Assembly: GCF_022049065.2 (NCBI RefSeq)
Contig: NZ_CP095744.1
Span: forward strand, 310,001 to 374,000
Origin: Niallia sp. Man26
Lineage (GTDB): Bacteria > Bacillota > Bacilli > Bacillales > Cytobacillaceae
DNA: 64,000 nucleotides
Direction: 5' to 3'
A program made the position numbers and the translations under genes. Below, one piece after another: positions 1 to 64,000 of the stretch. The notes below the pieces were generated by a model. That model saw nothing but the letters and a program-made list of their open reading frames with translations, ran no database searches and had not been told where the DNA came from. The stretch's first letter is position 1. Each line of letters begins with the position of its first letter.

Positions 1-380
1 TTTGTTTAAAATAATAGTAAAGTATTTCAACAAATTAAGATAGCATTACCAAAGACTATCCTTATTACTACCTTATACCTTAGATTGGGAAACAAAACGT
101 ATGTTGGACTAATTAATAATACTAAACCAAAAAGGATGCATCTTTTCAGAGTATGGAAAAGTATTTAAACTAAAAATTAATTATTACTTTTTTTAGTATA
201 ATCATGAAAAATATGATAACTATTTAGATTAAACCAATTGAATACTATTATTAAAAATTAATAATTCAATTACTCTTTATCAGTATCTCAAAGCTTATAC
301 TGAAACAACAATAAAGTTATCTTAGAAACATTAGTAAGAAACATTTAATAGGATAGTTATATTTATTAATAGATTCATAA
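1..380. other. AT-rich stretch without a recognisable gene
   Basis: Very AT-rich, with stops in all frames. I see no convincing coding segment, RNA or repeat. It is probably decayed sequence continuous with the gene relics to its right. Confidence 0.5.
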
Positions 381-650
381 CAACTACAAGATGAACTTTT
401 AATATCTCGTTCAACATTACACCGAACGGAAAAGGATGGCCTACCCGTTAATCAAATAGGAAAATCAAAACGTTATGATATTGAAGAAATAAAAGTTTGG
501 ATAGAAGATCAACAACGTGGTATTTATGACTTGATCTTTAGAAAGGTTTATCATATTAATGAAATGCTAAAGCATTTAAATGTTCAATACAAGGAGGGAT
601 GTGGCGTCCTCTTCCAACTAACACGCATTAATCTTTTCGGATCATACTAA
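381..650 (+). pseudogene. relic with an excisionase/MerR-like helix-turn-helix
   Basis: An open frame of 89 codons follows a stop and has no start codon or ribosome binding site. Its first third reads like a HTH_17/excisionase helix-turn-helix: a segment ISRSTLHRTEKDGLPV is followed by GKSKRYDIEEIKVWIE, the usual pattern of these small DNA-binding domains. The rest is not recognised. It runs into the SRA-HNH relic, which is in another frame, so the two may once have been neighbours or one gene. Without a start it is almost certainly not expressed as is. Confidence 0.5.
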
Positions 651-1304
651 AGGCATTTATGAAGATAAGTGGATAATAAATGAGGATGGGGAAGAAATAC
701 TTTTATATACCGGAATTGGTCAAGAAGGAACTCAAGACATTTATATTGTCCAAAATAAAACCTTAAATGAATCCAGATCGAATGGTATTTACGTTTATTT
801 GTTTTAAACATTTAAAACAGGCAAACATGTTTTAAAGGAAAAAGTTGAACTTGTGCAGAATCCTTTTACGGAGGTTCAAGCAGGCCGAAAAATACTACGT
901 GTTGTAGGAAAATAAGTTCATTATATCAGAGGATTTATAAAGGATTAAAGAAGCAGCTAAAGAGAAAGAGGCTCAAAAATTTAATGACAAAACACTTTAT
1001 AATCGAGCTAAAAATGCTGATCAGATAGGTCAACGCTATACAACTTACAAATACTTTTGATCATGACCCGTATGTTTCTGAAATGTTCAAACGTAGGGCT
1101 AAAGGTGTTTGCCACCTCAGTTAAAACCCAGCACCTTTTCTTGATAAAAAAGGGAGATTTTACTTAGAAAGTCATCACAATAAATGGTTAGATAGAGGTG
1201 GCGAATATAATATTTATATTACAGTGGCACTTGATCCACCATGCCTTAGAAAGATTCATATTCTGGATTCGGAAGATGATGTAGGAAAGTTATTGGCAGA
1301 TTAA
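631..1304 (+). pseudogene. decayed McrA-like endonuclease (SRA-like + HNH)
   Basis: Fragments in the plus direction resemble a ScoMcrA-like methylation-dependent restriction enzyme. At 634-915 the translation contains YTGIGQEGTQD, QNKTLNES and a later VELVQNPF, as in the SRA-like (YDG) base-reading domain. At 1060-1304 it contains KRRAKGVCHL, PAPFLDKKGRFYLESHH, NKWLDRGGEYN and RKIHIL, the layout of the C-terminal HNH nuclease. Stops interrupt it near 807, 913 and 1130. The second cysteine of the expected CxxC pair is lost, and the usual CPNCHRKxH motif reads DPPCLRKIH. The family assignment rests on remembered motif patterns. It is clearly non-functional. Confidence 0.7.
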
Positions 1305-2462
1305 TTATATATAAGCTAGAGGAAGAAATATATAGGAAACGAATCAATATAATATTAAATTTATTGGGGAACTTAGTTCAATAATTTTATTTTTATATCA
1401 GATCGTTTTTAAGCAATTTATTAAGGGGACCAGCCAAAGGTTTGCTTATTCTCCAATAAATTTGTTTCTAATACGCTTGAAATTTTTAATCCATTACATA
1501 AAGTCCCCTGAATTATATCTTTTCTCGATTTAACAAATTGGTGTTAGTATAGTTTTATGTACACAACTTAGTTAAGTCCTTACAATGCACTTCATGGAAT
1601 GATGTGTCCGTATGGAACTTAATAACAAAGCCAAAAATATAATGAAGGTTTCAAAAAAACTATCTGCATAATTTTAAAGTATGGACCATTTTAAACAAGA
1701 TTTGGAAGGCTAGTTTTATTGCTACAATCACACTCGAATTAAGTTAAAATAAAAGGGCATAAGTCCAATTAAAAATCGAACTTATGCCCTGGAAACTGCC
1801 TTATAAAATAACAATGACTAAATTTATGGAGTCAATTCAAGAGGTGATTGAAAGGTAAACCTATTGGGTTATATATTTGGTAAAAGCATTTAAACTAGAA
1901 AAATAAATATATACTATGGGAAAATTGAATAGCATATTATGGATGTACCAAAAAAGGGTTACCAAAAACCAATACATTTTGTTCTGATTTCCTCTTCATT
2001 CAACTCCTTAATGGTAAACCAACTTCTATTGACTATTTCATATTTTTTAAGAATTATATTTCTCCTTACTACTTATATAGCTATTAACTACATGGACAAT
2101 TTGCGTGCCATTTTTTTATTTTTATTTCTATACTTATAGTTGTATCTGTCATCGCTAATTTTATTTCCAAATTACGAATATGAATTTAATATCTCTCACT
2201 CCTGTTCTAGAGAAAGCATGGTCCTCATTCCAATAAGTTTTTTTCTATAATATTTTTCTATCCTTAGAAATAGTAATCGAACTTCCCAAAATCTATCCGC
2301 TTCATGTTTCTAAGTAATTTAATAAATATTAGTACTGTTTAAATCAGTAACTGCTTTACGGAATTTTGTCCACTCTTTAGGAAAGTAATTACTTCCTGTA
2401 TTTATTTCGCAATATGTGTCGTATTGGATCCTAACATTTCATTGAGTTCGATCCAAACCATA
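1305..2462. other. degenerate AT-rich region, no supported gene
   Basis: Only short low-complexity frames are present, and none has both a ribosome binding site and a protein-like composition. The one structured element is a hairpin at 1754-1790, listed separately. The flanks are gene relics, so this is probably also decayed sequence. Confidence 0.5.
1754..1790 (-). terminator. hairpin, probable terminator for leftward transcription
   Basis: Perfect 11-bp arms (AGGGCATAAGT and its complement) enclose a 15-nt loop. On the minus strand the stem is followed by TTTTATTTTAA. The plus side has no T-run. The gene it once served is not identifiable. Confidence 0.55.
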
Positions 2463-2856
2463 TTAATAATATTCTTCGATCCAGTTGACAAAATCCCAAT
2501 GAATAAATTCTGAGTGAAACCAATCTAACTTCTCTTCTGTCAACGGAATAATAGCTTTTGTTTTATCAGATTCACCCATACATCTCGTAATATTTTTCAT
2601 AGTCAGGGTTTCAAAATCTATCTCTACATCGGAGAATGGACCAGGATATTTTCTAATATCCAAGTGAATTACTTTAATCCATTCAAAGGTTGTATGCCAC
2701 TATACTTTGTCCACATATGGCTAAAATCAAGAAAGCTATAATTTAAGTTACCTACCGTATATTTCTCAATCCCTCTAATCCTTCATCATCGTTTAAATTG
2801 TATTCAAGAATATTCGGTAATTTTGTTAATAAATCATAAATGTTTTTTTGGTGTGA
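2463..2856 (-). pseudogene. frameshifted unrecognised protein
   Basis: The last 66 codons (2463-2663) form an open frame with normal protein composition, including the motif KLDWFHSEFIHWDFVNW. Upstream on the minus strand, protein-like segments continue in other frames: KNIYDLLTKLPNILEYNLNDD near 2780-2856, and HTTFEWIKVIHLDIRKY running into the C-terminal part. At least two frameshifts and a stop separate them. I do not recognise the family. It could be an immunity-type or SMI1-like protein, but nothing fixes that. Confidence 0.45.
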
Positions 2857-2996
2857 CAATTAGGAGAAATAGGTGTATTTGTTCTTTACTCCTTTTCTGA
2901 AATAATTACTCGGCAAGAATTTGTATAACTGTATACTATACGTTAATTTAATTACATTATTATAATAATTTCGAAAAACTCGAATCACTTTAATGA

Positions 2997-3719
2997 TCAA
3001 TTCTTATACTTCATATCCACCACCAAAATATCCCCCATATCATACCGATGCCGAGTTCTTGAATATTCAAACGGAACTCCATTATCCAAATAAACCACTT
3101 GTATCACTTCAAGGACAGGATCTCGTTCTGTACACTTTAAATATTGCTGATCCAATTCATCTGGCTGGTCTGCGCGGATGCGCCTGTTGGCTCCGAGCAT
3201 TGTTAAGCCTAGGTCGTTTTTTATGTAATGATAGATGGATTTTTGGAGAATTTCTTCTGTTATATTTGGGATTACGTGCACTGGCATTATTGTATGCTCG
3301 ATTAAGAATGGTTCTTTATTTAACAGTCTGAAGCGGATAATATCATATATAGGCTGGCTTTTGGAGATCATCAGTTTTTCGCATTCGTCTTCGTTTGGAA
3401 AGCGAACGTTGAATGTGATAATAACGCTTGAAATCGTACCGTTGCCTTTTATTTGTTCTGTTACTCCTACGTATTCATCTGCCCTTGAATCGAGCTTGGA
3501 CATTTGTAAGGCGTTTTTTCTGATAAATGTTCCAGATCCTTGTTTACTGTATATTAAGCCTTCGATTGATAATAAATTTAAGGCTTTTATAATAGTCACT
3601 CTGCTCGTGCCAAATTCTTTTGCCAACCTTTCCTGATCTGGAAGGGGTTTTGATGCATCATATTCATTGTTGATGATTCTATTTCGAATTTGTTCGGCAA
3701 TATCTTTATACTTGACCAT
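2997..3719 (-). CDS. GntR-family (HutC/UTRA) transcriptional regulator
   Basis: 240 aa. A winged helix-turn-helix occupies roughly residues 5-70, with the GntR signatures PLPDQERLAKEFGTSRVTI and GTFI. A UTRA ligand-binding domain follows (about 90-235), including EHTIMPVHVIPNI and EYSRTRHRYD. The ATG is preceded by GAGGTG, which fits. It sits downstream of a GH1 6-phospho-beta-glucosidase and a PTS EIIC, separated from them by a terminator. By analogy with family members controlling phospho-sugar genes, it probably represses that pair and responds to a phosphorylated beta-glucoside; this is inference. Candidate operator boxes lie upstream of the GH1 gene. Confidence 0.9.
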   Translation of the reverse strand: MVKYKDIAEQIRNRIINNEYDASKPLPDQERLAKEFGTSRVTIIKALNLLSIEGLIYSKQGSGTFIRKNALQMSKLDSRADEYVGVTEQIKGNGTISSVIITFNVRFPNEDECEKLMISKSQPIYDIIRFRLLNKEPFLIEHTIMPVHVIPNITEEILQKSIYHYIKNDLGLTMLGANRRIRADQPDELDQQYLKCTERDPVLEVIQVVYLDNGVPFEYSRTRHRYDMGDILVVDMKYKN

Positions 3720-3772
3720 TTTTTACACCTCAAAGAATGAATTTATTATTTAGAAAGGCATTGGCTTGCTTT

Positions 3773-3810
3773 TTAAAAAAAGGAAATCGCCAATTATTGG
3801 TCGATTTCCC
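3773..3810 (-). terminator. rho-independent terminator after EIIC
   Basis: The stem GGAAATCG/CGATTTCC (3782-3809) is extended by CCAA/TTGG inside. It is followed on the minus strand by CTTTTTTTA. It lies between the EIIC stop and the GntR gene. Confidence 0.85.
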
Positions 3811-3854
3811 TATATTAGTATCATAACATGATTAATACAGATACCTAAAGTATT

Positions 3855-5180
3855 TTATGCTGCTTTGTCGTTGCTCATCTGGCTGACCCGTTCACTTATT
3901 CTCATAAATGGCAGGTATAGGAAAGCACCACCGATGATAATCACAGCCTGCAGAAGTACAGCCTTCCAATCGCCTGCTGTTGCCAGATACGCGCTTAACA
4001 GCGGCGGTGTTGTCCATGGAATATAAACGACCGTCTTGCTGATGAACCCGACAGCTGTGGCAAAATAAGTGACGATGATGCCAATGGCTGGCAAGAGTAC
4101 AAATGGTATCATCATTGGAATATTGAAGACAATTGGATAGCCAAAAATAACTGGCTCATTAATATTGAACAGTCCTGGTCCTGTAGCTAGCTTGGCGATA
4201 TCCTTTCCTGGCTTGCTTTTTCCAAATAGGAATATAGCGAGAATCAATGAAATTGTACTACCAGTACCGCCAATCATGCCAAATGTATGCACAAAAGAGC
4301 TGTTGATAATATGTGGGATTGCCTCGTTATTTGCATAAGCAAGCATATTTTCATTCATATTGGCCAGTAGCAGCGGATCGAGTAATGCGCCATTTACAAC
4401 TGTTTGATGAATGCCGATAGAAAACAGGAAGTTTCCAATACTGTAAATGACTACTGTCCCTATCAAGCTCGTATTAATTTTTCGTAATGGCTCTTGAATC
4501 ATATTGGAAATTAACGAAATTAAGTTAGTGTCAAATGCTACTGCTAAAATTAATGAGATCACACCAAATAAGGATAATACCAAGATGGCGGGAATCATGA
4601 CATTAAACGATTTACTCACAGCTGGAGGAATATTGTCCCCTAGACTAATTGCCAGCTTCTTAATACTAGAAACTTTAATAAAGATTTCAGTCGCTACCAA
4701 GCCGATTATAATTCCAGCAAACATCCCTGTTGTTCCAAGGTTACCGAATGTCAGAACGCCTGTAATATCAACTGCTTTATCTTCGCCGACTGGAGTCAGC
4801 GAAACGGTATTGGGCATCATTATGACCAGTGTTGCTAACGCAATTGCTGCAGATGCCAAGGGATCCTTAAAGTTCCGATTTCTTGATAAGCTGTAAGCAA
4901 TCATTGGAGCAAGCAAAAGGCCGGCAATATTTAAAGTACCATTAGTGATGGTGGTTCCCCAGTATTGGGCATTTGCTAGTGTATTTCCTTCAAAAAACCA
5001 TGGAAAGATGACGTTATTAACCAGCACTGCTACCCCTGCTAAAATAAACAGCGGCATGATGACTGCAAATGCATCTCTTAAGGATCTTAGATGAATCTGG
5101 CCGCCTAATTTGGCGGCAAACATGGTGAATTTATCAATAAACGACAGTTTTTCAGCAGTGTCACTTTGACCTTTACTCAT
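3855..5180 (-). CDS. PTS beta-glucoside/cellobiose-type EIIC permease
   Basis: 441 aa polytopic membrane protein of the PTS lactose/cellobiose EIIC family. Around ten hydrophobic segments are visible. Landmarks are FNINEPVIFGYPIVFNIP near residue 340, the conserved sugar-binding/translocation region, and the N-terminal MAPLFILAGVAVLVNN-like segment. It imports and passes on the sugar for phosphorylation, but needs EIIA and EIIB partners. Neither is encoded next to it, so they must act in trans. It starts 23 bp after the GH1 gene, so the two are one operon, and a strong terminator follows. The substrate is probably cellobiose or another beta-glucoside, inferred from the neighbour. Confidence 0.9.
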   Translation of the reverse strand: MSKGQSDTAEKLSFIDKFTMFAAKLGGQIHLRSLRDAFAVIMPLFILAGVAVLVNNVIFPWFFEGNTLANAQYWGTTITNGTLNIAGLLLAPMIAYSLSRNRNFKDPLASAAIALATLVIMMPNTVSLTPVGEDKAVDITGVLTFGNLGTTGMFAGIIIGLVATEIFIKVSSIKKLAISLGDNIPPAVSKSFNVMIPAILVLSLFGVISLILAVAFDTNLISLISNMIQEPLRKINTSLIGTVVIYSIGNFLFSIGIHQTVVNGALLDPLLLANMNENMLAYANNEAIPHIINSSFVHTFGMIGGTGSTISLILAIFLFGKSKPGKDIAKLATGPGLFNINEPVIFGYPIVFNIPMMIPFVLLPAIGIIVTYFATAVGFISKTVVYIPWTTPPLLSAYLATAGDWKAVLLQAVIIIGGAFLYLPFMRISERVSQMSNDKAA

Positions 5181-5203
5181 ACCATTTCACCTTCTCGTTA
5201 TTT

Positions 5204-6607
5204 TTATTGATTCACTTTGTTCTCCAATGGCTCGAGGTCTTCCCCGTTGCTGCTGATCACTTTCTGTAGCCACCAAAAGCTTTTCTTCGGTACACGTTTC
5301 ATATCTTTCAAATCATGGTTTTCTCGATTGACATACACTACACCATAGCGTTTGCGCATATCACCTTGCGAGCTTAGAATATCTATTAATCCCCAGCCCA
5401 AATATCCAATCACATCGACTCCATCAATAAAAATCGCGTCTTTCATGGCTTGGAAATGTTCCTTATGATAGGCGATGCGGTAATCATCCTGGATTTCGTT
5501 TTGACCATCCCATGATTCAATCACACCGATGCCATTTTCAATCGGGAAAACTGGTAATTTGTAGCGGTCATACATCTTATTTATGACGTCACGGAATCCA
5601 AGCGGGTCAATCTGCCAATTCCATTCCGTTGTCTCTAGATACGGATTATCTTGTTTGCCATGATGCATATAATAATTGACTGCTGTTCCCTCTGGAACCA
5701 AGTCAGTGTTGATCGTAGTGCTGGCATAATAGCTAAAGGATAAGAAGTCGCTTCGAAGTTTGGACAGCTCTTCTAAATCTTCTGCTTGAATGCCCATATC
5801 AATGTTCCCACGCTCGACATAGGTCAAAACTTCTCTTGAATATTTTCCGAATGTAAATGCTTCTAGGAGGTTATGGTTGAAAAATTCGTCAACCTTTCTG
5901 GCATAGAGGATATCTTTTGGTTTGCAGGTGGCTGGATAGACTTCCATATAAGCAAGCATGCCGCCGATTAATGCATTTTCATGATTATCATGAATATAGT
6001 TGGCAACCTTAGCGTGTGACATCATAACATGATGCTGAATTTTATAAAGCTCATCCAATGTTTTCTCGCCGCTTAAATAGCCGCTGATTCTGAATGCTTC
6101 AGGAATATGATAGAGGTTTTGTTCATTAAAAGTGATCCAATACTTTACCTTATGAGCAAAGCGGTCAACCATTTCCTTGCCATACCGGACAAAGGCATCC
6201 ATCACTTCCCGGCTGACAAAACCATTATACTTTTCAGCCAAATGAAGCGGCATATCAAAATGATAAAGACAAATCATCGGTTCAATTCCGCGTGCAATTA
6301 ATCCATCAATAAATTTGTCATAGAATGCGATTCCTTCTTCGTTGAAAGCACCGTCACCAGATGGATTAACCCTGCTCCAGGAAATTTGAAAGCGGTAACA
6401 ATTCATGCCAAGCTGCTGCATAAAATCAAAATCCTCTTCATAGCGGTTATAACTGTCTGTTGCTACTTTCCAATCTGATGCAAACTCAGAAGCTTCACGA
6501 GTGTCATAAACCGATAATCCCTTACCGCCTACATTCCAAGCTCCTTCCGTCTGCATACTAGAAACAGAATTGCCCCATAAAAAACCGTCTTTTAACCTGT
6601 CTGCCAT
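5204..6607 (-). CDS. GH1 6-phospho-beta-glucosidase
   Basis: 467 aa, normal length for glycoside hydrolase family 1. The N-terminal FLWGNSVSSMQTEGAW is the GH1 signature. The acid/base glutamate is in TFNEQNLY and the nucleophile glutamate in PIENGIG. It should hydrolyse the 6-phospho-beta-glucoside delivered by the PTS to glucose-6-phosphate and an aglycone or glucose in the cytoplasm. The ATG follows GGAGGGTGAAA. It is the first gene of the operon with EIIC. A cre-like site and repeated boxes upstream suggest carbon catabolite control plus GntR control. Confidence 0.93.
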   Translation of the reverse strand: MADRLKDGFLWGNSVSSMQTEGAWNVGGKGLSVYDTREASEFASDWKVATDSYNRYEEDFDFMQQLGMNCYRFQISWSRVNPSGDGAFNEEGIAFYDKFIDGLIARGIEPMICLYHFDMPLHLAEKYNGFVSREVMDAFVRYGKEMVDRFAHKVKYWITFNEQNLYHIPEAFRISGYLSGEKTLDELYKIQHHVMMSHAKVANYIHDNHENALIGGMLAYMEVYPATCKPKDILYARKVDEFFNHNLLEAFTFGKYSREVLTYVERGNIDMGIQAEDLEELSKLRSDFLSFSYYASTTINTDLVPEGTAVNYYMHHGKQDNPYLETTEWNWQIDPLGFRDVINKMYDRYKLPVFPIENGIGVIESWDGQNEIQDDYRIAYHKEHFQAMKDAIFIDGVDVIGYLGWGLIDILSSQGDMRKRYGVVYVNRENHDLKDMKRVPKKSFWWLQKVISSNGEDLEPLENKVNQ

Positions 6608-6646
6608 TTTTCACCCTCCATTTATTTCAAATATTTACACCATTAG

Positions 6647-6660
6647 TGTAAGCGCTTTAT
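6647..6660. promoter_or_regulatory. cre-like site (CcpA) upstream of the GH1 gene
   Basis: TGTAAGCGCTTTAT matches 13 of 14 positions of the CcpA consensus TGWAARCGYTWNCW. It lies 40 bp upstream of the GH1 start, a usual position for catabolite repression. Confidence 0.8.
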
Positions 6661-6665
6661 TCAAA

Positions 6666-6700
6666 TTTGTAAATACAATTTTTATAATTTGAAAATACAA
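6666..6700. promoter_or_regulatory. two direct repeats, candidate GntR operators
   Basis: TTTGTAAATACAA (6666-6678) and TTTGAAAATACAA (6688-6700) differ by one base and are spaced 22 bp apart, two helical turns. The first is itself nearly palindromic (TTGTA-AA-TACAA). HutC-type GntR regulators often bind such boxes. Assignment to the regulator at 2997-3719 is inference. Confidence 0.55.
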
Positions 6701-6790
6701 ATATTTTTTTGTGAATTAGCTGAAGTACATGCTTTAAAATAATCATATCGACTGACCATTTTTAGCAACTTTAGATACTATTAAATAAAA

Positions 6791-6825
6791 AAGGGAAGGC
6801 TCTTGGAATTTAAGAGCCTTCCCTT
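6791..6825. terminator. bidirectional terminator
   Basis: 14-bp perfect stem AAGGGAAGGCTCTT with a 7-nt loop, A-rich on the left and T-rich on the right, so it works on either strand. On the minus strand it ends transcription from 6907-7173 before the beta-glucoside promoter. Confidence 0.9.
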
Positions 6826-6906
6826 TTTTAATTGCATTAATCTTTCTAACTTATACTATGCTATCAATCTATTAATGGTTTAGCAAAACATCAACAAATA
6901 CTTTCA

Positions 6907-7173
6907 TCATAATTCTTGCATTAGCTTTTCAGCCTTATGCAATTCTCCTAAAAGTGTGTTTTGATAGTCATTATAGCTATCCATATATGTTCGTACACCA
7001 CCTAAAATATTTATTCTTTTAATATCCTCATTATTTTCTAATATTTCTAACGCCTTCTTATATCTTGAATATAGAAGCTTCAAAACACCACTATTTATAT
7101 CTTTAGCATACTCTTCTTCTAATTTATTTATCACTACTTTTATTTGGTCAATTAACTGCTTTTTCTTATCCAT
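6907..7173 (-). CDS. hypothetical 88-aa helical protein
   Basis: A small soluble protein rich in Lys, Glu and Leu, predicted almost entirely helical. Visible features are an N-terminal KKQLIDQIKVVINKLEEEYAKDI helix and a middle stretch KRINILGGVRTYMDSYNDYQN. The ribosome binding site is weak (AGGAGAATAAAA before the ATG). I do not recognise a domain. It ends at a strong terminator. The sequence behind it on the minus strand (7174-7422) shows only a short relic ending in CDGSPIYYYKDDTPE. It may belong to a toxin-immunity or small-protein cargo, which is speculative. Confidence 0.6.
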   Translation of the reverse strand: MDKKKQLIDQIKVVINKLEEEYAKDINSGVLKLLYSRYKKALEILENNEDIKRINILGGVRTYMDSYNDYQNTLLGELHKAEKLMQEL

Positions 7174-7541
7174 TTTTATTCTCCTATCTACTCGGAACCT
7201 CTCGTGTCTCTATTATTTATTCAGGGGTGTCATCCTTGTAGTAGTATATTGGGCTTCCATCGCATTCTAGTAATGCACCAGTTTATAGTATACTGTGCCT
7301 ACACAATCCTGTTATGGTTCATATAATTCTGTACTCTACTAGTTTGCATAGTGTTTACAAAGGCCTGATGGATAAACACTCAGTTTTAGAAATTTGTTCT
7401 GTAACATATATATTTGCATTTCTTAACCTAAAAGATATAATTCTTTTAGGTTATCTATAAAATCAGAATCCGTTTTTATTTCAAGCTTATTAATAAGTTC
7501 ATAAAATTGGCTTAATTTGCAAGAAAAATGATATAAAACTA

Positions 7542-7546
7542 TGGCG
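7542..7546. repeat. target-site duplication, left copy
   Basis: TGGCG directly abuts the left IS21 end. The same five bases abut the right end at 9993-9997. Confidence 0.85.
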
Positions 7547-7599
7547 TGTAACCGTCAACCCCATTTGAACACTTTTTGCTCATTAGCGCTGAACACTTT

Positions 7600-8355
7600 T
7601 TAATCTGTAAAAATCCTTTGTTGATTCTTCAGTCGATGACTTTCATTATTCATATGAATAACCTCGACACGATGCAATAATCGATCCAATATTGCAGTCA
7701 TCATTCCTTGATTTCCGACAATCTCTGTCCACTCTTCAGGGCTTCTATTAGAAGTCAGAATTAAAGAACTTTGCTCATATAGTTGGTGGACTAATTGAAA
7801 GAAAAGGGTAGCTTCTCGTTGATCCATTGCCATATACATGATGTCATCAATTATGACCAGATCAGAAGCGCGCAAGCGCTTCAACTGGATCTTAGATTTG
7901 TTTACGTACTCCTCTGTCTTAAGTAAATGCATCAACTCACCCATTGTTATGAAGTATACTTGAAATCCCTTCTGGATTGCTTCAATACCAAGTCCCACGG
8001 AAAGTAGCGTCTTGCCTGCACCTGGCGGTCCAAGTAGTATGAGATTATAGTTTTGTTCAAGCCACTCATATTCACGTAACTGCTTTGATTGCCTTTCAGT
8101 AATTGCGTCTTGTTCCTCGACTCGGAACATATGAATCGGTCTATGATAAGGGAATCGTGCCCAGTTCAATCGCTTTTCAATACTTTTCTCTTCTCGCTTT
8201 TTAAGTTCAAACGTCGTTAATTCTTCCAATAACTCGAGATAGGTCCAAGATTTCTGTTCCGCCTTGCGAAGGAAATCAGTGAGAACATCTGCAGTTTCCA
8301 CCATCCTTAACTGTCGAAAAGATTGCTGGATTTCCATGACACTTTTACTCACCAT
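7600..8355 (-). CDS. istB: IS21-family helper ATPase IstB
   Basis: 251 aa, standard length. It has a Walker A motif GPPGAGKT near residue 107 and a Walker B-like LVIIDDIMYM near 165, with the sensor region LILTSNRSPEEW. This DnaC-like AAA+ protein loads and stimulates the IstA transposase and influences target choice. Its ATG lies inside the end of istA (11-bp overlap), the usual IS21 arrangement for translational coupling. Nothing essential appears missing. Confidence 0.95.
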   Translation of the reverse strand: MVSKSVMEIQQSFRQLRMVETADVLTDFLRKAEQKSWTYLELLEELTTFELKKREEKSIEKRLNWARFPYHRPIHMFRVEEQDAITERQSKQLREYEWLEQNYNLILLGPPGAGKTLLSVGLGIEAIQKGFQVYFITMGELMHLLKTEEYVNKSKIQLKRLRASDLVIIDDIMYMAMDQREATLFFQLVHQLYEQSSLILTSNRSPEEWTEIVGNQGMMTAILDRLLHRVEVIHMNNESHRLKNQQRIFTD

Positions 8356-9883
8356 ATTTTCCTCCCATCAATTGGAGGTATTGATCCATTCCTCTAGTCT
8401 GAACCTCTATATCTATTGGGATTTTGTCGCTCTCCTCTATGATTCTATGTTGCTGATCAAGTGATGTTTGCTTGAGAAATCCCACGACATCACGAAAGCT
8501 ATTGGCGCTGTACAGGCCTTCATCTATACACTTCTCAAGCGCTAAGTGGACCCATTCTTTGTTTTCTTGAGCCACTTTTTTAATCAGTGTGAATTGGTCT
8601 CGTCGATAACGTCCATAGTCTTTGCTGACTTTATCTATGTAGTTTGTCGCTTTTTCATGGGCAAGAAGGGCGATCAGTTCTTGTCTTAATAAGTCGAGCG
8701 ACTTGGACCGCTCACGAGAATGGTTCCTGTTCTTGACTAGTCTCCCTTTATCTTGAGAGATAGAATGCTCCGCAATAATTTCTCCTGTGGAAGGGTCACA
8801 AATCTTCAGTACATAGTCGGCGATGTGTATATGGACTATTGCTTGTCTAGTATATGTACCCACAGGTACAGAATATCGATTCGATTTGAAGTGCACCGTA
8901 TTGTCCTTACGGACATTCCTTGTTATAATTTCAGTATAGTTGCTTTCATAAGAAAGCGGGTTAGAGATCTTTCGCAAGTGTTGCTTTTCCAGGAGAAACA
9001 CTTCGTAAGGTCTCTTTTTAGTTGTATTATGCACCTTGAAGTTTCCGGTTCTTTCAAGCCATTTTAGGCTACGGTTGTTCCAATCTTCCAGTGTAGAATA
9101 CACTCGGTTCTTGGCAAAGTTGTTCTTTATGTATTTTACGACATTCTCGACTTTTCCTTTTGATTCAGGGTCAGCCTTTCTACATAGATACACTCGAAAC
9201 TTTCTTTGCTGAATATATTTTTGGAATCCTTTAGTCAAGATTAGATCTCCTGCATTCTCACTTACCGCAATCAAATTGTCCTGATCATATACAACTTCTT
9301 CAGGGACACCACCATAATATTGAAAAGCTAGTTCATGACAGCGCATGGTGTCCTCGGTGGTGAAGGGTCTGTTGAGCCACCACATATATTTATGTCGGGA
9401 ATGTGCTAGTACGAACGCAATGAAATAGAGGCGTACTTCCTTACCATACATATCCTTTTGAACAGATTGTCTCCAATCCACCTGCAGCTGTTTTCCTGGT
9501 GGTAATTCATCGACAGACTCATATTCACGTGATTCTTCTTTCTTTTCGATTTGATACAGTTCTCTTACTTCATTTACATAGCGTCGCACGGTGCTTTCTC
9601 CGACTTTAATATTTGGAAACCTTTCCTGTAGCCAATCAAAAATCTGAGCTCCACTGAGGGAGGGATATTCCTTCAGCCAATTGACAATCCAATCCCGATA
9701 GGGATCCAATATCTTTTTTCGTTCACCAATATCAAATTCATTTACAGCTTCTTCAAAAGTCATTTCCAAATATTTATACACAGTAGTTCGGGAAATCTTT
9801 AATCTTTTAGCAATTTGAGAAACTCTTAATCTTTGTTTAGTTAATTGGTGAATCTCTAAATATATCATTAACTTTTCCTCCAT
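8345..9883 (-). CDS. istA: IS21-family DDE transposase IstA
   Basis: 512 aa. The N-terminal helix-turn-helix is LRVSQIAKRLKISRTTVYKYL. The DDE catalytic core shows D in LQVDWRQ, D in VVYDQDNL and E in PESKGKVENVVKY. The C-terminal Mu-type part follows. The ATG has GGAGG upstream. It binds the terminal repeats and carries out strand transfer with IstB. The frame is intact. Confidence 0.95.
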   Translation of the reverse strand: MEEKLMIYLEIHQLTKQRLRVSQIAKRLKISRTTVYKYLEMTFEEAVNEFDIGERKKILDPYRDWIVNWLKEYPSLSGAQIFDWLQERFPNIKVGESTVRRYVNEVRELYQIEKKEESREYESVDELPPGKQLQVDWRQSVQKDMYGKEVRLYFIAFVLAHSRHKYMWWLNRPFTTEDTMRCHELAFQYYGGVPEEVVYDQDNLIAVSENAGDLILTKGFQKYIQQRKFRVYLCRKADPESKGKVENVVKYIKNNFAKNRVYSTLEDWNNRSLKWLERTGNFKVHNTTKKRPYEVFLLEKQHLRKISNPLSYESNYTEIITRNVRKDNTVHFKSNRYSVPVGTYTRQAIVHIHIADYVLKICDPSTGEIIAEHSISQDKGRLVKNRNHSRERSKSLDLLRQELIALLAHEKATNYIDKVSKDYGRYRRDQFTLIKKVAQENKEWVHLALEKCIDEGLYSANSFRDVVGFLKQTSLDQQHRIIEESDKIPIDIEVQTRGMDQYLQLMGGKYGE

Positions 9884-9992
9884 TTTGCTCCTCCTACAAA
9901 CTGATAAACCCAGTTTACAGGAATGAATTTATTAGGCGAAAAGTGTTCATTGGAAGTGAGCAAAAACTGTTCACTTTATTTTAGCGGTTACA

Positions 9993-9997
9993 TGGCG
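9993..9997. repeat. target-site duplication, right copy
   Basis: TGGCG directly after the right IS21 end CGGTTACA, identical to 7542-7546. Confidence 0.85.
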
Positions 9998-10531
9998 GCA
10001 CTATTCAATTCCCTAGATTTATCTATATAAATCTTAGAGTCATTTTTCCCTAAAAATAAAACATTATATCTTTCATTTGTGCCTTTTTCTAATATTATTC
10101 GATCTGGCTTTACTTCTAAAAAAGAATAACACTTTTCATCTGAATGGGTTTTGAGAATCTTTTGCACATAATTTAAGGAGTCTCGCACCCTCAATTTCAT
10201 TTTCAACGTTTACATCATATTTTCTAACTTCTAACTTACTTTTCGAAAAGATATATAATGCCAATACAGAGTTATATTCATCTGAAAATACATCTACTTT
10301 GTATTCTTTTCCTCTAACAACTTCATATAGCACATAGTGATTACTTACTTTATTGAATGTTAATTTAACAGTAATTTCAGGATAGCTTTCTCCACTTATC
10401 GGAGCAACACAAATCACAACTTTTTCACTTTGAATCACTTTATATTCTGTTTCGACTAGTTTGTAGATAGCATCTAAATCCATTTTCCCATACTCCTATG
10501 AGTTTATTTGTTTACTAAGTTCTATATAAAT

Positions 10532-10558
10532 ATAATAAAAACCTCCAAAAAGGAGGTC
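10532..10558 (-). terminator. terminator for the 10658-10948 gene
   Basis: Stem ACCTCC/GGAGGT with a short loop, followed on the minus strand by TTTTTATTATA. Confidence 0.75.
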
Positions 10559-10657
10559 TCTACTTCTATTATTACCACTAACAATAGAAAGTCGTATATA
10601 ATTTATATATCCTTAATAAACGAAAGATATATAAAATGAAAGTATATACGGTTTATT

Positions 10658-10948
10658 TTATTTATTACTCTTAACCCACTCAATAATCTCCTCTAAATGA
10701 TCCTCCAAATCAATTGCCACTGTCCCGTCTTCCGGTATTTGTCCAAGCCCGTTTTCAAGTTGATTTATCAGTCCACTTAATTCAGCTAAGCTTTTATCTG
10801 AACCTTTCTTTTTCGCTTTTTCCATCAGTTCAATGAATTGGGCATCTTCTTCCAGTTCTCCGACAAGGCTCCATAGTTCATGAAGAACTGTTTCTAATTT
10901 CACTGCTGATTGTTGTACCTTTTGTAGTGTTGCGATTGTTTTTTCCAT
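10658..10948 (-). CDS. hypothetical 96-aa acidic helical protein
   Basis: The start MEKTIATLQ at 10948 is chosen because GAAGGATCAAAT precedes the ATG; a longer frame upstream has no ribosome binding site. The protein is acidic with long helices (LETVLHELWSLVGELEEDAQF, LEDHLEEIIEWVK) and no membrane segment or signal. I do not recognise a family. It is followed by a terminator and lies back to back with the DUF378 gene. Confidence 0.7.
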   Translation of the reverse strand: MEKTIATLQKVQQSAVKLETVLHELWSLVGELEEDAQFIELMEKAKKKGSDKSLAELSGLINQLENGLGQIPEDGTVAIDLEDHLEEIIEWVKSNK

Positions 10949-11128
10949 ATTTGATCCTTCCTTGTATAAAACTATTAAGTATTTATAGAATATCTCTTTC
11001 TGTATGTTATTACAATAAATTATCAGGCGTTTTGAAGGTTTATTGGACCTGTTAGCTGTTTCAAGCTTCTCAAAAAAGTGTATATACATAGTATAAGAAC
11101 TTAAAACTTTTCATAGGAGGTCCTATTA

Positions 11129-11368
11129 ATGTCTTTATCCATTCTCCAAAAAATCACCCTAATTCTAAGCATCATCGGCGCCATCAACTGGGGCTTAATC
11201 GGCTTCTTCCAATTTGATCTTGTTGCAGCAATCTTTGGTGGGGAGGATGCTGGGATGTCCAGATTTATCTTTATTCTAGTTGGTATATCAGGTCTAATCA
11301 GCATCAGTATTCTTAATAATAGCAGAACAAGCTTGGAAGCTGGGCGTAATTACACGACAAACCATTAA
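11129..11368 (+). CDS. DUF378 family small membrane protein
   Basis: 79 aa with two hydrophobic segments (about residues 5-30 and 45-65). The pattern KITLILSIIGAINWGLIGFF is the DUF378 signature; the family includes B. subtilis YuzA. Function is unknown in the family. The ribosome binding site AGGAGG lies a few bases upstream of the ATG. A terminator follows directly, so it is transcribed alone. Confidence 0.88.
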   Translation: MSLSILQKITLILSIIGAINWGLIGFFQFDLVAAIFGGEDAGMSRFIFILVGISGLISISILNNSRTSLEAGRNYTTNH

Positions 11369-11374
11369 TTACTT

Positions 11375-11408
11375 ATGAGCTGGTCAATTGGCCAGCTCAT
11401 TTTATTTT
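11375..11408 (+). terminator. terminator after the DUF378 gene
   Basis: The stem ATGAGCTGG/CCAGCTCAT is followed by TTTTATTTTA. Confidence 0.88.
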
Positions 11409-11413
11409 AAATC

Positions 11414-11441
11414 ATGCAAAAAGGCATCCACTTGGATGCCT
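11414..11441 (-). terminator. terminator for the 11459-11653 gene
   Basis: The stem AGGCATCCA/TGGATGCCT is followed by TTTTTGC on the minus strand. It lies about 20 bp past the stop codon. Confidence 0.8.
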
Positions 11442-11458
11442 GATAGTTTTTATATGTA

Positions 11459-11653
11459 TTAACGGACTTCTAAAGCCTCTTCATTCGTTACTGGTCCATC
11501 CATTTCATTAATGATTTCTAACATTTCTGCTCTTAACTCTTCCCATTCGTTTAATGGCAGTGCTACAATTTTCTTCCCGTTAGCATTCTCGTTTACTCTT
11601 TGTGCCTGATCAATCCAACGCCAAACTTGAAATAAAAATTGTCTATCTTGCAT
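11459..11653 (-). CDS. hypothetical 64-aa protein
   Basis: The start MQDRQFLFQ at 11653 follows AAAAAGGAGATGCAATC, a near-ideal ribosome binding site. The product is small, soluble and helical with a WRWIDQAQRVNENANGKK segment and an acidic C-terminus. Family unknown. It lies downstream of the flavoprotein gene in the same direction with about 150 bp between, and has its own terminator. Confidence 0.72.
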   Translation of the reverse strand: MQDRQFLFQVWRWIDQAQRVNENANGKKIVALPLNEWEELRAEMLEIINEMDGPVTNEEALEVR

Positions 11654-11804
11654 GATTGCATCTCCTTTTTTCAATATATTGACCCCTTACTTTATACAAT
11701 AATTCGGTGGAGGATTCTTAAATACCTTTCTCTTCATAGAAGCTTTACAAAAGCTTAAAAAAAGAGGCAAAGCTTCATGCTTTCCCTCTAATTTATATTC
11801 ACTA

Positions 11805-12866
11805 TTAATGTCTCTTATGCAACCACAGCACTCCGCTTTTTGCGAGTCTTGGCAAAAGTCCTGTGAATGATTTTTCAAACATGTTGCCGAAACCATCATT
11901 TTTGCCGAGTGATCCTAATGTTCCTCTTAGTTTGATTTCTCCAGGTGCTTTTGGTTCTCTGCCTGTAAAGATATCATGGAGGATATTGGCGATTTGTTCT
12001 CCTTGATGCTGTGCTAATTGTCCGCTTGGTGAGAAAGTGGAGGATGCACAATCACCTACTACATATACAGAAGGTTTTTCTGGAACTTGATGAAAATTAT
12101 TAACAATAACCTTTTCGTATCTGTCCTTTTCAAAAGGAAGCTCACGAACTAACCGATTTGGTCTCACACCTGCAGTCCATAGGGTTACATCTGTTGAAGT
12201 ACAGACACCATTATTGCAGATTGCGCCTTGTTCCAAGTATTCGATATTAGCTTGGTGAATGATATTAACATCGTTTTCTTTGAACCATTTTTCAACATAT
12301 TGTTGAACTTTTGGTGCAAACGGACTAAGTACTGCCTTACCTCGGTCATAAAGGCTGATGTTTAAATCTGGACGGCTTTCGCGTATTTCTGAAGCCACTT
12401 CCACTCCGCTCAACCCTGCACCAATGACGGCAACATGCTGGTAGGATTTTAATTCATTCACTGCCAGTGCCGCTCTTCTTGCTTTAGAGATAGTCTGCAC
12501 ACTTTCTGAATATTGCTCTGCGCCTTCCACATTGTGATAGTTATCTTCACAGCCTAACCCAATGACTAAATAATCATAAGGAACTGGCTCCGTTCTGTCT
12601 GCCATCACGATTTCATCTTTATCACTGTCAATTTTAATTACTTCCCCCCACACATAGTCCACTTGGTCATGTTTAGGAAAAGTCATTCTTACTTGTCTGT
12701 CAGACACCGTTCCAGCAGCTAAAGCATAGAATTCGGTCTTCAAGCAATGGTAGGGATTCCGGTCAATTACAGTAATTTGAACATCTTTTGGTAATTGTTT
12801 ATTTAATAGGTCCTGCAGTATCTGGAACCCGCCGTAACCTCCGCCTAATATTACTAGTTTCTTCAT
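11805..12866 (-). CDS. NAD(P)/FAD-dependent oxidoreductase, NDH-2/YutJ-like
   Basis: 353 aa. The N-terminal FAD-binding Rossmann motif is LGGGYGGFQ, and the second nucleotide-binding motif is VIGAGLSGVEVA near residue 147. The FAD-closing motif VVGDCASS is near 270. This is the layout of type II NADH:quinone dehydrogenase-like proteins; it is somewhat shorter than true Ndh (about 390-405 aa), closer to B. subtilis YutJ. It would pass electrons from NAD(P)H to quinone or another acceptor at the membrane face. The C-terminus is short, so membrane attachment is uncertain. The start is ATG after a weak AGGTG. Confidence 0.88.
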   Translation of the reverse strand: MKKLVILGGGYGGFQILQDLLNKQLPKDVQITVIDRNPYHCLKTEFYALAAGTVSDRQVRMTFPKHDQVDYVWGEVIKIDSDKDEIVMADRTEPVPYDYLVIGLGCEDNYHNVEGAEQYSESVQTISKARRAALAVNELKSYQHVAVIGAGLSGVEVASEIRESRPDLNISLYDRGKAVLSPFAPKVQQYVEKWFKENDVNIIHQANIEYLEQGAICNNGVCTSTDVTLWTAGVRPNRLVRELPFEKDRYEKVIVNNFHQVPEKPSVYVVGDCASSTFSPSGQLAQHQGEQIANILHDIFTGREPKAPGEIKLRGTLGSLGKNDGFGNMFEKSFTGLLPRLAKSGVLWLHKRH

Positions 12867-13187
12867 GTAAACACCTTACCTTGTCAGCAAATTTAGATAC
12901 ATAAATCAAAACATAAAAGTAAATCAAGCAATCTACTTAATTGTATCTGTTTCTGATATTTTCCGCAAATACACTTTGGGAATAGTGAATACATGAAGAG
13001 TTCTGTATTTTCTTATTTTAGGTAACCTTAAAATATTATAAAATAAAAATAAAACCTTGATAAGCATGGGCGTATCAAGGTTAATTTATAGATTTATTAG
13101 GTTGAGTTCTTCTTTAAATAACTAAATCTAATTTTTTTATCAATCAGTGTGTATGTTTTCCTGTGTCACACATAAAAAATCACATAA
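12867..13187. other. intergenic region with a leftward terminator
   Basis: The only structure seen is a hairpin at 13053-13082 (AACCTTGATA/TATCAAGGTT) followed on the minus strand by TTTATTTTTATTTTA. It would have ended transcription of the relic at 13188-13551. No coding signal. Confidence 0.6.
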
Positions 13188-13551
13188 TTATTGGTAGACT
13201 TTCGCAATAAGATCTTTAAGTATTTTTTGAACTGCCACACCTGATACAGGTATTAATTCATTTACTTTATCTATTATAAATTGATTCTCTAATATTTAGT
13301 TCCTCATCTCGTTATTACTAAGTAACTTTAATAGTATCTGAAGTTCATATTTATTGCAGTTGTTATCCATACAGTATGCTAGTTTTTTTACCATTCTATT
13401 CTATAGGTTTAGCAAGAACATTTGATACTAGAACTTCCTAATCATCTTTGCTAAAATCTGATAGTATTTCACCTGCTATAATACAACCATCGTCATACCA
13501 TGAATCTAATGTAGTTTCAGCAGATCATAAAATATCTAACTCTCTATACAT
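13188..13551 (-). pseudogene. decayed small protein, probable immunity-gene relic
   Basis: Starts with ATG at 13549-13551 after GAAAGGGGATATTAAA, a good ribosome binding site. It reads MYRELDIL, stop, SAETTLDSWYDDG, then GEILSDFSKDD, stop. A frame change leads to MDNNCNKYELQILLKLLSNN and finally KVNELIPVSGVAVQKILKD. At least four stops or shifts are present. Its position at the end of the LXG toxin locus and its size fit an old immunity gene. The family is not recognised. Confidence 0.5.
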
Positions 13552-13590
13552 TTTAATATCCCCTTTCATTATTAGAAAATTAATAACCCG

Positions 13591-13860
13591 ATGGACGTGG
13601 AGCATTACTTTACCTGTTGGTTAACCACTAGTTACATTATCACCCACTTTTATGACATCTTTATTGACTGGTATTTCACTGATTCGAACGGCTTCTTTTA
13701 TCATGCCAGGGCATACGGGACAAATGGTATTGCTCCAATAATGCTTTGGGTAATACTTGCTTGGCGCTGCTCATTAGTGAACTTGATAGTTTGGTGAAAG
13801 TGCGGACATTTTTATAAGCATCTAAAGCATAAAAAGGTGTTTAAATAGGGAATTGGTTGA
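13591..13860 (-). pseudogene. relic of a second LXG toxin gene
   Basis: 13650-13830 is closely similar to the central part of the intact LXG gene (18935-19170), sharing GATTCGAACGGCTTCTTTTA and CATGCTTTGGGTAAT-like stretches. At about 13841 it jumps to GGTGTTTAAATAGGGAATT, which matches the promoter-side sequence near 20253-20275. So a second LXG copy lost about 1.1 kb of its 5' half by internal deletion. It cannot be translated as an LXG protein. Confidence 0.65.
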
Positions 13861-13863
13861 AAA

Positions 13864-14385
13864 TTAAGAACAAAAGGTTAGGAGATAATTGTGTTCCTTT
13901 TTCAGAAAATCATTTAAAAATTTAATCAATCTAGCAACATTCTCTTCTTTAGTGTGCTGAGAAGGAATATAACCATCTTTTGAAGATAAATAATTTACAA
14001 AGTTCTCCATATCCTCAGGATAATTAAAATCTGCGTACACTTCAGCAACTTTGTCTAGCAACTCTTGAATATCATTTTCATATTCCTTTTTCAAACTTTC
14101 GAGTATACAAAACCTCCATTTTCTTTTTTCGAAATTAATATATGAGGATGTATCTTCTAAATCTTTTAGTATATTTTCAAGCAAATCCTTAAAATCATAT
14201 TCATCTCCACCCCAAGCCAGTTGAATAATATCTTGATTATTTATTTCTGGATGATTAGCTAGAAATTCTATCGCATAATTAGTTATATCGATATTTGTTA
14301 TTAAATGAAGTTCTAATCCCACATATAATGTTCTCCAATTGCACTCTATGTTGTTTTTTTTAAAAGAATCTATAGATATATACAC
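13864..14385 (-). CDS. DUF2247-like protein, probable immunity protein of cassette 1
   Basis: 173 aa, soluble, mixed charge. The pattern CNWRTLYVGLELHLITNIDITNYA, then QLAWGG and KRKWRF, fits the DUF2247 family as I recall it; members are often found beside polymorphic toxins. It lies 16 bp after the C-terminal toxin remnant at 14402-15305 in the same direction. That is the normal toxin-immunity order, and protection against that toxin is the likely role. The frame is intact although the toxin upstream is broken. The ribosome binding site is GGGGG about 10 bp before the ATG. Confidence 0.7.
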   Translation of the reverse strand: MYISIDSFKKNNIECNWRTLYVGLELHLITNIDITNYAIEFLANHPEINNQDIIQLAWGGDEYDFKDLLENILKDLEDTSSYINFEKRKWRFCILESLKKEYENDIQELLDKVAEVYADFNYPEDMENFVNYLSSKDGYIPSQHTKEENVARLIKFLNDFLKKEHNYLLTFCS

Positions 14386-14401
14386 TTGAGTTCCCCCAAC
14401 T

Positions 14402-15305
14402 TTATGGTCTTTGATTTGCGATACCTGTTATCTTTCCATTAGGAATAAATCTTCTATGAGTAACACCTTTAGAAGGTTCGACAATCCATTCAAATATTCC
14501 ATTTTGATCTTTTACAATAGTTATTCTCTCTTTAATTCTTTGATCTTTATTAAAAATGTCTTTATCGTCGTAATACTTTATACCACCTTCAATTTGATAT
14601 AATTTATTTTTAATCCATCCCCGCCAATTATTTTGAATTCTTTGGCGTGAGGAGTATAATTATCTATAATATCATTAAATCCATGCTGTCCATTCGGTTT
14701 TTTTAAAGCACTTCCTGAACGTGTAGTATCGAGTACAGGATGTGATATAACTTTACCTGTTCTTTGAGGACCTTCCTTAACCTTCTCCCTTATCTTCCCC
14801 AAATCACCCTTAGAAACCTTAATCGACCTACCAGAAATCTTCCCGCCTCTAAAACCATAAACACTCCCAATTAAACTGCTAAAGATAATGGAATTAGATT
14901 CTAGCTTCGATAACCCTTCTCCAGTCCAAAGATTATATCCTTCTTTGGCTGCTTGGATTTGTTCGAGGTAAATATCTGAATCAGGCTGACTTCTCCCTTT
15001 TTTATAGCCTCATTATTTGCTAGGCTTGCTTTGGCTGCATCTTGATCTGTGAGACCGTTTTTGCCGAGGACCCATGTATTGCCTACGAGCTTTTTCTCGT
15101 ATTGGCTGAAGTCATATTTCACTTCTGAGTTGCCAGCGGTTTTCTTTTCTAAGTAGTGTTTTCTTTGCTGGTACTCTTAACGGAGTGATTGGAAACTCCT
15201 TTGACGTTTTTGTTTACATCGTCTGATTTAAACATAGCCATACTTGGACCAAGTGGAGTAAGTTGGTTGTTTGGTTGATAAATATTTGTCAGGGAGCCTT
15301 TATAT
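14402..15305 (-). pseudogene. orphan LXG C-terminal toxin cassette 1, frameshifted
   Basis: It repeats the linker of the intact LXG protein (KYDFSQYEKKLVG, DQDAAKASLA, SIIFSSLIGSVYGFRGG) and then has its own toxin end: HPVLDTTRSGSALKKPNGQHGF, IIDNYTPHAKEF, then in another frame EGGIKYYDDKD, FEWIVEPSKGVTHRRFIPNGK. Such an FEWI...THRxFxPxG end recurs in Bacillota polymorphic toxins; its exact family name is uncertain. Lesions are a 16-bp deletion near 14985 relative to the other copies, an extra stretch near 15145 and a frameshift near 14615. There is no start codon or LXG domain. It fuses to a recombinase fragment at 15296-15305. Confidence 0.75.
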
Positions 15306-15460
15306 GAACACCTTTACAATATCTGAACTCCATAATCCTTGTGTTGATCACCACCACAAAATCAACTTGGACTGACGAAAGGTGAGCCAACAATTTCTGT
15401 AAGCCCACCCTGTCAATTTCTAATGCTTCTTCATTTAGTTTTGCGCCACTAATTCCTTCA
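14760..15460 (-). repeat. LXG-linker/recombinase repeat, copy A
   Basis: Closely similar to 16640-17324 (copy B), including the recombinase-LXG junction. The linker part alone also matches 18345-18870 in the intact toxin gene. Copies A and B are offset by about 1860 bp. Confidence 0.85.
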
Positions 15461-15595
15461 TCTCTAAAAAAATGTATCAAGTTAAAGTTATTCTCTTCAC
15501 AATATGATTTAATTTCATCTTATTGATATATTCAAGCTGTATCCATCTTTGGCTTGCCCTTGAGTAGAGACTCGTATATACCCAACTACGTTCAA
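15296..15595 (-). pseudogene. truncated serine recombinase (resolvase/invertase N-domain)
   Basis: Starts TTG at 15595 after GGGAGGGGGAAAA and reads NVVGYIRVSTQGQAKDGYSL, with the catalytic serine in RVST. A frameshift near 15520 leads to KSYCEENNFNLIHFFRDEGISG and then LQKLLAHLSSVQVDFVVVIN. A second shift gives LWSSDIVKVFI. There the similarity stops and the sequence becomes LXG linker, across the shared junction ATATAAAGGC (15296-15305). The large-recombinase C-terminal DNA-binding part is absent. It is inactive, but it marks how the cassettes were joined. Confidence 0.8.
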
Positions 15596-16071
15596 CTTTT
15601 CCCCCTCCCGTTACATAAATTTTAATTTTCGTAACGCTTTTTAACGAATAGCGAGTATTATACGACCTTCTCTTGTAAAAATACAACCCAAAACTTTAAG
15701 CCAATGTAGCACAAGCAAACACTTTCATGTTATCCATTATTTATCGCCACGAGCTTTGTCAATCTCGTTAGTTTTTTACCCACTCCATATAATAACTACC
15801 CCTGCCTTGTAAAATGTGTCATCTCGCCTATTTATCGTACTTGTCACTTTATCCGAGTATTAAAACCAAACTCCATGATGGTACTACCATCATGAGCTCT
15901 CGATTCTCAAGCAAAACATTTTCTTATTGTCTCACTCAATTATCAACTGTTTTAATATAAATTAAAGTAAAAAACCTTGAGAGGCATTTAGCCAATCAAG
16001 GTCCTTATATTGTGCTATATCTCTTAAATACCTATATCTAATAAAAAATTTATAAAATCATAAGCAGGCAA
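15596..16071. other. gene-free region with a palindrome and a terminator
   Basis: Between the recombinase relic and the small immunity gene I see no coding signal. A perfect palindrome with 10-bp arms (CATGATGGTA, one central C, then its complement) lies at 15874-15894. A leftward terminator for the immunity gene lies at 15970-16003 (stem ACCTTGA/TCAAGGT, then TTTTTTAC on the minus strand). Confidence 0.6.
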
Positions 16072-16323
16072 TTAAGATTCAATAGTTGTTCGATCAACAA
16101 AATTTTGATTTTCTTTAATAATCATTCTTGAAAGTCGTCTTCCTGCTCTCTTAAAGAAGAATTCATCAGCGAACTCTTGTGAATCAATTTGCGATAGTTG
16201 GTTGGTAACTCCATTTATTTTATCATATTCAATTCGTCCCATTAAATCTTCATTCGGTCCATATTGATAAACCACCCTCTCTTCATCCTCAAATTCCTTC
16301 AACATTAAAACAAAAACTGCCAT
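16072..16323 (-). CDS. small immunity-type protein of cassette 2
   Basis: 83 aa, acidic, no membrane segment. The segment VVYQYGPNEDLMGRIEYDKI and the end FVDRTTIES resemble a group of short proteins encoded directly after polymorphic-toxin C-termini in Bacilli; that is recall, not a search. GAGGAG lies 8-9 bp before the ATG. It follows the inverted and truncated toxin end at 16345-16430, so its partner is no longer made intact. It may persist as an orphan immunity gene protecting against siblings. A terminator follows at 15970-16003. Confidence 0.65.
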   Translation of the reverse strand: MAVFVLMLKEFEDEERVVYQYGPNEDLMGRIEYDKINGVTNQLSQIDSQEFADEFFFKRAGRRLSRMIIKENQNFVDRTTIES

Positions 16324-16344
16324 GAATCTTCACTCCTCATAGTT

Positions 16345-17169
16345 TTTATGGAGTTGGGAGATTTGATCCGGACTACGAACTAGCTCAAGCATGGCAAAGA
16401 TTGATAGATGGGAAACAAGTAAATCCTTTGTATTCTAGCAACAGAAAAGCCTGTATTTTTAGCAATTGCATTCACATCTTCTGTTCCTAGATTTCTAAAT
16501 TTTTCATACATTTCTTCTGCAATAGCTTCTTCCTTAAAGAACTGCTCTGGGGATATATTTCTTCCACCAGTTTCAGCATATTGTATAGAATTACCCGTAC
16601 CCTTAGTAACTTCAGTATTAGCCTTATTTCCCTTTACCTTCTCTTTAACCTTCCCCAAATCACCCTTAGAAACCTTAATCGACCTACTAGTAATCTTCCC
16701 ACCTCTAAAACCATAAACACTCCCAATTAAACTGCTAAAGATAATGGAATTAGATTCTAGCTTCGACAACTCTTCTCCAGTCCAAAGATTATATCCTTCT
16801 TTGGCTGCTTGGATTTGTTCGAGGTAAATATCTGAATCAGGCTCGTTGTCTAACTTGATTTCTCCCTTTTTTATAGCCTCATTATATGCTAGCCTTGCTT
16901 TGGCTGCATCTTGATCTGTGCGGCCATTTTTACTCAGAACCCACGTAGTGCCTACGAGCTTTTTCTCGTATTGGCTGAAGTCATATTTCACTTCTGAGTT
17001 GCCAGCGGTTTTCTTAGTGGTGTTTACTCTGCTGGTACTTTTAACGGAGTGATTGGAAACTCCTTTGACGTTTTTGTTTACATCGTCTGATTTAATCATA
17101 GCCAAACTTGGACCAAGTGGGGTAAGTTGGTTGTTTGGTTGATAAATATTTGTCAGGGAGCCTTTATAT
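16345..17169 (-). pseudogene. orphan LXG C-terminal toxin cassette 2, inverted tip
   Basis: The linker is in frame from TTG at 17105 (AMIKSDDVNKNVKG, then KYDFSQYEKKLVG, GSVYGFRGGK). The toxin part GRNISPEQFFKEEAIAEEMYE, NAIAKNTGFSVARIQRI follows. After QRI the minus frame becomes nonsense (YLFPIYQSLPCLS), because the next piece lies on the opposite strand: plus strand 16345-16430 reads GVGRFDPDYELAQAWQRLI, the expected continuation of this toxin type. The end of the toxin after that is missing. So the cassette lost activity by a micro-inversion and deletion. It has no LXG domain of its own. Confidence 0.75.
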
Positions 17170-17324
17170 GAACACCTTTACAATATCTGAACTCCATAAT
17201 CCTTGTGTTGATCACCACCACAAAATCAACTTGGACTGACGAAAGGTGAGCCAACAATTTCTGTAAGCCCACCCTGTCAATTTCTAATGCTTCTTCATTT
17301 AGTTTTGCGCCACTAATTCCTTAA
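16640..17324 (-). repeat. LXG-linker/recombinase repeat, copy B
   Basis: Counterpart of 14760-15460. Similarity ends at 17324, inside the recombinase fragment (after GAATTAGTGGCGCAAAACTA on the minus strand). Confidence 0.85.
17160..17324 (-). pseudogene. second serine recombinase fragment
   Basis: Carries only the EALEIDRVGLQKLL and VQVDFVVVIN part of the resolvase domain, nearly identical to copy A. It has the same frameshift and the same junction ATATAAAGGC (17160-17169) to LXG linker. The catalytic serine region is absent. Confidence 0.8.
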
Positions 17325-17478
17325 TTGGCAGCAAAGTAATGGAGTATTAGTGGATTATCTACTTTTTTTAACTGGTGATTAAAATATTTTTATCTGTATA
17401 ATAAAGCAACCCTACCAGATAAGTAATTTCTAAGTTAACCATCAACTAAATCAATTCTCCATACCTTTAAGATTTCTC

Positions 17479-17853
17479 TTACTCATAATTTGTAGCAGCA
17501 ATAAAATCAAAAGCACCTGTTGAACTAATTTCATTTTTATATTCAAAATTATATATTAAAATTACTGCATTATATGATTTCTTTAGGTTTATACTTTTCT
17601 GGATTTTTGGGATGACAATTTCTTCATACGAACACCCATCTAATAAAGCTGAAATATCACTACTACTATTCTTATAGACCGCTTTTTCTATAGTATCCTC
17701 ATCTGTTTCATCCATATCAATATTAAAATCGATAAAGAATTGGGAAGGAACAGACTCGCCATCCACATCATACGTTAAATCAACATACTCTCCTATTGAG
17801 TCCTCATCGTTAATATTCCCTAACCAAATTGAAACCCATCCTTGTTTTTCCAT
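17479..17853 (-). CDS. Imm22 family (DUF4284) immunity protein
   Basis: 124 aa. The N-terminal VSIWLGNINDEDSIGEYVDL, followed by SQFFIDFNIDMDETDED and the middle LLDGCSYEE, match the Imm22 (DUF4284) pattern known from polymorphic-toxin loci. It is encoded 12 bp after the LXG toxin with AGGAGG before the ATG, so it should bind and neutralise the C-terminal toxin domain in the cytoplasm. The intact pair makes this the working part of the locus. Confidence 0.88.
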   Translation of the reverse strand: MEKQGWVSIWLGNINDEDSIGEYVDLTYDVDGESVPSQFFIDFNIDMDETDEDTIEKAVYKNSSSDISALLDGCSYEEIVIPKIQKSINLKKSYNAVILIYNFEYKNEISSTGAFDFIAATNYE

Positions 17854-17865
17854 TATAGTATCCTC

Positions 17866-20163
17866 CTACTTTAATCTTAGACCTTGTGGTAAAGACGAAA
17901 CTCCACCCTCTAATCTATAATTAGCCCAATTATTAAGTCGTCTAACAAATGTATTATAGTCGCTAGAAGTATCTATTATTGCTAACAATTCATTATGTGC
18001 TTTAGTTGAGCCTAATCCTCCATGAACACCGTTTGGATTGACAAATTTAACATCGGATATAGCTGTTCTTAAATCTTTAATCTCTTCAGCACCAATATTC
18101 CAATACTTAAATTGCGGAGCCCTTGAAACTAAGTGCCACTCATGTAAACCTCCAGGTTCTCTAAGTTGACGTTCAATTTTCTTTCTAATCTTTTTATCTT
18201 TCCAAAGTTCGTCTAGTTCACTACTTGTAAGGGAATTGAAGAATTTATTAAAATTCCCACTCTTTGCAGTTGGTATATCATCAACAGTTAATTTAGTTAT
18301 ATCTTTAACATTATCTATACCCTTAGTAACTTCAGTATTAGCCTTATTTCCCTTTACCTTCTCCCTTATCTTCCCAAAATCACCCTTAGAAACCTTAATC
18401 GACCTACCAGAAATCCTCCCACCTCTAAAACCATAAACACTCCCAATTAAACTGCTAAAGATAATCGAATTAGATTCTAGCTTCGATAACTCTTCTCCAG
18501 TCCAAAGATTATATCCGTCTTTGGCTGCTTGGATTTGTTCGAGGTAAATATCTGAATCAGGCTCGTTGTCTAACTTGATTTCTCCCTTTTTTATAGCCTC
18601 ATTATATGCTAGGCTGGCTTTGGCTGCATCTTGATCTGTGCGGCCATTTTTACTCAGAACCCACGTAGTGCCTACGAGCTTTTTCTCGTATTGACTGAAG
18701 TCATATTTCACATCTGAGTTGCCAGCGGTTTTCTTAGTGGTGTTTTCTTTGCTGGTGCTTTTAACAGAATGATTGGAAACTTTCTTTACGTTATTGTTTA
18801 CATCGTGTGATTTAAACATAGCCATACTTGGACCAAGTGGAGAGAGTTGGCTGTTAGGTTGAAAGATATTTGTCATAAAGCCTTTATATTTTAATTGGCT
18901 TTTGCTTAATCCAGTTTGCACTAGCTGGTATGTTTTATGGACTGGTAGTTCACTGATTCGAACGGCTTCTTTTATCATGCCAGGGGCATATGGGACAAAT
19001 GGAATTGCTCCAATCATGCTTTGGGTAATGCTTGCTTGGCGCTGTTCATCTGTGAGCTTGTTGCCGAACATATCTTTTCCTGTTAGATATTCCGATAGTC
19101 CATTTGCTGAAATAAGGCCATAAATGCCCATTTCTGTTTGTTCTAGTTTAGTAAAGGTGCGGACATTTTTATAAGCGTCAAGCGCATGATCGGCTGTATT
19201 AATCGCTTTTGTTGCTGAATAAATGCCTTTGCCGCCTTTAAGGGCTCTTCCTGCCCAGCCTACAATTGGAATGAAGCCTGCTGCTGCCATTGCGCCAGCG
19301 GCTACTCGTTGTCCTGCCGTCAACTTTGCACCTGTAACGTGATCAACTCCGTCTTTAGCTCGTATGTAGTCATAATAACCAGTTAGTTCTCCGGCGAAGG
19401 TTTTCGTGCCCTCCCATAGGTCTTCATACCATGGGCGGTTTGCTATTTCCCTTGCTTCTTTCTCTTCCTTTTTATAGGAGAGATAGCTGTTAGTTTGTGT
19501 CTTTGCTTCTACCATGGACTGATATGCATCACTAGATTGATAGGCTTCTGCATCAAAATGGATGGGTGAAATACTGCTTCCTTGTCTTGTTGCTTCCATT
19601 AAAGATTGGAAAAGGGCTTGAACATAATACTCTTCTCCTTGTGAAGAGAGATATTCGTCTTTTAACTCTTGATCGACTTCCTCGACTGCATCCACCGTTT
19701 TGGTACGTTTTTTGCTTGCATCCATCATCAGATCGTCAAACCGGGAGCGAGAAAAGGGTGTTAAAGACACTAGATCATCAATGTCCCTAAAAATTTGCTC
19801 TAACGCTTTTCGTTGCTCACTAATCATTTCGTCTGCACGACGTTCTCTATGTGCAAGCTCTTCTTCTAAAAAAGCTGTTTCCACACGAGAATGGCCACCT
19901 AAGTCTTTATCTTCTAGCCTTGCACTTAGTCCTTCAAAGAAGGCAATCTGTCTGTCAATCAGCCGCTGCCATGCTTCTACCACTTCCAGCTGGCCCTGAT
20001 AAAAACCTTTAATTGATTCAGCACCTTTGCCTTCAAAGTCATCTAAATCAACAATTTCCTGGAAGGCTTTGTGCAGCTGTGTAAACTGTGTGCGCAGTTC
20101 TTTATAGTGCTTGGCCCTTCCTTTCATTGTATCACGTAAACTAGATGCATCTAAAACTTTCAT
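17866..20163 (-). CDS. LXG polymorphic toxin with PT-TG region and nuclease-like C-terminus
   Basis: 765 aa. The N-terminal LXG domain (about 1-210, starting MKVLDASSLRDTMKGRAKHY) directs export through the type VII (ESX/Yuk) system. A pre-toxin TG-like hydrophobic/glycine region lies around 275-390 (GAMAAAGFIPIVGWAGRALKGG). The repeated linker is at about 440-600. The C-terminal toxin (about 620-765) has LREPGGLHEWHLVSR, FVNPNGVHGGLGSTKAHNE and RRLNNWANYRLEGG. The histidine pattern suggests an HNH/EndoVII-like nuclease, but I cannot prove that. The ATG follows GAGAGGCG. No LXG chaperone-type small genes lie directly upstream. Imm22 follows at once. Confidence 0.9.
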   Translation of the reverse strand: MKVLDASSLRDTMKGRAKHYKELRTQFTQLHKAFQEIVDLDDFEGKGAESIKGFYQGQLEVVEAWQRLIDRQIAFFEGLSARLEDKDLGGHSRVETAFLEEELAHRERRADEMISEQRKALEQIFRDIDDLVSLTPFSRSRFDDLMMDASKKRTKTVDAVEEVDQELKDEYLSSQGEEYYVQALFQSLMEATRQGSSISPIHFDAEAYQSSDAYQSMVEAKTQTNSYLSYKKEEKEAREIANRPWYEDLWEGTKTFAGELTGYYDYIRAKDGVDHVTGAKLTAGQRVAAGAMAAAGFIPIVGWAGRALKGGKGIYSATKAINTADHALDAYKNVRTFTKLEQTEMGIYGLISANGLSEYLTGKDMFGNKLTDEQRQASITQSMIGAIPFVPYAPGMIKEAVRISELPVHKTYQLVQTGLSKSQLKYKGFMTNIFQPNSQLSPLGPSMAMFKSHDVNNNVKKVSNHSVKSTSKENTTKKTAGNSDVKYDFSQYEKKLVGTTWVLSKNGRTDQDAAKASLAYNEAIKKGEIKLDNEPDSDIYLEQIQAAKDGYNLWTGEELSKLESNSIIFSSLIGSVYGFRGGRISGRSIKVSKGDFGKIREKVKGNKANTEVTKGIDNVKDITKLTVDDIPTAKSGNFNKFFNSLTSSELDELWKDKKIRKKIERQLREPGGLHEWHLVSRAPQFKYWNIGAEEIKDLRTAISDVKFVNPNGVHGGLGSTKAHNELLAIIDTSSDYNTFVRRLNNWANYRLEGGVSSLPQGLRLK

Positions 20164-20396
20164 TTTTTCGCCTCTCTTTTACACGGATGATAGGTCCTTT
20201 ATTTAATAAATAGCCAGGATATCCCATATCCTTTTATTGTAAAAAAGATGGATAGGTGTTTAAATAGGAAATTAGTTGGAAAATACAGTTAAATATTAGT
20301 CTCAAATCTAAAACACATGAATACAAAATTGGGATTAATCTATTTAAAATTTCCTTTATGATAGGTGTAATAACAGGAAGAAGCGGGTGATTGTAG

Positions 20397-20558
20397 ATGC
20401 GAGTAATACAACTACTAATAATTTTAATGTCTATAATGGGTATTTGCATTGGTATTGATATTTACTTAAACCCATCTAGCGCTTTACTACCAATATCATT
20501 AATATTGTATTTTATACTCTGTATTCTTTCTATAATAAATTATTTACAAAAAAAATAG
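20397..20558 (+). CDS. small two-helix membrane protein (53 aa)
   Basis: ATG at 20397. Two hydrophobic segments are visible (about residues 3-24 and 30-49) separated by YLNPSSA, and the C-terminus is NYLQKK. The only ribosome binding signal is a weak GGGTGA, so expression is uncertain. It lies between the LXG promoter region and the PBP pseudogene, convergent with the latter. No family recognised; a type IV-like small membrane protein is the most that can be said. Confidence 0.45.
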   Translation: MRVIQLLIILMSIMGICIGIDIYLNPSSALLPISLILYFILCILSIINYLQKK

Positions 20559-20580
20559 CTGACGCATAGCTTCTTGATAC

Positions 20581-20616
20581 AACAAAAAAAGAGCATGAAG
20601 GATTTCAATGCTCTTG
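20581..20616 (-). terminator. terminator after the PBP2 pseudogene
   Basis: The stem AGAGCAT/ATGCTCT is followed by TTTTTTTGTTG on the minus strand, directly past the ancestral stop at 20620. Confidence 0.8.
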
Positions 20617-20619
20617 TCC

Positions 20620-22662
20620 TCATTCTCCACCTGAATGCCCCTCAAAATAAGCTCGAAAAACTCTCTGACTAATCACATTAGCTGCACTATGCGGCTGGGC
20701 ATAGCCATCAAGATAAGCATTAGGTACAATAACCGCTATCGAAATCTGCGGATTATCGTAAGGTGCATACCCTGCGAATGAGAGATTCCACGTCTTCACA
20801 CCTTTTTATAGGATTCAGAAGTTCCTGTTTTCCCTGCGGCATCATAGGCTTCATTGGCAAAATAGCTTCTGGCTGTTCCTTGTGAACCATGAGTTACCTG
20901 CCTGAATCCTTGTTGAACCCTTTCTAACATTTCATCATTCATATCTATTTTATTCAGTACCACAGGTTCTATTTCATCCACTACTTTTCCAAGCCCGTTG
21001 TCTGTATTATCGGCTTCACGGATTTCTTTGACAAGCTGTGGTTTCATGCGGTAACCGCCGTTGGCTATCGTGGTAATATATTGGGCAATTTGCATTGGTG
21101 TATAGGTGTCTAATTGGCCAATAGCGATTTGAAAATAGGTGCTGATATTTTTGCCTTTAATTCCTGCTGTTTCATTCGGAAAGCCAATTTCTGTCGGAAT
21201 GCCTAAGCCGAATTGGTTAAAATAGTAGCGAATTTGTTCTATTTTATCTGGATTGATATTTAATCTGCCATTAGGGATATACTTGCCGTCCATCATTTCA
21301 ATCGCGGTCTTCCACATATATACGTTGGATGATCGTTCAAGGGCTTTTAAATCATTGAGTACCCCCATGGATTGGTAGGAAGAAAAGGTCCCTGAGCCTT
21401 TAAATCTCATCACTTCATCTAGCTCTGTTTCGCCTATGTCTCTAACTCCTGTCTGATAACCGGTTAAAACTGTTGCTCCTTTAACGACAGACCCTTGTTC
21501 AAAGGCATATGTAAAGGTTCCTGGTGTGTAATCTGTAAATTTCTTTGTCTTTCGGTCATACACTTGTCCTTACATTGCGAGAATCCGGCCAGTTTTCGGC
21601 TCCATTGCCACAACGAAAGCTGTGTCGAGAAGATTGGTATGCGGCTTTTGAATGGATGCGATTAACTCTTCTTGCATAATTTTTTCCACTTGTGCCTGGA
21701 ATTCCATATCTATCGTCAGCACGAGATCATTGCCGCTTTTTCCTTTAGACACAATCTCTGAGTCTATGATTTCTCCGTTTCTGTTCGTAATCGTATTTAC
21801 GATTTTTTTTTTGGCCTTGCAGCACACTATCGTAAAGCTCTTCGAAATAGCTTTTGCCGACCCGATCATTCCGTTCATACCCTTTAGCTGTATAGTAGTC
21901 TAGTTTATCTGCGGGAAGACCTTCATCTGTACTCGTTACCTCACCAAGCATATTAATAAAGGTGTTTCCGAAGTTGTGCGCTCTCTTCCAATCTGTCGTT
22001 ACATCAATTCCCGGCAGTTTTTCAAGTGTTTCAGCTGCTATTGCATATTCTTCATTTGTTACCTTTTCGTTTTTTAGCACAGTTTTTGAGAATGCTGGCG
22101 CTGTCGACAGCTTACGGTATATGGCTGCTAAATTTTTATCAATCGTTTGCAGCTCCTCTTCTTTAATACGCTCTAATTTTATTTTGTATAAATCCTTGTC
22201 TTTTACTTTCTCTTCTTCATATAATTTCTTTTCTGGCTCTGTAAGTAGCTCTTCACCATTGTCATGTTCTAGAAGCCATATATCTTTTAAGTCACGTGAT
22301 GTTACTTTTTTTATGTCTTTATTATTCATTACAAGAAATCCGGCTATTTTTTTGGACCGTTCAAGCAGCTCTTCCGGTTGAGGATTTAGCGGCGGTGTAA
22401 AGGTGATTGTCTTTTCCGGAATATTATATACTACTAGTTTATGATTTGTATCATATATTTTTCCGCGTGGTACGGAGGAGCTAACAGGCGTAACTTCCGT
22501 TGCTTTCACTTGAGCGGCATATTCCTCACCACTCACAATTTGAATGATGCCAAGGCGCACGATAAGTACGAAAAACAATATAAACACGGCGAAAAAAAGA
22601 CCAGTAAGTCTTAGCCGTAATTGATGATTTGCTTTTCTACTTTTTTTAGTTTTTTGCTTCAA
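20620..22662 (-). pseudogene. class B PBP (PbpA/PbpH-type), three lesions
   Basis: All hallmarks of a B. subtilis PbpA/PbpH-like transpeptidase are present in order: the N-terminal membrane anchor (LTGLFFAVFILFFVLIV), the dimerisation part (VSSSVPRGKIYD), SVVK (SxxK), SSN (SxN) and KTGTSES. They sit in three frames. Lesions are a slip in a run of 10 A (near 21801), an in-frame TAA where SGQ is expected (21570-21572), and a slip in a run of 5 A near 20812. TTG start at 22662 after GGAAAGG. Two of three lesions are in homopolymers, so sequencing error is possible. A BlaI-like operator lies upstream. Confidence 0.82.
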
Positions 22663-22695
22663 AGTAATCTTACCTTTCCGTATTGGTATTCAGCA

Positions 22696-22723
22696 ATTAA
22701 ATACTACAAATGTAGTATTTAAT
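22696..22723. promoter_or_regulatory. perfect BlaI/MecI-type operator
   Basis: 28 bp with perfect 13-bp arms (ATTAAATACTACA, centre AA, then its complement). The core TACTACA..TGTAGTA matches the known TACA..TGTA type of BlaI/MecI operator. It is 34 bp upstream of the PBP2 pseudogene start. Confidence 0.88.
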
Positions 22724-22732
22724 GAAGAATAG

Positions 22733-22762
22733 ACCCAAAAAGACTAGAAAATCTTTTTGGGT
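22733..22762 (-). terminator. hairpin just after blaR1
   Basis: The stem ACCCAAAAAGA/TCTTTTTGGGT begins 7 bp past the blaR1 stop. The following T-run is weak on the minus strand, so termination may be incomplete. Confidence 0.7.
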
Positions 22763-22768
22763 TACTTT

Positions 22769-24565
22769 TTAGTATAGTTTTTTATCCTTTAAGATTTGCT
22801 TGGCAATTTTCATCGCTTCGCTTCCGCTAGCTTCTTTTCCATTGTTTTGGATATTGACTGCAAAATAATAGCTATGCTTGCCTTTTTCTATGAAACCAAC
22901 AAACCATCCATTAACATCTTGTTCGTTTATCGTGCCTGTTCCTGTTTTTCCATATAATTGGCTGTTATGATCGTCATCAAGTAACAACGTATCTTTAATT
23001 GTTTGAACATTTTCTGCTTTAAATCCAAGCTTATTTTCTGATAGTCCATGTAATAACTGCACTTGTTCAATTGGTGATATTTTCAGCGTAGATTCCATCC
23101 AATAGTTTTCCAAATCACCTGAAATATCCTTATTCCCATAATTTATCTTATCAAAATAAGCATGCAGCTGCTGTCTGCCTAGCTCTTTATCCAGGTTTTG
23201 AAAATACCAATTGACTGAATTTCGCATGGCAGAGGATAAGTTATGGTCTTTATCCCATTCTTTATACGGGTTCTGTTGTCCATTCCACTTCTGTTCAGAC
23301 TCCAGATTAGATATAACGTTAGCTTCTAAAGCGAATAGCCCTGAATAAATCTTGTAGGTACTATCAGGTGAAACTCTCTTTTTGCTTCTTTCTTGGTTGT
23401 ATATTTGATACTGTTCACTAGCTGCATCGTATAAAACAAAGCTGCCTTTGTAGCCTTCGAAATAACTACTTAAATCTTCATACGTAGTATTTTTTCCGTT
23501 AAAATGAAACACATCATTTGAAGTAGCCAATACTGTTGTCAGTGGCGTTATGCAGAGCACTAATACACTTAAAAACAGATAAACTGCTTTACTTTTCCAT
23601 TTTAACAAGCTGGATTCTTTCGAAAAGCTGGCAATATGCAGGATTCTTTGTTTGATTTGTTTTTTTGTTCCGCCGATACCTGAAGCAAACAATTCAAAAG
23701 ACTTCCCTTGTTTGTTACCTGCAAAGTGAATGATCGTATGGCCGTATTCTAGATAGCCCGCCTCATCCAATAGATTTAGAACAGAATCATCACAAGCTAA
23801 TTCGCGGTCCATTCGCAGCCTTTTTTGGGAATACCATACTAGTGGATTAAACCAATATACGATTTGTAAAATCCACATTAGATAATTAACCAGCATATCT
23901 TTGTTGCGATGATGTGTCAGCTCATGCAGAAATACATATTTCATTTCCTTGATGGTGAAAGCTTCCTGCATGTTTGTTGGCACAAGAATATACGGCTGTA
24001 AGACTCCAAACGTAATCGGCGTTGTAATAAGACCAGTCTCTTTGAGGATTATTTTTCTTTTAATCCCTACGGCCTGTTTGCACTCTTCCAACAGCTCATT
24101 GACTCTAGTATTGTTAATCGTAACAGCAGATTTTTTCAACCTGCTAATTTGATAGTTTGAATAAAAAAAGAATCCAAGGCAAACTATCATGCCGATCATC
24201 CAGACAGCAAATAAACTGTCATGGACGATTGCTGGAGTTGTATTGTTAACTGAAATAGAAAAATCACGCATTATTTCCGTATCAGCTTCTTGAGAAGCGG
24301 TTGCGCCACTTATTGCTTCACCATGAGACATTGTTTTGTCCGAAAACGTCAGCAAGCTCTGAAGTGATTGCAGTCCTTCACTTAACCCGAAAAATTTCCA
24401 TGGCAAGACGGATGCTAGGAGCGGCACAAACAGAAATAGCCAAATACGATAATGCGCTTTTACTGAGAGATGTTTGGTTAATAATTTTTTTAGCAAGAGA
24501 ATAGTGCAAATAAGAAGGGATACCGCAATCGTACTAAGCAATAGCTGTTGTATGACGACATCCAT
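22769..24565 (-). CDS. blaR1: BlaR1/MecR1-type beta-lactam sensor-transducer
   Basis: 598 aa. N-terminal transmembrane helices are followed by an M56-type zinc metalloprotease domain with HELTH at residues 214-218 and the downstream ELACDDSV. A further membrane helix lies near 325-345. The extracellular C-terminal sensor resembles a class D beta-lactamase: STYK near residue 390, SVN, then KTGTG. Acylation of the sensor serine by a beta-lactam should trigger the cytoplasmic protease and removal of BlaI. It overlaps blaI by one base (TAATG), so the two are translationally coupled. A hairpin follows. Confidence 0.93.
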   Translation of the reverse strand: MDVVIQQLLLSTIAVSLLICTILLLKKLLTKHLSVKAHYRIWLFLFVPLLASVLPWKFFGLSEGLQSLQSLLTFSDKTMSHGEAISGATASQEADTEIMRDFSISVNNTTPAIVHDSLFAVWMIGMIVCLGFFFYSNYQISRLKKSAVTINNTRVNELLEECKQAVGIKRKIILKETGLITTPITFGVLQPYILVPTNMQEAFTIKEMKYVFLHELTHHRNKDMLVNYLMWILQIVYWFNPLVWYSQKRLRMDRELACDDSVLNLLDEAGYLEYGHTIIHFAGNKQGKSFELFASGIGGTKKQIKQRILHIASFSKESSLLKWKSKAVYLFLSVLVLCITPLTTVLATSNDVFHFNGKNTTYEDLSSYFEGYKGSFVLYDAASEQYQIYNQERSKKRVSPDSTYKIYSGLFALEANVISNLESEQKWNGQQNPYKEWDKDHNLSSAMRNSVNWYFQNLDKELGRQQLHAYFDKINYGNKDISGDLENYWMESTLKISPIEQVQLLHGLSENKLGFKAENVQTIKDTLLLDDDHNSQLYGKTGTGTINEQDVNGWFVGFIEKGKHSYYFAVNIQNNGKEASGSEAMKIAKQILKDKKLY

Positions 24566-24957
24566 TATTTATCGCCTCCATTTTTCTCCCTCATTGCTAA
24601 GATTTGCTTTAATTCTGAAATGTCTTCATTGGACAATTTATCATTTTCGATAAAATTTAATACCATCGAATTTAAGGTACCGCCGAAGAACTGATTAAGA
24701 AAGTTATCGCTTTTTTGCTCAATATATTCGTGCTTTTCAACGAGTGAAGTATAAAGAAAAACTCTTCCGCTTTTTTTGGCCTGCAATGCCTTTTTCTTTA
24801 CAAGCCGAGCCAGCATCGTATGGATTGTGTTCGGCTTCCAGTCAAAATCTTTAGCGGACAACTTCTCCACTACCTCTGGTGTCGAAATTGGCTCATATTT
24901 CCAAACTATATTCATCACTTCATATTCTGCTTCTGATATTTGGGGACTTTTACTCAC
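24565..24957 (-). CDS. blaI: BlaI/MecI family repressor
   Basis: 130 aa, GTG start at 24957 after AGGAGGT. The N-terminal winged helix has ISEAEYEVMNIVWKYEP and KPNTIHTMLARLVKKKAL. The C-terminal part mediates dimerisation and carries the proteolysis site in this family. It should repress its own operon, the PBP at 25045-27090 and the PBP pseudogene at 20620-22662, since all three have the palindrome upstream. The last two targets are inferred from site sequence. Confidence 0.94.
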   Translation of the reverse strand: MSKSPQISEAEYEVMNIVWKYEPISTPEVVEKLSAKDFDWKPNTIHTMLARLVKKKALQAKKSGRVFLYTSLVEKHEYIEQKSDNFLNQFFGGTLNSMVLNFIENDKLSNEDISELKQILAMREKNGGDK

Positions 24958-24975
24958 AACGAAACCTCCTACTTT

Positions 24976-24988
24976 TACATCTGTAGTA
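24976..24988. promoter_or_regulatory. BlaI-type operator upstream of blaI
   Basis: TACATCTGTAGTA has the TACA..TGTA core but a degenerate left half. It lies between a -10 like TATAAT (24992-24997, minus strand) and the GTG start, as expected for autoregulation. Confidence 0.75.
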
Positions 24989-25044
24989 TTTATTATAGCA
25001 TGAAGGCTTCGTTGCTTAAAGCATCGTTCTCATTTAACTTCCCC

Positions 25045-27090
25045 TTACTGCATCCCAAAATAGGCATACAGCTTTTCGATTAATGATTTATTCAGTTGGG
25101 TGGCTGAGCTTCCTTTTGTATAATTCTCTACAAGGGAAAGCATCAGAAAATTATCTTGCTCTGTATCAAAGGCGAGCAAAAAGCTGTTTTCATTGCCATT
25201 TTCGCCTTGTTTCGATTTTAATTCTGCTGTTCCCGTTTTTGCAGCTAGCTGATATTGTGGGTTATAAAGCAGATGTGCGGTACCATTTGGATTGCTTACC
25301 ACTTCTTTTAAGCTTCTTACCATTTCTGCCGCTGTTGAACTTAAAATAGCTTCTTTTGTTTTGGTACTGCCATTATCTGCGAGTAATGTCGGATAAACTA
25401 TTTTCCCTTCATTCTGAAAAACAGTGTACATGACAGCCTGTTGAATAGGATTAATCAATAATTCACCTTGACCATAAGCCGTATCTGCCAGAAGGATATC
25501 CGATTTAAATGTTTTTTCACTAGAAATCTGTGCTGGATTCATGGCTATTGGCAATTCTAACTCTTCGCCGAAAATAAACTTACTTAACCCATTTCTAAAC
25601 ACGTCTTCTCCCATTTCCAGTCCCTCTTGCGCAAAATAAATATTATCAGAATAAATTAATGCCTTGTGCATATCTACATTTTGCACATCGGAAACGCGGG
25701 TAACGGAATAGCCTCCCCAGCTTCCATCCTTTTGCCAGCTCAATCCATTTATTTGTCGGAGCTTATCTGGATAAGTGACATTAGCATCAAGGCCAATACT
25801 GGCGGTTATTGTTTTGAATGTTGAGCCAGGTGCATAGCCAACCGCAAATCGGGAAATAAATGGTTTATCCTCGTCCTTTGCATAGAAATCATAGTCCTGT
25901 TGAGAAATGCCTTGAACCATTTTATTAGGATCATAGGACGGAGAACTTACTAAAGCATATAGCCCGCCTGCTTTCGGGTTCATGACAACAGTTGAGCCTG
26001 CTTTGCCAGCAAATTGTTTAAATGCTTCTGATTGTATGTAAGAATCAATTGTCAGCTGAATATCTTCTCCATCTGCTTTTTCTACTTGTTGAATGACTTG
26101 CTTCTTTTCGCCATTTGCAGCAACAATTGATATCTCTCCACCGTCCTTGCCACGCAATTGCTTATCAAAGGCCATTTCCAAGCCAGCTTTTCCAATCATA
26201 TCTCCATCAGCTAAACGGGGATTTTTATCGATATCTTCTTTCGTTACTTTTCCGATATAACCAATTAAATTCGCGGCCGCTTCTTTCAAAGGATAATACC
26301 GCAGTTTAATAGTTTGATAGGACACTCCTGTCACTTGTTTCGCTTTACTTGCTTCCATTGTTTTCATCGGAACAAATAAATCATCTTTGACCCAGCTTTG
26401 ATCTAGTTTTTTATTTATTTCTTCTAGCGATAGATCAAATTGTTCGCTTATATTTTGAAGATTATCCTCTTTTTCCTGTCCTTCGCCTAAATCCTTCGGA
26501 ACAATTCCCATCGACTTAAAGTTTTCATTGATTGCCAAGCCATTCCCTAGATGATCTTGAATCTCTCCTCGTTCTGCTTTAAAGTATTGATATGCTATTT
26601 TATCTTTGCCTTCCATGCCAGGGAAAATTAACGAAGGTTCCCACTTCACTACATAATTATCATCCGACTTAATTATTTCTGTTTTATATTTCAAATTCTC
26701 TAAACTTCCTAAAGGAGTTGTGAAGCTTAATTGATAAGACAATTCATAAAGATTGGTTTTCACCTTTTCTAATGAAATCTGTGAAGCATGTATATCCGTT
26801 ATATTTAAACCATTGAATATACGATTATATTTATCTGTTACTTCTGCCAATGTATAATCTAACGATTTATATGATTGTTCATCGAGTACATTGTTTAACT
26901 TCTTATACTCCTTTTTTTCTAAAATTTGAATATAACTTTTTGCTGCTCCTTCGAATGAAGCATAATCATTTTTGTTCAGTAATGTTAGAACTAAATAAAT
27001 CCCCCCGATACTCAATAAAATGATTAAAAACGATAGTAAATAAGGTTTAAATCTCTTACGATTGTTTTCGACTCTACTATTCAAGCTCAA
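25045..27090 (-). CDS. MecA-like class B penicillin-binding protein
   Basis: 681 aa. The N-terminal anchor is FLIILLSIGGIYLVLTLL. A MecA_N (NTF2-like) domain follows (about 35-155, with AKSYIQILEKKEYKKLN). Then come the dimerisation region and the transpeptidase domain with STFK (SxxK), SDN (SxN) and KTGTAELK. This is the PBP2a/PBP3 layout associated with low beta-lactam affinity; it cross-links peptidoglycan outside the membrane. The frame opens with TTG at 27090, but the ribosome binding site GAAGTGA fits a TTG two codons later (27084) better. It is transcribed from its own BlaI-operated promoter. No terminator is evident after it. Confidence 0.9.
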   Translation of the reverse strand: MSLNSRVENNRKRFKPYLLSFLIILLSIGGIYLVLTLLNKNDYASFEGAAKSYIQILEKKEYKKLNNVLDEQSYKSLDYTLAEVTDKYNRIFNGLNITDIHASQISLEKVKTNLYELSYQLSFTTPLGSLENLKYKTEIIKSDDNYVVKWEPSLIFPGMEGKDKIAYQYFKAERGEIQDHLGNGLAINENFKSMGIVPKDLGEGQEKEDNLQNISEQFDLSLEEINKKLDQSWVKDDLFVPMKTMEASKAKQVTGVSYQTIKLRYYPLKEAAANLIGYIGKVTKEDIDKNPRLADGDMIGKAGLEMAFDKQLRGKDGGEISIVAANGEKKQVIQQVEKADGEDIQLTIDSYIQSEAFKQFAGKAGSTVVMNPKAGGLYALVSSPSYDPNKMVQGISQQDYDFYAKDEDKPFISRFAVGYAPGSTFKTITASIGLDANVTYPDKLRQINGLSWQKDGSWGGYSVTRVSDVQNVDMHKALIYSDNIYFAQEGLEMGEDVFRNGLSKFIFGEELELPIAMNPAQISSEKTFKSDILLADTAYGQGELLINPIQQAVMYTVFQNEGKIVYPTLLADNGSTKTKEAILSSTAAEMVRSLKEVVSNPNGTAHLLYNPQYQLAAKTGTAELKSKQGENGNENSFLLAFDTEQDNFLMLSLVENYTKGSSATQLNKSLIEKLYAYFGMQ

Positions 27091-27112
27091 TCACTTCTTT
27101 TCTTTTTTTATA

Positions 27113-27158
27113 ATACTACAAACGTAGTAATTAATACAAAACTACATTTGTAGTATTT
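27113..27158. promoter_or_regulatory. two BlaI-type operators in tandem
   Basis: TACTACA-AA-CGTAGTA (27114-27129) and ACTACA-TT-TGTAGT (27141-27154, flanked by A/T-symmetric bases). Both lie just downstream of the promoter at 27164-27191 and upstream of the PBP gene. Confidence 0.85.
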
Positions 27159-27163
27159 ATGAA

Positions 27164-27191
27164 ATTATAGCATAGATTATTCCAAAGGCAA
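27164..27191 (-). promoter_or_regulatory. sigma-A promoter of the MecA-like PBP
   Basis: On the minus strand, TTGCCT (27186-27191), a 16-bp spacer and TATAAT (27164-27169). The tandem operators lie immediately downstream. Confidence 0.65.
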
Positions 27192-27260
27192 ATCAACTTA
27201 GGTAATTTTATAGATGGAAGTAGCATGCAATGGGCATGTACTACTTTCCGAAAAAATTAA

Positions 27261-27286
27261 AGAGCGTTGAGAATTCTCAACGCTCT
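27261..27286 (-). terminator. terminator after the DHA2 exporter
   Basis: Perfect 13-bp arms (AGAGCGTTGAGAA and its complement) followed on the minus strand by TTAATTTTTTC. Confidence 0.85.
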
Positions 27287-27297
27287 AACGTATTATA

Positions 27298-28764
27298 TTA
27301 AGCTTTCTTCTCTCCAGGCTTAGATCCTTTAATAAAGAAAGCCAACAAAAATGCAACAATTGTCAAGTAAGTGGCAATCATAAAGGCATCATTGATTCCC
27401 ATGACTGTTCCTTCCTTCGCTGCTTGAGCCATGCCAAGCTTATCTGTCGGCAGTATGTTATGCAGCTTCATCCAGTCTTTAGCATGGTTTGTGCCTTGAT
27501 CTGTCATGATTGATACGAAGAAGGCCATGCCGATTGCGCCAGCAACCATTCGGAATGTGTTAACCATAGCAGTTCCATATTTATTCAAGCTTAGACCTAA
27601 ATCATTAAGTCCTGCAGTAAAGATTGGCATCATGATGAGAGACATACCGAACATTCTAATTGTATAAACCCATAGAATATAGGAATAACTTGTGTCTACT
27701 TCTAATCTTGTTAACGCAAATGTTGTCACCATTGTAATTGCCAATCCGATAATAGCAAGCCATTTTGCGCCATATTTATCGAACAGTTTACCTGTGATAG
27801 GAGACATGATCCCCATTACAATTCCGCCAGGCAACAGCATGAAGCCAGCTTCTAAAGCGCTGAAACCGTGGATGTTTTGCATGTAAATCGGCATTAAAAT
27901 CATTCCAGAGAACATGGACATTGTAACAGCAACGTTGATGATTGTTGTTAATGTGAACAGCTTGTACTTGAAAATCCTGAACTCTAAGATTGGATGCTTA
28001 ACAACAAGCTGACGCCATACGAACAGGATAAGGCTGATGCCGCCAATGATAAACATTGTTACTACTTCTGTTGAAGACCAACCCTTTGATCCAGCTGTTG
28101 AAAAAGCGTATAAAATTCCGCCAAATCCAATTGTTGAAAGAATAACTCCTAAGGAATCTAACTTTGGTCTGCTTGTTTGTGTGACATTTTTCACGAAGAA
28201 GATCGCAAGAATAAAGTCGATGAGAGCAATTGGAGCAATAATGTAAAAGATAACGCGCCAATTGTAGGATTCAATAATCCAGCCAGCCCATGTAGGACCA
28301 ATTGCAGGAGCGAAGTTCATTGCCACACCGAAGATACCCATGGCAAATCCGCGTCTATTTAGTGGGAAAATAGTGAAAATCACATTCGTAATTAATGGGA
28401 ATAAAATACCCGCACCGATTGCTTGTACTACCCGTCCAACAAGCATGATTGGGAACGTGCCAGCCATTGCACAGATTAATGTACCAACAGCAAATACTCC
28501 TATTGAAAATAAAAATAATTGCCTTGTCGTAAATCTCTCCATCAAAAAGGCAGTAACCGGAATAACGATACCATTCGTTAACAAAAATATCGTACTTAAC
28601 CAGTTCGCTTGCACTGCATCAATTTTAAAATGAGACATAATATCAGGCAACGCTACATTTATAACCGTCTGATTTAAAAATGCAACAAAAGCCCCTGCCA
28701 GCAGAACAGCAAATAGTGGTGTTGTACTAGAAGGTTTCGTTGCAGCTTTAGCAATAGTATTCAA
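27298..28764 (-). CDS. DHA2-family (EmrB/QacA) MFS drug exporter
   Basis: 488 aa with about 14 hydrophobic segments, the DHA2 number. The signatures are AFLNQTVINVALPDI at the first helix, the motif-C-like MGIFGVAMNFAPAIGPTWAGWII and the first cytoplasmic loop NWLSTIFLLTNGIVIP. It exports drugs or toxic amphiphiles by proton antiport in the cytoplasmic membrane. B. subtilis LmrB is a similar protein. No TetR or MarR regulator is adjacent. Transcribed alone and ending at a strong terminator. The ATG follows AGGAGAAAAGACA. Confidence 0.92.
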   Translation of the reverse strand: MNTIAKAATKPSSTTPLFAVLLAGAFVAFLNQTVINVALPDIMSHFKIDAVQANWLSTIFLLTNGIVIPVTAFLMERFTTRQLFLFSIGVFAVGTLICAMAGTFPIMLVGRVVQAIGAGILFPLITNVIFTIFPLNRRGFAMGIFGVAMNFAPAIGPTWAGWIIESYNWRVIFYIIAPIALIDFILAIFFVKNVTQTSRPKLDSLGVILSTIGFGGILYAFSTAGSKGWSSTEVVTMFIIGGISLILFVWRQLVVKHPILEFRIFKYKLFTLTTIINVAVTMSMFSGMILMPIYMQNIHGFSALEAGFMLLPGGIVMGIMSPITGKLFDKYGAKWLAIIGLAITMVTTFALTRLEVDTSYSYILWVYTIRMFGMSLIMMPIFTAGLNDLGLSLNKYGTAMVNTFRMVAGAIGMAFFVSIMTDQGTNHAKDWMKLHNILPTDKLGMAQAAKEGTVMGINDAFMIATYLTIVAFLLAFFIKGSKPGEKKA

Positions 28765-29153
28765 TTGTCTTTTCTCCTTTTATTTAGTTTTCCTTTATAA
28801 GTCAACAGAGAACGACTAGATAGTCAAATTCTAATATGCTCATAAAGAGAAATACTATACTAGTAGAATTAAAATTGGATTAAAAAAAAGTAAGTTTTTT
28901 ATTAATCAGCTAAAATTCACTATGTTTCCTATTTTGTTTACCTGTTTTCTTAAGTATTAAAACCTTTCTTCATTTGAGGATATAGTAAAAAGCCTCTATC
29001 TTGAGTGATAGAAGCTATAGGATATGTTCCTCAATTAATTTTCACAGTTGGTTCCTTCTGTTTGTCCAAACTTTACAGCACCAACCAAAAGTTAGTATTT
29101 CTTTAGTATTGGTGTTAACAATAGGGACAGGTGGTAATATAGCAAAGCTGCTG
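28765..29153. other. intergenic region with a leftward terminator
   Basis: Upstream of the DHA2 gene. A hairpin at 28991-29016 (AGCCTCTATC/GATAGAAGCT) is followed by TTTTTACTATA on the minus strand and would end the 29154-29519 transcript. Otherwise AT-rich with no gene seen. Confidence 0.6.
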
Positions 29154-29519
29154 CTAAGCAGCATACAATATACGGATACTCTTCTCGTAATACAAACTTA
29201 TTATTATTCTCATTATAAATAATAACGTAAAAAAACCTAAAATTGCTCCTGCAATAGAGTATAAACCTATACCTATGCAATAATTCAACATTTTAGATGT
29301 GGAAGTGACCCTTAATAGCAGGTTATCAAGAAAAATCGAAGTAGGTACTGCTGCAATGAAATAAATAGGGCCAGCAATAAGAAAGAAAAAGAGGAAGATA
29401 TCGAAAAAACTAAAATAAAGAACGTCCTCATTTTGATTCGCAACAGGAACGTAAGAAAACCAAGCGTAAAACAAACCGAATATAATGACAGATAGCGCTG
29501 CCGTTAAAAATCTGTACAA
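29154..29519 (-). CDS. hypothetical four-helix membrane protein
   Basis: 121 aa; TTG start after GAGGACGG. Hydrophobic segments are at about 5-25, 38-60, 78-98 and 92-112, with little soluble sequence between them. No recognised family. In another frame the sequence stays hydrophobic past the stop, so a recent frameshift near the 3' end cannot be excluded. It is alone in its transcript, ending at the hairpin near 29000. Confidence 0.6.
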   Translation of the reverse strand: MYRFLTAALSVIIFGLFYAWFSYVPVANQNEDVLYFSFFDIFLFFFLIAGPIYFIAAVPTSIFLDNLLLRVTSTSKMLNYCIGIGLYSIAGAILGFFTLLFIMRIIISLYYEKSIRILYAA

Positions 29520-29676
29520 CTTCCGTCCTCTCCCTCTGTAAAAATATGTTATATAGGATACGATACAGGGTCCATGAAAGTTTCATATGTCGTGTTATTA
29601 TAGCTGCAAGTATGATAAATACATAAAAAAGATTAGGAGAATCTACCCTAACCTTCTGTTTAGATACGCAAAAAAG

Positions 29677-29892
29677 TTAGTACTGCCATAAATCCTGGTT
29701 GCGAAAAACATTGATAAAATGACCGAAATTATCATTAAAATGCGTTAGTTCAAAATCATAGGGTTTGTCTGTTTCCATGCTTTCTGTTGAATCAACTCTA
29801 CCTCTTGGTTTAGTGAATCCAGCAATCACCATGCAAACAACAAAAATTAATACTACCCCTATCCACGTAATCTTTGGTTTACTTTCCTTCAA
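29677..29892 (-). CDS. small membrane-anchored protein (71 aa)
   Basis: TTG start at 29892 is preferred over a longer frame because AAGGAG lies 8 bp upstream. After KESKPKI a single hydrophobic helix (TWIGVVLIFVVCMVIAGF) is followed by a hydrophilic, probably extracellular tail with HFNDNFGHFINVFRN. No family recognised. Confidence 0.6.
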   Translation of the reverse strand: MKESKPKITWIGVVLIFVVCMVIAGFTKPRGRVDSTESMETDKPYDFELTHFNDNFGHFINVFRNQDLWQY

Positions 29893-30327
29893 TATGTATG
29901 CTCCTTTCTTGCTGCTTACCTGTACTAAAAAGTTATGACTGAAAGGGGAATTAATACTAATTAATAGTGAAATATCGATAAAAATACTCACAGTGGAGTT
30001 TTCTATTTTTTACAATATATTTACATAAAATTAATAAATACCCAATTATTAGTATATATGTAATCTTTTTCAACGTACATAGTCTATTCGAAATTTTTTT
30101 AAATAAAAAGCCTACTCCTTTGCCATTATGCTGAGAGTAGGCTTTTCTATGTTCCTAGTTTTTATTTCAACTATGATTATATAGGTAGTATTATTAACAC
30201 TTAATCGACACACTCAAATCTTATGAACAATATTAGAAGAGATAACTCCTATGCTAAAAGGAACTCTAAAATAAATGTTAAAACAATTTTTGAGGTTTAT
30301 GGTATTTATTCTGCAATGTTTTGAACT
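29893..30327. other. intergenic region with a bidirectional terminator
   Basis: AT-rich. A terminator at 30104-30150 (AAAAGCCTACTC/GAGTAGGCTTTT) serves the lipoprotein gene to the right on the minus strand and could work both ways. No coding signal seen. Confidence 0.7.
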
Positions 30328-30684
30328 TTAAGGAGATTCTTCATCCCTTGGCGCCCTCTCTAATAAATGCTCTCTATTTTCGTTGTCTCTAACAATAATA
30401 AATTGGTCTGTACCTTTAACCGAGTAAATTTTTGATCCAACTTTGAAATAATTTGACTGGTTATTTTCCGGCATTACATCTGCTGGCGTCTTTTTTTCAA
30501 CCTCACCTAACATTTCTCCGATTTTAATATTGTCATCCCAGACCGTTTCACTTCCATTATATTCTTTGTTATTGGCTACAACTATCATTGCATAATAAAC
30601 ATTGCTTTTTGCTTGATTACATGCCCCTAATAGCAAAACTATAAAAATGATTATAAGGACTGACGCTTTTTTCAGTAGGATCAC
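30328..30684 (-). CDS. small lipoprotein (118 aa)
   Basis: A type II signal peptide (ASVLIIIFIVLLLGAC) has the lipobox LGAC, predicting lipidation at Cys22 and an extracellular anchor. The mature part contains YYAMIVVANNKEYNGSETVW and IKIGEMLGEVEKKTPADVMP, ending with basic/acidic residues. It has the look of small Bacillus lipoproteins of unknown function. The ATG follows AGGTGATCC. Confidence 0.75.
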   Translation of the reverse strand: MILLKKASVLIIIFIVLLLGACNQAKSNVYYAMIVVANNKEYNGSETVWDDNIKIGEMLGEVEKKTPADVMPENNQSNYFKVGSKIYSVKGTDQFIIVRDNENREHLLERAPRDEESP

Positions 30685-30766
30685 CTCACCTAATATAACA
30701 TATTGAATATTTCAGATTATTTAGCATAAATATGTACGTTCGATTCCTTTCTTCAAATAAGAAAAA

Positions 30767-30791
30767 GACATTTTAGAAAAGCTAAAATGTC
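30767..30791 (-). terminator. terminator after the histidine kinase
   Basis: The stem GACATTTTAG/CTAAAATGTC is followed by TTTTTCTTATTTG on the minus strand, just past the kinase stop. Confidence 0.85.
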
Positions 30792-30799
30792 CCTACTCT

Positions 30800-32428
30800 T
30801 TAATCTATGCTAATCGGGAGCAAAATCTCCACTTCTGTACCTTCATTAACCTCACTTGCATAACGGATTTTTCCTTTATGTGCCTGAACAATCCGGTAAC
30901 TGACCGTTAACCCTAAGCCTGTTCCTTTTTCTTTTGCTGAATAAAATGGTTCTCCGAGTCGTTTGATTCTGTCCTTTTCTATTCCGCAGCCATCGTCCTT
31001 TACTTTTATTCGGATGAAGCCGTCTTTTGTATTTTTCATGGTGATGTTTACTTTGTTGGAATCTGCTTCGATTGAATTTTTAATAATGTTAATGAACAGC
31101 TGTTTTAATTGGTTTGGCTCACAATCTATTTCTGGGAGTGCGCCTAGTACTTCTAATTTTGTTTCTACTCCATACAGATTTGATTGAGATTCAAGCAATC
31201 CAAATACAGAGCTCATAATGCTTTCTACTCTTGCTTTTTCATATGCCAGTTCTTGTGGTTTTGCTAGTAATAATAGCTCACTAACGATATCGTTAATTCG
31301 GTCGATTTCATCTAAGACAATTTGATGAAAGGTTTTGTCTGATGGTTTGTTATCTGATTTCATTAGCTGAATAAATCCGCGTATGGAGGTAAGTGGATTT
31401 CTGATTTCATGGGCAACACTTGCTGCCAATTCACCAGCGACAGACAGCTTTTCTGCTTTGCGGAGCATCGCTTCCGTTTCTTTTATTGCGGTAACATCTC
31501 TGCCATAACCTATAACACCGACGATTTCGCCGTCCAACATCATCGGAAAAGTAGTACAGGATATATCACTGATACTGCCATCTCTTTTTTTGATTTTTGT
31601 TTCTTTTGTAGATGATTTGCCTTGAAGAACATGAGATAATAATGAGTTCCTGAGAAGTTCTTGAAATTCGTCTGTAACTAAGCTGACGATTTCTTTGCCA
31701 ATAAACTCTTCTGCGCTGTAGCCTGTTATTTTCTCAAACTGGCGATTTACATTCACTACTTTTCCGTCTAAATCAAGGACATACACCATATCCGGGTTAT
31801 TTTCAAAGAGGGACTGATATTGCTGCTTTGTTGTGCTCAAGTCCTTTTCTGTCATTAGATGATCTGTAATATCACGGCCAATTATTACTAATGAATGGCG
31901 GCTTCCATCATCATTGAAATTAGGGACTTTTATTGTATCAAATGTTCTCGTTTCCCCATTAGGAAGTGAGAGATATTCTAAATGCCGCGTAACTTTGCCA
32001 GACTTCCATGCTTCTTCGTCTGATTGTTCAATGCTAACAAGTGCATCATGATAAAAGTCTGTAAACTTCGCCATTTCGGAATCCGTTTTCCCTCTAAAAT
32101 CGAGACCTTCTAGCTGAAAAAACTTCAAACCAGCTTCATTTACCTCAAGCCACCGGCCGTCTCCGTCTTTAAACTTCACAAAATCAACCATTGAATTAAT
32201 CAGCGTTTGCAGCTGTTTTTTCTCTTCTGTTACGGTTTCGAATTCCTCTTTTCTGACAATGAGGACATAAATAAGAATACTAGTAAAACAAACATATAAA
32301 ATTCCTTTTAATTTTTGCAGAAACAGCATAGTCGATTTACTGTCGACAAAATTTAGTAAATAATCTGTTCCGAAGATCCATAGTAAACTGACTACTATAT
32401 ATAAATAAAGAAAATTCTTTTTTGACAT
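30800..32428 (-). CDS. PAS-domain sensor histidine kinase, sporulation-kinase-like
   Basis: 542 aa. Two N-terminal membrane helices (about 5-22 and 38-60) are followed by two PAS domains (about 85-195 and 205-320, with FENNPDMVYVLDLDGKVVNVN). The HisKA phosphoacceptor is AASVAHEIRNPLTSIRGF (His near residue 340). The HATPase_c domain has the N box IIKNSIEA, the G1 box DDGCGI and the G2 box GTGLGL. There is no adjacent response regulator, the usual state for Kin-type kinases that feed the Spo0F phosphorelay in Bacilli; that role is inference. Monocistronic with its own terminator. Confidence 0.9.
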   Translation of the reverse strand: MSKKNFLYLYIVVSLLWIFGTDYLLNFVDSKSTMLFLQKLKGILYVCFTSILIYVLIVRKEEFETVTEEKKQLQTLINSMVDFVKFKDGDGRWLEVNEAGLKFFQLEGLDFRGKTDSEMAKFTDFYHDALVSIEQSDEEAWKSGKVTRHLEYLSLPNGETRTFDTIKVPNFNDDGSRHSLVIIGRDITDHLMTEKDLSTTKQQYQSLFENNPDMVYVLDLDGKVVNVNRQFEKITGYSAEEFIGKEIVSLVTDEFQELLRNSLLSHVLQGKSSTKETKIKKRDGSISDISCTTFPMMLDGEIVGVIGYGRDVTAIKETEAMLRKAEKLSVAGELAASVAHEIRNPLTSIRGFIQLMKSDNKPSDKTFHQIVLDEIDRINDIVSELLLLAKPQELAYEKARVESIMSSVFGLLESQSNLYGVETKLEVLGALPEIDCEPNQLKQLFINIIKNSIEADSNKVNITMKNTKDGFIRIKVKDDGCGIEKDRIKRLGEPFYSAKEKGTGLGLTVSYRIVQAHKGKIRYASEVNEGTEVEILLPISID

Positions 32429-32540
32429 TGTATTTCTCCTTAATTACATCAATAGCCCTATTTTACTATAATTGGAGTACTAATTGACATGGATTAAATA
32501 TCCATTTTTAAGAGATGAATATGGATATTTAAAATGCAGA

Positions 32541-32570
32541 CAAAAAAACAGCCAACTTTTTTTGTGGCTG
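32541..32570 (-). terminator. terminator after the PD-(D/E)XK-like gene
   Basis: CAGCCA/TGGCTG stem with a T-rich loop, then TTTTTTTGTC on the minus strand. Confidence 0.78.
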
Positions 32571-32581
32571 CCATTTTAAGG

Positions 32582-33469
32582 TTAGTATGCCTGAATACCA
32601 AACTTCAACAATTTTTTAGGTAAAATATCATCTAGGTTCTGGATATCAGCGTCGTTTAATTCAATCAAGTTAAATTCGTATTTTTTATAGACCCTTAGTT
32701 TTTCTGATTTTCTATGTAAGTACCTTGGATCATTCTCAAGTCCCCAGTATTCTATATAGACTTTACCTACTGGCAAATAAAAATCACAATATACATCTTC
32801 TTCAACAGGGAGTTTTCTTTCATATGCATGTACAATCTCAGACATATATAGCCAGTTATCTATTAACATTTCTGCTCTGGATCGTACATAATGACCATCA
32901 GCACTTCTGTGTGTTGCTTCAAACTTTTCACGGAACCCTATTGTTTCTTTTTCTTGAACTTCATTTTTTTCTTCGATTGAATCTCCTTTTGCCTCTTTCA
33001 AAGCATTAATAATCCTGCTTCTTGTTAGAATACTAGATTTCCAACAGACATAGGGAACCCCTGTCTTATCATATTCTAATTGTTTTCCTCCCACTAATTT
33101 ACCTAATGGAGTTACAGTCCATCCTTTAACTGACTTTTGAACTAAACCCAATTCAGATAAAATGGGGTTTATTCTAAATTTTGATATTCCAAAATGCTTT
33201 CCTAGTGCAGTAGAAGTCAGCAAGTTTTTTTCTTCTTCTTTAGAAGTGAAGATTTTATCCTGCTTAAATTCCTCAGTCCATGCAATATAACTCCCATAAC
33301 GAGGATGGCTCTTTATTACTCCACCCTTATTTTTACCTAATTCAGTTAATAACCAGTTATCATCCAGTCTTCTTACTAGGCCGTTATCTGATAACAGCTT
33401 AAATACCTCTTTAGCTGGTAACTGTAACTCTTTTGAAAGAGCAGTGGTAGATAAATATTTAATGTCCAT
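32582..33469 (-). CDS. twin winged-helix protein with PD-(D/E)XK-like C-terminal domain
   Basis: 295 aa. Two related N-terminal units (about 5-75 and 80-150) each run from STTALSKEL / STALGKHFG to NWLLTELGK / GWTVTPLGK and then an aromatic patch (YIAW / YVCW), as in winged-helix or KilA-C-like DNA-binding modules. The C-terminal region (about 190-290) has RSRAEMLIDNWL, VYCDFYLP, VYIEYWG and YKKYEFNLIEL, an E...D...ExY...K order typical of PD-(D/E)XK nuclease folds. So it may be a DNA-binding nuclease, perhaps a defence or repair protein. Monocistronic. Family name unknown to me. Confidence 0.65.
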   Translation of the reverse strand: MDIKYLSTTALSKELQLPAKEVFKLLSDNGLVRRLDDNWLLTELGKNKGGVIKSHPRYGSYIAWTEEFKQDKIFTSKEEEKNLLTSTALGKHFGISKFRINPILSELGLVQKSVKGWTVTPLGKLVGGKQLEYDKTGVPYVCWKSSILTRSRIINALKEAKGDSIEEKNEVQEKETIGFREKFEATHRSADGHYVRSRAEMLIDNWLYMSEIVHAYERKLPVEEDVYCDFYLPVGKVYIEYWGLENDPRYLHRKSEKLRVYKKYEFNLIELNDADIQNLDDILPKKLLKFGIQAY

Positions 33470-33897
33470 CTCGACTCTCCTATCTTTATTCTAAAGAATA
33501 ACTTTTGGTTTCATCGGTCCTATCAGTGTATATTTAATTTTAATTATATATAAAGCAAAACATAGGTAGTAATCCTTATAACATAAATTCTAAATCATAC
33601 GAATTCATTATCAATAGCTATAATCAACTAAATCATCTAGGAAAATCATACCATATAATGAAATGAAAGAGTATATCTTATCCTATAAATGTAAAAAATT
33701 AAAAATTTTCCAAGGTTCCTAGAATAACACTTCTAATATCCTCTTATCTCAGCATGCTCTATAAATTGATTAAAATTCAGAAACCCGAAAGAGTCAACTA
33801 AGGGATCAACTAAATCCCCTCTCCAGCTCATCTGAATTCTTACATCTTTTAAAAGTAAGCAATGAACAGGCATATATATAAGAATCTAAATGAAAAT
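33470..33897. other. mostly non-coding, one 46-codon minus-strand frame
   Basis: A minus-strand frame at 33733-33873 reads MPVHCLLLKDVRIQMSW and ends FIEHAEIRGY. Its composition is protein-like, but it lacks a ribosome binding site and is probably a gene remnant. The rest is AT-rich promoter-side sequence of the gene to the left. Confidence 0.4.
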
Positions 33898-34105
33898 TCA
33901 CTTAGCTCTTAATACAGACCTCCCTTTATACAAAACTAGTATCGCAATAAGAAGCACACCCATAAATGCTGGCATAGCATGCCCTATTGCTACATAGATT
34001 TGCCCTCCAATGAAAGGGCCGGTTATTCTTGCTAAAAATTGAATTCATTGACTTACACCTATAACCCTGCCTTGTTCACTAGCATGAGTCTTTCCACCCG
34101 TGTCA
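33898..34105 (-). pseudogene. C-terminal remnant of an MFS transporter
   Basis: The minus-strand translation ASEQGRVIGVSQ, stop, IQFLARITGPFIGGQIY, then AFMGVLLIAILVLY, is the usual last third of a DHA1-type major facilitator exporter. One in-frame stop is present and all upstream sequence is missing. Confidence 0.65.
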
Positions 34106-34160
34106 TGCTGCATTAACCATATTATAGTGAACTTTTTGTTTCTTTTTTAACAATATCAAA

Positions 34161-34202
34161 AAAAGGGATTTGAAACGGAGATTTCGCGTTTCAAATCCCT
34201 TT
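34161..34202 (-). terminator. terminator after the EVE-HNH gene
   Basis: About 16-bp stem AAAGGGATTTGAAACG and its complement, then TTTTTTTGA on the minus strand, 7 bp after the stop. Confidence 0.9.
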
Positions 34203-34208
34203 CTTAAA

Positions 34209-35171
34209 TTATCCTAAATCCCCGCTTTCCATTTCCTCTTTAACATCTATTGCTTTGCTCCATACATTCCGCTTATGCCACTTAAAATACACTTTATTCT
34301 CCGGATTCAGCTTAATCTTCTTCTTCGTTAATAAGCTATATTTCAAGTAGTCCTCCTCCTTTATTTCAGGAGATATATGCAATCTTCCTTGCCCATCAAA
34401 TGCTATTTTGCCGTTTTCGTATAATGCATCATGATTGCAGCAAAGCAGTAAGCCGTTATATGGATCAATTCGCTCTTCGTTCGTGCTGTCTTTCCATGGC
34501 TTAGAGCGGCTTGCTCGCAGCAGTTCTGGAAGGTCTATATCACAAAGGGCACACTTACAGCCCCACAGTTGCAACAAATCTTTTTTGAATCGTTGCTGAC
34601 CTAGTCTGATTTTTGTTTTAACCTCTGACTCTGTTTCGGCAATTACTGGAATCAAAGTATTATGTTCTGTTACTTTAATATAATCCATGGATAATTCCAA
34701 TTGCTCTGTATCAATTAAATAGATGTTCAATTCACCGATTAACTCTAGTAGCTTGATTGCTAGTTCTTCGTTACATGGATATAAGTAGCCTGAGTTGCCG
34801 CTAGCATCCTCTTGAAATGGTGAATATTTTAAAGGTAGCACTGGGAGAATTTCCGCAAATTTCCCTTTTACATTAACTGATTTATCCAGCTCATAATACT
34901 CTAGCTCAACTAAGTAGCCTACTTCGTCATCAAAAAGGTCAGATTGTAAAACAAGAGGTCTTCTTGATTCGATGCAGTCCTCTTTAGCAATGCTGATAGC
35001 AACAATATTTCCTTTCACATAGTGAAAAATCCGGTCGCCCTTTTTAACTTCCTTCATTCTTTCCCAGGAATGTTCTGTATTGCCGCCCTTATCTATTTGA
35101 GGCGACCAAATGATTCCTAAATCCCTTACTTCATGATACTTGCTTCCTTGCATTACGATATATGTGTTCAA
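34209..35171 (-). CDS. EVE-like domain plus HNH endonuclease
   Basis: 320 aa. The N-terminal half (about 1-150) resembles an EVE/PUA-like modified-base reader: IIWSPQIDKGGNTEHSWERM, KKGDRIFHYVKGNIVAISIA, then VELEYYEL. The C-terminal half is an HNH_2-type nuclease (about 205-280): CALCDIDLPELLRASRSKPW, DPYNGLLLCCNHDALYE, FDGQGRLHIS. This order is that of type IV-like restriction enzymes that cut modified phage DNA, so a single-gene defence role is likely by inference. The ATG start has no strong Shine-Dalgarno (GGGGGAAG is close). Monocistronic with a terminator. Confidence 0.82.
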   Translation of the reverse strand: MNTYIVMQGSKYHEVRDLGIIWSPQIDKGGNTEHSWERMKEVKKGDRIFHYVKGNIVAISIAKEDCIESRRPLVLQSDLFDDEVGYLVELEYYELDKSVNVKGKFAEILPVLPLKYSPFQEDASGNSGYLYPCNEELAIKLLELIGELNIYLIDTEQLELSMDYIKVTEHNTLIPVIAETESEVKTKIRLGQQRFKKDLLQLWGCKCALCDIDLPELLRASRSKPWKDSTNEERIDPYNGLLLCCNHDALYENGKIAFDGQGRLHISPEIKEEDYLKYSLLTKKKIKLNPENKVYFKWHKRNVWSKAIDVKEEMESGDLG

Positions 35172-35779
35172 ACTGCTTCCCCCTGTAACCCGCTTGCTGT
35201 GATTCTTATAATTCCGTTTAATTTTTTATTAATGCTTTATCTTTTTATTAAGATAATTGTTGGATGCGTATAATTTACTATCTATATTTAAGCTTTAGAT
35301 GCATTTGATTCAGATGATATTTAGTTCTTCATTACTACTTAAATTATATCATAAGTATCGACATTAACGGCTCTCTAAAACACTGCAATTCGACTTATTA
35401 TGACAAGTTTTTAAATCATTGCATTTTTGAAGTCACCATAGTATGCCGCTAAATAGAATTTTAGCTGTTAAACTGACCTTTTTCAAAAATGAATCTTTAT
35501 TAATAAGTGTTGAATTATCAATGCATACACAATAGTGTCTATATATAGTGACTATCCTATTGATTGCTATCGTTTTTTCAAGATTTTCGTCAATTTTTTT
35601 TAGTTTATTTCTGTTGAATATTATCCTTTGGAGACTATATTAAGTCCCTAACTAGTCTCTGTTGTTTGCATATGAAAAAGCAAACACATAAGCTCTTCCA
35701 TAGAGAAAATGATACAATTCACTATATAAACTATTGGATATTGACTATAAAGTCGTTCATTTATATTGGAGGTTGTGAT
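35172..35779. other. 600-bp divergent intergenic region with palindromes
   Basis: No gene seen. It holds copy 1 of a 24-bp element at 35532-35555 (ATAGTGTCTA, 4 bp, TAGTGACTAT) and an inverted repeat GAGACTA...TAGTCTC at 35638-35661. The LysR promoter must lie here. An upstream in-frame ATG at 35666 is not used, because the good ribosome binding site is at 35768. Confidence 0.6.
35532..35555. repeat. 24-bp palindromic element, copy 1
   Basis: Form ATAGTG-N-CTA, 4 A/T bases, TAG-N-NACTAT. One arm position deviates from the other copies at 37787, 44720 and 54935. Confidence 0.6.
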
Positions 35780-36661
35780 GTGAACATAGACAGCTTAAAA
35801 ATGTTTTGCCTCGTTGTTGAGGAAGGTACAATCAGCCAAGCAGCCCGCCTAAGCTTTGTTACACAGCCTGCTGTGACAAGGCAGATTAGACAACTCGAAG
35901 AAATCTATCAAGCACAGCTGTTTGAGAGAAACGCTGGAAAATTGACCTTATCAAAAGCAGGTGAAATTCTTTATCCATATGCAAAAGAGATGGTCGAGTA
36001 TTCTAAGCTTTCTTTTGAGGCTATCCAGGAATTGACTGGGAATGAGGAAATCGTTTTAAATATTGGAGCCAGCTCCACAATTGGTGAATACCTATTGCCA
36101 GGATTATTAGGACAATTCAGCAAGAGTTATCCTGACTTGAAATTCAGTCTTTCGATCGGAAACACACCTACGGTTTTAGCTAAACTTGAAAATAACGAAA
36201 TCGATATTGCTTTTGTTGAAGGTGCGGTTGATAACGATAGCTTAATTCGAGAGAAGTTTGCGGATGATGAGCTTATCCTTGTAACCTCTCCTGCCCATCC
36301 TTGGAGCAATAAAGAGCAAATAGGTATTCAGGAATTGCTTGATGAAAAAATGATTTGGAGAGAAATTGGTTCAGGTACACGCGTGATTGTTGAGTCTGCA
36401 TTAGCTGAACATGGCATACTTGAAAAGATTAAAAGTGCAATGGAGCTGGGTAGCTATCAATCAATTAAAAGTGCGGTAGAAGCAGACTTAGGTGTCAGCA
36501 TACTCCCAAAGTTAACGGTTACCAGGGAGATCCAATACGGAACATTGCATGAAGTTAAAATAAGCAATTTCCTGATTTCCCGAGATTTATGGATGGTGCA
36601 AAAATCTCACCGCTTTAAAAAGTCCGGGTTAAAATACTTCATTCAATATATTCGCCATTAA
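35780..36661 (+). CDS. LysR-family transcriptional regulator
   Basis: 293 aa from GTG at 35780, chosen because GGAGGTTGTGAT directly precedes it. The N-terminal helix-turn-helix is FCLVVEEGTISQAARLSF, TQPAVTRQIRQLEE. The substrate-binding domain (about 90-290) has INIGASSTIGEYLLP-like and SAVEADLGVSILPK parts. It is of the CysL/CbbR-like length and style. The next gene in the same direction is a TauE/SafE permease, so it may control sulfur-compound or organic-anion export; this is inference. A terminator separates them. Confidence 0.9.
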   Translation: MNIDSLKMFCLVVEEGTISQAARLSFVTQPAVTRQIRQLEEIYQAQLFERNAGKLTLSKAGEILYPYAKEMVEYSKLSFEAIQELTGNEEIVLNIGASSTIGEYLLPGLLGQFSKSYPDLKFSLSIGNTPTVLAKLENNEIDIAFVEGAVDNDSLIREKFADDELILVTSPAHPWSNKEQIGIQELLDEKMIWREIGSGTRVIVESALAEHGILEKIKSAMELGSYQSIKSAVEADLGVSILPKLTVTREIQYGTLHEVKISNFLISRDLWMVQKSHRFKKSGLKYFIQYIRH

Positions 36662-36667
36662 TTTTTT

Positions 36668-36700
36668 GCAGGGTGCTTCTAGGAAGCACCTGCTTTTTTT
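36668..36700 (+). terminator. terminator after the LysR gene
   Basis: GCAGG-GTGCTTC/GAAGCAC-CTGC hairpin followed by TTTTTTT. Confidence 0.9.
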
Positions 36701-36811
36701 AGGTTGTCCGTCATGGGTATAACAGTTGCTTATAGGATATAAAATTATTCAAATATACAATAACTCATTCCTTTGATAGCCTTAATGTATAAGGGTTAGG
36801 AGGAAAGTATC

Positions 36812-37642
36812 TTGGACATTTATATTTGTATTTTACTGGTTATCGTTGGCATTATTGCTGGAGGCTACGGCACAATAGTTGGGTCTGGCGGCGGCTTTAT
36901 CTTTGTACCTGCTCTTCTGCTCATATTCCATATGGATCCAAAACTTGCAGCCGGCTCTGGTCTAGTGATTGTGTTAATTAACTCTCTCTCAGGAGTTGTT
37001 GGATATGCAAAACAAAAACGAATTTCTTATCATACAGGCTTAACACTTAGCGCAGGCGCAATTCCTGGTTCCCTACTCGGAGTTTGGCTCCTGCAAATCT
37101 ACTCATCCAGCTATTTTTATGTCATATTCGCAACAGTTTTAGTTGCTTTAGGGATTTTCCTATTTGCTAAAAATCCCCCATTTGCGAGCTTAAAAAAGAA
37201 AAAGCGGCTATTAAGCAAAGAAGGCAGTGGTGAAGATGAAGTAGCTGCTGCAGTTGAGAAAACTCCTGATTTTAAGGAGACTGCATGTCTGCCATTAGTC
37301 TCTATTCTCCCAATCGGGTTTTTTATGGGCATCCTTTCAAGCTACTTAGGAATTGGGGGCGGCTGGCTGCTAGTTCCAATATTGATTTACGCCTTTAAAT
37401 TGCCAACACATATTGCTACAGCAACATCTATCTTCTCCTTAACCATTTATTCTCTAGTCGGTGTTTTTTCGCAATGGTTCTACAGCAGTATTGATTGGAA
37501 CACAGTCTTATGGGGCAGTATTGGCGTAATTATCGGTTCACAGATCGGTGTGCTGCTGTCGAGAAAAATTCCAGGCACGGTGATTTTGCAAATGCTGTCT
37601 GTGCTGTTGATTATAATTGGTTTTCGGATGTATTTAAGTTGA
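36812..37642 (+). CDS. TauE/SafE family membrane permease
   Basis: 276 aa, eight or so hydrophobic segments in two homologous halves. Each half opens with a glycine-rich signature: GGYGTIVGSGGGFIFVPALL near residue 18 and SYLGIGGGWLLVPILIY near residue 180. The family (also DUF81) moves sulfite, sulfoacetate, taurine-derived or other small anions. A charged loop (about 125-155, KKKKRLLSKEGSGEDE) joins the halves. The start is TTG after AGGAGGAAAGTATC. It follows the LysR gene at 150 bp. Confidence 0.9.
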   Translation: MDIYICILLVIVGIIAGGYGTIVGSGGGFIFVPALLLIFHMDPKLAAGSGLVIVLINSLSGVVGYAKQKRISYHTGLTLSAGAIPGSLLGVWLLQIYSSSYFYVIFATVLVALGIFLFAKNPPFASLKKKKRLLSKEGSGEDEVAAAVEKTPDFKETACLPLVSILPIGFFMGILSSYLGIGGGWLLVPILIYAFKLPTHIATATSIFSLTIYSLVGVFSQWFYSSIDWNTVLWGSIGVIIGSQIGVLLSRKIPGTVILQMLSVLLIIIGFRMYLS

Positions 37643-38316
37643 ACATTCTTCGTTCCTAAAGGAGAAGTATTGATATTGCCATATTTCGTTATTAGAAGGT
37701 GACAATGAATAGTCACTTGTCTTTTTCAAACAATTATTATCTGTGTTTCAACTTAGATAAAAAACCTTTTATATCAAGGTTTATTTATAGTGTCTAAATA
37801 TAGTCACTATTATGCTGCAGCCTGCTGAAAAATCTTAAGTATTTTGGTGATTTATTGAATATATAACTCATCTTTTTATAGTTTAGTCTCTATGATTGGT
37901 TACCCATAATGCAAACCAGAACGGCCTTTTCAAAATTACCGTCCTACTGTTTGATTATGGGCTAGGCTAAATTATTTAATGAATCTCGTAACTGGGCCCT
38001 CGAAACACCTCATTAACATGCCAATTCACAAAAGCCAAATTAGGGTCTGAATTGGTTGCCTGACAATGTTACCCTGAAATTGCATTAACCATTCTTCAAA
38101 TCCATTCCCTTCTCACTAACGAACAAAGCTTAAGAAATACGGTCATGCTTAATAAAGAATGAAGATAAATAACATTTACGTATTATTTTTCGAAAAATCA
38201 TCTAATTTTAATATTTGTTTAATCTCATATTGAGATATATAATAAACATATAAAGAAAACGTTTTCAACAACATTCAAAAACTTCGTTACTTCTCAAACT
38301 AAAGGGAGGATTTATA
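37643..38316. other. 670-bp gene-poor region
   Basis: No convincing gene. It contains copy 2 of the 24-bp palindromic element at 37787-37810. A weak minus-strand coding-like segment (NSDPNLAFVNWHVNEVF near 38000-38080) has no start and may be a remnant. The promoter of the 38317 gene must lie at the right end. Confidence 0.5.
37787..37810. repeat. 24-bp palindromic element, copy 2
   Basis: ATAGTGTCTA, AATA, TAGTCACTAT: symmetric except for one central arm base. Confidence 0.65.
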
Positions 38317-38463
38317 ATGAGCCGAATCGAAAGAAATTCAAAAGTTCAAGAATTACTTGAGCAGCATTTATTCAATGAGAAAGAAACCGCCAAAATGACG
38401 GATTCACAGATTGAATATTATCACTGGCTCTATTTTGTTGATTCAGTTTATGATTATATGTAA
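38317..38463 (+). CDS. 48-aa BH0509-like small protein
   Basis: ATG at 38317 after AGGGAGGA, a strong ribosome binding site. The sequence starts SRIERNSKVQELLEQHL, and the second half has the TDSQIEYYHWLYFVDSVYD pattern seen in the BH0509 family of small Bacillaceae proteins (function unknown). The assignment is from memory of the family pattern. A strong terminator follows, making a single-gene transcript. Confidence 0.72.
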   Translation: MSRIERNSKVQELLEQHLFNEKETAKMTDSQIEYYHWLYFVDSVYDYM

Positions 38464-38482
38464 CAACCATATAAAATAATAA

Positions 38483-38522
38483 AAACCGGGAAAATCCTTA
38501 AGCCGATTTTCCCGGTTTGTTT
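38483..38522 (+). terminator. terminator after the BH0509-like gene
   Basis: 14-bp stem AAACCGGGAAAATC and its complement with an 8-nt loop, then TGTTTT. Confidence 0.9.
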
Positions 38523-38658
38523 TCGGTATTTTTTCCAAATGGTTTGTCTCAATCTCTTTCTTATCAAGAATCCCTTTATGTTTTCTGTTTACTAAAATGG
38601 CTGAAAATCCGGAATTACATTTGAATTAACCCACTATGTTTATTACATAATAAAATTA

Positions 38659-38916
38659 TTAATTATACATAAACCCCTGGACAGCTACGTATAAAACAAA
38701 AAGCGATGTGCATAGATAAAAGATACCCCACCTAAAACTCTTCGTTCTTTTATATTCTCGCAATCCGATAATAATGACTATTGCACTCAGAAGTAGGAAC
38801 GCTAATGGTTGCAAGGTGAAATTTTGGGTAACTACATTATAAATGCATATAACCATAACAATAGCCGTCAAAATCATTTGAAGTAATAATAATAGATTGA
38901 ATTTTTTTCCTGCCAT
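38659..38916 (-). CDS. DUF3953 (YczI-like) membrane protein
   Basis: 85 aa with three hydrophobic segments (about 8-27, 33-48, 61-81). Its pattern LQPLAFLLLSAIVIIIGLREYKR and FVLYVAVQGF fits DUF3953, the family of B. subtilis YczI. Function unknown. The ATG follows GGAGGTAGATAA. Confidence 0.78.
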   Translation of the reverse strand: MAGKKFNLLLLLQMILTAIVMVICIYNVVTQNFTLQPLAFLLLSAIVIIIGLREYKRTKSFRWGIFYLCTSLFVLYVAVQGFMYN

Positions 38917-39063
38917 TTATCTACCTCCGCAATAATCACTTTTCCCTCTAAATATACGTATAAGGTTAGTAAATGTTTCATTAAGATAACTTGAGCAGAA
39001 ATTGTTAACAATGTATTTATTTACTTCGTAAACTCGTATTTTCCATAGTCGTCGAATGGTTCC

Positions 39064-39129
39064 TTATTTATAAAGCAATAATGCCTTAATTATTTCATAA
39101 AAATAATCTTTCCACGTTTTATTTTCCAT
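39064..39129 (-). CDS. possible 21-aa peptide after the EamA gene
   Basis: TAGGAGGAG lies 8-9 bp before an ATG at 39129. The frame reads MENKTWKDYFYEIIKALLLYK then TAA, an amphipathic peptide. It begins 27 bp past the EamA stop on the same strand. The excellent ribosome binding site is the only evidence of translation. It may instead be the 5' remnant of a lost gene. Confidence 0.4.
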   Translation of the reverse strand: MENKTWKDYFYEIIKALLLYK

Positions 39130-39156
39130 CTTTAAACGCTCCTCCTACATTTTGAT

Positions 39157-40048
39157 TTATCGTAAGGGATAACTATTGCTGCTAACAATTTCTTTCTTAA
39201 AGTTGTTATTTACAAGATAAATTCCTAACAAAATGAATATTCCTCCACTTATAAGCGAATAAGAAATAACCTCCTGTAGCAATATATTCCCAGTTAAAAC
39301 ACCAAAAAATGGAGCTAAAAACAAATAAGAACTTGTTTTACCTGGATCTCCTTTTTGTAAGAGAAAATACCATACCGCAAATTGAACGATTGAAGACATG
39401 ATACTTAACCATAAAAGAATTAATATCGAGTTTTTATTGATATAAAAGAAAGGATCTTCGAGTAAGAAACTTAAAAAGAGGAGTATTCCCCCACCAAATA
39501 GCATTTGATAGGCAGAAAGTGCCCATGTATCAAAATGCCTCCCCCACTTATTAACTAATAATGTTGAAATTGCCCAAAAAACAGCGGAGAAAGCTCCAAA
39601 AACTATGCCTATATTAAAATCCTTAATTCCGCCCAATATAATTCCAACACCAACAAATCCTAGGACAACACCGCTCCATTGATACCATCTGTAACGGTTA
39701 CCCATAAAAATAGTCCCAAAAATAATTACTAATAAAGGATTCATAAAAGTTAGGATGGAAGATTCACTGGCTGTAATTGTTCTTAAGCTAATAAAAATAC
39801 ACCCCATTACGCCTGCTGTTTGTAGAGCTCCGATAATTAGGATTCTTCGCCAATTTCTATAACCACTAGGCTGCGGTCTTTTAAATTTCTTTACGATAAC
39901 AGCCATAATAATGCCAGCAAGAACAAATCGTAACCCAGCCAATAATAAAGGACTTGAATAGCTTAAACCTATTTTACCGATGGCAAATGATGAGCCCATT
40001 AATGCAGTAGTCAAGATAATTAATATAAAAAAGTTGTATTTAGTCATT
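39157..40048 (-). CDS. EamA/DMT-family transporter
   Basis: 296 aa from ATG at 40048 (GGGAGGG upstream; six more codons are open in front but lack a site). Ten hydrophobic segments in two EamA repeats are visible: SSFAIGKIGLSYSSPLLLAGLRF early in the first, and SAVFWAISTLLVNKWGRHFD opening the second. It exports or imports a small metabolite, often an amino acid or drug; the substrate is unknown. It diverges from the ArsR-type gene at 40183, a layout that suggests control by it. Confidence 0.88.
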
Positions 40049-40114
40049 TGTTCAGACCCTCCCAAGCTTTTTTCTCCAAATTTAAAACCTTGCCCTCCCT
40101 TGTGATTACGTTTC

Positions 40115-40142
40115 TTTACTATTATTATAAGAGCTATATAAT
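40115..40142 (+). promoter_or_regulatory. promoter of the ArsR-type gene
   Basis: TTTACT (40115-40120), a 16-bp spacer and TATAAT (40137-40142), about 40 bp before the TTG start. Confidence 0.6.
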
Positions 40143-40182
40143 ACGATGCTTATCGAAGTATGGATTACAGAGGTGTTAAAAA

Positions 40183-40875
40183 TTGAGTATAAGTCCGAAT
40201 ATTACGGCCCTGACCGCTTTACTTACAGAGGAATCAAGAGCAACTATACTGGCAGGTTTAATGGATGGAAAGTACCATACAGCCAGCGAACTAGCATATA
40301 TGGCCAAAATCACACCACAAACGGCCAGCTTCCACCTTGCAAAACTAGTCGAAAATAATCTTGTGACTACGGAAAAAAATGGACGTTTCAGATATTTTCG
40401 ATTAGCAAATGAAGAAGTAGCGAATACACTTGAGATATTAATGTCTATCTCTCCACCACCAGAAATTCGTTCATTAAAACAATCAAGTCAATTAAAAAGG
40501 CTAGAAAATGCGAGAACCTGTTACGATCATCTAGCGGGACGCGTAAGTGTACAACTAACAAAAATAATGGAAGATGCAGGATACATAGAAAGAAGTGATA
40601 AACAATTCATCGTAACAGCAAAAGGAGAATCCTTTTTTCAAAAATTAGGATTAGATTTAGTAGGTTTATCTAAGAAACGCCGCTCTTTTTCACATGCATG
40701 TCTTGACTGGAGTGAACGTACTCATCATTTAGGAGGAGCATTAGGAAACGGTTTATTTGAGAGGTATATTAAATTAGGCTGGATTGAAGCAAAAGAGAAT
40801 TCTCGGGAAATCATGATTACAGCGCGAGGGAAGTCTGGATTCAAAGAATTTTTTGGAATCGAGAATCTGCTTTAA
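40183..40875 (+). CDS. ArsR-type winged-helix regulator (230 aa)
   Basis: TTG start with GAGGTG upstream. The N-terminal winged helix (about 10-80) is LTEESRATILAGLMDGKYHTA, ELAYMAKITPQTASFHLAKL, RYFRLA. The rest (about 95-230) is longer than in small metal-sensing ArsR proteins and contains CYDHLAGRVSVQLTKIM and CLDWSERTHHLGGALGNGL, as in the YdfF-like group, and may bind a ligand. The CxDWSExxxHLGG motif has Cys and His residues but no classical ArsR metal box. The likely target is the divergent EamA gene. Confidence 0.85.
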   Translation: MSISPNITALTALLTEESRATILAGLMDGKYHTASELAYMAKITPQTASFHLAKLVENNLVTTEKNGRFRYFRLANEEVANTLEILMSISPPPEIRSLKQSSQLKRLENARTCYDHLAGRVSVQLTKIMEDAGYIERSDKQFIVTAKGESFFQKLGLDLVGLSKKRRSFSHACLDWSERTHHLGGALGNGLFERYIKLGWIEAKENSREIMITARGKSGFKEFFGIENLL

Positions 40876-40916
40876 TTGAAGGATTTTAATTCATGATTTC
40901 TTTATAAAAAATAAAG

Positions 40917-40956
40917 CACTTCCTATTATAATCATTTCATCATAACAGGAAGTGCT
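40917..40956. terminator. convergent terminator (ArsR gene / PTS operon)
   Basis: AGCACTTCCT/AGGAAGTGCT arms with a long loop between two convergent genes. T-rich stretches on both sides. Confidence 0.65.
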
Positions 40957-40963
40957 ATTTAAA

Positions 40964-41875
40964 TTACATCAAGTGAATTAAATGGAATACGATACCAACT
41001 GCGAACAATCCAAGAATCATAACGATTGGAGAAACTTTCTTCTTCAGCAGCCACATGCAAAGAAGTGTTAACAGCAATCCTGCTAAACCAGGGATTAAGC
41101 TGTCTAAGTTGGCTTGTAAAGTTGTTACTTTAACTGGATCTAAGGAGAGACCAGCTGCTTGCTGCTCCAGCGCGGTTTTAATTCCTTCTGCTCCAGCAGG
41201 CAAGTTATCCCAGTCGATATAAGCACCTTCGTCTAATTCAACAGATGATACTGTTGGTGTGAATTGGACGGATACCCACCTGTTAACTAACGCTCCGAGG
41301 ATGAACATCCCGAGTATAGAGGCACCTTTTGTAATACTTTGAAGTATTCCACCAGATAAGTCGTCTGTAATTTTGGAACCAGCTTTGTAGCCAAATTCTT
41401 GTGTATACCATGTGAATGCCATTCGAATGATATTCCATGCAAAGAAGTAAATAATTGGACCAAGGATGTTGCCAGTCAATGCCAGGGACGCTGCTAATGC
41501 ACCAAGGATTGGTTTAATGGTAAACCAGAAAACTGGATCTCCTATACCTGCTAAAGGTCCCATCATTCCGACTTTAACACCTTGAATGGCTGTATCTTCA
41601 ACAGGTGCACCGTTAGCACGTTCTTCTTCAAGTGCTAGTGTTACACCAATGATAGGTGAAGCAACATATGGGTGTGTATTAAAGAATTCTAAGTGACGTT
41701 TTAGTGCATCTGCACGATCTTCTTTTGTTTTATATAATTTTTTGATGGCAGGAATCATTGAAAATGCCCAACCGCCGTTTTGCATACGTTCGTAGTTCCA
41801 AGAACCTTGAAGGAAAGTGGAACGCCACCAAACAGAAATACGATCTCTTTTTGATAATCTCAATTCTTTTTCCAT
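40964..41875 (-). CDS. PTS mannose-family EIID
   Basis: 303 aa. The EIID signatures are LSKRDRISVWWRSTFLQGSWNYERMQ at the N-terminus, ATNTHPYVASPIIG-like FNTHPYVASPIIGVTLALEEE and GMMGPLAGIGDPVFWFTIKP. C-terminal membrane helices end with an IHLM tail. With EIIC it forms the membrane channel that moves the sugar while EIIB phosphorylates it. Last gene of the operon, 18 bp after EIIC, followed by the terminator at 40917-40956. Confidence 0.94.
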   Translation of the reverse strand: MEKELRLSKRDRISVWWRSTFLQGSWNYERMQNGGWAFSMIPAIKKLYKTKEDRADALKRHLEFFNTHPYVASPIIGVTLALEEERANGAPVEDTAIQGVKVGMMGPLAGIGDPVFWFTIKPILGALAASLALTGNILGPIIYFFAWNIIRMAFTWYTQEFGYKAGSKITDDLSGGILQSITKGASILGMFILGALVNRWVSVQFTPTVSSVELDEGAYIDWDNLPAGAEGIKTALEQQAAGLSLDPVKVTTLQANLDSLIPGLAGLLLTLLCMWLLKKKVSPIVMILGLFAVGIVFHLIHLM

Positions 41876-41893
41876 TGTTTATTCCCCTCCTTC

Positions 41894-42700
41894 TTAGTAA
41901 TTATCGATAATATCGCCTAGTGGATCTCCATTGTTGGAATTTCCGCCGCCACCTGAGCCGCCTTGCTTAGAAAGTGCTAAGTAGATAAGTGCAAGAGCCA
42001 CACCGATAGCTCCAAGACCGATAAGTGTGATTTGTGAAACTGTCGCTAATACGAAACCAATTGCGAAGAATGGCCATACTTCTTTCGTAGCCATCATGTT
42101 AATAACCATTGCATAACCAACTGCTACAACCATTCCCCCGCCGATTGCTAAGCCGCTTGTCAACCATGTTGGCATCGCTTCTAGCAATTCTCTAACAGGA
42201 CCTGCTCCGATAGCTAAAATCAATACAGCAGGAATAGCAATACGTAAGCCCTGCATACAGATAGCTACGATATGCCACATTTCCACTTTTCTAATGTTTC
42301 CTTCTCTAGCTGCTGCATCCATCAAATGTACTAATGCTGTTGCAATTGTACGAACGATGATTGTTAGCAATAAACCTGCAACTGCAAGAGGAACAGCAAT
42401 CGCGATTGCAGAGGACACGCCAGCTTCGCCCTGTCCACTTAAAACTAGTATAATTGCGGATGCCACAGATGCTAACGCAGCATCAGGTGCTACTGCAGCT
42501 CCAATGTTTGCCCAGCCTAAAGCGATCATTTGCAGGGTACCACCTAAAATAAGACATGGTACTAATTCTCCTGTAACTAAGCCGATTAACGTACAAGCAA
42601 TGATAGGTTGGTGGAAGTGGAATTCATCCAAGATACCTTCTACACCAGCTAAAAATGCTACGATAATGACTAATATTATTTGAATCATATTTAAATCCAT
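41894..42700 (-). CDS. PTS mannose-family EIIC
   Basis: 268 aa polytopic protein. Typical EIIC-Man segments are GVEGILDEFHFHQPIIACTLIGL and LGGTLQMIALGWANIGAAVAPDAA. A glycine-rich, flexible C-terminus (SKQGGSGGGGNSNNG) is common in ManY-type proteins. It forms the translocation pore with EIID. Operon position is second, between EIIAB and EIID. The ATG follows GGAGGACTAATAAC. Confidence 0.94.
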   Translation of the reverse strand: MDLNMIQIILVIIVAFLAGVEGILDEFHFHQPIIACTLIGLVTGELVPCLILGGTLQMIALGWANIGAAVAPDAALASVASAIILVLSGQGEAGVSSAIAIAVPLAVAGLLLTIIVRTIATALVHLMDAAAREGNIRKVEMWHIVAICMQGLRIAIPAVLILAIGAGPVRELLEAMPTWLTSGLAIGGGMVVAVGYAMVINMMATKEVWPFFAIGFVLATVSQITLIGLGAIGVALALIYLALSKQGGSGGGGNSNNGDPLGDIIDNY

Positions 42701-42732
42701 GTTATTAGTCCTCCCGTTCTTTCTATTTACGA

Positions 42733-43707
42733 TTATTTTTGTTTATTTAATTCCTCTTGAGCCTTTTTAAGAATTTCATCCATATTGCCTTTTGAATCGT
42801 TCGGAACTTTCCGTACATCAAAGTTTAGGCCCGCTGCTTTCAGTTTAGCGAAAGTATGGATATCTTCCTGGCTAAAGGCCAAAACCTTATTCGGTTGAAC
42901 CTTACCAGGTGAGTGTGCCATGGAACCAACGTTAATTGTCTTTAATGGAACACCGCCTTCAACCGCTCTAAGTGCATCTTGCGGGCTTTCAAACAGAAGT
43001 AATGCACGTTGACCGCCGAAATGTTGATCGTCTTTGGCAAGCTCGATCATTTTTTTGATTGGTACAACATGTGCCCTAACACCTGGAGGAGCAGCCTGCT
43101 GAATCAATTTCTTTCGAAGCTCATCCTTTGCCACTGCATCAGATACCACAATAATACGCGTAGGCTGTGTCGTTTTTGTCCATGCTGTTGCTACTTGGCC
43201 GTGAAGCAAACGAGAATCAATACGTGCTAACACATATTCAAATTTACCAGGCGCACCTGCATTTACAGGTTTTTGGGCAGCAGCTGCAGCAGTTGTGTCT
43301 GCTGGTTCTAAGCTTTCCGGTTTTACTTTAACCCCTTCTTTTGCTGTTCCTAAAATATGGGCAGCAATTTCATGGGCTGTGTTCATCGAGAAGCGTGATG
43401 CATATGCTTCAATTAACATCGGTAAGTTCATACCAGCAACGATTGCCCATTTGTCTTTGTGTTCATCAATCAAGCTGTTGGCTTGGTTGAATGGAGTTCC
43501 ACCCCAAAGATCGACTAAGAATAATACTTCGTCTTGGTTGTCGAAAGAGGCGATTGCTTCTTTCATTTTTGCTTTGACATCACCAGGTCCTTCGCTCGGC
43601 ATCAAAGTAACTGCTTTTACATTTTCTTGCTCTCCGAAGATCATTGCTCCAGATTGCATGATACCAGTGGCAAATTCACCGTGACTAGCAATGATAATTC
43701 CTACCAT
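42733..43707 (-). CDS. PTS mannose-family EIIAB
   Basis: 324 aa from ATG at 43707 (GGAGGTAAAAAG upstream). The EIIA domain (about 1-130) carries the phosphorylated His in IIIASHGEFATG. An Ala/Pro-rich linker (about 140-155, TTAAAAAQKPV) leads to the EIIB domain, with its His in IDSRLLHGQVATAW. It relays phosphate from HPr to the sugar. The substrate may be mannose, glucose or a related hexose and cannot be fixed from sequence. Upstream are two cre-like sites and a long leader hairpin. Confidence 0.94.
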   Translation of the reverse strand: MVGIIIASHGEFATGIMQSGAMIFGEQENVKAVTLMPSEGPGDVKAKMKEAIASFDNQDEVLFLVDLWGGTPFNQANSLIDEHKDKWAIVAGMNLPMLIEAYASRFSMNTAHEIAAHILGTAKEGVKVKPESLEPADTTAAAAAQKPVNAGAPGKFEYVLARIDSRLLHGQVATAWTKTTQPTRIIVVSDAVAKDELRKKLIQQAAPPGVRAHVVPIKKMIELAKDDQHFGGQRALLLFESPQDALRAVEGGVPLKTINVGSMAHSPGKVQPNKVLAFSQEDIHTFAKLKAAGLNFDVRKVPNDSKGNMDEILKKAQEELNKQK

Positions 43708-43790
43708 CTTTTTACCTCCTTTTATTAGTGTTACTGCTAAATAACATGGTGATTTAACCAAATATTATTCAGCTGTTTTTTTCAACTCAT

Positions 43791-43804
43791 TTAAAGCGGT
43801 TACA
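43791..43804. promoter_or_regulatory. weaker cre-like site
   Basis: Minus strand TGTAACCGCTTTAA, close to the CcpA consensus with mismatches at two positions. Located between the leader hairpin and EIIAB. Confidence 0.45.
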
Positions 43805-43826
43805 TTTTCGATATAAATAACAAAAA

Positions 43827-43916
43827 AGGCATGAGTAAAAAGTCGATTTTAAATGAGAATATAGGTATAGATTGCCCCTTAATCCTCAAAAAAATCAATA
43901 CTTTTAACTCATGCCT
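43827..43916 (-). terminator. long leader hairpin upstream of the PTS operon
   Basis: Arms AGGCATGAGT/ACTCATGCCT, continued by AAAAGT/ACTTTT and ATTTT/AAAAT, form a 90-nt hairpin with a 40-nt loop. It is followed on the minus strand by TTTTTTG. It lies 120-210 bp upstream of EIIAB, so it can act as a leader terminator (attenuator). Confidence 0.65.
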
Positions 43917-43962
43917 GATCGAATCAGTAACACGTAAAAAATATGATAAATATCCAGTTTTA

Positions 43963-43976
43963 TGTAAACGCTTTAA
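43963..43976. promoter_or_regulatory. cre-like site upstream of the PTS leader
   Basis: TGTAAACGCTTTAA matches 13 of 14 positions of TGWAARCGYTWNCW. It probably lies at the operon promoter. Confidence 0.75.
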
Positions 43977-44197
43977 ATTAATAGTTAAAAATTTGGATGC
44001 CTCTTTACTGAGCTTCCAAAGAAATTATAGCACACTAATATAACGCTTACAAGAAAGATTTTAAAAAAATTTAACGATTCTCACCAAGTATACTTGCAGC
44101 ATGAATACATCCAGCCCTTCTGGCTGGTTTATTCAAACGGAATTGTAGACAACATAATCACTGTAATATAATTTTTCTGCCAAAATGGTAGGCAAAA

Positions 44198-44569
44198 CTA
44201 TTTTTTTACTTTACTCTTAAAACCCCGTTTAATAACATCAAAGAAACTTAAAGATTGGACCATATGGCTTGGATCTACGTAATTGCGAATGGCGCGCAAA
44301 ACTTTTTTAGGCTCTTTGGAAGAAAATATATACTTCCCATTTAGTTTCGTTTGAACAGCATAACGAGGAATCCATTTCCCTTTGAACATAACTGATGCCG
44401 TTACAAAATCAACTTCATCCCAAGGTATTTGAATAAACTTCCGAGCATCACGACTGTTAAAGAATTCAAATCCCTTGTCGCCAATCATGATTTTTCCATA
44501 TTCTGAAATCCCCATATGTGAGGTTGCATCACTAACTAAATCGACTTTTGTATTAATTGATTGGACCAT
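44198..44569 (-). CDS. manO: DUF956 protein (ManO), mannose-PTS associated
   Basis: 123 aa from ATG at 44569 (GGAG, then 8 bp). The pattern DLVSDATSHMGISEYGKIMIGDKGFEF, IPWDEVDFVTASVMFKGKWIPR, SLSFFDVIKRG is the DUF956 family, encoded beside mannose-family PTS genes in Firmicutes. The role is not firmly known; a regulator of PTS expression has been suggested. Here it lies upstream of the EIIAB gene and is separated from it by the leader hairpin, rather than following EIID as is common. A weak hairpin near 44180 follows its stop. Confidence 0.88.
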   Translation of the reverse strand: MVQSINTKVDLVSDATSHMGISEYGKIMIGDKGFEFFNSRDARKFIQIPWDEVDFVTASVMFKGKWIPRYAVQTKLNGKYIFSSKEPKKVLRAIRNYVDPSHMVQSLSFFDVIKRGFKSKVKK

Positions 44570-44719
44570 TTTGTGTACTCCATTTCTAATATTAATTAAC
44601 ATTATTATACGTGTTTTTTTCATTTGTGCAAAAAAAATATGGTCTCAGCAAGGAACATTATCTTTAAAAATAATTGGAAAGTCCCTCTAACTTTAGGACA
44701 TATTTTAACTAGTTTACAA

Positions 44720-44743
44720 ATAGTGTCTTATTATAGACACTAT
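44720..44743. repeat. 24-bp palindromic element, copy 3 (best copy)
   Basis: ATAGTGTCTT, ATTA, TAGACACTAT. With flanks 44716-44747 the arms extend to 13 perfect base pairs (ACAAATAGTGTCT) around a TATTAT centre. It lies between the divergent DUF956 and DnaA-like genes. Confidence 0.75.
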
Positions 44744-44863
44744 TTGTACCCTTTAATAAAAAAGTCCCTCAAACACTATGTCTGATCAGCATTTCCTTGT
44801 TTTTATTACAATGTTTTTTTACTGCCAACGACAACCAACATATCCTGCTATAAAACTAGTAGT

Positions 44864-45046
44864 CTAGCAAGATAAAACATAGGCAGGAGCAGCGTAAAGC
44901 ACCATTGCACCAAGGCTGTTCAGCCATCTGATCATAAATGGACGAATGTCATGCTCTTTCTCATCAACTTTGTCTGTGTTTTTCACTATTTTTTCAGCAA
45001 GACAGCTGCTGCAAATTTCCAATATTTTTACCACTTCGAGTGCCAA
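44864..45046 (-). CDS. possible 60-aa membrane-associated protein
   Basis: The frame reads MALEVVKILEICSSCLAEKI, then DEKEHDIRPFMIRWLNSL and a hydrophobic end GAMVLYAAPAYVLSC. AAAGGAAG lies very close to the TTG start, so the start is doubtful. Composition is protein-like, including a CSSC pair and a C-terminal cysteine. No family recognised. Confidence 0.35.
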   Translation of the reverse strand: MALEVVKILEICSSCLAEKIVKNTDKVDEKEHDIRPFMIRWLNSLGAMVLYAAPAYVLSC

Positions 45047-45217
45047 ACTTCCTTTTAATTTTACATTAAAAAAATACTATCTTTCCTTGCTAAATCTTAA
45101 TTTCTGCCTCTATCTATATCAAATTACCTCTATGATTTGCTAGGTCTATTTATATTTGTGCTCGCTGCTAAGTCATTTTATAATTTTTTTACACTCTTTC
45201 CATCTAAGGAGGCTACA

Positions 45218-45733
45218 ATGGATACTTTAACAATGAAGGATATATACAAAACAATTGATAAGCAGCGAATTGAGATGGCATTACAAAAGGAAGACTTTAA
45301 AGGGGCATTTGTGTTATTCAAGTATTCTGAACTATCTTATGAAGAGTTTGGAGTTTTAGTTGAATCATTTATCGATTTTGATATAGAGGACCTTAGTACT
45401 TATCTAAAGCTAAAAGAGGAAATGAAGACTATGAAAAGGAATAATAGTCTGTCGCAGGAAGAAAATCAGAACGAAGAATACAATGCCCCTGCTAATCAAG
45501 AAATTTGGCAAAAAACATTGAATGATATCAAAGGGAAATTATCTGCTCCCTCTTTTCATACATGGCTCAAAGACACAACGATTGAAATGAAAGATTCGCA
45601 ATATGTTCGCATATTTTGTCCAAATACCTTCGCACGTGATTGGTTAGAAGAACGATATGCAAGCTTGATTGCCAGCTCTCTTGAAAAAATAATGGGGATA
45701 AGGCCGTCATTAAGCTTTATTGTTACTAATTAA
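45218..45733 (+). CDS. DnaA domain I protein without AAA+ or DNA-binding domains
   Basis: 171 aa from ATG at 45218 (AAGGAGG upstream). The C-terminal part, residues 94-170, matches the N-terminal domain I of DnaA: IWQKTLNDIKGKLSAPSFHTW, then CPNTFARDWLEERYASLI and a final beta-strand. In DnaA this domain recruits helicase and regulators such as SirA and lets DnaA self-associate. Nothing of domains III and IV is present. The N-terminal part (1-70) is acidic and helical (RIEMALQKEDFKGAFVLFKYSEL) and unfamiliar to me. It could modulate replication initiation by occupying DnaA partners; this is inference. The match itself is strong. Confidence 0.85.
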   Translation: MDTLTMKDIYKTIDKQRIEMALQKEDFKGAFVLFKYSELSYEEFGVLVESFIDFDIEDLSTYLKLKEEMKTMKRNNSLSQEENQNEEYNAPANQEIWQKTLNDIKGKLSAPSFHTWLKDTTIEMKDSQYVRIFCPNTFARDWLEERYASLIASSLEKIMGIRPSLSFIVTN

Positions 45734-45771
45734 AGTATTGGTTCAATAGGAAAAAGGGAGGAATCAATACC

Positions 45772-45795
45772 ATGACCGACGAAACATTTGGTTAA
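45772..45795 (+). other. seven-codon mini-ORF with a strong ribosome binding site
   Basis: GGGAGG lies 10 bp before ATG ACC GAC GAA ACA TTT GGT TAA. It sits between the DnaA-like gene and the next gene. It may be a leader peptide or the start of a lost gene. Confidence 0.35.
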
Positions 45796-45854
45796 AACTG
45801 TAAAATAATCTATAATAATTGCATTAAGATTATACTAGAATGGGAGTGTATAAG

Positions 45855-46421
45855 TTGGGATTTTTTAATCGGTTTTTTAAGAAAGTCGAAGACGTTAACA
45901 AAGGAGAAGCTGCTGCAACAGAGCTTGAAGAAGAGTTTTACTTAGGCTCACCTGAAGAGGAAGCCATCAATTTTTGGGTGGAGATGGCGCAAAATATTAT
46001 CTTAAATACTGTTAAGGCAGCAAACAATTCCGTGGAACGTGCCTTTATTTTAGTGGATATGAGAACACAACCATCTTTTGAAATTTTCTATCAGCTCGAT
46101 GGGAAATTAGTAATGTGGGATGAGCTTGAAGATGCTAACATAAAGGATAAAATTAAGAATGAATTAATGCCGCAAGCAGCGTCTGTCGCCTCGGCAGTTA
46201 ATGGCAATTTCGCACAGGCTGAACATTCTTTGATTGCTTTTGCTGAACTGCAATTCGAATCGGCGACGGGAGCATGGTTTTCCCATATCATTTGGGAAGA
46301 TGATGCTAATGCAAAACTGGCAAAGGAAGAGATTGCAAGCAAATGGTTTGATTCCTTGAGTGCTGAAACAAAATCGCTTCCATTGGACAGTGATAGCAAG
46401 CTTTCATGGTATCCATCATAA
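45855..46421 (+). CDS. hypothetical 188-aa cytoplasmic protein
   Basis: TTG at 45855 is chosen for GGGAGTG upstream. The N-terminus is basic and aromatic (GFFNRFFKKVEDV). The body is acidic, with FWVEMAQNIILNTVKAANNSVERA, TQPSFEIFYQLDGKLVMWDEL and a tryptophan-rich end (GAWFSHIIWEDD, LSWYPS). No membrane segment or signal. I do not recognise it. It may be co-expressed with the DnaA-like gene 120 bp upstream. A terminator follows. Confidence 0.68.
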   Translation: MGFFNRFFKKVEDVNKGEAAATELEEEFYLGSPEEEAINFWVEMAQNIILNTVKAANNSVERAFILVDMRTQPSFEIFYQLDGKLVMWDELEDANIKDKIKNELMPQAASVASAVNGNFAQAEHSLIAFAELQFESATGAWFSHIIWEDDANAKLAKEEIASKWFDSLSAETKSLPLDSDSKLSWYPS

Positions 46422-46428
46422 TAACGCT

Positions 46429-46462
46429 AGAAGCATATCTGATATGCTTCTTTTTTACGTAT
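46429..46462 (+). terminator. terminator
   Basis: AGAAGCATATC/GATATGCTTCT hairpin followed by TTTTTT. Confidence 0.9.
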
Positions 46463-46534
46463 AACGCATATAGTGTTTATGAAGAGAAACGTCTGAAAGA
46501 AGATTGAACTATGATGTTCGGAGACTCTTCCTAA

Positions 46535-46834
46535 TTGGGTTTGGTTATTCTATTATTTGTTTATTATCGCGACATTAGCTGCAGCTATTTATAATGCAAT
46601 CCGTAAACGAAAAAGGGCTCTATCTGTTTTCACTGCAATTGTAACTTTAATCACACCATTTCTTTCTTTTTTATTCGCATTGCATTAGGCCGCAGTGATG
46701 GATTGAATGAATGGGAGTATATCGGTATTGGTTTGCAAGAGGGCTCTATATGGGCACTCACTGTAACAGCAGCACATTTAATGATTGTTGCTTGGTGGTT
46801 TTTCTTTTTTGTCAAAGATTTAATACTAGACTAA
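46535..46834 (+). pseudogene. frameshifted small membrane protein
   Basis: Three frames give one continuous protein: GLVILLFV, then IIATLAAAIYNAIRKRKRALSV, TLITPFLSFLFA, then IALGRSDGLNEWEYIGIGL, WALTVTAAHLMIVAWWFFFF, KDLILD. Shifts lie near 46560 and 46690. About 100 aa with three helices originally. No family recognised. Confidence 0.6.
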
Positions 46835-46854
46835 AGGAGTAATTCCACGTAAAA

Positions 46855-46881
46855 ACCTCCACTTATTTCATAAATGGAGGT
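46855..46881 (-). terminator. terminator after the hydroxyacid dehydrogenase
   Basis: ACCTCCA/TGGAGGT stem followed by TTTTTACG on the minus strand. Confidence 0.85.
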
Positions 46882-46890
46882 ACACAGAAT

Positions 46891-47856
46891 TTACATTTGA
46901 ACAGGAGTTAAGGCTTCACCACCACCTAGTACGCTTACAACATTCTCGACAGCAAGCTGAGCCATGCTCATTCTTGTTTTGTAGCTTGCACTGCCAATAT
47001 GAGGCAATGTCACCACATTATTTAAAGATAACAAGTGGTGATCAGCAGGTACTGGTTCAATTTCAAAGACGTCTAACCCAGCTGCCCAAATATCTCGATT
47101 CTTTAAAGCTTGATATAAAGCATCTTCATCGACCAGTCCGCCTCTCGCTGTATTGATGAGAATGGCAGTAGGCTTCATTAGGGACAATTCCTCTTTGCCA
47201 ATCAGATGATGCACCTCAGTACTATATGGAATCATCAGACACACATAATCGGCTTTCTGCAATAAATCGTTTAATTCTGCATAGTGAATATCAAGCTCCT
47301 GTTCTTTGTCTTGCTTTCGGGAACGATTATAGTAAAGCACATTCATATCAAAGCCTTTTGCTCTTTTAACAAGCGCTTCGCCAATTCTTCCTAAGCCGAT
47401 AATCCCTAATGTTGCACTATAAATATCTTGTCCGGTAAATTCCATTAAAGACCATGCGCCCCACTTTCCGTTACGCAAAGCTTCAGAAGCAGTTGTCACA
47501 CCTCTAGCTGTCGCCATCAGCAAAGCAAATGTTAAATCTGCAGTTGTTTCTGTTAACACTCCAGGTGTGTTCGTAACCTGTATTCCCCTTTTTACCGCTG
47601 CTGCTATATCGATATTATTGTAGCCTACTGCGACATTGCTGATTATCTTTAGATGTGGAGCTCTGCCGATGACTTCTTCATCAATCTTATCTGTTAAGAG
47701 ACAAATAAGAGCATCAATATCTTCTACTTCCTTAAGTAAAATATCCCTTGGCACGGGGATATTCTCTTCTTCCCACATTCTCACATGAAAATGAAGGGAA
47801 AGTGTATTAATTATGTCTTCTGGCAGTTTTCTAGTAATATATACAGTTTGTTTCAA
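46891..47856 (-). CDS. D-isomer-specific 2-hydroxyacid dehydrogenase
   Basis: 321 aa from TTG at 47856 (GGTGGAG upstream; a longer frame lacks a site). The NAD(P) Rossmann motif is LGIIGLGRIGEAL near residue 152. The family signature is LMKPTAILINTARGGLVDEDAL. The catalytic Arg is in NTARGG, Glu in DVFEIEP and His in LPHIGSAS. Overall style is glyoxylate/hydroxypyruvate or 2-ketogluconate reductase. It lies downstream of the kinase-aldolase cluster but after a terminator, with its own promoter region. It may reduce a keto-acid intermediate of that pathway; this is inference. Confidence 0.9.
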   Translation of the reverse strand: MKQTVYITRKLPEDIINTLSLHFHVRMWEEENIPVPRDILLKEVEDIDALICLLTDKIDEEVIGRAPHLKIISNVAVGYNNIDIAAAVKRGIQVTNTPGVLTETTADLTFALLMATARGVTTASEALRNGKWGAWSLMEFTGQDIYSATLGIIGLGRIGEALVKRAKGFDMNVLYYNRSRKQDKEQELDIHYAELNDLLQKADYVCLMIPYSTEVHHLIGKEELSLMKPTAILINTARGGLVDEDALYQALKNRDIWAAGLDVFEIEPVPADHHLLSLNNVVTLPHIGSASYKTRMSMAQLAVENVVSVLGGGEALTPVQM

Positions 47857-47914
47857 GACAATCTCCACCTTTTCAACTGGAAAGTATTTCAATAATTATA
47901 GCTTACAATAAAAC

Positions 47915-47940
47915 AGGGCATGGGAAAACTCCTCTGCCCT
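47915..47940 (-). terminator. terminator after the ACS permease
   Basis: AGGGCA/TGCCCT stem followed by GTTTTATTG on the minus strand, 17 bp after the stop. Confidence 0.65.
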
Positions 47941-47956
47941 ATAAATGACTATGAAT

Positions 47957-49291
47957 TTATCCTTCTAGTGCTGGTTCCTTTAAAGTGGTAATAATGAAGA
48001 AGCCAAGCACTAGCATGACCGCAAAGAATCCAAAGGCGATATTATAATTTCCAGTTGCATCAAGGATTGCGCCAACAATCATTGGGGAAAAGAATCCGCC
48101 TAGGTTTCCGCCGCTGTTTACTGTTGCAATCGCGACAGGAAATGTATTTCTATTTGTTAACCCCATCGGATAAGCAGTAAATGCGGGCCAGCCAATATTA
48201 AGGAAGAAGCCTGCCAGCCCTAAGCTAAGGGAAACAAGAATGGCGTTATCTGGAATATTCATCACGACAAGCATCATCAATGCGGTAGCGATGGCTGTAA
48301 TTAACATGGTTGGCTTACGTCTTTTTAAGAATATTTTGTCAGAAATAATTCCGCCTAAAAGAGCACCTAACAGACCGCCGATTGCAGGTGTAGACGCGAC
48401 AAAGCCCATTTTCATAAAGGAGTAGCCTTTTGCGTTGACTAAATACATAGGTACCCATGTCAACATGCCGTATAATACACTGTTCATTAAAAAATAAGTT
48501 AATGTATTACCCCAAATATTCCAAGACGTAAAAACTTCTTTAGATGTGCTGATTTTAGCGACTTTTTGGTAACGAATAGCTTTATCTAGCCAGCCTAGTG
48601 ATCTATTTTCCGTTGCGGCCTCTGTCGGCACTTCTTCTTGGCGAATATATTCTAGCTCCTCTTTTGATACCTTTGGACTGTCTTCAGGCTTTGTTCTGAC
48701 AACCAGATACCAAATGATCGCAATTATAAATCCAGGGATAGCAAACCAGTAAAAAACATAACGCCAACCGAAAGACATGGCAATAGCTGTAGCAATGATG
48801 GGTACAAAGATTGGGGCAAGCTGTGTAGAAGCAATATAAATTCCTGTTGCGGTAGCTTTTTCTTTTGCCGGAAACCAGTGGTTAATGGTGGTTGACATAC
48901 TGACAGGAACAGGACCTTCTGCTAAACCTAGCAGTAAACGAAGTAAAATCAAAAGTGCAGCACTTGAAACCATCCCAAGGAAAAAGGTGACTAAGGAAAA
49001 GGCAATAACAGCAATAGCTACTATTCCGCGAGTTCCTTTTTTGCCGAGTAGGAAACCGGCCGGGATTTGTGAAATGGCATAGCCTAGGAAGAAAAAACTT
49101 GATATAGCCCCTGTTTGAAAGTTGTTAAGCGTAAAATCTTGTTGAATAAATGGCAGCACAACACCGATATTCGTTCGATCAGCATAACAAACAATATAGA
49201 CCACAAAAATAAGCGAAAGAACTAACCAACGATATCCTGACTTTCTCTTCCCTTCTAATCCTGGATTGACCTTGGATTCAGGTAAACTCAT
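47957..49291 (-). CDS. MFS permease, anion:cation symporter (ACS) type
   Basis: 444 aa from ATG at 49291 (GGGGG upstream). Twelve hydrophobic segments. The ACS signatures are FVVYIVCYADRTNIGVVLPF near the first helix, SSFFLGYAISQIPAGFLLGKKG-like motif A and LRLLLGLAEGPVPVSMS. Relatives take up hexuronates, galactonate, glucarate and other sugar acids with protons or Na+. As last gene of the ADH-aldolase-kinase operon, it probably imports the substrate. This points to a sugar acid or related anion. Confidence 0.9.
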   Translation of the reverse strand: MSLPESKVNPGLEGKRKSGYRWLVLSLIFVVYIVCYADRTNIGVVLPFIQQDFTLNNFQTGAISSFFFLGYAISQIPAGFLLGKKGTRGIVAIAVIAFSLVTFFLGMVSSAALLILLRLLLGLAEGPVPVSMSTTINHWFPAKEKATATGIYIASTQLAPIFVPIIATAIAMSFGWRYVFYWFAIPGFIIAIIWYLVVRTKPEDSPKVSKEELEYIRQEEVPTEAATENRSLGWLDKAIRYQKVAKISTSKEVFTSWNIWGNTLTYFLMNSVLYGMLTWVPMYLVNAKGYSFMKMGFVASTPAIGGLLGALLGGIISDKIFLKRRKPTMLITAIATALMMLVVMNIPDNAILVSLSLGLAGFFLNIGWPAFTAYPMGLTNRNTFPVAIATVNSGGNLGGFFSPMIVGAILDATGNYNIAFGFFAVMLVLGFFIITTLKEPALEG

Positions 49292-49372
49292 TTCATTTCC
49301 CCCAATCATAAAAAATAGTATTTTCCTCATAAAAACTGCTATTTTTCTCTTTGTAAGGGTTTACAAAAAATA

Positions 49373-50914
49373 CTAAATAATTACCTCTTCATCCTCTTCT
49401 GTCTCATTGTCAGCTTTAGAAAGTGTTTGATTGCTTAATGCAAAAAATGTTTTTAAAGACGGGTAAATTTGATGAAACACATTATTTAACTGCTTATAAA
49501 GCACTCGCTTACTCAAGTCTGGCTTTATTATGGAAATCGTATTATTGTGAATTTTTTCAACCGCCTCCTCCAATGAATCAAAATAGCCTATTACGGTGCC
49601 AGCAATCATACATGTTCCTAATACACCTGTCTCCGAAATATCTTTAATATGAACGCTTTTGTTTAGTACAGTTGCTTTAATTTGGGCCCATTCCCGATTT
49701 TTTGCCCCGCCGCCGATAGATTGGTAGCTTTTAACGCGGAGTTGATAGTCTGATTCAATAATTTGATTAATTTGTTTCAAACCAAAAGAACAGCCTTCTA
49801 ACACAGCTCGAAACATATCGGCTTTAGTTGTATTTAAATGTATGCCGACAAAGACCCCTCTTGCATTAGGATCCCAAATCGGGGCTCGCTCTCCTTGCAT
49901 ATAAGGCAGAAAAAAGACACCGCCTGCTCCTGGTGCTGATTGTTTGCACAATTCTTCTAACTCAGCTTTCGTGTATCCTTCCGGCTTTAGAAATTGGTCG
50001 TAAAACCATTGTATAGCTGCACCAGGAAAGGTCATGGCTCCATGAGACAACCAATGGTTCTTTATAACATGGCATCTATTTAAAAATCGCTTATCTAACA
50101 GCTCTGGATTATCTGTACAAACAGTTAAAACATTAGAAGTCCCGACAGATTCGAACATTTCATTGACACCGATTCCGAGGGCGGCAGTGGAGCATGCTGT
50201 ATCTGCTGCACCGGCAATCACAGGTATGCGGACGGACGCAATTACTGGATGCACATATTCCCCAACGATAGAACTTGGATCAACAACCTCAGGAAGCTTC
50301 TTAGGGTTTATACCAACCGCCTCATATATTTCAGGAGACCAACGATAGTTTTTGACATCATACATCCCGCTAAAGGAACTTTGCGTCCAATCCATCACAA
50401 AATTGCCTGTCAGCTTGTGCAGAATAAAGGTAGAAAGATTCCCCCATTTGTAGGTGCGCGCATATAATTCTGGATTATTGTTTTTAAACCATAAATGAGT
50501 TGTAAGCGTATACATTCCAGGTTCTAATCGATTTTTAGTAATGTCAAACAGAGATTTCTCACTGACTTGGTCTTTGATCCAAGCTGCTTCTTGTGTGCTT
50601 CTTTGATCTAAATACATAATGCCTGGATAAAGGGGCTCGCCCTTTGCATTTAAAAACACCGAGCTATTACAAAAAGTAGACAGAGAGATTGCTTCTACTT
50701 TGCCTGTGTTTTCAAGCTCAACTTGCTGCCACACCTTTAACAGCAATGTTTTCGTTTTACTCCAAATATCATCAAGATCAATTTCAATCCAGCCCATGGC
50801 AGGGTAAAGAAGAGAATAGGGCTCATACTCAAGAAACCCTAATTCTCCCTTTTTATTCATTGCACCAACTTTTATCCCGCTAGTGCCAATATCTATGCCA
50901 ATGATATGAGACAT
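49373..50914 (-). CDS. FGGY-family carbohydrate kinase (gluconokinase-like)
   Basis: 513 aa. The N-terminal phosphate-binding motif is GIDIGTSGIKVGAMN. The FGGY signature regions are GAADTACSTAALGIG and, later, EGCSFGLKQINQII with SIGGGAKNREWAQIKATVLNK. Phosphorylates a sugar or sugar acid with ATP. Closest style is gluconate/xylulose kinases, but specificity is not readable. It starts 14 bp after the aldolase gene stop. The acidic C-terminal tail (DNETEEDEEVII) is unusual for the family. Confidence 0.92.
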   Translation of the reverse strand: MSHIIGIDIGTSGIKVGAMNKKGELGFLEYEPYSLLYPAMGWIEIDLDDIWSKTKTLLLKVWQQVELENTGKVEAISLSTFCNSSVFLNAKGEPLYPGIMYLDQRSTQEAAWIKDQVSEKSLFDITKNRLEPGMYTLTTHLWFKNNNPELYARTYKWGNLSTFILHKLTGNFVMDWTQSSFSGMYDVKNYRWSPEIYEAVGINPKKLPEVVDPSSIVGEYVHPVIASVRIPVIAGAADTACSTAALGIGVNEMFESVGTSNVLTVCTDNPELLDKRFLNRCHVIKNHWLSHGAMTFPGAAIQWFYDQFLKPEGYTKAELEELCKQSAPGAGGVFFLPYMQGERAPIWDPNARGVFVGIHLNTTKADMFRAVLEGCSFGLKQINQIIESDYQLRVKSYQSIGGGAKNREWAQIKATVLNKSVHIKDISETGVLGTCMIAGTVIGYFDSLEEAVEKIHNNTISIIKPDLSKRVLYKQLNNVFHQIYPSLKTFFALSNQTLSKADNETEEDEEVII

Positions 50915-50928
50915 AACTATACCACCCT

Positions 50929-51753
50929 CTATACACTCAATGGAGAATTCATTAACTCATTATAAAGTTCTATTGTTTCTTTAACAGTTCCTTTATTATG
51001 AATAATATTTCTAAACGCTGACACAACCGCTGTTGGATTAGGATTATTCCATACCATTCTGCCAAACGTGATACCTACCCCGCCCGCATCGATAACATCG
51101 TAAACCATTTGGAAATAGTCATCAATATTATTTCCATTTTCTCCGCCTGCGACAACTACCTTTCCTGGAGTAGAAGCAACCACTTTAGCGAAAGTTTCTG
51201 GATTGCCGGTATACTTTGTTTTCACGATATCCACACCAAGCTCAGCGCCAGCACGAACTGCATAGGCTACATTCTTCCAATCATTTTTTTCATTCTCAGG
51301 AATTTGGTTTCCTCTTGGATAAATATGTGCAATCATTGGCAAGCCGTGAGCTGCAGCCTGACCAGCAATGATACCTAGATTGCGTAATTGTTCAGGCTGA
51401 TCATCACCGCCTACAATACAGCCCATCGACACTGCATCTGCGCCTAGTCGCACTGCTTCATCTACTTCTGTTACCCATGCATCATAATTTGGCTGCCAAG
51501 GGGAGAACGTAGAGCACTTCAAAATAAAGCCTGTTTTGCCAGCATGAGGACGGTAACACATATCCGCAATGCCTTTATGCATCGTAATGGCATCAGGTTC
51601 ACCTGCTACAATTTCATCTAATTTACGTTGAATTGGCATCAGCTCTTCAAAAATACCCCGTGCCATTGCTTGATCGACTGCAACAGCTAATAGTTTTCCA
51701 GACTTTTGATTTAATAGACGATTCATACGAACTTCTTTACCTAATAATGACAT
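50929..51753 (-). CDS. DhnA-type class I aldolase
   Basis: 274 aa TIM-barrel of the DhnA/FbaB/LsrF family. The start of the barrel is KLLAVAVDQAMARGIF. The Schiff-base lysine is in VDIVKTKYTG. The C-terminal phosphate-binding part is VVVAGGENG and GGVGITFGRMVW. It should cleave a phosphorylated sugar or keto-acid, typically giving DHAP or a similar three-carbon unit plus an aldehyde. It lies between the dehydrogenase and kinase genes with short gaps, so one operon. The exact substrate is unknown. Confidence 0.9.
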   Translation of the reverse strand: MSLLGKEVRMNRLLNQKSGKLLAVAVDQAMARGIFEELMPIQRKLDEIVAGEPDAITMHKGIADMCYRPHAGKTGFILKCSTFSPWQPNYDAWVTEVDEAVRLGADAVSMGCIVGGDDQPEQLRNLGIIAGQAAAHGLPMIAHIYPRGNQIPENEKNDWKNVAYAVRAGAELGVDIVKTKYTGNPETFAKVVASTPGKVVVAGGENGNNIDDYFQMVYDVIDAGGVGITFGRMVWNNPNPTAVVSAFRNIIHNKGTVKETIELYNELMNSPLSV

Positions 51754-51790
51754 ATAAATAACACTCCTATTCTCATATTATTTCTACTTG

Positions 51791-52828
51791 TTATTGGGTT
51801 ATGACTGTTTTCATATGATTACCATTCTTTACATCTAAAATTGCCTGTTCGATATTTTCAAGAGTGTAGCCTGTTGTGATAATAGCAGCCGTATTGATTT
51901 TGCGTGATGCAATGAGAGACAATGATTTATGATAATCAGCTCTTGTTAAAGCAGAGGTTCCATTAATGGTAATCTCATTATAGTGAATAATGTTAGGATC
52001 AATCTCCGCCAAGACGCCATTTGTAAATCCAGCAAACAGATTTAATGTACCGCCTTTTTTTAATAGATTGGCGGACGTTTTAACTAAGAAAGGAATGCCT
52101 ATTGCCATGATGACTACATCTGCCCCTAAACCATCTGTTTCACTTAAAACAATATCCTCAAGTGATTCTTCCTCCGGGTTCACAGCATAATCGGCACCTG
52201 CAAGAACCGCTTTAGCACGGCGATGATCAATTGGTTCACTCAATATCACCTTAGTCGCCCCTGCTATTTTGGCTAATTGTACATGCATCAGCCCAATAGG
52301 TCCGCCGCCAATAACTACTACAACGTCGCCCATTTTTACATTTGCTTTTCGTTGGCCGTTCATGCAGCATGCAAGCGGTTCTGCAATGACTGCCTGTTCA
52401 AAGGACAAATTATCTGGAATCTTCACCAGGTTGCCAGCTTCAAGAGCTGTACTTGGAATTTTCACATATTCTGCAAAACCGCCGTCAAATTCATAGCCAA
52501 TCGCAGTACGATTTGCACAAACATTCTCCCTGCCATTTAAACAGTAGTAACACTTCCTGCACGGAATAACTGGCATTATTCCCACTCGGTCACCAACACT
52601 AAATTCCATTACCTTTGCACCGACTTCTGCAATGGTGCCGACAAGCTCATGACCAATCACCGACGGAGTTCGAACGCCCTTTGTTTTTTTGCCTTCATAA
52701 ATACGAATATCTGTGCCACATACAGCACTTGCATTTACTCTTACAAGCACTTCGTTTTCACTAATTTCCGGCTTCGTTACTTCTTCCAGCTTCATATTAT
52801 TAGGACCATGAAATACAGCTGCTTTCAT
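51791..52828 (-). CDS. Zn-dependent alcohol dehydrogenase (MDR)
   Basis: 345 aa medium-chain dehydrogenase, sorbitol/threonine dehydrogenase type. The catalytic zinc ligands are in VCGTDIRIYEG and GHELVG. The structural-zinc cysteines are CRKCYYCLNGRENVC. The NAD-binding motif is VVIGGGPIGLMHVQLAK. It oxidises a secondary hydroxyl of a polyol or sugar acid to a ketone. First gene of the operon. The promoter region (52829-53107) holds a long inverted repeat. The ATG follows AGGAGAGAACAG. Confidence 0.92.
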   Translation of the reverse strand: MKAAVFHGPNNMKLEEVTKPEISENEVLVRVNASAVCGTDIRIYEGKKTKGVRTPSVIGHELVGTIAEVGAKVMEFSVGDRVGIMPVIPCRKCYYCLNGRENVCANRTAIGYEFDGGFAEYVKIPSTALEAGNLVKIPDNLSFEQAVIAEPLACCMNGQRKANVKMGDVVVVIGGGPIGLMHVQLAKIAGATKVILSEPIDHRRAKAVLAGADYAVNPEEESLEDIVLSETDGLGADVVIMAIGIPFLVKTSANLLKKGGTLNLFAGFTNGVLAEIDPNIIHYNEITINGTSALTRADYHKSLSLIASRKINTAAIITTGYTLENIEQAILDVKNGNHMKTVITQ

Positions 52829-52881
52829 TTTCTGTTCTCTCCTTTATGAAGAAAATTTCCTTCACAATAAATTCAAAAAAA

Positions 52882-52964
52882 TAGAAGGAATTTACCAATA
52901 GTGTGAAACAATTCCTCTATTTCTCACATGACAATAAGAGAATCTTGGTAAATCCCTCCTTCTA
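52882..52964. promoter_or_regulatory. long inverted repeat, candidate RpiR operator pair
   Basis: TAGAAGGAATTTACCAA (52882-52898) is repeated inverted at 52945-52964 with three extra bases in one arm. An inner pair GTGTGAAA...TTTCTCAC (52901-52927) lies between. Located between the regulator and the operon it probably controls. No T-run fits a terminator. Confidence 0.5.
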
Positions 52965-53107
52965 CGCTGTATTTTCAAAAAACAAGAAGTACGGTCTAGT
53001 TGTATAGAATTTTCTGTTATTTCCTTTTGCACATTCATCATATCACAGGGTGGTAATTTCCTTCAAGATATTTTTAGAAAATTTGAAGATTTTTTCCAAT
53101 CACACTC

Positions 53108-53974
53108 TTACATCTTTTTATCAGTAGTGGACTTTCGGGTTTTCTGCAAGTTGCTATAGTACAGTTCATATTGCTGATTCGCAACAGAAGCAACTAAAAT
53201 ATCAATAATAGTTAATTGAGCAATCCTTGATGAAATGGCATCTGTTCGAAATAAGGTCTCTTTAGAAGCTGTTTGCAGCACAATATCCGAAATTTTAGTA
53301 ATAGGAGACTTTGAAGAATTCGTAATACATATGATGGCAGCTCCTGCTTCTTTTGCAATTTTCACCGCCGCTAAAACGTCTGTGTTAGAGCCTGTATGTG
53401 AAATGGCGATAACAACATCTTCAGGTGTGAGTACACTTGCTGACATAGCCTGAAGGACAGGATCGCTATAGGTAAATGATTTTATACCTAGCTTTAACAG
53501 TTTATGATGAGCATCCGCTGCGACTGCCCCTGAGCCGCCCGTTCCATATAGTTCAATTACGCGAGCTTTTGATATAGCGTCCACTGCTTTTCTTAATTCA
53601 TCGTCACTGCAAACCTCGATTGAATCATAAAGTGCCTGAATATTTGACTGGAATACCTTCTTTTTAATCATGACAACGTCATCGCCCTTTTCAATCACTT
53701 CATGAATTTGTTTTTCAGGGGCAATGACTTCCTTTGCCAAGTTTATTTTTAAGTCTTGAAACCCCTTATAACCAAGGCGTTTACATAAACGGACAACAGA
53801 AGATTCACTTGTTTCACTTCTTTCAGCGACTTCTGTAATGGAAAGATGAATTATCTCATCTTGGTTTTGTTCAATAAACTCTATAATCTTTTTCTCAGAA
53901 TCCCTTAGTTTTGACATGGCAGCATTTATTCTTGTGAAAAAACCAGGATTTGTATTGATATTCAATTCGTTCAT
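53108..53974 (-). CDS. RpiR/MurR-family transcriptional regulator
   Basis: 288 aa from ATG at 53974 (GGAGGGG upstream). The N-terminal RpiR helix-turn-helix is LSITEVAERSETSESSVVRLCKRLGYKGFQDLK. A SIS domain follows (about 125-265), with ELYGTGGSGAVAADAHHKL and VVIAISHTGSNTDVLAAVKIA, which binds a phosphosugar. It is upstream of and in the same direction as the ADH operon. Sensing of the phosphorylated pathway intermediate is likely, by family analogy. Confidence 0.92.
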   Translation of the reverse strand: MNELNINTNPGFFTRINAAMSKLRDSEKKIIEFIEQNQDEIIHLSITEVAERSETSESSVVRLCKRLGYKGFQDLKINLAKEVIAPEKQIHEVIEKGDDVVMIKKKVFQSNIQALYDSIEVCSDDELRKAVDAISKARVIELYGTGGSGAVAADAHHKLLKLGIKSFTYSDPVLQAMSASVLTPEDVVIAISHTGSNTDVLAAVKIAKEAGAAIICITNSSKSPITKISDIVLQTASKETLFRTDAISSRIAQLTIIDILVASVANQQYELYYSNLQKTRKSTTDKKM

Positions 53975-54119
53975 GGATACCCCTCCACTTTCTTTCACAT
54001 ACTAATTTATCATTAATTTTATAATATTTATTGGCAAATTTCCTACTTAATTTCTCCATTTTAACAGAATGGCTATGAAAATGATTCAAGTAAAGCAGAT
54101 TTATCTTAGGGCATAAATA

Positions 54120-54148
54120 TAGGAGGTAAACCATCGGCTTACCTCCTA
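54120..54148 (-). terminator. terminator after the 54154 lipoprotein
   Basis: TAGGAGGTAA/TTACCTCCTA stem, 6 bp past the stop, with TATTTATG on the minus strand. The T-run is weak. Confidence 0.7.
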
Positions 54149-54153
54149 ATTAA

Positions 54154-54696
54154 TTATTCAGCACCTTGCTGATAATCAATATCATATTTTTTCGCTAGTT
54201 TTGCCATATCTTCATGATAATCTTTCAACATCAACAAGTACTCTTGTGCTTTTGCGTTAGATTTCCCGAACAGTTCTTCATTATCCTTTTCCAGCGCTTC
54301 TTTTTCAAGCTGCAAAGCTTCGTAGTAAGTGCTTGTTGCATCTTCCATTTGCTTTTTCAATGGTTCCAGTTCTGAAGAATTCACTTGTATATTTTTTGCT
54401 TCACTAACGGCTTTTTCGTATGTAGGAATTACTTTATTTGTCAGCACATCATATAGCTTATCCTCTGAACTGTAATTGTCACCAGAAACAGTTGCCAATT
54501 CGTCATTTGCTTCTGTTTCATAGGCAGAAACCTTTGCAATATCATTATTAATGAAATTAACTATTTCTTTTTGTGTTTCTTCCTGAGAAGCTTTGTCTTC
54601 AGTTTGTTCTGTCTCCTCTTTCGGAGTTGAATTATTATCGCTGCATCCTGCAAGCAATATTAGCACAGCAAACAGACTGTAAAATAATTTTGTCAA
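54154..54696 (-). CDS. lipoprotein, coiled-coil rich (YkyA-like)
   Basis: 180 aa, TTG start after GAGG. The signal peptide FYSLFAVLILLAGC has the lipobox LAGC (Cys18). After an acidic, serine/threonine-rich spacer the mature part is a run of long helices (KEIVNFINNDIAKVSAYETEA, LEPLKKQMEDATSTYYEALQLEKEALEKDN). This matches the YkyA-type cell-wall-associated lipoproteins of Bacilli in general form. Function unknown. Monocistronic. Confidence 0.8.
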   Translation of the reverse strand: MTKLFYSLFAVLILLAGCSDNNSTPKEETEQTEDKASQEETQKEIVNFINNDIAKVSAYETEANDELATVSGDNYSSEDKLYDVLTNKVIPTYEKAVSEAKNIQVNSSELEPLKKQMEDATSTYYEALQLEKEALEKDNEELFGKSNAKAQEYLLMLKDYHEDMAKLAKKYDIDYQQGAE

Positions 54697-55083
54697 AATC
54701 TTAACCTCACTTATTCTATGTTTGTAAAAAATCTCTCTAATAACTATAACATATCAAATATAGATATATGTTTAAAATGCTCGGATTGCATACCTTCTAT
54801 TCCTAATCTGACATGCTCTATAAATCCTAAAAGGAATAATAGGGTCTTAACATAGTGACGCACATTTAAGAAAATGGCTGTAAATTTATGCATTATGAGT
54901 ACATTACTATAAAAGTTAAGAGATTTTTGACATTATAGTGACTATAATTAGACACTATTATTCAACCCTTTATATAACAGGTTTATTGAAATTCCACCTT
55001 TTAACAAACCACTCTTCCATTTACGTAAAAATATCATAGACCCTTACAATAGTGACCCCTGAATCACTCATTTAATTTCCCAC
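54697..55083. other. intergenic region with the fourth palindromic element
   Basis: No gene seen. Contains copy 4 of the 24-bp element at 54935-54958 and two partial half-sites (ATAGTGACG near 54855, AATAGTGACCCC near 55047). The lipoprotein promoter must be at the left end. Confidence 0.6.
54935..54958. repeat. 24-bp palindromic element, copy 4
   Basis: ATAGTGACTA, TAAT, TAGACACTAT: symmetric except for one central arm base. Confidence 0.65.
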
Positions 55084-55110
55084 TAAAAAAAATCCTGCCT
55101 AAACAGGATC
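55084..55110 (-). terminator. terminator after the GH13 gene
   Basis: ATCCTG/CAGGAT stem followed by TTTTTTTTAG on the minus strand, 12 bp past the stop. Confidence 0.8.
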
Positions 55111-55121
55111 TAACTGGATAT

Positions 55122-56666
55122 TTATTTTACTAATACAGTAGTATTAGCAGGTATAGTTAACATCGAATCATTCTTTATTACACCCGCTTCACTTGAAAAA
55201 ACTACTTCTCCATTGCCGGCAATAGTTACTGCAACTGTCTCATTTGAAATATTATGATAAATCTGGATGGTTTGGTGGAGGGTCCGTTTATAGGCGACTA
55301 TTTTTGCATTATTGACTTCCATCGCTTCTAAATTTCCTTTTAGTAACTCGTCATACCCTTGGCGAACACGGATCATTTTACGATAGTGGTTTAACAGGGA
55401 AGCTTGATCGTTGTCTTGTGCTTCAACAGAGATACCATTTCCGCCAATATTGTAGGTTGGTGTTTGCCAGCTTGTTTGGCCTTCCCCGTCGCCTTCAAAC
55501 CAACGGAATGGCTCACGGATGAACTCATCTGGTTTTGCGCCTGTCATACCGATTTCTTCCCCATAATAGATAAATGGATTGCCAGGCAATGTCAACAGAA
55601 TGGATGCGGCCGACTTCGCTTTAGCAGCATCACTATTCAGCTCGCTCATAACACGGTTTTGATCATGATTGGATAAGAAAATGGCATCGATTATAGTGGG
55701 ATTATAAGTGTGGTAAAGTGCTGCTGTTGCTAGTGCTGCTGCGGTAATACCTTGATCTGTGCCGCTTTTAACAGAAAGGATGATTTTATCTGCTAAATGG
55801 AAATTAAAGGCTGAATCTAATGCCTCATAGTACGGTGCAACTACCTCTGGCAAATCCCAAACTTCACCGACTAAATACACATCTGGTTTACTCTGCTGCA
55901 TCACAGCTCTGAATTCTTTCCACCATTCGAGGTTATTAGCTGCACCATCTTCAGTTTGCCCTTTATAGATATGCATCGCCGCATCCAGCCGGAAACCGTC
56001 GGCCCCTTGGCTGAGCCAATACTGCCCAATTTTAATCATTTCTGCTCTAACGTCATGATGATTAAAATTCAAATCAGGCATGCCAGACCAAAATGTGCCA
56101 TAGTAATAGCCCTCTCCGTTTGGGTTTTTATACCATACTTGCTGACCCCATGATCCTGTTTCGTTTAAATCGGCATGTTCATCTGCCCACACATAATAAG
56201 TACGGTATTTACTGTTTATATCTTGACTGGCTTCCTTAAACCAAGGATGCTCACTGCTCGTATGATTAACAACTAAATCCATAATTACCTTCATGCCCCG
56301 TTTATGTGCTTCATTAGTCAGGTTACGAAAATCTTCCAACGTTCCATATTCAGGATCTATATTATAGTAATCTGTCACATCATATTTATGGTAGCTTGGT
56401 GACGTATTAATCGGCATCAGCCACATTCCATTTACTTGCAAGTCTTTACTGGTGCTCCTATTGCCGTCATTCAAGTAATCAAGCTGACTGATAACCCCTT
56501 TTAAGTCACCATGGCCATTACTATCAGAATCATAAAAAGATTTCACATAGATTTCATAAAAAACACCGTCTTTATCATATTGGCTTTCCCCGCTTTGAGC
56601 ACTTACCTGAGATGATAAACTAACAGTTTGCGGCAATGACAATTTTACTCCGTACCAATTTCTCAA
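55122..56666 (-). CDS. GH13 alpha-amylase/alpha-glucosidase family enzyme
   Basis: 514 aa (beta/alpha)8 glycoside hydrolase. Conserved regions are DLVVNHTS (I), [10 protein letters not shown] (II, nucleophile Asp), GEVWDLP (III, acid/base Glu) and FLSNHDQNR (IV). It ends with a beta domain ([11 protein letters not shown]). It hydrolyses alpha-1,4/1,6 glucans or maltodextrins. The N-terminus [24 protein letters not shown] ends like a signal peptide cleavage region but lacks the hydrophobic core, so export is doubtful. TTG start after AGGGGGAAGG. A cre-like site lies 21 bp upstream. Confidence 0.9.
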
Positions 56667-56686
56667 TTGCCTTCCCCCTTTTTAAA

Positions 56687-56700
56687 TGAAATCGTTTACA
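56687..56700. promoter_or_regulatory. cre-like site upstream of the GH13 gene
   Basis: TGAAATCGTTTACA agrees with the CcpA consensus at 13 of 14 positions, a classic position for amylase repression by glucose. Confidence 0.75.
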
Positions 56701-57022
56701 TTTTAACTATACCTGTAAGGACAGCACGTTGCAAATATTTGGGGGAAATTGATTCTTTTTACATGATAATTATCAGCAGCTTAAAAAAGAAGTTTTCTTA
56801 AACATAATCTAAAACAGCTTTTAAACAATACCACATCCTTTAGCTTATTTCAGTTACGAAAAATGTCACAGTCTTCAGGACTTTAACTCTAAAATACTAG
56901 ATTAATAGAAAAATGTCATAATTCGCAAAACTATTAATTCTTTAGCCGTGTTATATTTTACATGTAATCTGGCATGCAGGTCCCTGACAGATTATAAAAA
57001 AATGATTAAAAGGAGAAAAACA
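56701..57022. other. divergent promoter region
   Basis: Between the GH13 gene and the secreted-protein operon. AT-rich, no gene. AAAATGTCA occurs twice (near 56860 and 56911), a possible operator repeat. Confidence 0.45.
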
Positions 57023-57427
57023 ATGAAAAAGAAACTTATCCCTGGTTTATTAATTACCGCTTTTCTTTTTTCAATCTTGACTCCTACTGGGTTTGCACAG
57101 AAAAAATCCTTCTCGTTTAATGTAACTCCGTCGCAAAATAGTGGTGTAGCGTATTCTGCACCTAACCCGAAAGATGATACTGAACAAAAAGGCTATATTT
57201 ACACTACAAAGCACAATATAATATCTTCTGATATATACTACTACAACATAAGAAAAAGCCCGTCAACTAGTGCAACATCTTACACTGGTTACATTAGGGT
57301 AACTCCCTCTAATGCAAAAAAAATTGTCAAAGCTTATAGTAAAAAAGCGAACAAAGGTCAAAGTTTAATTCTGCAAGCGGATACAGATAAATACTCTGTA
57401 CACTCAGAAGGTTATTGGTACTCTTAA
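57023..57427 (+). CDS. small secreted protein, DUF2712-like
   Basis: 134 aa from ATG at 57023 (AAAGGAG upstream; an earlier in-frame ATG lacks a site). The Sec signal peptide KKKLIPGLLITAFLFSILTPTGFAQ predicts cleavage near residue 26. The mature part is a small beta-rich domain with KKSFSFNVTPSQNSG near the start, YYNIRKSPSTSATSYTG in the middle and HSEGYWYS at the end, similar in form to DUF2712 proteins. First gene of an apparent operon with a lipoprotein, two membrane proteins and an ABC ATPase. It could be an exported effector or bacteriocin-like peptide; function unknown. Confidence 0.72.
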   Translation: MKKKLIPGLLITAFLFSILTPTGFAQKKSFSFNVTPSQNSGVAYSAPNPKDDTEQKGYIYTTKHNIISSDIYYYNIRKSPSTSATSYTGYIRVTPSNAKKIVKAYSKKANKGQSLILQADTDKYSVHSEGYWYS

Positions 57428-57452
57428 CAAGCTAAATCGTCTAAATTAACAT

Positions 57453-57478
57453 AGACCGACTACTACCTGCATCGGTCT
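57453..57478 (+). other. intercistronic hairpin
   Basis: AGACCGA/TCGGTCT stem without a T-run, between the secreted-protein gene and the lipoprotein. It may stabilise the first gene's mRNA or attenuate the rest. Confidence 0.55.
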
Positions 57479-57517
57479 CTGATTATTACTTAATCATTTT
57501 TGAAAGGAGTATAAGTC

Positions 57518-58651
57518 TTGAAAAAAATATGGTTATTGCTGCTTTGCACATTTCTAGTCGTGCTTTCTGGCTGCTTTCCAACAGGTGAACAAAACGCTGC
57601 ATCTGATTCGAAACAGGCAAACAAATCAAATGAACCAACACCTGATAATCTTGATGTGGAATTGGACAAAAACTTGCTTGTAAAAGCAGATATAGCTGGT
57701 GGAGAAAATAAAGATTATCCCTCACTCTCCATCTCACCGAAGGACTTTAAGAACGATCCGTTAAAGCAGGAACTTGTAAATAATAAAGAATTAACAGATA
57801 CTTTTGAAAACAATAATGAGATTAAACCAGACTATAAAGATGTATATTTTGAATTTACGGATGGATCGTATATGTCGATAGAATTAGGTACTGTTAGGTT
57901 TGAGGATTCATTTTACAGTGATCGTGAATATTCTGATGTTATATATGGTGCAAAACCCAATATACGGTCTGATTTGCACGATATATACAAAAAAACAGCA
58001 CTTGAAAATATTAATAGCAACGATGCCATTGAAAAGGTTAAAAAGGCAGCAAATGAATACGGTATAACCAACCTTGGAAATCCAGATGTGATTGCTTTAG
58101 ATTTAGAAACATTAGAAAATGAATGGGAGGATTACGAACAAAAGGACGGCGGTCATCCTCGCAAATGGGAAAAGGCTGATGAAGCATATGTAGTCACCTT
58201 TCCTGTTGTACATAACAATCTAATCATAACAAACAAAGGTTATTTTAGTAATGCTGCTGAAATACCGGTAATAGGAAGCCGGATAGTAGGTGTTGTTAAT
58301 AAAGATGGAATAATTGCCTTAACTCTAGACGGCATATATGATACAGGCAAAACAATACAAAATAAAGTAAATCCGATTTCCTTGGAAGACGCCTTAAACA
58401 TGGTTGAAAACAAGTACAAAGATGTCATATTAACAGACCCAATAACAATATCAAAAATAGCATTAGAGTATGTTCCAATTGTGTCCAAGCAGGATTCCAT
58501 CAGCTATAAACTAACCCCTGCATGGGTCTTTACCGCCAAACAGGATGTAACGTCTAGTGATGAAAAAGGCACAAACACAGCATCCGATTATTTTACTATC
58601 ATAATCGATGCAGATACGGGCCAAGAATTGCGTATTGGAAGTGACTATTAA
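57518..58651 (+). CDS. lipoprotein of the ABC operon (377 aa)
   Basis: TTG start after GAAAGGAG. The signal peptide KKIWLLLLCTFLVVLSGC has the lipobox LSGC. The mature protein contains a YMSIELGTVRFEDSFYSD segment and a C-terminal domain ending FTIIIDADTGQELRIGSD, like the PepSY-type end of peptidase-associated lipoproteins, plus internal VIALDLETLENEWEDYEQ. No enzyme motif is seen. It lies between the secreted protein and the membrane genes. A substrate-binding or assembly role at the outer face is likely. Family not recognised with certainty. Confidence 0.78.
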   Translation: MKKIWLLLLCTFLVVLSGCFPTGEQNAASDSKQANKSNEPTPDNLDVELDKNLLVKADIAGGENKDYPSLSISPKDFKNDPLKQELVNNKELTDTFENNNEIKPDYKDVYFEFTDGSYMSIELGTVRFEDSFYSDREYSDVIYGAKPNIRSDLHDIYKKTALENINSNDAIEKVKKAANEYGITNLGNPDVIALDLETLENEWEDYEQKDGGHPRKWEKADEAYVVTFPVVHNNLIITNKGYFSNAAEIPVIGSRIVGVVNKDGIIALTLDGIYDTGKTIQNKVNPISLEDALNMVENKYKDVILTDPITISKIALEYVPIVSKQDSISYKLTPAWVFTAKQDVTSSDEKGTNTASDYFTIIIDADTGQELRIGSDY

Positions 58652-58652
58652 T

Positions 58653-59432
58653 ATGAAAAGTAGAGCATTAACTATGTCGTTTATGCAAGTATTTTCGTCT
58701 CCTGTTTTTTACCTTTCCATCATCGGTGTTACTTTACTTTGTTTTATAAGCGTCTGGGAAGAAATTAACAGTGTTGCTGGAGATGTAGCTTATTATTTTG
58801 ATATTTTTATAGGCTTAACAATGTTTAAAAAATTAGTAGTTTTATTTGCTGCGTTTCCTTATGTATCCAGCTTCTGCAGTGATTGGAAATGCCAATTTAT
58901 AAAACCAGTTGTCATCCGTACAGGGATTAGCAAATATGTGTGGTCAAAAATTATTACTTGTTTTGTCAGTGGTTTATTAACTGTATTTATAGGACAAATC
59001 CTATTTATCATCTTACTGTCATTTAAGTTCCCCTTGTTTCCAAATGAAGATTTAAACCAAGTATTGTTTCCACCATTTAAATCACTTAGTACCAGTATTT
59101 TCCCGCCTTTATATTTACTAGCACAAAGTTTTGTTTTTAGTATGGCAGCAGCATTATGGACAGTTGTTGGATTAACCTTCTCTGCGTTTATACCAATTCA
59201 CTTTGCTGCAATAGTTGCACCTGTTATTGCCAGTTATGTTTTAGAAGAAGTTACCATCCTACTTCCAAATGCATTTAACCTGTACTTACTTACAAGAAGT
59301 TCAGATGTCATTCAGCAAGGTCCCCTCATCAGTTTTATCTACTTTTGTTTTATTTTTATTATGTTATCAATACTAGCTGGATGGCTGTTTTCTTATCAAG
59401 TTAAGAGGAGGGTGCGTAATGAAGTTGTTTAA
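58653..59432 (+). CDS. ABC-2-like membrane protein 1
   Basis: 259 aa from ATG at 58653, one base after the lipoprotein stop. About six hydrophobic segments. The N-terminal amphipathic start (MKSRALTMSFMQVFSSPVF) and the FCSDWKCQFIKPVVIRTGISKYVWSK loop are typical of small ABC-2 permeases. It overlaps the next gene by 14 bp (translational coupling). It forms the permease with the following protein and the ATPase at 60291, by context. Confidence 0.78.
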   Translation: MKSRALTMSFMQVFSSPVFYLSIIGVTLLCFISVWEEINSVAGDVAYYFDIFIGLTMFKKLVVLFAAFPYVSSFCSDWKCQFIKPVVIRTGISKYVWSKIITCFVSGLLTVFIGQILFIILLSFKFPLFPNEDLNQVLFPPFKSLSTSIFPPLYLLAQSFVFSMAAALWTVVGLTFSAFIPIHFAAIVAPVIASYVLEEVTILLPNAFNLYLLTRSSDVIQQGPLISFIYFCFIFIMLSILAGWLFSYQVKRRVRNEVV

Positions 59433-60270
59433 TACAGCAAGATTTGTGTGTTTGCAAAATTTCCGCAAATGGTCCTCCAATTACCGAGTTTGGATTATCG
59501 CTATTCTGCTGATCATTTTGACACATAGCTTTACGAAGGAAATCGTAGATTTTGGAAAAGACATTGATATTAATGTCTCGCCATGGATGTTTCCGTTTCT
59601 TTTTACTCAGAAATTTATTAAGCTACTGTTCTTTTTCCCCTTACTATTACTGTTCAGTGATGCTCCTTTTATTGACGAGAACCAGCCCTATATAATCGCA
59701 AGAAGCGGCAGAATTCCATGGAGCATCGGACAAATTGGGTATATTTTCATCGCTTCAGCAGTTTATTTTATCTTTCTCCTGCTCCTATCTATCGGGCTTA
59801 ACTTTTTCAATATCCAATTTACAATGGAATGGGGAAAAGTTCTTGGCACACTTGCAAATACTAATGCAGCCGAAGTAGTTAATTTAAAAACATTTATTCC
59901 TTCAGATGTTTTACACTATTTTTCGCCCATTCAAGCATTGTGGTTTTCTCTCCTGCTTTCATGGTTAACCGGAGTATTTTTAGGGCTTATTATTTATGTT
60001 ATTAATTCCTTTTCGAACACTAGAGTGTTTGGAATATTAACGGCATCCTTCCTGCTAGTTTTAGATGCGGCTGTTACCAATAGATATTATTTATACCGCT
60101 TTTCACCTGTGTCATGGAGCAATCTTGCACGGATTGATATTAATGGAACAACTCCAATGCCGTCGATAACCTATATTTATATTAGTTTTGCTCTACTGAT
60201 CGGGATAATGATAATATCAGCCATTGTAATTAACCGCAAGCAAACGATTAATGTGTTACCACCTATATAA
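59419..60270 (+). CDS. ABC-2-like membrane protein 2
   Basis: 283 aa, six or more hydrophobic segments, start ATG within the end of the preceding gene. The FSDAPFIDENQPYIIARSGRIPWSIGQIGYI loop mirrors the SDW...RTG loop of the partner, suggesting that both are diverged members of the same permease family. Probably dimerises with membrane protein 1. Substrate unknown. Confidence 0.78.
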   Translation: MKLFNTARFVCLQNFRKWSSNYRVWIIAILLIILTHSFTKEIVDFGKDIDINVSPWMFPFLFTQKFIKLLFFFPLLLLFSDAPFIDENQPYIIARSGRIPWSIGQIGYIFIASAVYFIFLLLLSIGLNFFNIQFTMEWGKVLGTLANTNAAEVVNLKTFIPSDVLHYFSPIQALWFSLLLSWLTGVFLGLIIYVINSFSNTRVFGILTASFLLVLDAAVTNRYYLYRFSPVSWSNLARIDINGTTPMPSITYIYISFALLIGIMIISAIVINRKQTINVLPPI

Positions 60271-60290
60271 GCAAGAAAGGAGTAGTTAAG

Positions 60291-60941
60291 ATGCATGCAG
60301 GTATTAAGGTTCATGATTTAACAGTAAGGTTTGGAGAAACGACTGTATTAAATAACATCTCCTTATCGTTTGAAAAAAACAAAATTCACGGTTTAGTTGG
60401 CAGAAATGGTTCTGGGAAAACCATTCTCTTAAAGTGTATTTGCGGGTTCGTTATCCCAGCATCTGGAAGTATTAAGATAGATGATCAGCAAATCGGTCAG
60501 GACTGTGATGTGCCAGAAAATATAGGTATCATTATTGAAGCACCGGGATTTCTGCCTAATTATGATGGATACACCAATTTGAAATTTCTTGCTGCAATCA
60601 AAAAGCAAATATCAAAGGAACAGATCTTACATGTAATTGAAAAAGTTGGATTAGATTCTAAAAGTAAAAAACATGTCGGCAAATATTCACTCGGAATGAG
60701 GCAGCGACTTGGTCTTGCTCAAGCACTGATGGAAGATCCTGATATCCTTATACTTGATGAACCGATGAATGGCTTGGATAACCAAGGAGTTAAAGATATT
60801 CGAACAATCCTTTTAGAGCTGAAAAATCAAGGAAAAACAATATTACTCGCCAGCCATAGTAAAGAGGATATTGAGATTCTGTGTGACACAGTACATGAGT
60901 TGGATCTCGGCAAAATAATAAACTCGAATACTAAAAACTGA
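60291..60941 (+). CDS. ABC transporter ATPase
   Basis: 216 aa, start after AAAGGAG. Walker A GRNGSGKTILLKCI (Thr-Ile instead of the usual Thr-Leu), Q-loop region IIIEAPGFLPNYDG, ABC signature YSLGMRQRLGLAQAL, Walker B DILILDEP and H-loop LLASHSKED. It energises the two membrane proteins encoded upstream. In bacteriocin and lantibiotic immunity systems the same type of ATPase works with two small permeases. Last gene of the operon, followed by a terminator. Confidence 0.93.
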   Translation: MHAGIKVHDLTVRFGETTVLNNISLSFEKNKIHGLVGRNGSGKTILLKCICGFVIPASGSIKIDDQQIGQDCDVPENIGIIIEAPGFLPNYDGYTNLKFLAAIKKQISKEQILHVIEKVGLDSKSKKHVGKYSLGMRQRLGLAQALMEDPDILILDEPMNGLDNQGVKDIRTILLELKNQGKTILLASHSKEDIEILCDTVHELDLGKIINSNTKN

Positions 60942-60947
60942 TATATA

Positions 60948-60984
60948 AAAAAATGACTCAAGACAGCTCTTGAGTCATTTTTTA
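60948..60984. terminator. bidirectional terminator
   Basis: AAATGACTCAAGA and its complement form a 13-bp stem with T-runs on both strands. Ends the ABC operon and, on the other strand, the lipase gene. Confidence 0.9.
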
Positions 60985-60992
60985 TATTCATT

Positions 60993-61628
60993 TTAGTTTG
61001 TATTCTGACCGCCGCCATTTAATCCTGCTTTAATAAGCTCATTTACCTTGCTGTTAGCAACCAACCCTAAATGGCCAATTCCACTAAGCTCAACGTTTTT
61101 TGCTCCTTTAAGGTTAGAAAGCCATGTTGGTACTAAATAATCATTTGAACTGTAAATAGACGTGTATAGAATTTTATCGTTAGAATCTTTGCCAACTGGT
61201 GCTGTTGATGTAACAAATCTGTTAGGCGATCCTAATGTGATAACATCATTCACCTTTGTTCCGCCAGTGTTCAATATATAAGTCAATGTATTAATACCGC
61301 CTGCACTGTGTCCGATGATATCGACCTTGCTTTTGCCGGTTTTCTTTAATACTTGATCTACATATGTTGCAAGCTGCTTGGCATTTGTATAGCTGTTGCC
61401 TGTTTTATCTAATAATTCAATAGCATAAAGCTCATTATCTGCCCAGCCTTGTGATTTTAAATAACTTTTAATTGCATAGAAGTTTGTGCTGTTACCGCCT
61501 GTTCCGTGCACATAAATAACCGGGTCATGACTTGACGCTGCTTTGGAAACAGAAGGTTTCGCTCCAACAACAGAAACAATAATAGCCATACATGCAACTA
61601 ATGAAATTAGTAATTTGGTAGTCTTCAT
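60993..61628 (-). CDS. secreted lipase 1 (alpha/beta hydrolase, LipA-like)
   Basis: 211 aa, close to family I.4 lipases of Bacilli. The Sec signal peptide is KLLISLVACMAIIVSVVGAKPSVSKA. The oxyanion/HG region is YVHGTGGNSTNF. The nucleophile serine is in IGHSAGG (family usual AHSMGG). The aspartate is probably in YSSNDYLVP and the histidine in GIGHLGL. It hydrolyses short- to medium-chain esters outside the cell. Closely related to the gene at 62659-63291. Confidence 0.92.
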   Translation of the reverse strand: MKTTKLLISLVACMAIIVSVVGAKPSVSKAASSHDPVIYVHGTGGNSTNFYAIKSYLKSQGWADNELYAIELLDKTGNSYTNAKQLATYVDQVLKKTGKSKVDIIGHSAGGINTLTYILNTGGTKVNDVITLGSPNRFVTSTAPVGKDSNDKILYTSIYSSNDYLVPTWLSNLKGAKNVELSGIGHLGLVANSKVNELIKAGLNGGGQNTN

Positions 61629-61829
61629 TATTTCCCCCTATGGTTTAGAAGTTATCTTGCTATAACTATTGTTATATATTTCGAGAGGAGAAACAACCGG
61701 TAAGATTTGTTAGGAAGTGTATTCTATTTTTTTATATCACTAATAACTACTAAATTTGCTATTCTTAAATGTTCTTAATTATGTTATTATTTTGTACGTT
61801 ATTAAGAAAAAAGTGAGGTCTAGTTATTA

Positions 61830-62606
61830 ATGAGAATGCAAAAGAAAAAACGGAAAATCAGTATCACAGGAATAATTATCGTATTATTGCTTGGAGGAGC
61901 TTTTTACGGGGGTATTTTATATCAAAGTTACTCTGAAGAAGCATCTGAAAAGAAAAAAGAATCTAATTCAGCACCATCAATGGACGAGAAAACTAAAACT
62001 GGCAGTAAGGAAAAGGCAGTCGTTACAGCAAATAATGACATATTACCTCAAGATGACTCGACAACAGAAAGCATCGATAATTTCGAGTTAACATATACAC
62101 CTTTTGAAGAGAAACTAGTCGTTTCTACAAATGATGGAAAAACAAGTACTTTTAATTATTTAAACAATAACGATGTTATCTCTTACTCCCCTTCTTATCA
62201 GAACATACTGCTTAATCCCCTCGGTGGTTTTGAAGAAGGTGGAAGTCTTTTTGTGTACATGAAGGATGAGGGTACGGTAGAAGTAAAAGTGGATAACGAG
62301 AATGAAAACAATTACTATCCGAAGCAAGCACTATGGCTTGATGATCAATACATATTAGTTGTCAAAAGTTACGTATACGGGACTGTAATAAACGGAGATT
62401 TGCTGCTCTATGATAGCCTAAATGAAACATTAACACCGCTGAATATCTATAATGGTGATGCAGTAGTAAGCATTAGCCTCTCCCATACTAAGAATAACGA
62501 GAAAACAGTTATTGTAGATGGAATAAACTTTACAGATGACATTTTAAATGAGAATCAGCCTTATGTGGCAGAGTACTCTGTAACAACCATACTGGACGAA
62601 TTGTAA
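61830..62606 (+). CDS. membrane-anchored extracellular protein (258 aa)
   Basis: A basic start (MRMQKKKRKISITG), one helix (IIIVLLLGGAFYGGILYQ) and a charged low-complexity stalk (about 35-80) lead to an extracellular domain with repeated short beta-like units: NFELTYTPFEEKLVVSTNDGK, YSPSYQNILLNPLGG, ALWLDDQYILVVKSYVYGTV. The beta-rich part resembles propeller or DUF4652-like domains; I am not sure. It lies between two lipase genes on the other strand. The ribosome binding site GTGAGG lies about 15 bp before the ATG, longer than usual. Confidence 0.7.
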   Translation: MRMQKKKRKISITGIIIVLLLGGAFYGGILYQSYSEEASEKKKESNSAPSMDEKTKTGSKEKAVVTANNDILPQDDSTTESIDNFELTYTPFEEKLVVSTNDGKTSTFNYLNNNDVISYSPSYQNILLNPLGGFEEGGSLFVYMKDEGTVEVKVDNENENNYYPKQALWLDDQYILVVKSYVYGTVINGDLLLYDSLNETLTPLNIYNGDAVVSISLSHTKNNEKTVIVDGINFTDDILNENQPYVAEYSVTTILDEL

Positions 62607-62613
62607 ATAGATT

Positions 62614-62656
62614 AAAACCCTATTATGTTAACCTCATGTCCACATAATAGGGTTTT
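62614..62656. terminator. bidirectional terminator
   Basis: 15-bp stem AAAACCCTATTATGT and its complement between convergent genes. Confidence 0.9.
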
Positions 62657-62658
62657 AA

Positions 62659-63291
62659 TTATTTATTCGTATTCAACCCGCCGCCATTCAAAGCAACCTT
62701 AATCAAGTCATTTACTTTTTTACTAGTAACAAGCCCAAAATGATCAACACCAGTTATTTCAATGTTTTTTGCTCCATCGAGGATGGAAAGTTTGTTAGGT
62801 GTTATATAATCGTTTTTGCTGTAGATGGATGTATAAAGGATTTTGCGGTTTGGATCTGTTCCGACGGGTGCTTTTGTTGTTATTACTCGATTTGGGGATC
62901 CTAATGTTACTACATCGTTAACTTTATTTCCCCCATCAGTCAGAATATAAGTTAGCGCATTTATCCCGCCTGCACTGTGTCCTATAATATCAACCTTTTT
63001 CTTACCCGTTTTTCTTAGCACATCATCTACATAAGTAGACAGCTGTTTCGCATTGGTAATGCTGTTCCCTGTTTTATCAAGTAATTCAATGGCGTACAAC
63101 TCATTATCTGCCCAGCCTTGCTGCTTCAAATAGGTTCTAATGAAATAAAAGTTAGTACTGTTTCCCCCTAATCCGTGCACGAAAATTACAGGATCATGTG
63201 TTACTCGCTGTGCTTCGGAGACAGTTGGGTTTAAACCGACTGCACATAAAAGAATCATCATACATGTTATTAGTGAATGTAACATTCTCAT
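62659..63291 (-). CDS. secreted lipase 2 (alpha/beta hydrolase, LipA-like)
   Basis: 210 aa. The signal peptide LHSLITCMMILLCAVGLNPTVSEA is followed by FVHGLGGNSTNFYFIRTYL, the nucleophile IGHSAGGINALTYIL, the acid YSKNDYITP and the base GVDHFGLV. Aligned with lipase 1 most core positions agree, with differences clustered in the signal and the surface. A tandem paralogue with the same reaction. The ATG has AGGAGGAAATGAAGAAAA upstream. Confidence 0.92.
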   Translation of the reverse strand: MRMLHSLITCMMILLCAVGLNPTVSEAQRVTHDPVIFVHGLGGNSTNFYFIRTYLKQQGWADNELYAIELLDKTGNSITNAKQLSTYVDDVLRKTGKKKVDIIGHSAGGINALTYILTDGGNKVNDVVTLGSPNRVITTKAPVGTDPNRKILYTSIYSKNDYITPNKLSILDGAKNIEITGVDHFGLVTSKKVNDLIKVALNGGGLNTNK

Positions 63292-63442
63292 TTTTCTTCA
63301 TTTCCTCCTAAAAATTATGCTGTTCATGACTGTTTTATTATGGACAATTTTTGTGGAGAAATTCACGGTAACTTCTGTTAGAAAAATAGAAGTTTTTTTA
63401 CATTTCAGCTTCTGATCGGAATAAACAGAACTAGGAGAAGAA

Positions 63443-63471
63443 TAATAAAAAGACTTAGGATATATCCTAAG
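63443..63471 (-). terminator. terminator after the acetamidase gene
   Basis: CTTAGGATA/TATCCTAAG hairpin followed by TCTTTTTATT on the minus strand. It overlaps the stop codon of the gene. Confidence 0.8.
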
Positions 63472-64000
63472 CCTTAGGCAGCAATACACTTTTTGGGATT
63501 GATACATGAATTCCTTTATTTTCATCCACCACTTGTGTTATCGAAAAATCGCCACAAACGCTGATTAACGAGTATGCATCTTGCCTTGACAGCCCATATC
63601 TTGAACTCAGAAATCCAACCATTTCTAACGCTGCATTTTTTGCAGCTTGCTCTAAATCCGGATGAAAACCATGGGTTATCCATGCATCAGTTGTTTCAAG
63701 CAAGGGAGAGTGAAAGGCCATGTCTTTACGGACATTTATTTTTAACAAGCAATTTAATGAAGCTTCTACTGCAGTTCCGCTCAGTTCACTGTCTCCTTGC
63801 GCGAAGTGACCGTCACCTAGGGACAGCAATGCGCCTTCTACTCCGACTGGATAATAAATCGTAGCACCAGCACCAATTTTCCAGTTGTCGATATTTCCTC
63901 CATACATTCCTGGAGGTGTTGAACTAAAGCAACCCTTTTCCTTAGGTGCGACTCCCATATTGCCGATATGAAGTCTTGCTGGTATTTGCATATTTGTTAA
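63467..64000 (-). CDS. acetamidase/formamidase family protein, partial
   Basis: The C-terminal 177 codons are visible; the frame is open to the window edge, so the N-terminal half is missing. Signatures are RLHIGNMGVAP, PPGMYGGNIDNWKIGAGATIYYPV, and the very typical GALLSLGDGHFAQGDSELSGTAVE. Members hydrolyse formamide or acetamide to ammonia and the acid. The gene lies on the other side of the lipase region and is not obviously linked to it. Confidence 0.88.
   Translation of the reverse strand, partial: LTNMQIPARLHIGNMGVAPKEKGCFSSTPPGMYGGNIDNWKIGAGATIYYPVGVEGALLSLGDGHFAQGDSELSGTAVEASLNCLLKINVRKDMAFHSPLLETTDAWITHGFHPDLEQAAKNAALEMVGFLSSRYGLSRQDAYSLISVCGDFSITQVVDENKGIHVSIPKSVLLPKA

What the first reader, a model, noticed from the sequence alone, without database searches (positions are those of the whole stretch)
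13188..20163. Serial LXG toxin cassettes joined to a truncated serine recombinase
Behind the intact LXG-Imm22 pair lie two orphan C-terminal cassettes, each with linker, toxin end and immunity gene. Both linkers begin at the same point, ATATAAAGGC, where the upstream sequence switches to a serine-recombinase N-domain. One recombinase copy still has the RVST catalytic region. The intact gene has similar sequence (TATAAAGGC) at the same place. This suggests toxin ends were swapped in or parked by recombination at this short sequence, then duplicated by about 1.86 kb. A recombinase fragment at every orphan boundary is not part of the usual description of LXG loci.
Basis: partly seen in the sequence, partly recalled or inferred. 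Interest (0 to 1): 0.75.

Follow-up and report, generated by a model that had tools for sequence, protein, structure and literature searches.

The report
Jumping element that swaps toxin tips
The recombinase scraps beside these orphan toxin ends are remains of a mobile element, intact in related bacteria, that appears to use a short guide RNA to insert a new toxin tip and its antidote gene at a fixed point in bacterial toxin genes, pushing the old tip aside.

Summary
Behind the intact LXG-Imm22 pair lie two decayed toxin-tip cassettes. Each begins with a serine-recombinase fragment joined to an LXG linker at ATATAAAGGC. That joint, however, is a private short-homology fusion, later copied; none of 12 other congener genomes shows it.

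The recombinase itself is not incidental. In relatives (258 aa) an IS110 transposase follows it in 41 of 44 cases. Of 48 related IS110 ends, 41 meet a toxin tip at GGGTA, the start of codons for K-G-T-G-N. Two complete modules (tip, immunity, recombinase, guide loop, IS110, right end) are each shared by two genera inside unrelated genes, with AAGG|GTA at both edges. Closely related LXG carriers change tip exactly there.

The recombinase-IS110 spacer folds into an internal loop whose guide matches the junction and covaries with it: CGTACC/GGTACG, CGTCCC/GGGACG, CGTATC/GATACG (30 of 49 own matches; 0 of 20,000 permutations as good).

Best explanation: an IS110-family, bridge-RNA-like element carrying a toxin tip and immunity gene. 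It inserts in frame at conserved toxin junctions and demotes the old tip to an orphan. The serine recombinase's role is open. Nothing was tested experimentally.

The parts
17866..20163 (-). Intact LXG toxin gene: LXG domain, PT-TG pre-toxin domain, linker, HNH-like tip (tip begins at the junction 18327..18311)
   Evidence: PF04740 and PF14449. The label HNH-like is mine by eye; Pfam reports no domain in the tip. Carrier 80-98% identical per 100 bp of coding sequence to two LXG genes of G012 up to the junction, then unrelated.
18311..18327 (-). Tip junction ACTAAGGGTATAGATAA (T-K-G-I-D-N): inferred insertion site of the tip module
   Evidence: Position. The same tip starts at AAGG|GTATAG in 8 of 12 loci compared (window included), with unrelated upstream DNA.
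17479..17853 (-). Immunity gene Imm22 (DUF4284)
   Evidence: PF14112, 81.6 bits.
17326..17442 (-). Truncated start of a DUF4274 gene that belongs to the same tip module elsewhere
   Evidence: By eye (MVNLEITYLVGLLYYTDKN...) against L025:8031-8486 (PF14096).
17170..17325 (-). O1: fragment of the serine recombinase gene of the tip module
   Evidence: 97% to the O2 copy over a 300-bp repeat and 89.6% to L025; recombinase part 99.4% identical to O2.
17160..17169 (-). Private fusion point ATATAAAGGC, recombinase to LXG linker (O1)
16608..17169 (-). O1: copy of the LXG linker
   Evidence: tblastn with the LXG linker, 88%.
16591..16607 (-). O1 tip junction ACTAAGGGTACGGGTAA (T-K-G-T-G-N)
   Evidence: Exact match; the same tip is fused at the same junction to a 587-aa carrier in G007 that has no Pfam match.
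16346..16601 (-). O1 toxin tip, broken (76-bp inverted piece 16346-16421 and missing stretches)
   Evidence: blastn against the G007 tip.
16072..16323 (-). O1 immunity gene (83 aa, no Pfam family)
   Evidence: a very similar 83-aa gene follows the same tip in G007 (by eye).
15637..15896 (-). Element leader: hairpin CATGATGGTAGTACCATCATG (15874-15894) and promoter-like TTGTAT...TATAAT (15688..15651)
   Evidence: Conserved upstream of type A recombinase genes in many loci. The promoter is a resemblance by eye.
15609..15636 (-). 28-bp quasi-palindrome CGTTACGAAAATTAAAATTTATGTAACG just upstream of the recombinase start
   Evidence: Pattern CGTTAC-N16-GTAACG at 35 places in the loci, this one included; similar sites upstream of recombinase genes in class-level loci.
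15306..15595 (-). O2: 5' part of the serine recombinase gene, frameshifted
   Evidence: tblastn pieces REC 1-21 and 23-85 at 95% and 76%; weak PF00239 match.
15296..15305 (-). Private fusion point ATATAAAGGC (O2)
14776..15305 (-). O2: copy of the LXG linker, frameshifted
   Evidence: Three tblastn pieces, frames.
14411..14775 (-). O2 toxin tip, frameshifted; no relative among the loci then fetched
   Evidence: frames; one search finds only the window itself.
13864..14385 (-). O2 immunity-like gene (DUF2247)
   Evidence: PF10004, 130 bits.
13660..13846 (-). Debris of another LXG carrier gene
   Evidence: Direct-repeat families D5, D6, D8; LXG residues 321-346 and 369-400.

Best explanation
The window holds decayed remains of a mobile module. 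In its complete form (relatives) the module reads: toxin C-terminal domain (tip) - immunity gene(s) - leader - 28-bp palindrome - 258-aa serine recombinase - guide-loop RNA - IS110-family recombinase - right end. Proposed mechanism. (1) The module leaves as a circle by IS110 recombination (inferred from IS110 biology, not shown). (2) An internal loop of the RNA between the two recombinase genes pairs with a conserved site in polymorphic toxin genes: ACTAAGG|GTACG, codons T-K-G-T, for the element types of the window's order; other sites for elements from other families of the class. (Shown: loop structure with compensatory changes, match to the site, and covariation of guide and site. Not shown: that the RNA is made or binds.) (3) IS110 inserts the circle there. 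The module's tip is fused in frame to the carrier, its immunity gene follows, and the old tip with its immunity gene is pushed behind the right end as an orphan without a start (shown as anatomy). (4) Repetition builds arrays of parked tips; immunity to former tips is kept (inferred). (5) In the window, IS110 and most of the recombinase were lost and the remnant fused to LXG linker copies at ATATAAAGGC, then duplicated. The serine recombinase may act at the palindrome, for example resolving tandem modules; that is conjecture.
For: Pairing: 41 of 44 recombinase copies (at least 55% identity, C-terminus present, at least 500 bp beyond) have IS110 within 700 bp; one L081 gene is counted as two pieces, so 40 of 43 places. 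12 of 14 class-level regions fetched also have it. IS110 assignment: PF01548 + PF02371, relative of the IS621 recombinase. Right end: one search lists 51 IS110 C-terminal ends; 2 are unrelated IS110s (25% identity) and one place is listed twice. Of the remaining 48, 41 have the right end directly followed by GGGTA: 33 by the script's pattern, 8 more by eye (seven with one or two changes in the pattern, one with an N). Left side: 41 of 50 recombinase genes with start and at least 2.5 kb upstream have an in-frame junction plus tip of at least 45 codons upstream, against 0.201 at random positions in the same loci; 7 more lay too near an edge. Mobile unit: one module shared by Oceanobacillus L024 and Psychrobacillus L034 (4220/3851 bp), AAGG|GTA at both edges, no similarity in 2 kb on either side. 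A second shared by congener G003 and G021 (3629/3643 bp, 87.5% over its whole length), AAGG|GTA at both edges, nothing similar on the left (1974 and 875 bp available) and nothing in the first kb on the right; weaker similarity (79-80%) begins 1039 bp beyond. Upstream DNA unrelated in 25 of 27 pairs that share a tip from the junction on. Swap in closely related carriers: window LXG versus two G012 LXG genes. Guide: 25 spacers fold into stem plus internal loop; 8 of 22 pairs have changes on both sides. The complement of the 6-nt guide is present in the element's own downstream DNA in 30 of 49; permutations mean 17.78, sd 2.11, 0 of 20,000 reach 30. By class: GATACG 5 of 5 own versus 0 of 44 others; GGGACG 3 of 4 versus 1 of 45; GGTACG 22 of 34 versus 2 of 15.
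Against: Nothing is experimental. Single-sequence folding of the spacer is not clearly better than shuffles in any of 4 tested (z 0.16, -1.51, 0.42, -0.44). Published IS110 bridge RNAs have a target loop and a donor loop (PMC11208160, passages read). In modules of types A and B I found one loop only (pattern search). The 42% relative L106 has two (the first by eye), as has L200 at 3235 (by eye). The 5'/3' order of the guides was not checked against IS621. 19 of 49 elements lack an exact 6-nt match, including 4 of 4 with guide TGTACC. The type A left guide ACTAAGG matches many carriers but not its own right end (ACATAGG). 9 of 50 recombinase genes have no tip upstream, and 3 of the 41 hits look like chance. 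7 of 48 IS110 ends lack the junction. The regex was the third attempt; those were out of register (one search gave 272 of 10,000 permutations, one search gave 1,033 of 20,000), and even mis-registers L202. Elements within a class are related, so the permutation counts are not independent events: there are three guide classes plus one (L206) seen only by eye. The circle has not been seen. In the window genome no intact copy of either recombinase was found.
Confidence: 0.8

Rival explanations
1. The recombinase-IS110 pair is an ordinary insertion element that happens to target the conserved tip junction, as the IS1111-attC group targets integron cassette sites (recalled). Tips and immunity genes are moved by other recombination.
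For: The right end is at the junction in 41 of 48; IS110 elements are known for site specificity (PMC11208160, passages).
Against: It predicts carrier linker directly left of the element. Instead a tip lies upstream in 41 of 50, and two complete modules including tip and immunity gene are each shared by two genera with unrelated flanks.
Confidence: 0.12
2. Tips are exchanged by homologous recombination among arrays and carriers, and the recombinase fragments are passive debris.
For: Linker copies in the window (about 560 bp, 75-97% identical by segment) would allow it; recombination of orphan tips is described for Rhs, CdiA and MafB (PMC4287609, passages) and for polymorphic toxins in general (PMC3482391, passages).
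Against: Exchange edges sit at one 7-12 bp site with unrelated upstream DNA in 25 of 27 pairs, too short for ordinary homologous recombination; guide-site covariation is unexplained.
Confidence: 0.06
3. One reading: exchange at ATATAAAGGC by the serine recombinase.
For: Both orphans share the joint.
Against: No match continuing across the joint in the 12 other congener genomes searched; the joint is explained by short homology; the two copies are nearly identical.
Confidence: 0.02

Closest known systems
IS110 family and bridge RNAs (IS621; PMC11208160, passages read)
   Same: DEDD (PF01548) and Transposase_20 (PF02371) domains, IS621 sequence similarity, structured RNA before the gene with an internal loop whose sides match the two halves of the site including a shared core.
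   Different: Carries a toxin tip and immunity gene that end up in frame with the host gene; paired with a serine recombinase; one guide loop seen in types A and B; the left edge of the module is protein-coding toxin sequence.
Polymorphic toxin cassettes (Zhang et al. 2012, PMC3482391, passages read)
   Same: Standalone tip plus immunity cassettes behind a full toxin gene; new tip brings its immunity gene; strings of old immunity genes.
   Different: In the passages read the exchange machinery is left open (XerC/D-type recombinases are noted only beside polyimmunity loci). Here a candidate enzyme, guide and site are identified.
MafB-CT cassettes of Neisseria (PMC4287609, passages read)
   Same: Arrays of C-terminal cassettes, some silent, each followed by immunity genes.
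   Different: In the passages read recombination is inferred from genome comparison and no guide element is described; restricted to Neisseria.
Recombinase-associated acquired interbacterial defence clusters of Bacteroidales (PMC12247911 seen in search listings only)
   Same: Recombinase-linked accumulation of immunity genes.
   Different: Tyrosine recombinase and immunity genes without toxin tips (recalled); here IS110 plus a serine recombinase, with tips.
Integrons (recalled)
   Same: Arrays of cassettes with one expressed first position.
   Different: The module's recombinases are of serine and DEDD type, each module carries its own, and the first cassette is expressed as a protein fusion.

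Membership tests
IS110 family | DEDD_Tnp_IS110 plus Transposase_20 domains | tested here: met
   79.3 and 73.6 bits, above the curated cut-offs, for the one protein scanned (L025:4165-5400).
IS110 family | Structured RNA in the non-coding end with guide loops matching target and donor | tested here: inconclusive
   Loop, compensatory pairs and guide-site covariation found; a second loop not found in types A and B; single-sequence energies not significant.
IS110 family | Site-specific insertion sharing a short core at both edges | tested here: met
   AAGG|GTA at both edges of two complete modules, each in two genera.
IS110 family | Circular intermediate | not testable with these tools
   Needs junction PCR or reads.
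Large serine recombinase | Resolvase N-domain followed by Recombinase domain PF07508 | tested here: met
   PF00239 89 bits and PF07508 38.5 bits (L025 copy).
Large serine recombinase | Zinc-ribbon and coiled-coil C-terminal region | tested here: not met
   Pfam reports no zinc-ribbon domain and the protein ends near the end of PF07508; 99 of the 120 relatives listed are 258-262 aa. It is a shortened relative, not a standard member. Coiled coils were not tested.
LXG polymorphic toxin | LXG domain, pre-toxin domain, variable tip, following immunity gene | tested here: met
   PF04740, PF14449, PF14112.
Integron | IntI tyrosine recombinase | tested here: not met
   The two recombinases of the module are of serine and DEDD type.
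Integron | attC sites | not tested
   Not searched for.

The most novel reading that the evidence does not exclude
A new class of RNA-guided domain-exchange system: a conserved pair of recombinases (serine plus IS110) with a guide RNA whose niche is polymorphic toxin genes. It swaps the toxin's C-terminal domain in frame together with its immunity gene and keeps the old ones as an immunity-providing archive. Different lineages are re-aimed by changing the guide to other conserved toxin motifs (K-G-T-G-N linker, RHS D-T-Y-x-G motif, possibly the HINT pre-toxin motif). Because donor and target share one half, one guide loop may serve both partners.
Probability: 0.6. Interest if true: 0.95.

Novelty: new variant of a known kind. 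Interest (0 to 1): 0.85.

Why it matters
That polymorphic toxins change their tips together with the immunity gene has been inferred from genome comparisons since at least 2012 (PMC3482391, passages read), but in those passages the machinery was left open. Here is a specific candidate machine with a site, a guide and an enzyme related to IS621. It occurs in several families of the window's order and class; relatives of the recombinase alone number 1,350 protein clusters at E 1e-30 or better, not all of which need belong to such modules. It would also be a natural use of bridge-RNA-type recombination: domain swapping inside genes. It offers a reason why orphan tips and strings of immunity genes sit behind toxin genes, and it predicts where new tips will enter.

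Tried and rejected
Rejected:
- ATATAAAGGC as a recombination site.
- The recombinase as a private accident: its relatives turned up in loci fetched with the LXG toxin as query, not with the recombinase.
- A plain insertion element without cargo.
- Rfam had no match to the spacer RNA in the two loci searched (E up to 0.1); only a tmRNA appeared.
- Plasmid collection: three records, none with an intact close copy. Phage and E. coli collections were not searched.
- Pfam names nothing for 7 of 7 tip and immunity proteins, nor for the G007 carrier. Those that are named include a DNA/RNA non-specific endonuclease, YezG-like immunity, Syd, SUKH, DUF4274 and WHH nuclease.
- Two guide parsers were out of register and are void as tests. 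The rule used was taken from the alignment columns.
- Literature: seven searches aimed at such a system matched 37, 1, 26, 12, 2, 1 and 0 papers; of the 20, 1, 20, 12, 2, 1 and 0 listed, no title or abstract start describes it. One search looked for bridge-RNA papers and for a comparator. The library holds open-licence PMC papers only.

Counts made by hand from listings: 48 and 41; 21 carrier-fused and 15 right-end-preceded tips (the script's own right-end flag did not print); 10 tip clusters in both states; 8 of 12. Carrier junctions were selected for TAAGGGTA, so their left-base counts are conditional, and a few (for example L019) look like chance. L158 was dropped as the genome of L022.
Full report
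What is in the window. All genes named here are on the minus strand. The intact LXG gene (20163..17866) has LXG and PT-TG domains and is followed by an Imm22 gene (17853..17479). Two more linker copies follow. O1 has a recombinase fragment (17325..17170), linker, tip junction (16607..16591), a broken tip and an 83-aa immunity gene (16323..16072). O2 has a longer recombinase fragment (15595..15306), a frameshifted linker and tip, and a DUF2247 gene (14385..13864). Both fragments meet the linker at ATATAAAGGC. The congener recombinase (G007) reads GTGTTGATACAAGGAGAG there and the LXG gene AAAATATAAAGGCTTT, so the joint is a short-homology fusion. The recombinase stretches of O1 and O2 are 99.4% identical. 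Of 13 genomes of the genus, the window's own included, 6 have a match to the query across the joint, but only the window's own continues from recombinase into linker; G007 stops five bases into the shared ten. The joint is best read as one private event, later copied.

The recombinase belongs to an element. Four loci fetched with the LXG protein as query and matched through its toxin tip (Terribacillus L022, Priestia L025, Aquibacillus L031, Bacillus L027) contain recombinase DNA 77-93% identical to the window fragment; Oceanobacillus L024 and Psychrobacillus L034 contain it at 73-75% over their longer matches. The intact L025 copy encodes 258 aa (PF00239 plus PF07508); 99 of the 120 relatives listed, out of 1,350 clusters at E 1e-30, have 258-262 aa. 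In 41 of 44 recombinase copies with a C-terminus an IS110 gene follows within 700 bp (40 of 43 places, because one L081 gene was counted as two pieces); the exceptions are L022, L039 and L084. IS110 is assigned by Pfam and by similarity to IS621. Two versions, here called A and B and about 66% identical in DNA, have the same order. Recombinase relatives were found in 37 of 193 family genomes at E 1e-20, which includes distant recombinases of about 30% identity, in 18 of 397 order genomes at E 1e-40 and in 29 of 398 class genomes at E 1e-60. IS110 relatives at E 1e-40 were found in 12 of 193 family genomes, not in the window's own. The window genome has only the two recombinase fragments. The genus is probably Niallia: G012 contig 2 has the length and hit position of Niallia taxi NZ_CP102590.1.

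Where the element ends. The right end lies 45-68 bp after IS110 and is AAGATTACAACATA (A) or AGATATTCCTAA (B), followed at once by GGGTA and a toxin tip. Of 48 distinct related IS110 ends, 41 show this (33 by pattern, 8 by eye); L025:5397, L078, L153:16664, L160:13155, L162:4569, L167 and L171 do not. GGGTACGGGTAA is read in frame as (K)-G-T-G-N at the start of tips. In 85 distinct junctions, 42 lie behind a right end and 43 are fused to an open frame of at least 100 codons upstream; 77 tips of at least 40 aa fall into 46 clusters, and ten clusters occur in both states (the ten counted by hand). Carriers include LXG proteins (window; G012; L153) and long open frames of up to 2,746 codons before the junction, which look RHS/YD-like by eye in L079 but were not scanned. 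The G007 carrier has no Pfam match.

What moves. Left of the recombinase there is usually a tip: 41 of 50, with 9 lacking it and 3 of the 41 probably chance, against 0.201 for random positions. The window's HNH-like tip is 92-99% identical in DNA in 11 other genera (three further loci match only weakly, at 70-80%). It begins at AAGG|GTATAG in 8 of these 12 loci, window included; L026, L027, L028 and L029 differ by a few bases at the edge. The upstream DNA (1.5 kb; only 487 and 339 bp in L027 and L028) is unrelated apart from one weak pair, L023 and L030. Oceanobacillus L024 and Psychrobacillus L034 share one block from that point through immunity genes, leader, recombinase, IS110 and right end (4220 and 3851 bp, the shorter with an internal gap in IS110), bounded by AAGG|GTA on both sides, with no similarity in 2 kb beyond either edge. 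A second module, shared by the congener G003 and by G021, is 3629 and 3643 bp long, aligns end to end at 87.5%, has AAGG|GTA on both sides, unrelated left flanks (1974 and 875 bp available), and no similarity in the first kilobase on the right; similarity of 79-80% starts 1039 bp beyond the edge, not analysed further. Over 27 pairs sharing a tip from the junction on, 25 have unrelated DNA in the 600 bp upstream; in the two others both tips lie behind an element right end. The window LXG gene and two LXG genes of G012 are 80-98% identical per 100 bp of coding sequence and unrelated after ACTAAGGGTA. The mobile unit is therefore tip plus immunity gene plus recombinases, not the recombinases alone. 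Arrays of such modules exist in G062 and G236.

The guide. The spacer between the two recombinase genes aligns across 25 elements and folds into an outer stem, an internal loop and an inner hairpin; 8 of 22 predicted pairs change on both sides. Folding energies of four single spacers are not clearly better than shuffles. The two sides of the loop read CGTACC(AAT or CTT) and (A/C)CTAAGG. By the published rule for bridge RNAs (PMC11208160, passages read) such a loop would recognise ACTAAGGGTACG or CCTAAGGGTACG with core GG, which is the tip junction. A guide CGTCCC goes with a right end followed by GGGGACGGG, the same amino acids with another glycine codon. A guide CGTATC goes with GGATACGTAT, inside the RHS motif D-T-Y-x-G. 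One element (L206, by eye) has ACCCTTC and GAAGGG in front of a HINT-like motif (motif names by eye). With a rule taken from the alignment, 30 of 49 elements contain the complement of their own guide in the 156 bp around and after the IS110 end; permuted guides give 17.78 on average, sd 2.11, and none of 20,000 reach 30; shuffled downstream DNA contains the 6-mer in 2.2%. L206 could not be parsed and L202 was parsed in a wrong register; both were left as the rule gave them. The two earlier parsers gave weaker results (272 of 10,000 and 1,033 of 20,000 permutations as good) because they read the wrong bases. Elements in a class share descent, so the independent evidence is the agreement in three classes.

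Mechanism. IS110 elements excise as circles and insert at guide-matched sites (PMC11208160). A circle opened at the junction would place its own tip in frame behind the carrier and leave leader, recombinases and right end between the new immunity gene and the old tip. That is the observed order. The circle, the transcript and the reaction have not been seen. The serine recombinase has a conserved 28-bp palindrome between promoter-like sequence and start codon (35 places; similar sites in class-level loci). Elements with a leader of one type and a recombinase of the other change at or near it (L083, L025:9129; by eye). This suggests, but does not show, that it acts or binds there.

The window read in this light. 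LXG carrier | HNH-like tip, Imm22, truncated DUF4274, recombinase remnant | linker copy, old tip 1 and its immunity gene | leader, recombinase remnant, linker copy, old tip 2 and its immunity gene. In G007 tip 1 is still fused to a 587-aa carrier and is followed by an intact recombinase gene, an IS110 gene that looks frameshifted, and a further tip. The linker copies may now allow ordinary recombination between expressed gene and orphans; that is inference.

Novelty. By family this is an IS110 element, so I rate it a new variant of a known kind. As a way of exchanging protein domains I know of no precedent, and seven literature searches listed none.

Noticed in passing
window 16346-16421: The O1 toxin tip contains a 76-bp stretch in inverted orientation relative to the same tip in G007, with stretches missing on both sides of it.
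   Followed up: partly
L209:7620-8483 (minus), L203:5088-5981, L202:6471-7475: Class-level modules carry an extra gene of 287-334 aa between immunity gene and recombinase. One copy matches Rep_trans (replication initiation factor) weakly, 19.4 bits, below the curated cut-off, another matches nothing, and the third was not scanned. If real, the module circle might replicate.
   Followed up: partly
L106 (G020 contig 1, near 3646041): An IS110 relative (42% identity) has two guide-like loops of the same grammar upstream of its gene (near 1235 and 1382 of the locus), sharing one guide half and differing in the other. Its surroundings were not analysed.
   Followed up: partly
L200, spacer upstream of the IS110 gene at 3235 (reverse strand coordinates): An RHS-targeting element with two guide loops: same right guide CGTATC, different left guides, as expected for a donor loop and a target loop.
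   Followed up: no
L076 and L089: The same tip with 98% identical downstream DNA over about 2 kb sits behind a type A element in G022 and a type B element in G021, joined at the same site.
   Followed up: no
window 8345-9883 (minus): IstA-like transposase gene (rve, Mu-transpos_C_2; the name IstA is recalled) a few kb from the LXG remnants.
   Followed up: no
L169 and L170: More distant recombinases (about 45-47% identity) without an IS110 hit in the fetched regions; their context was not analysed.
   Followed up: no
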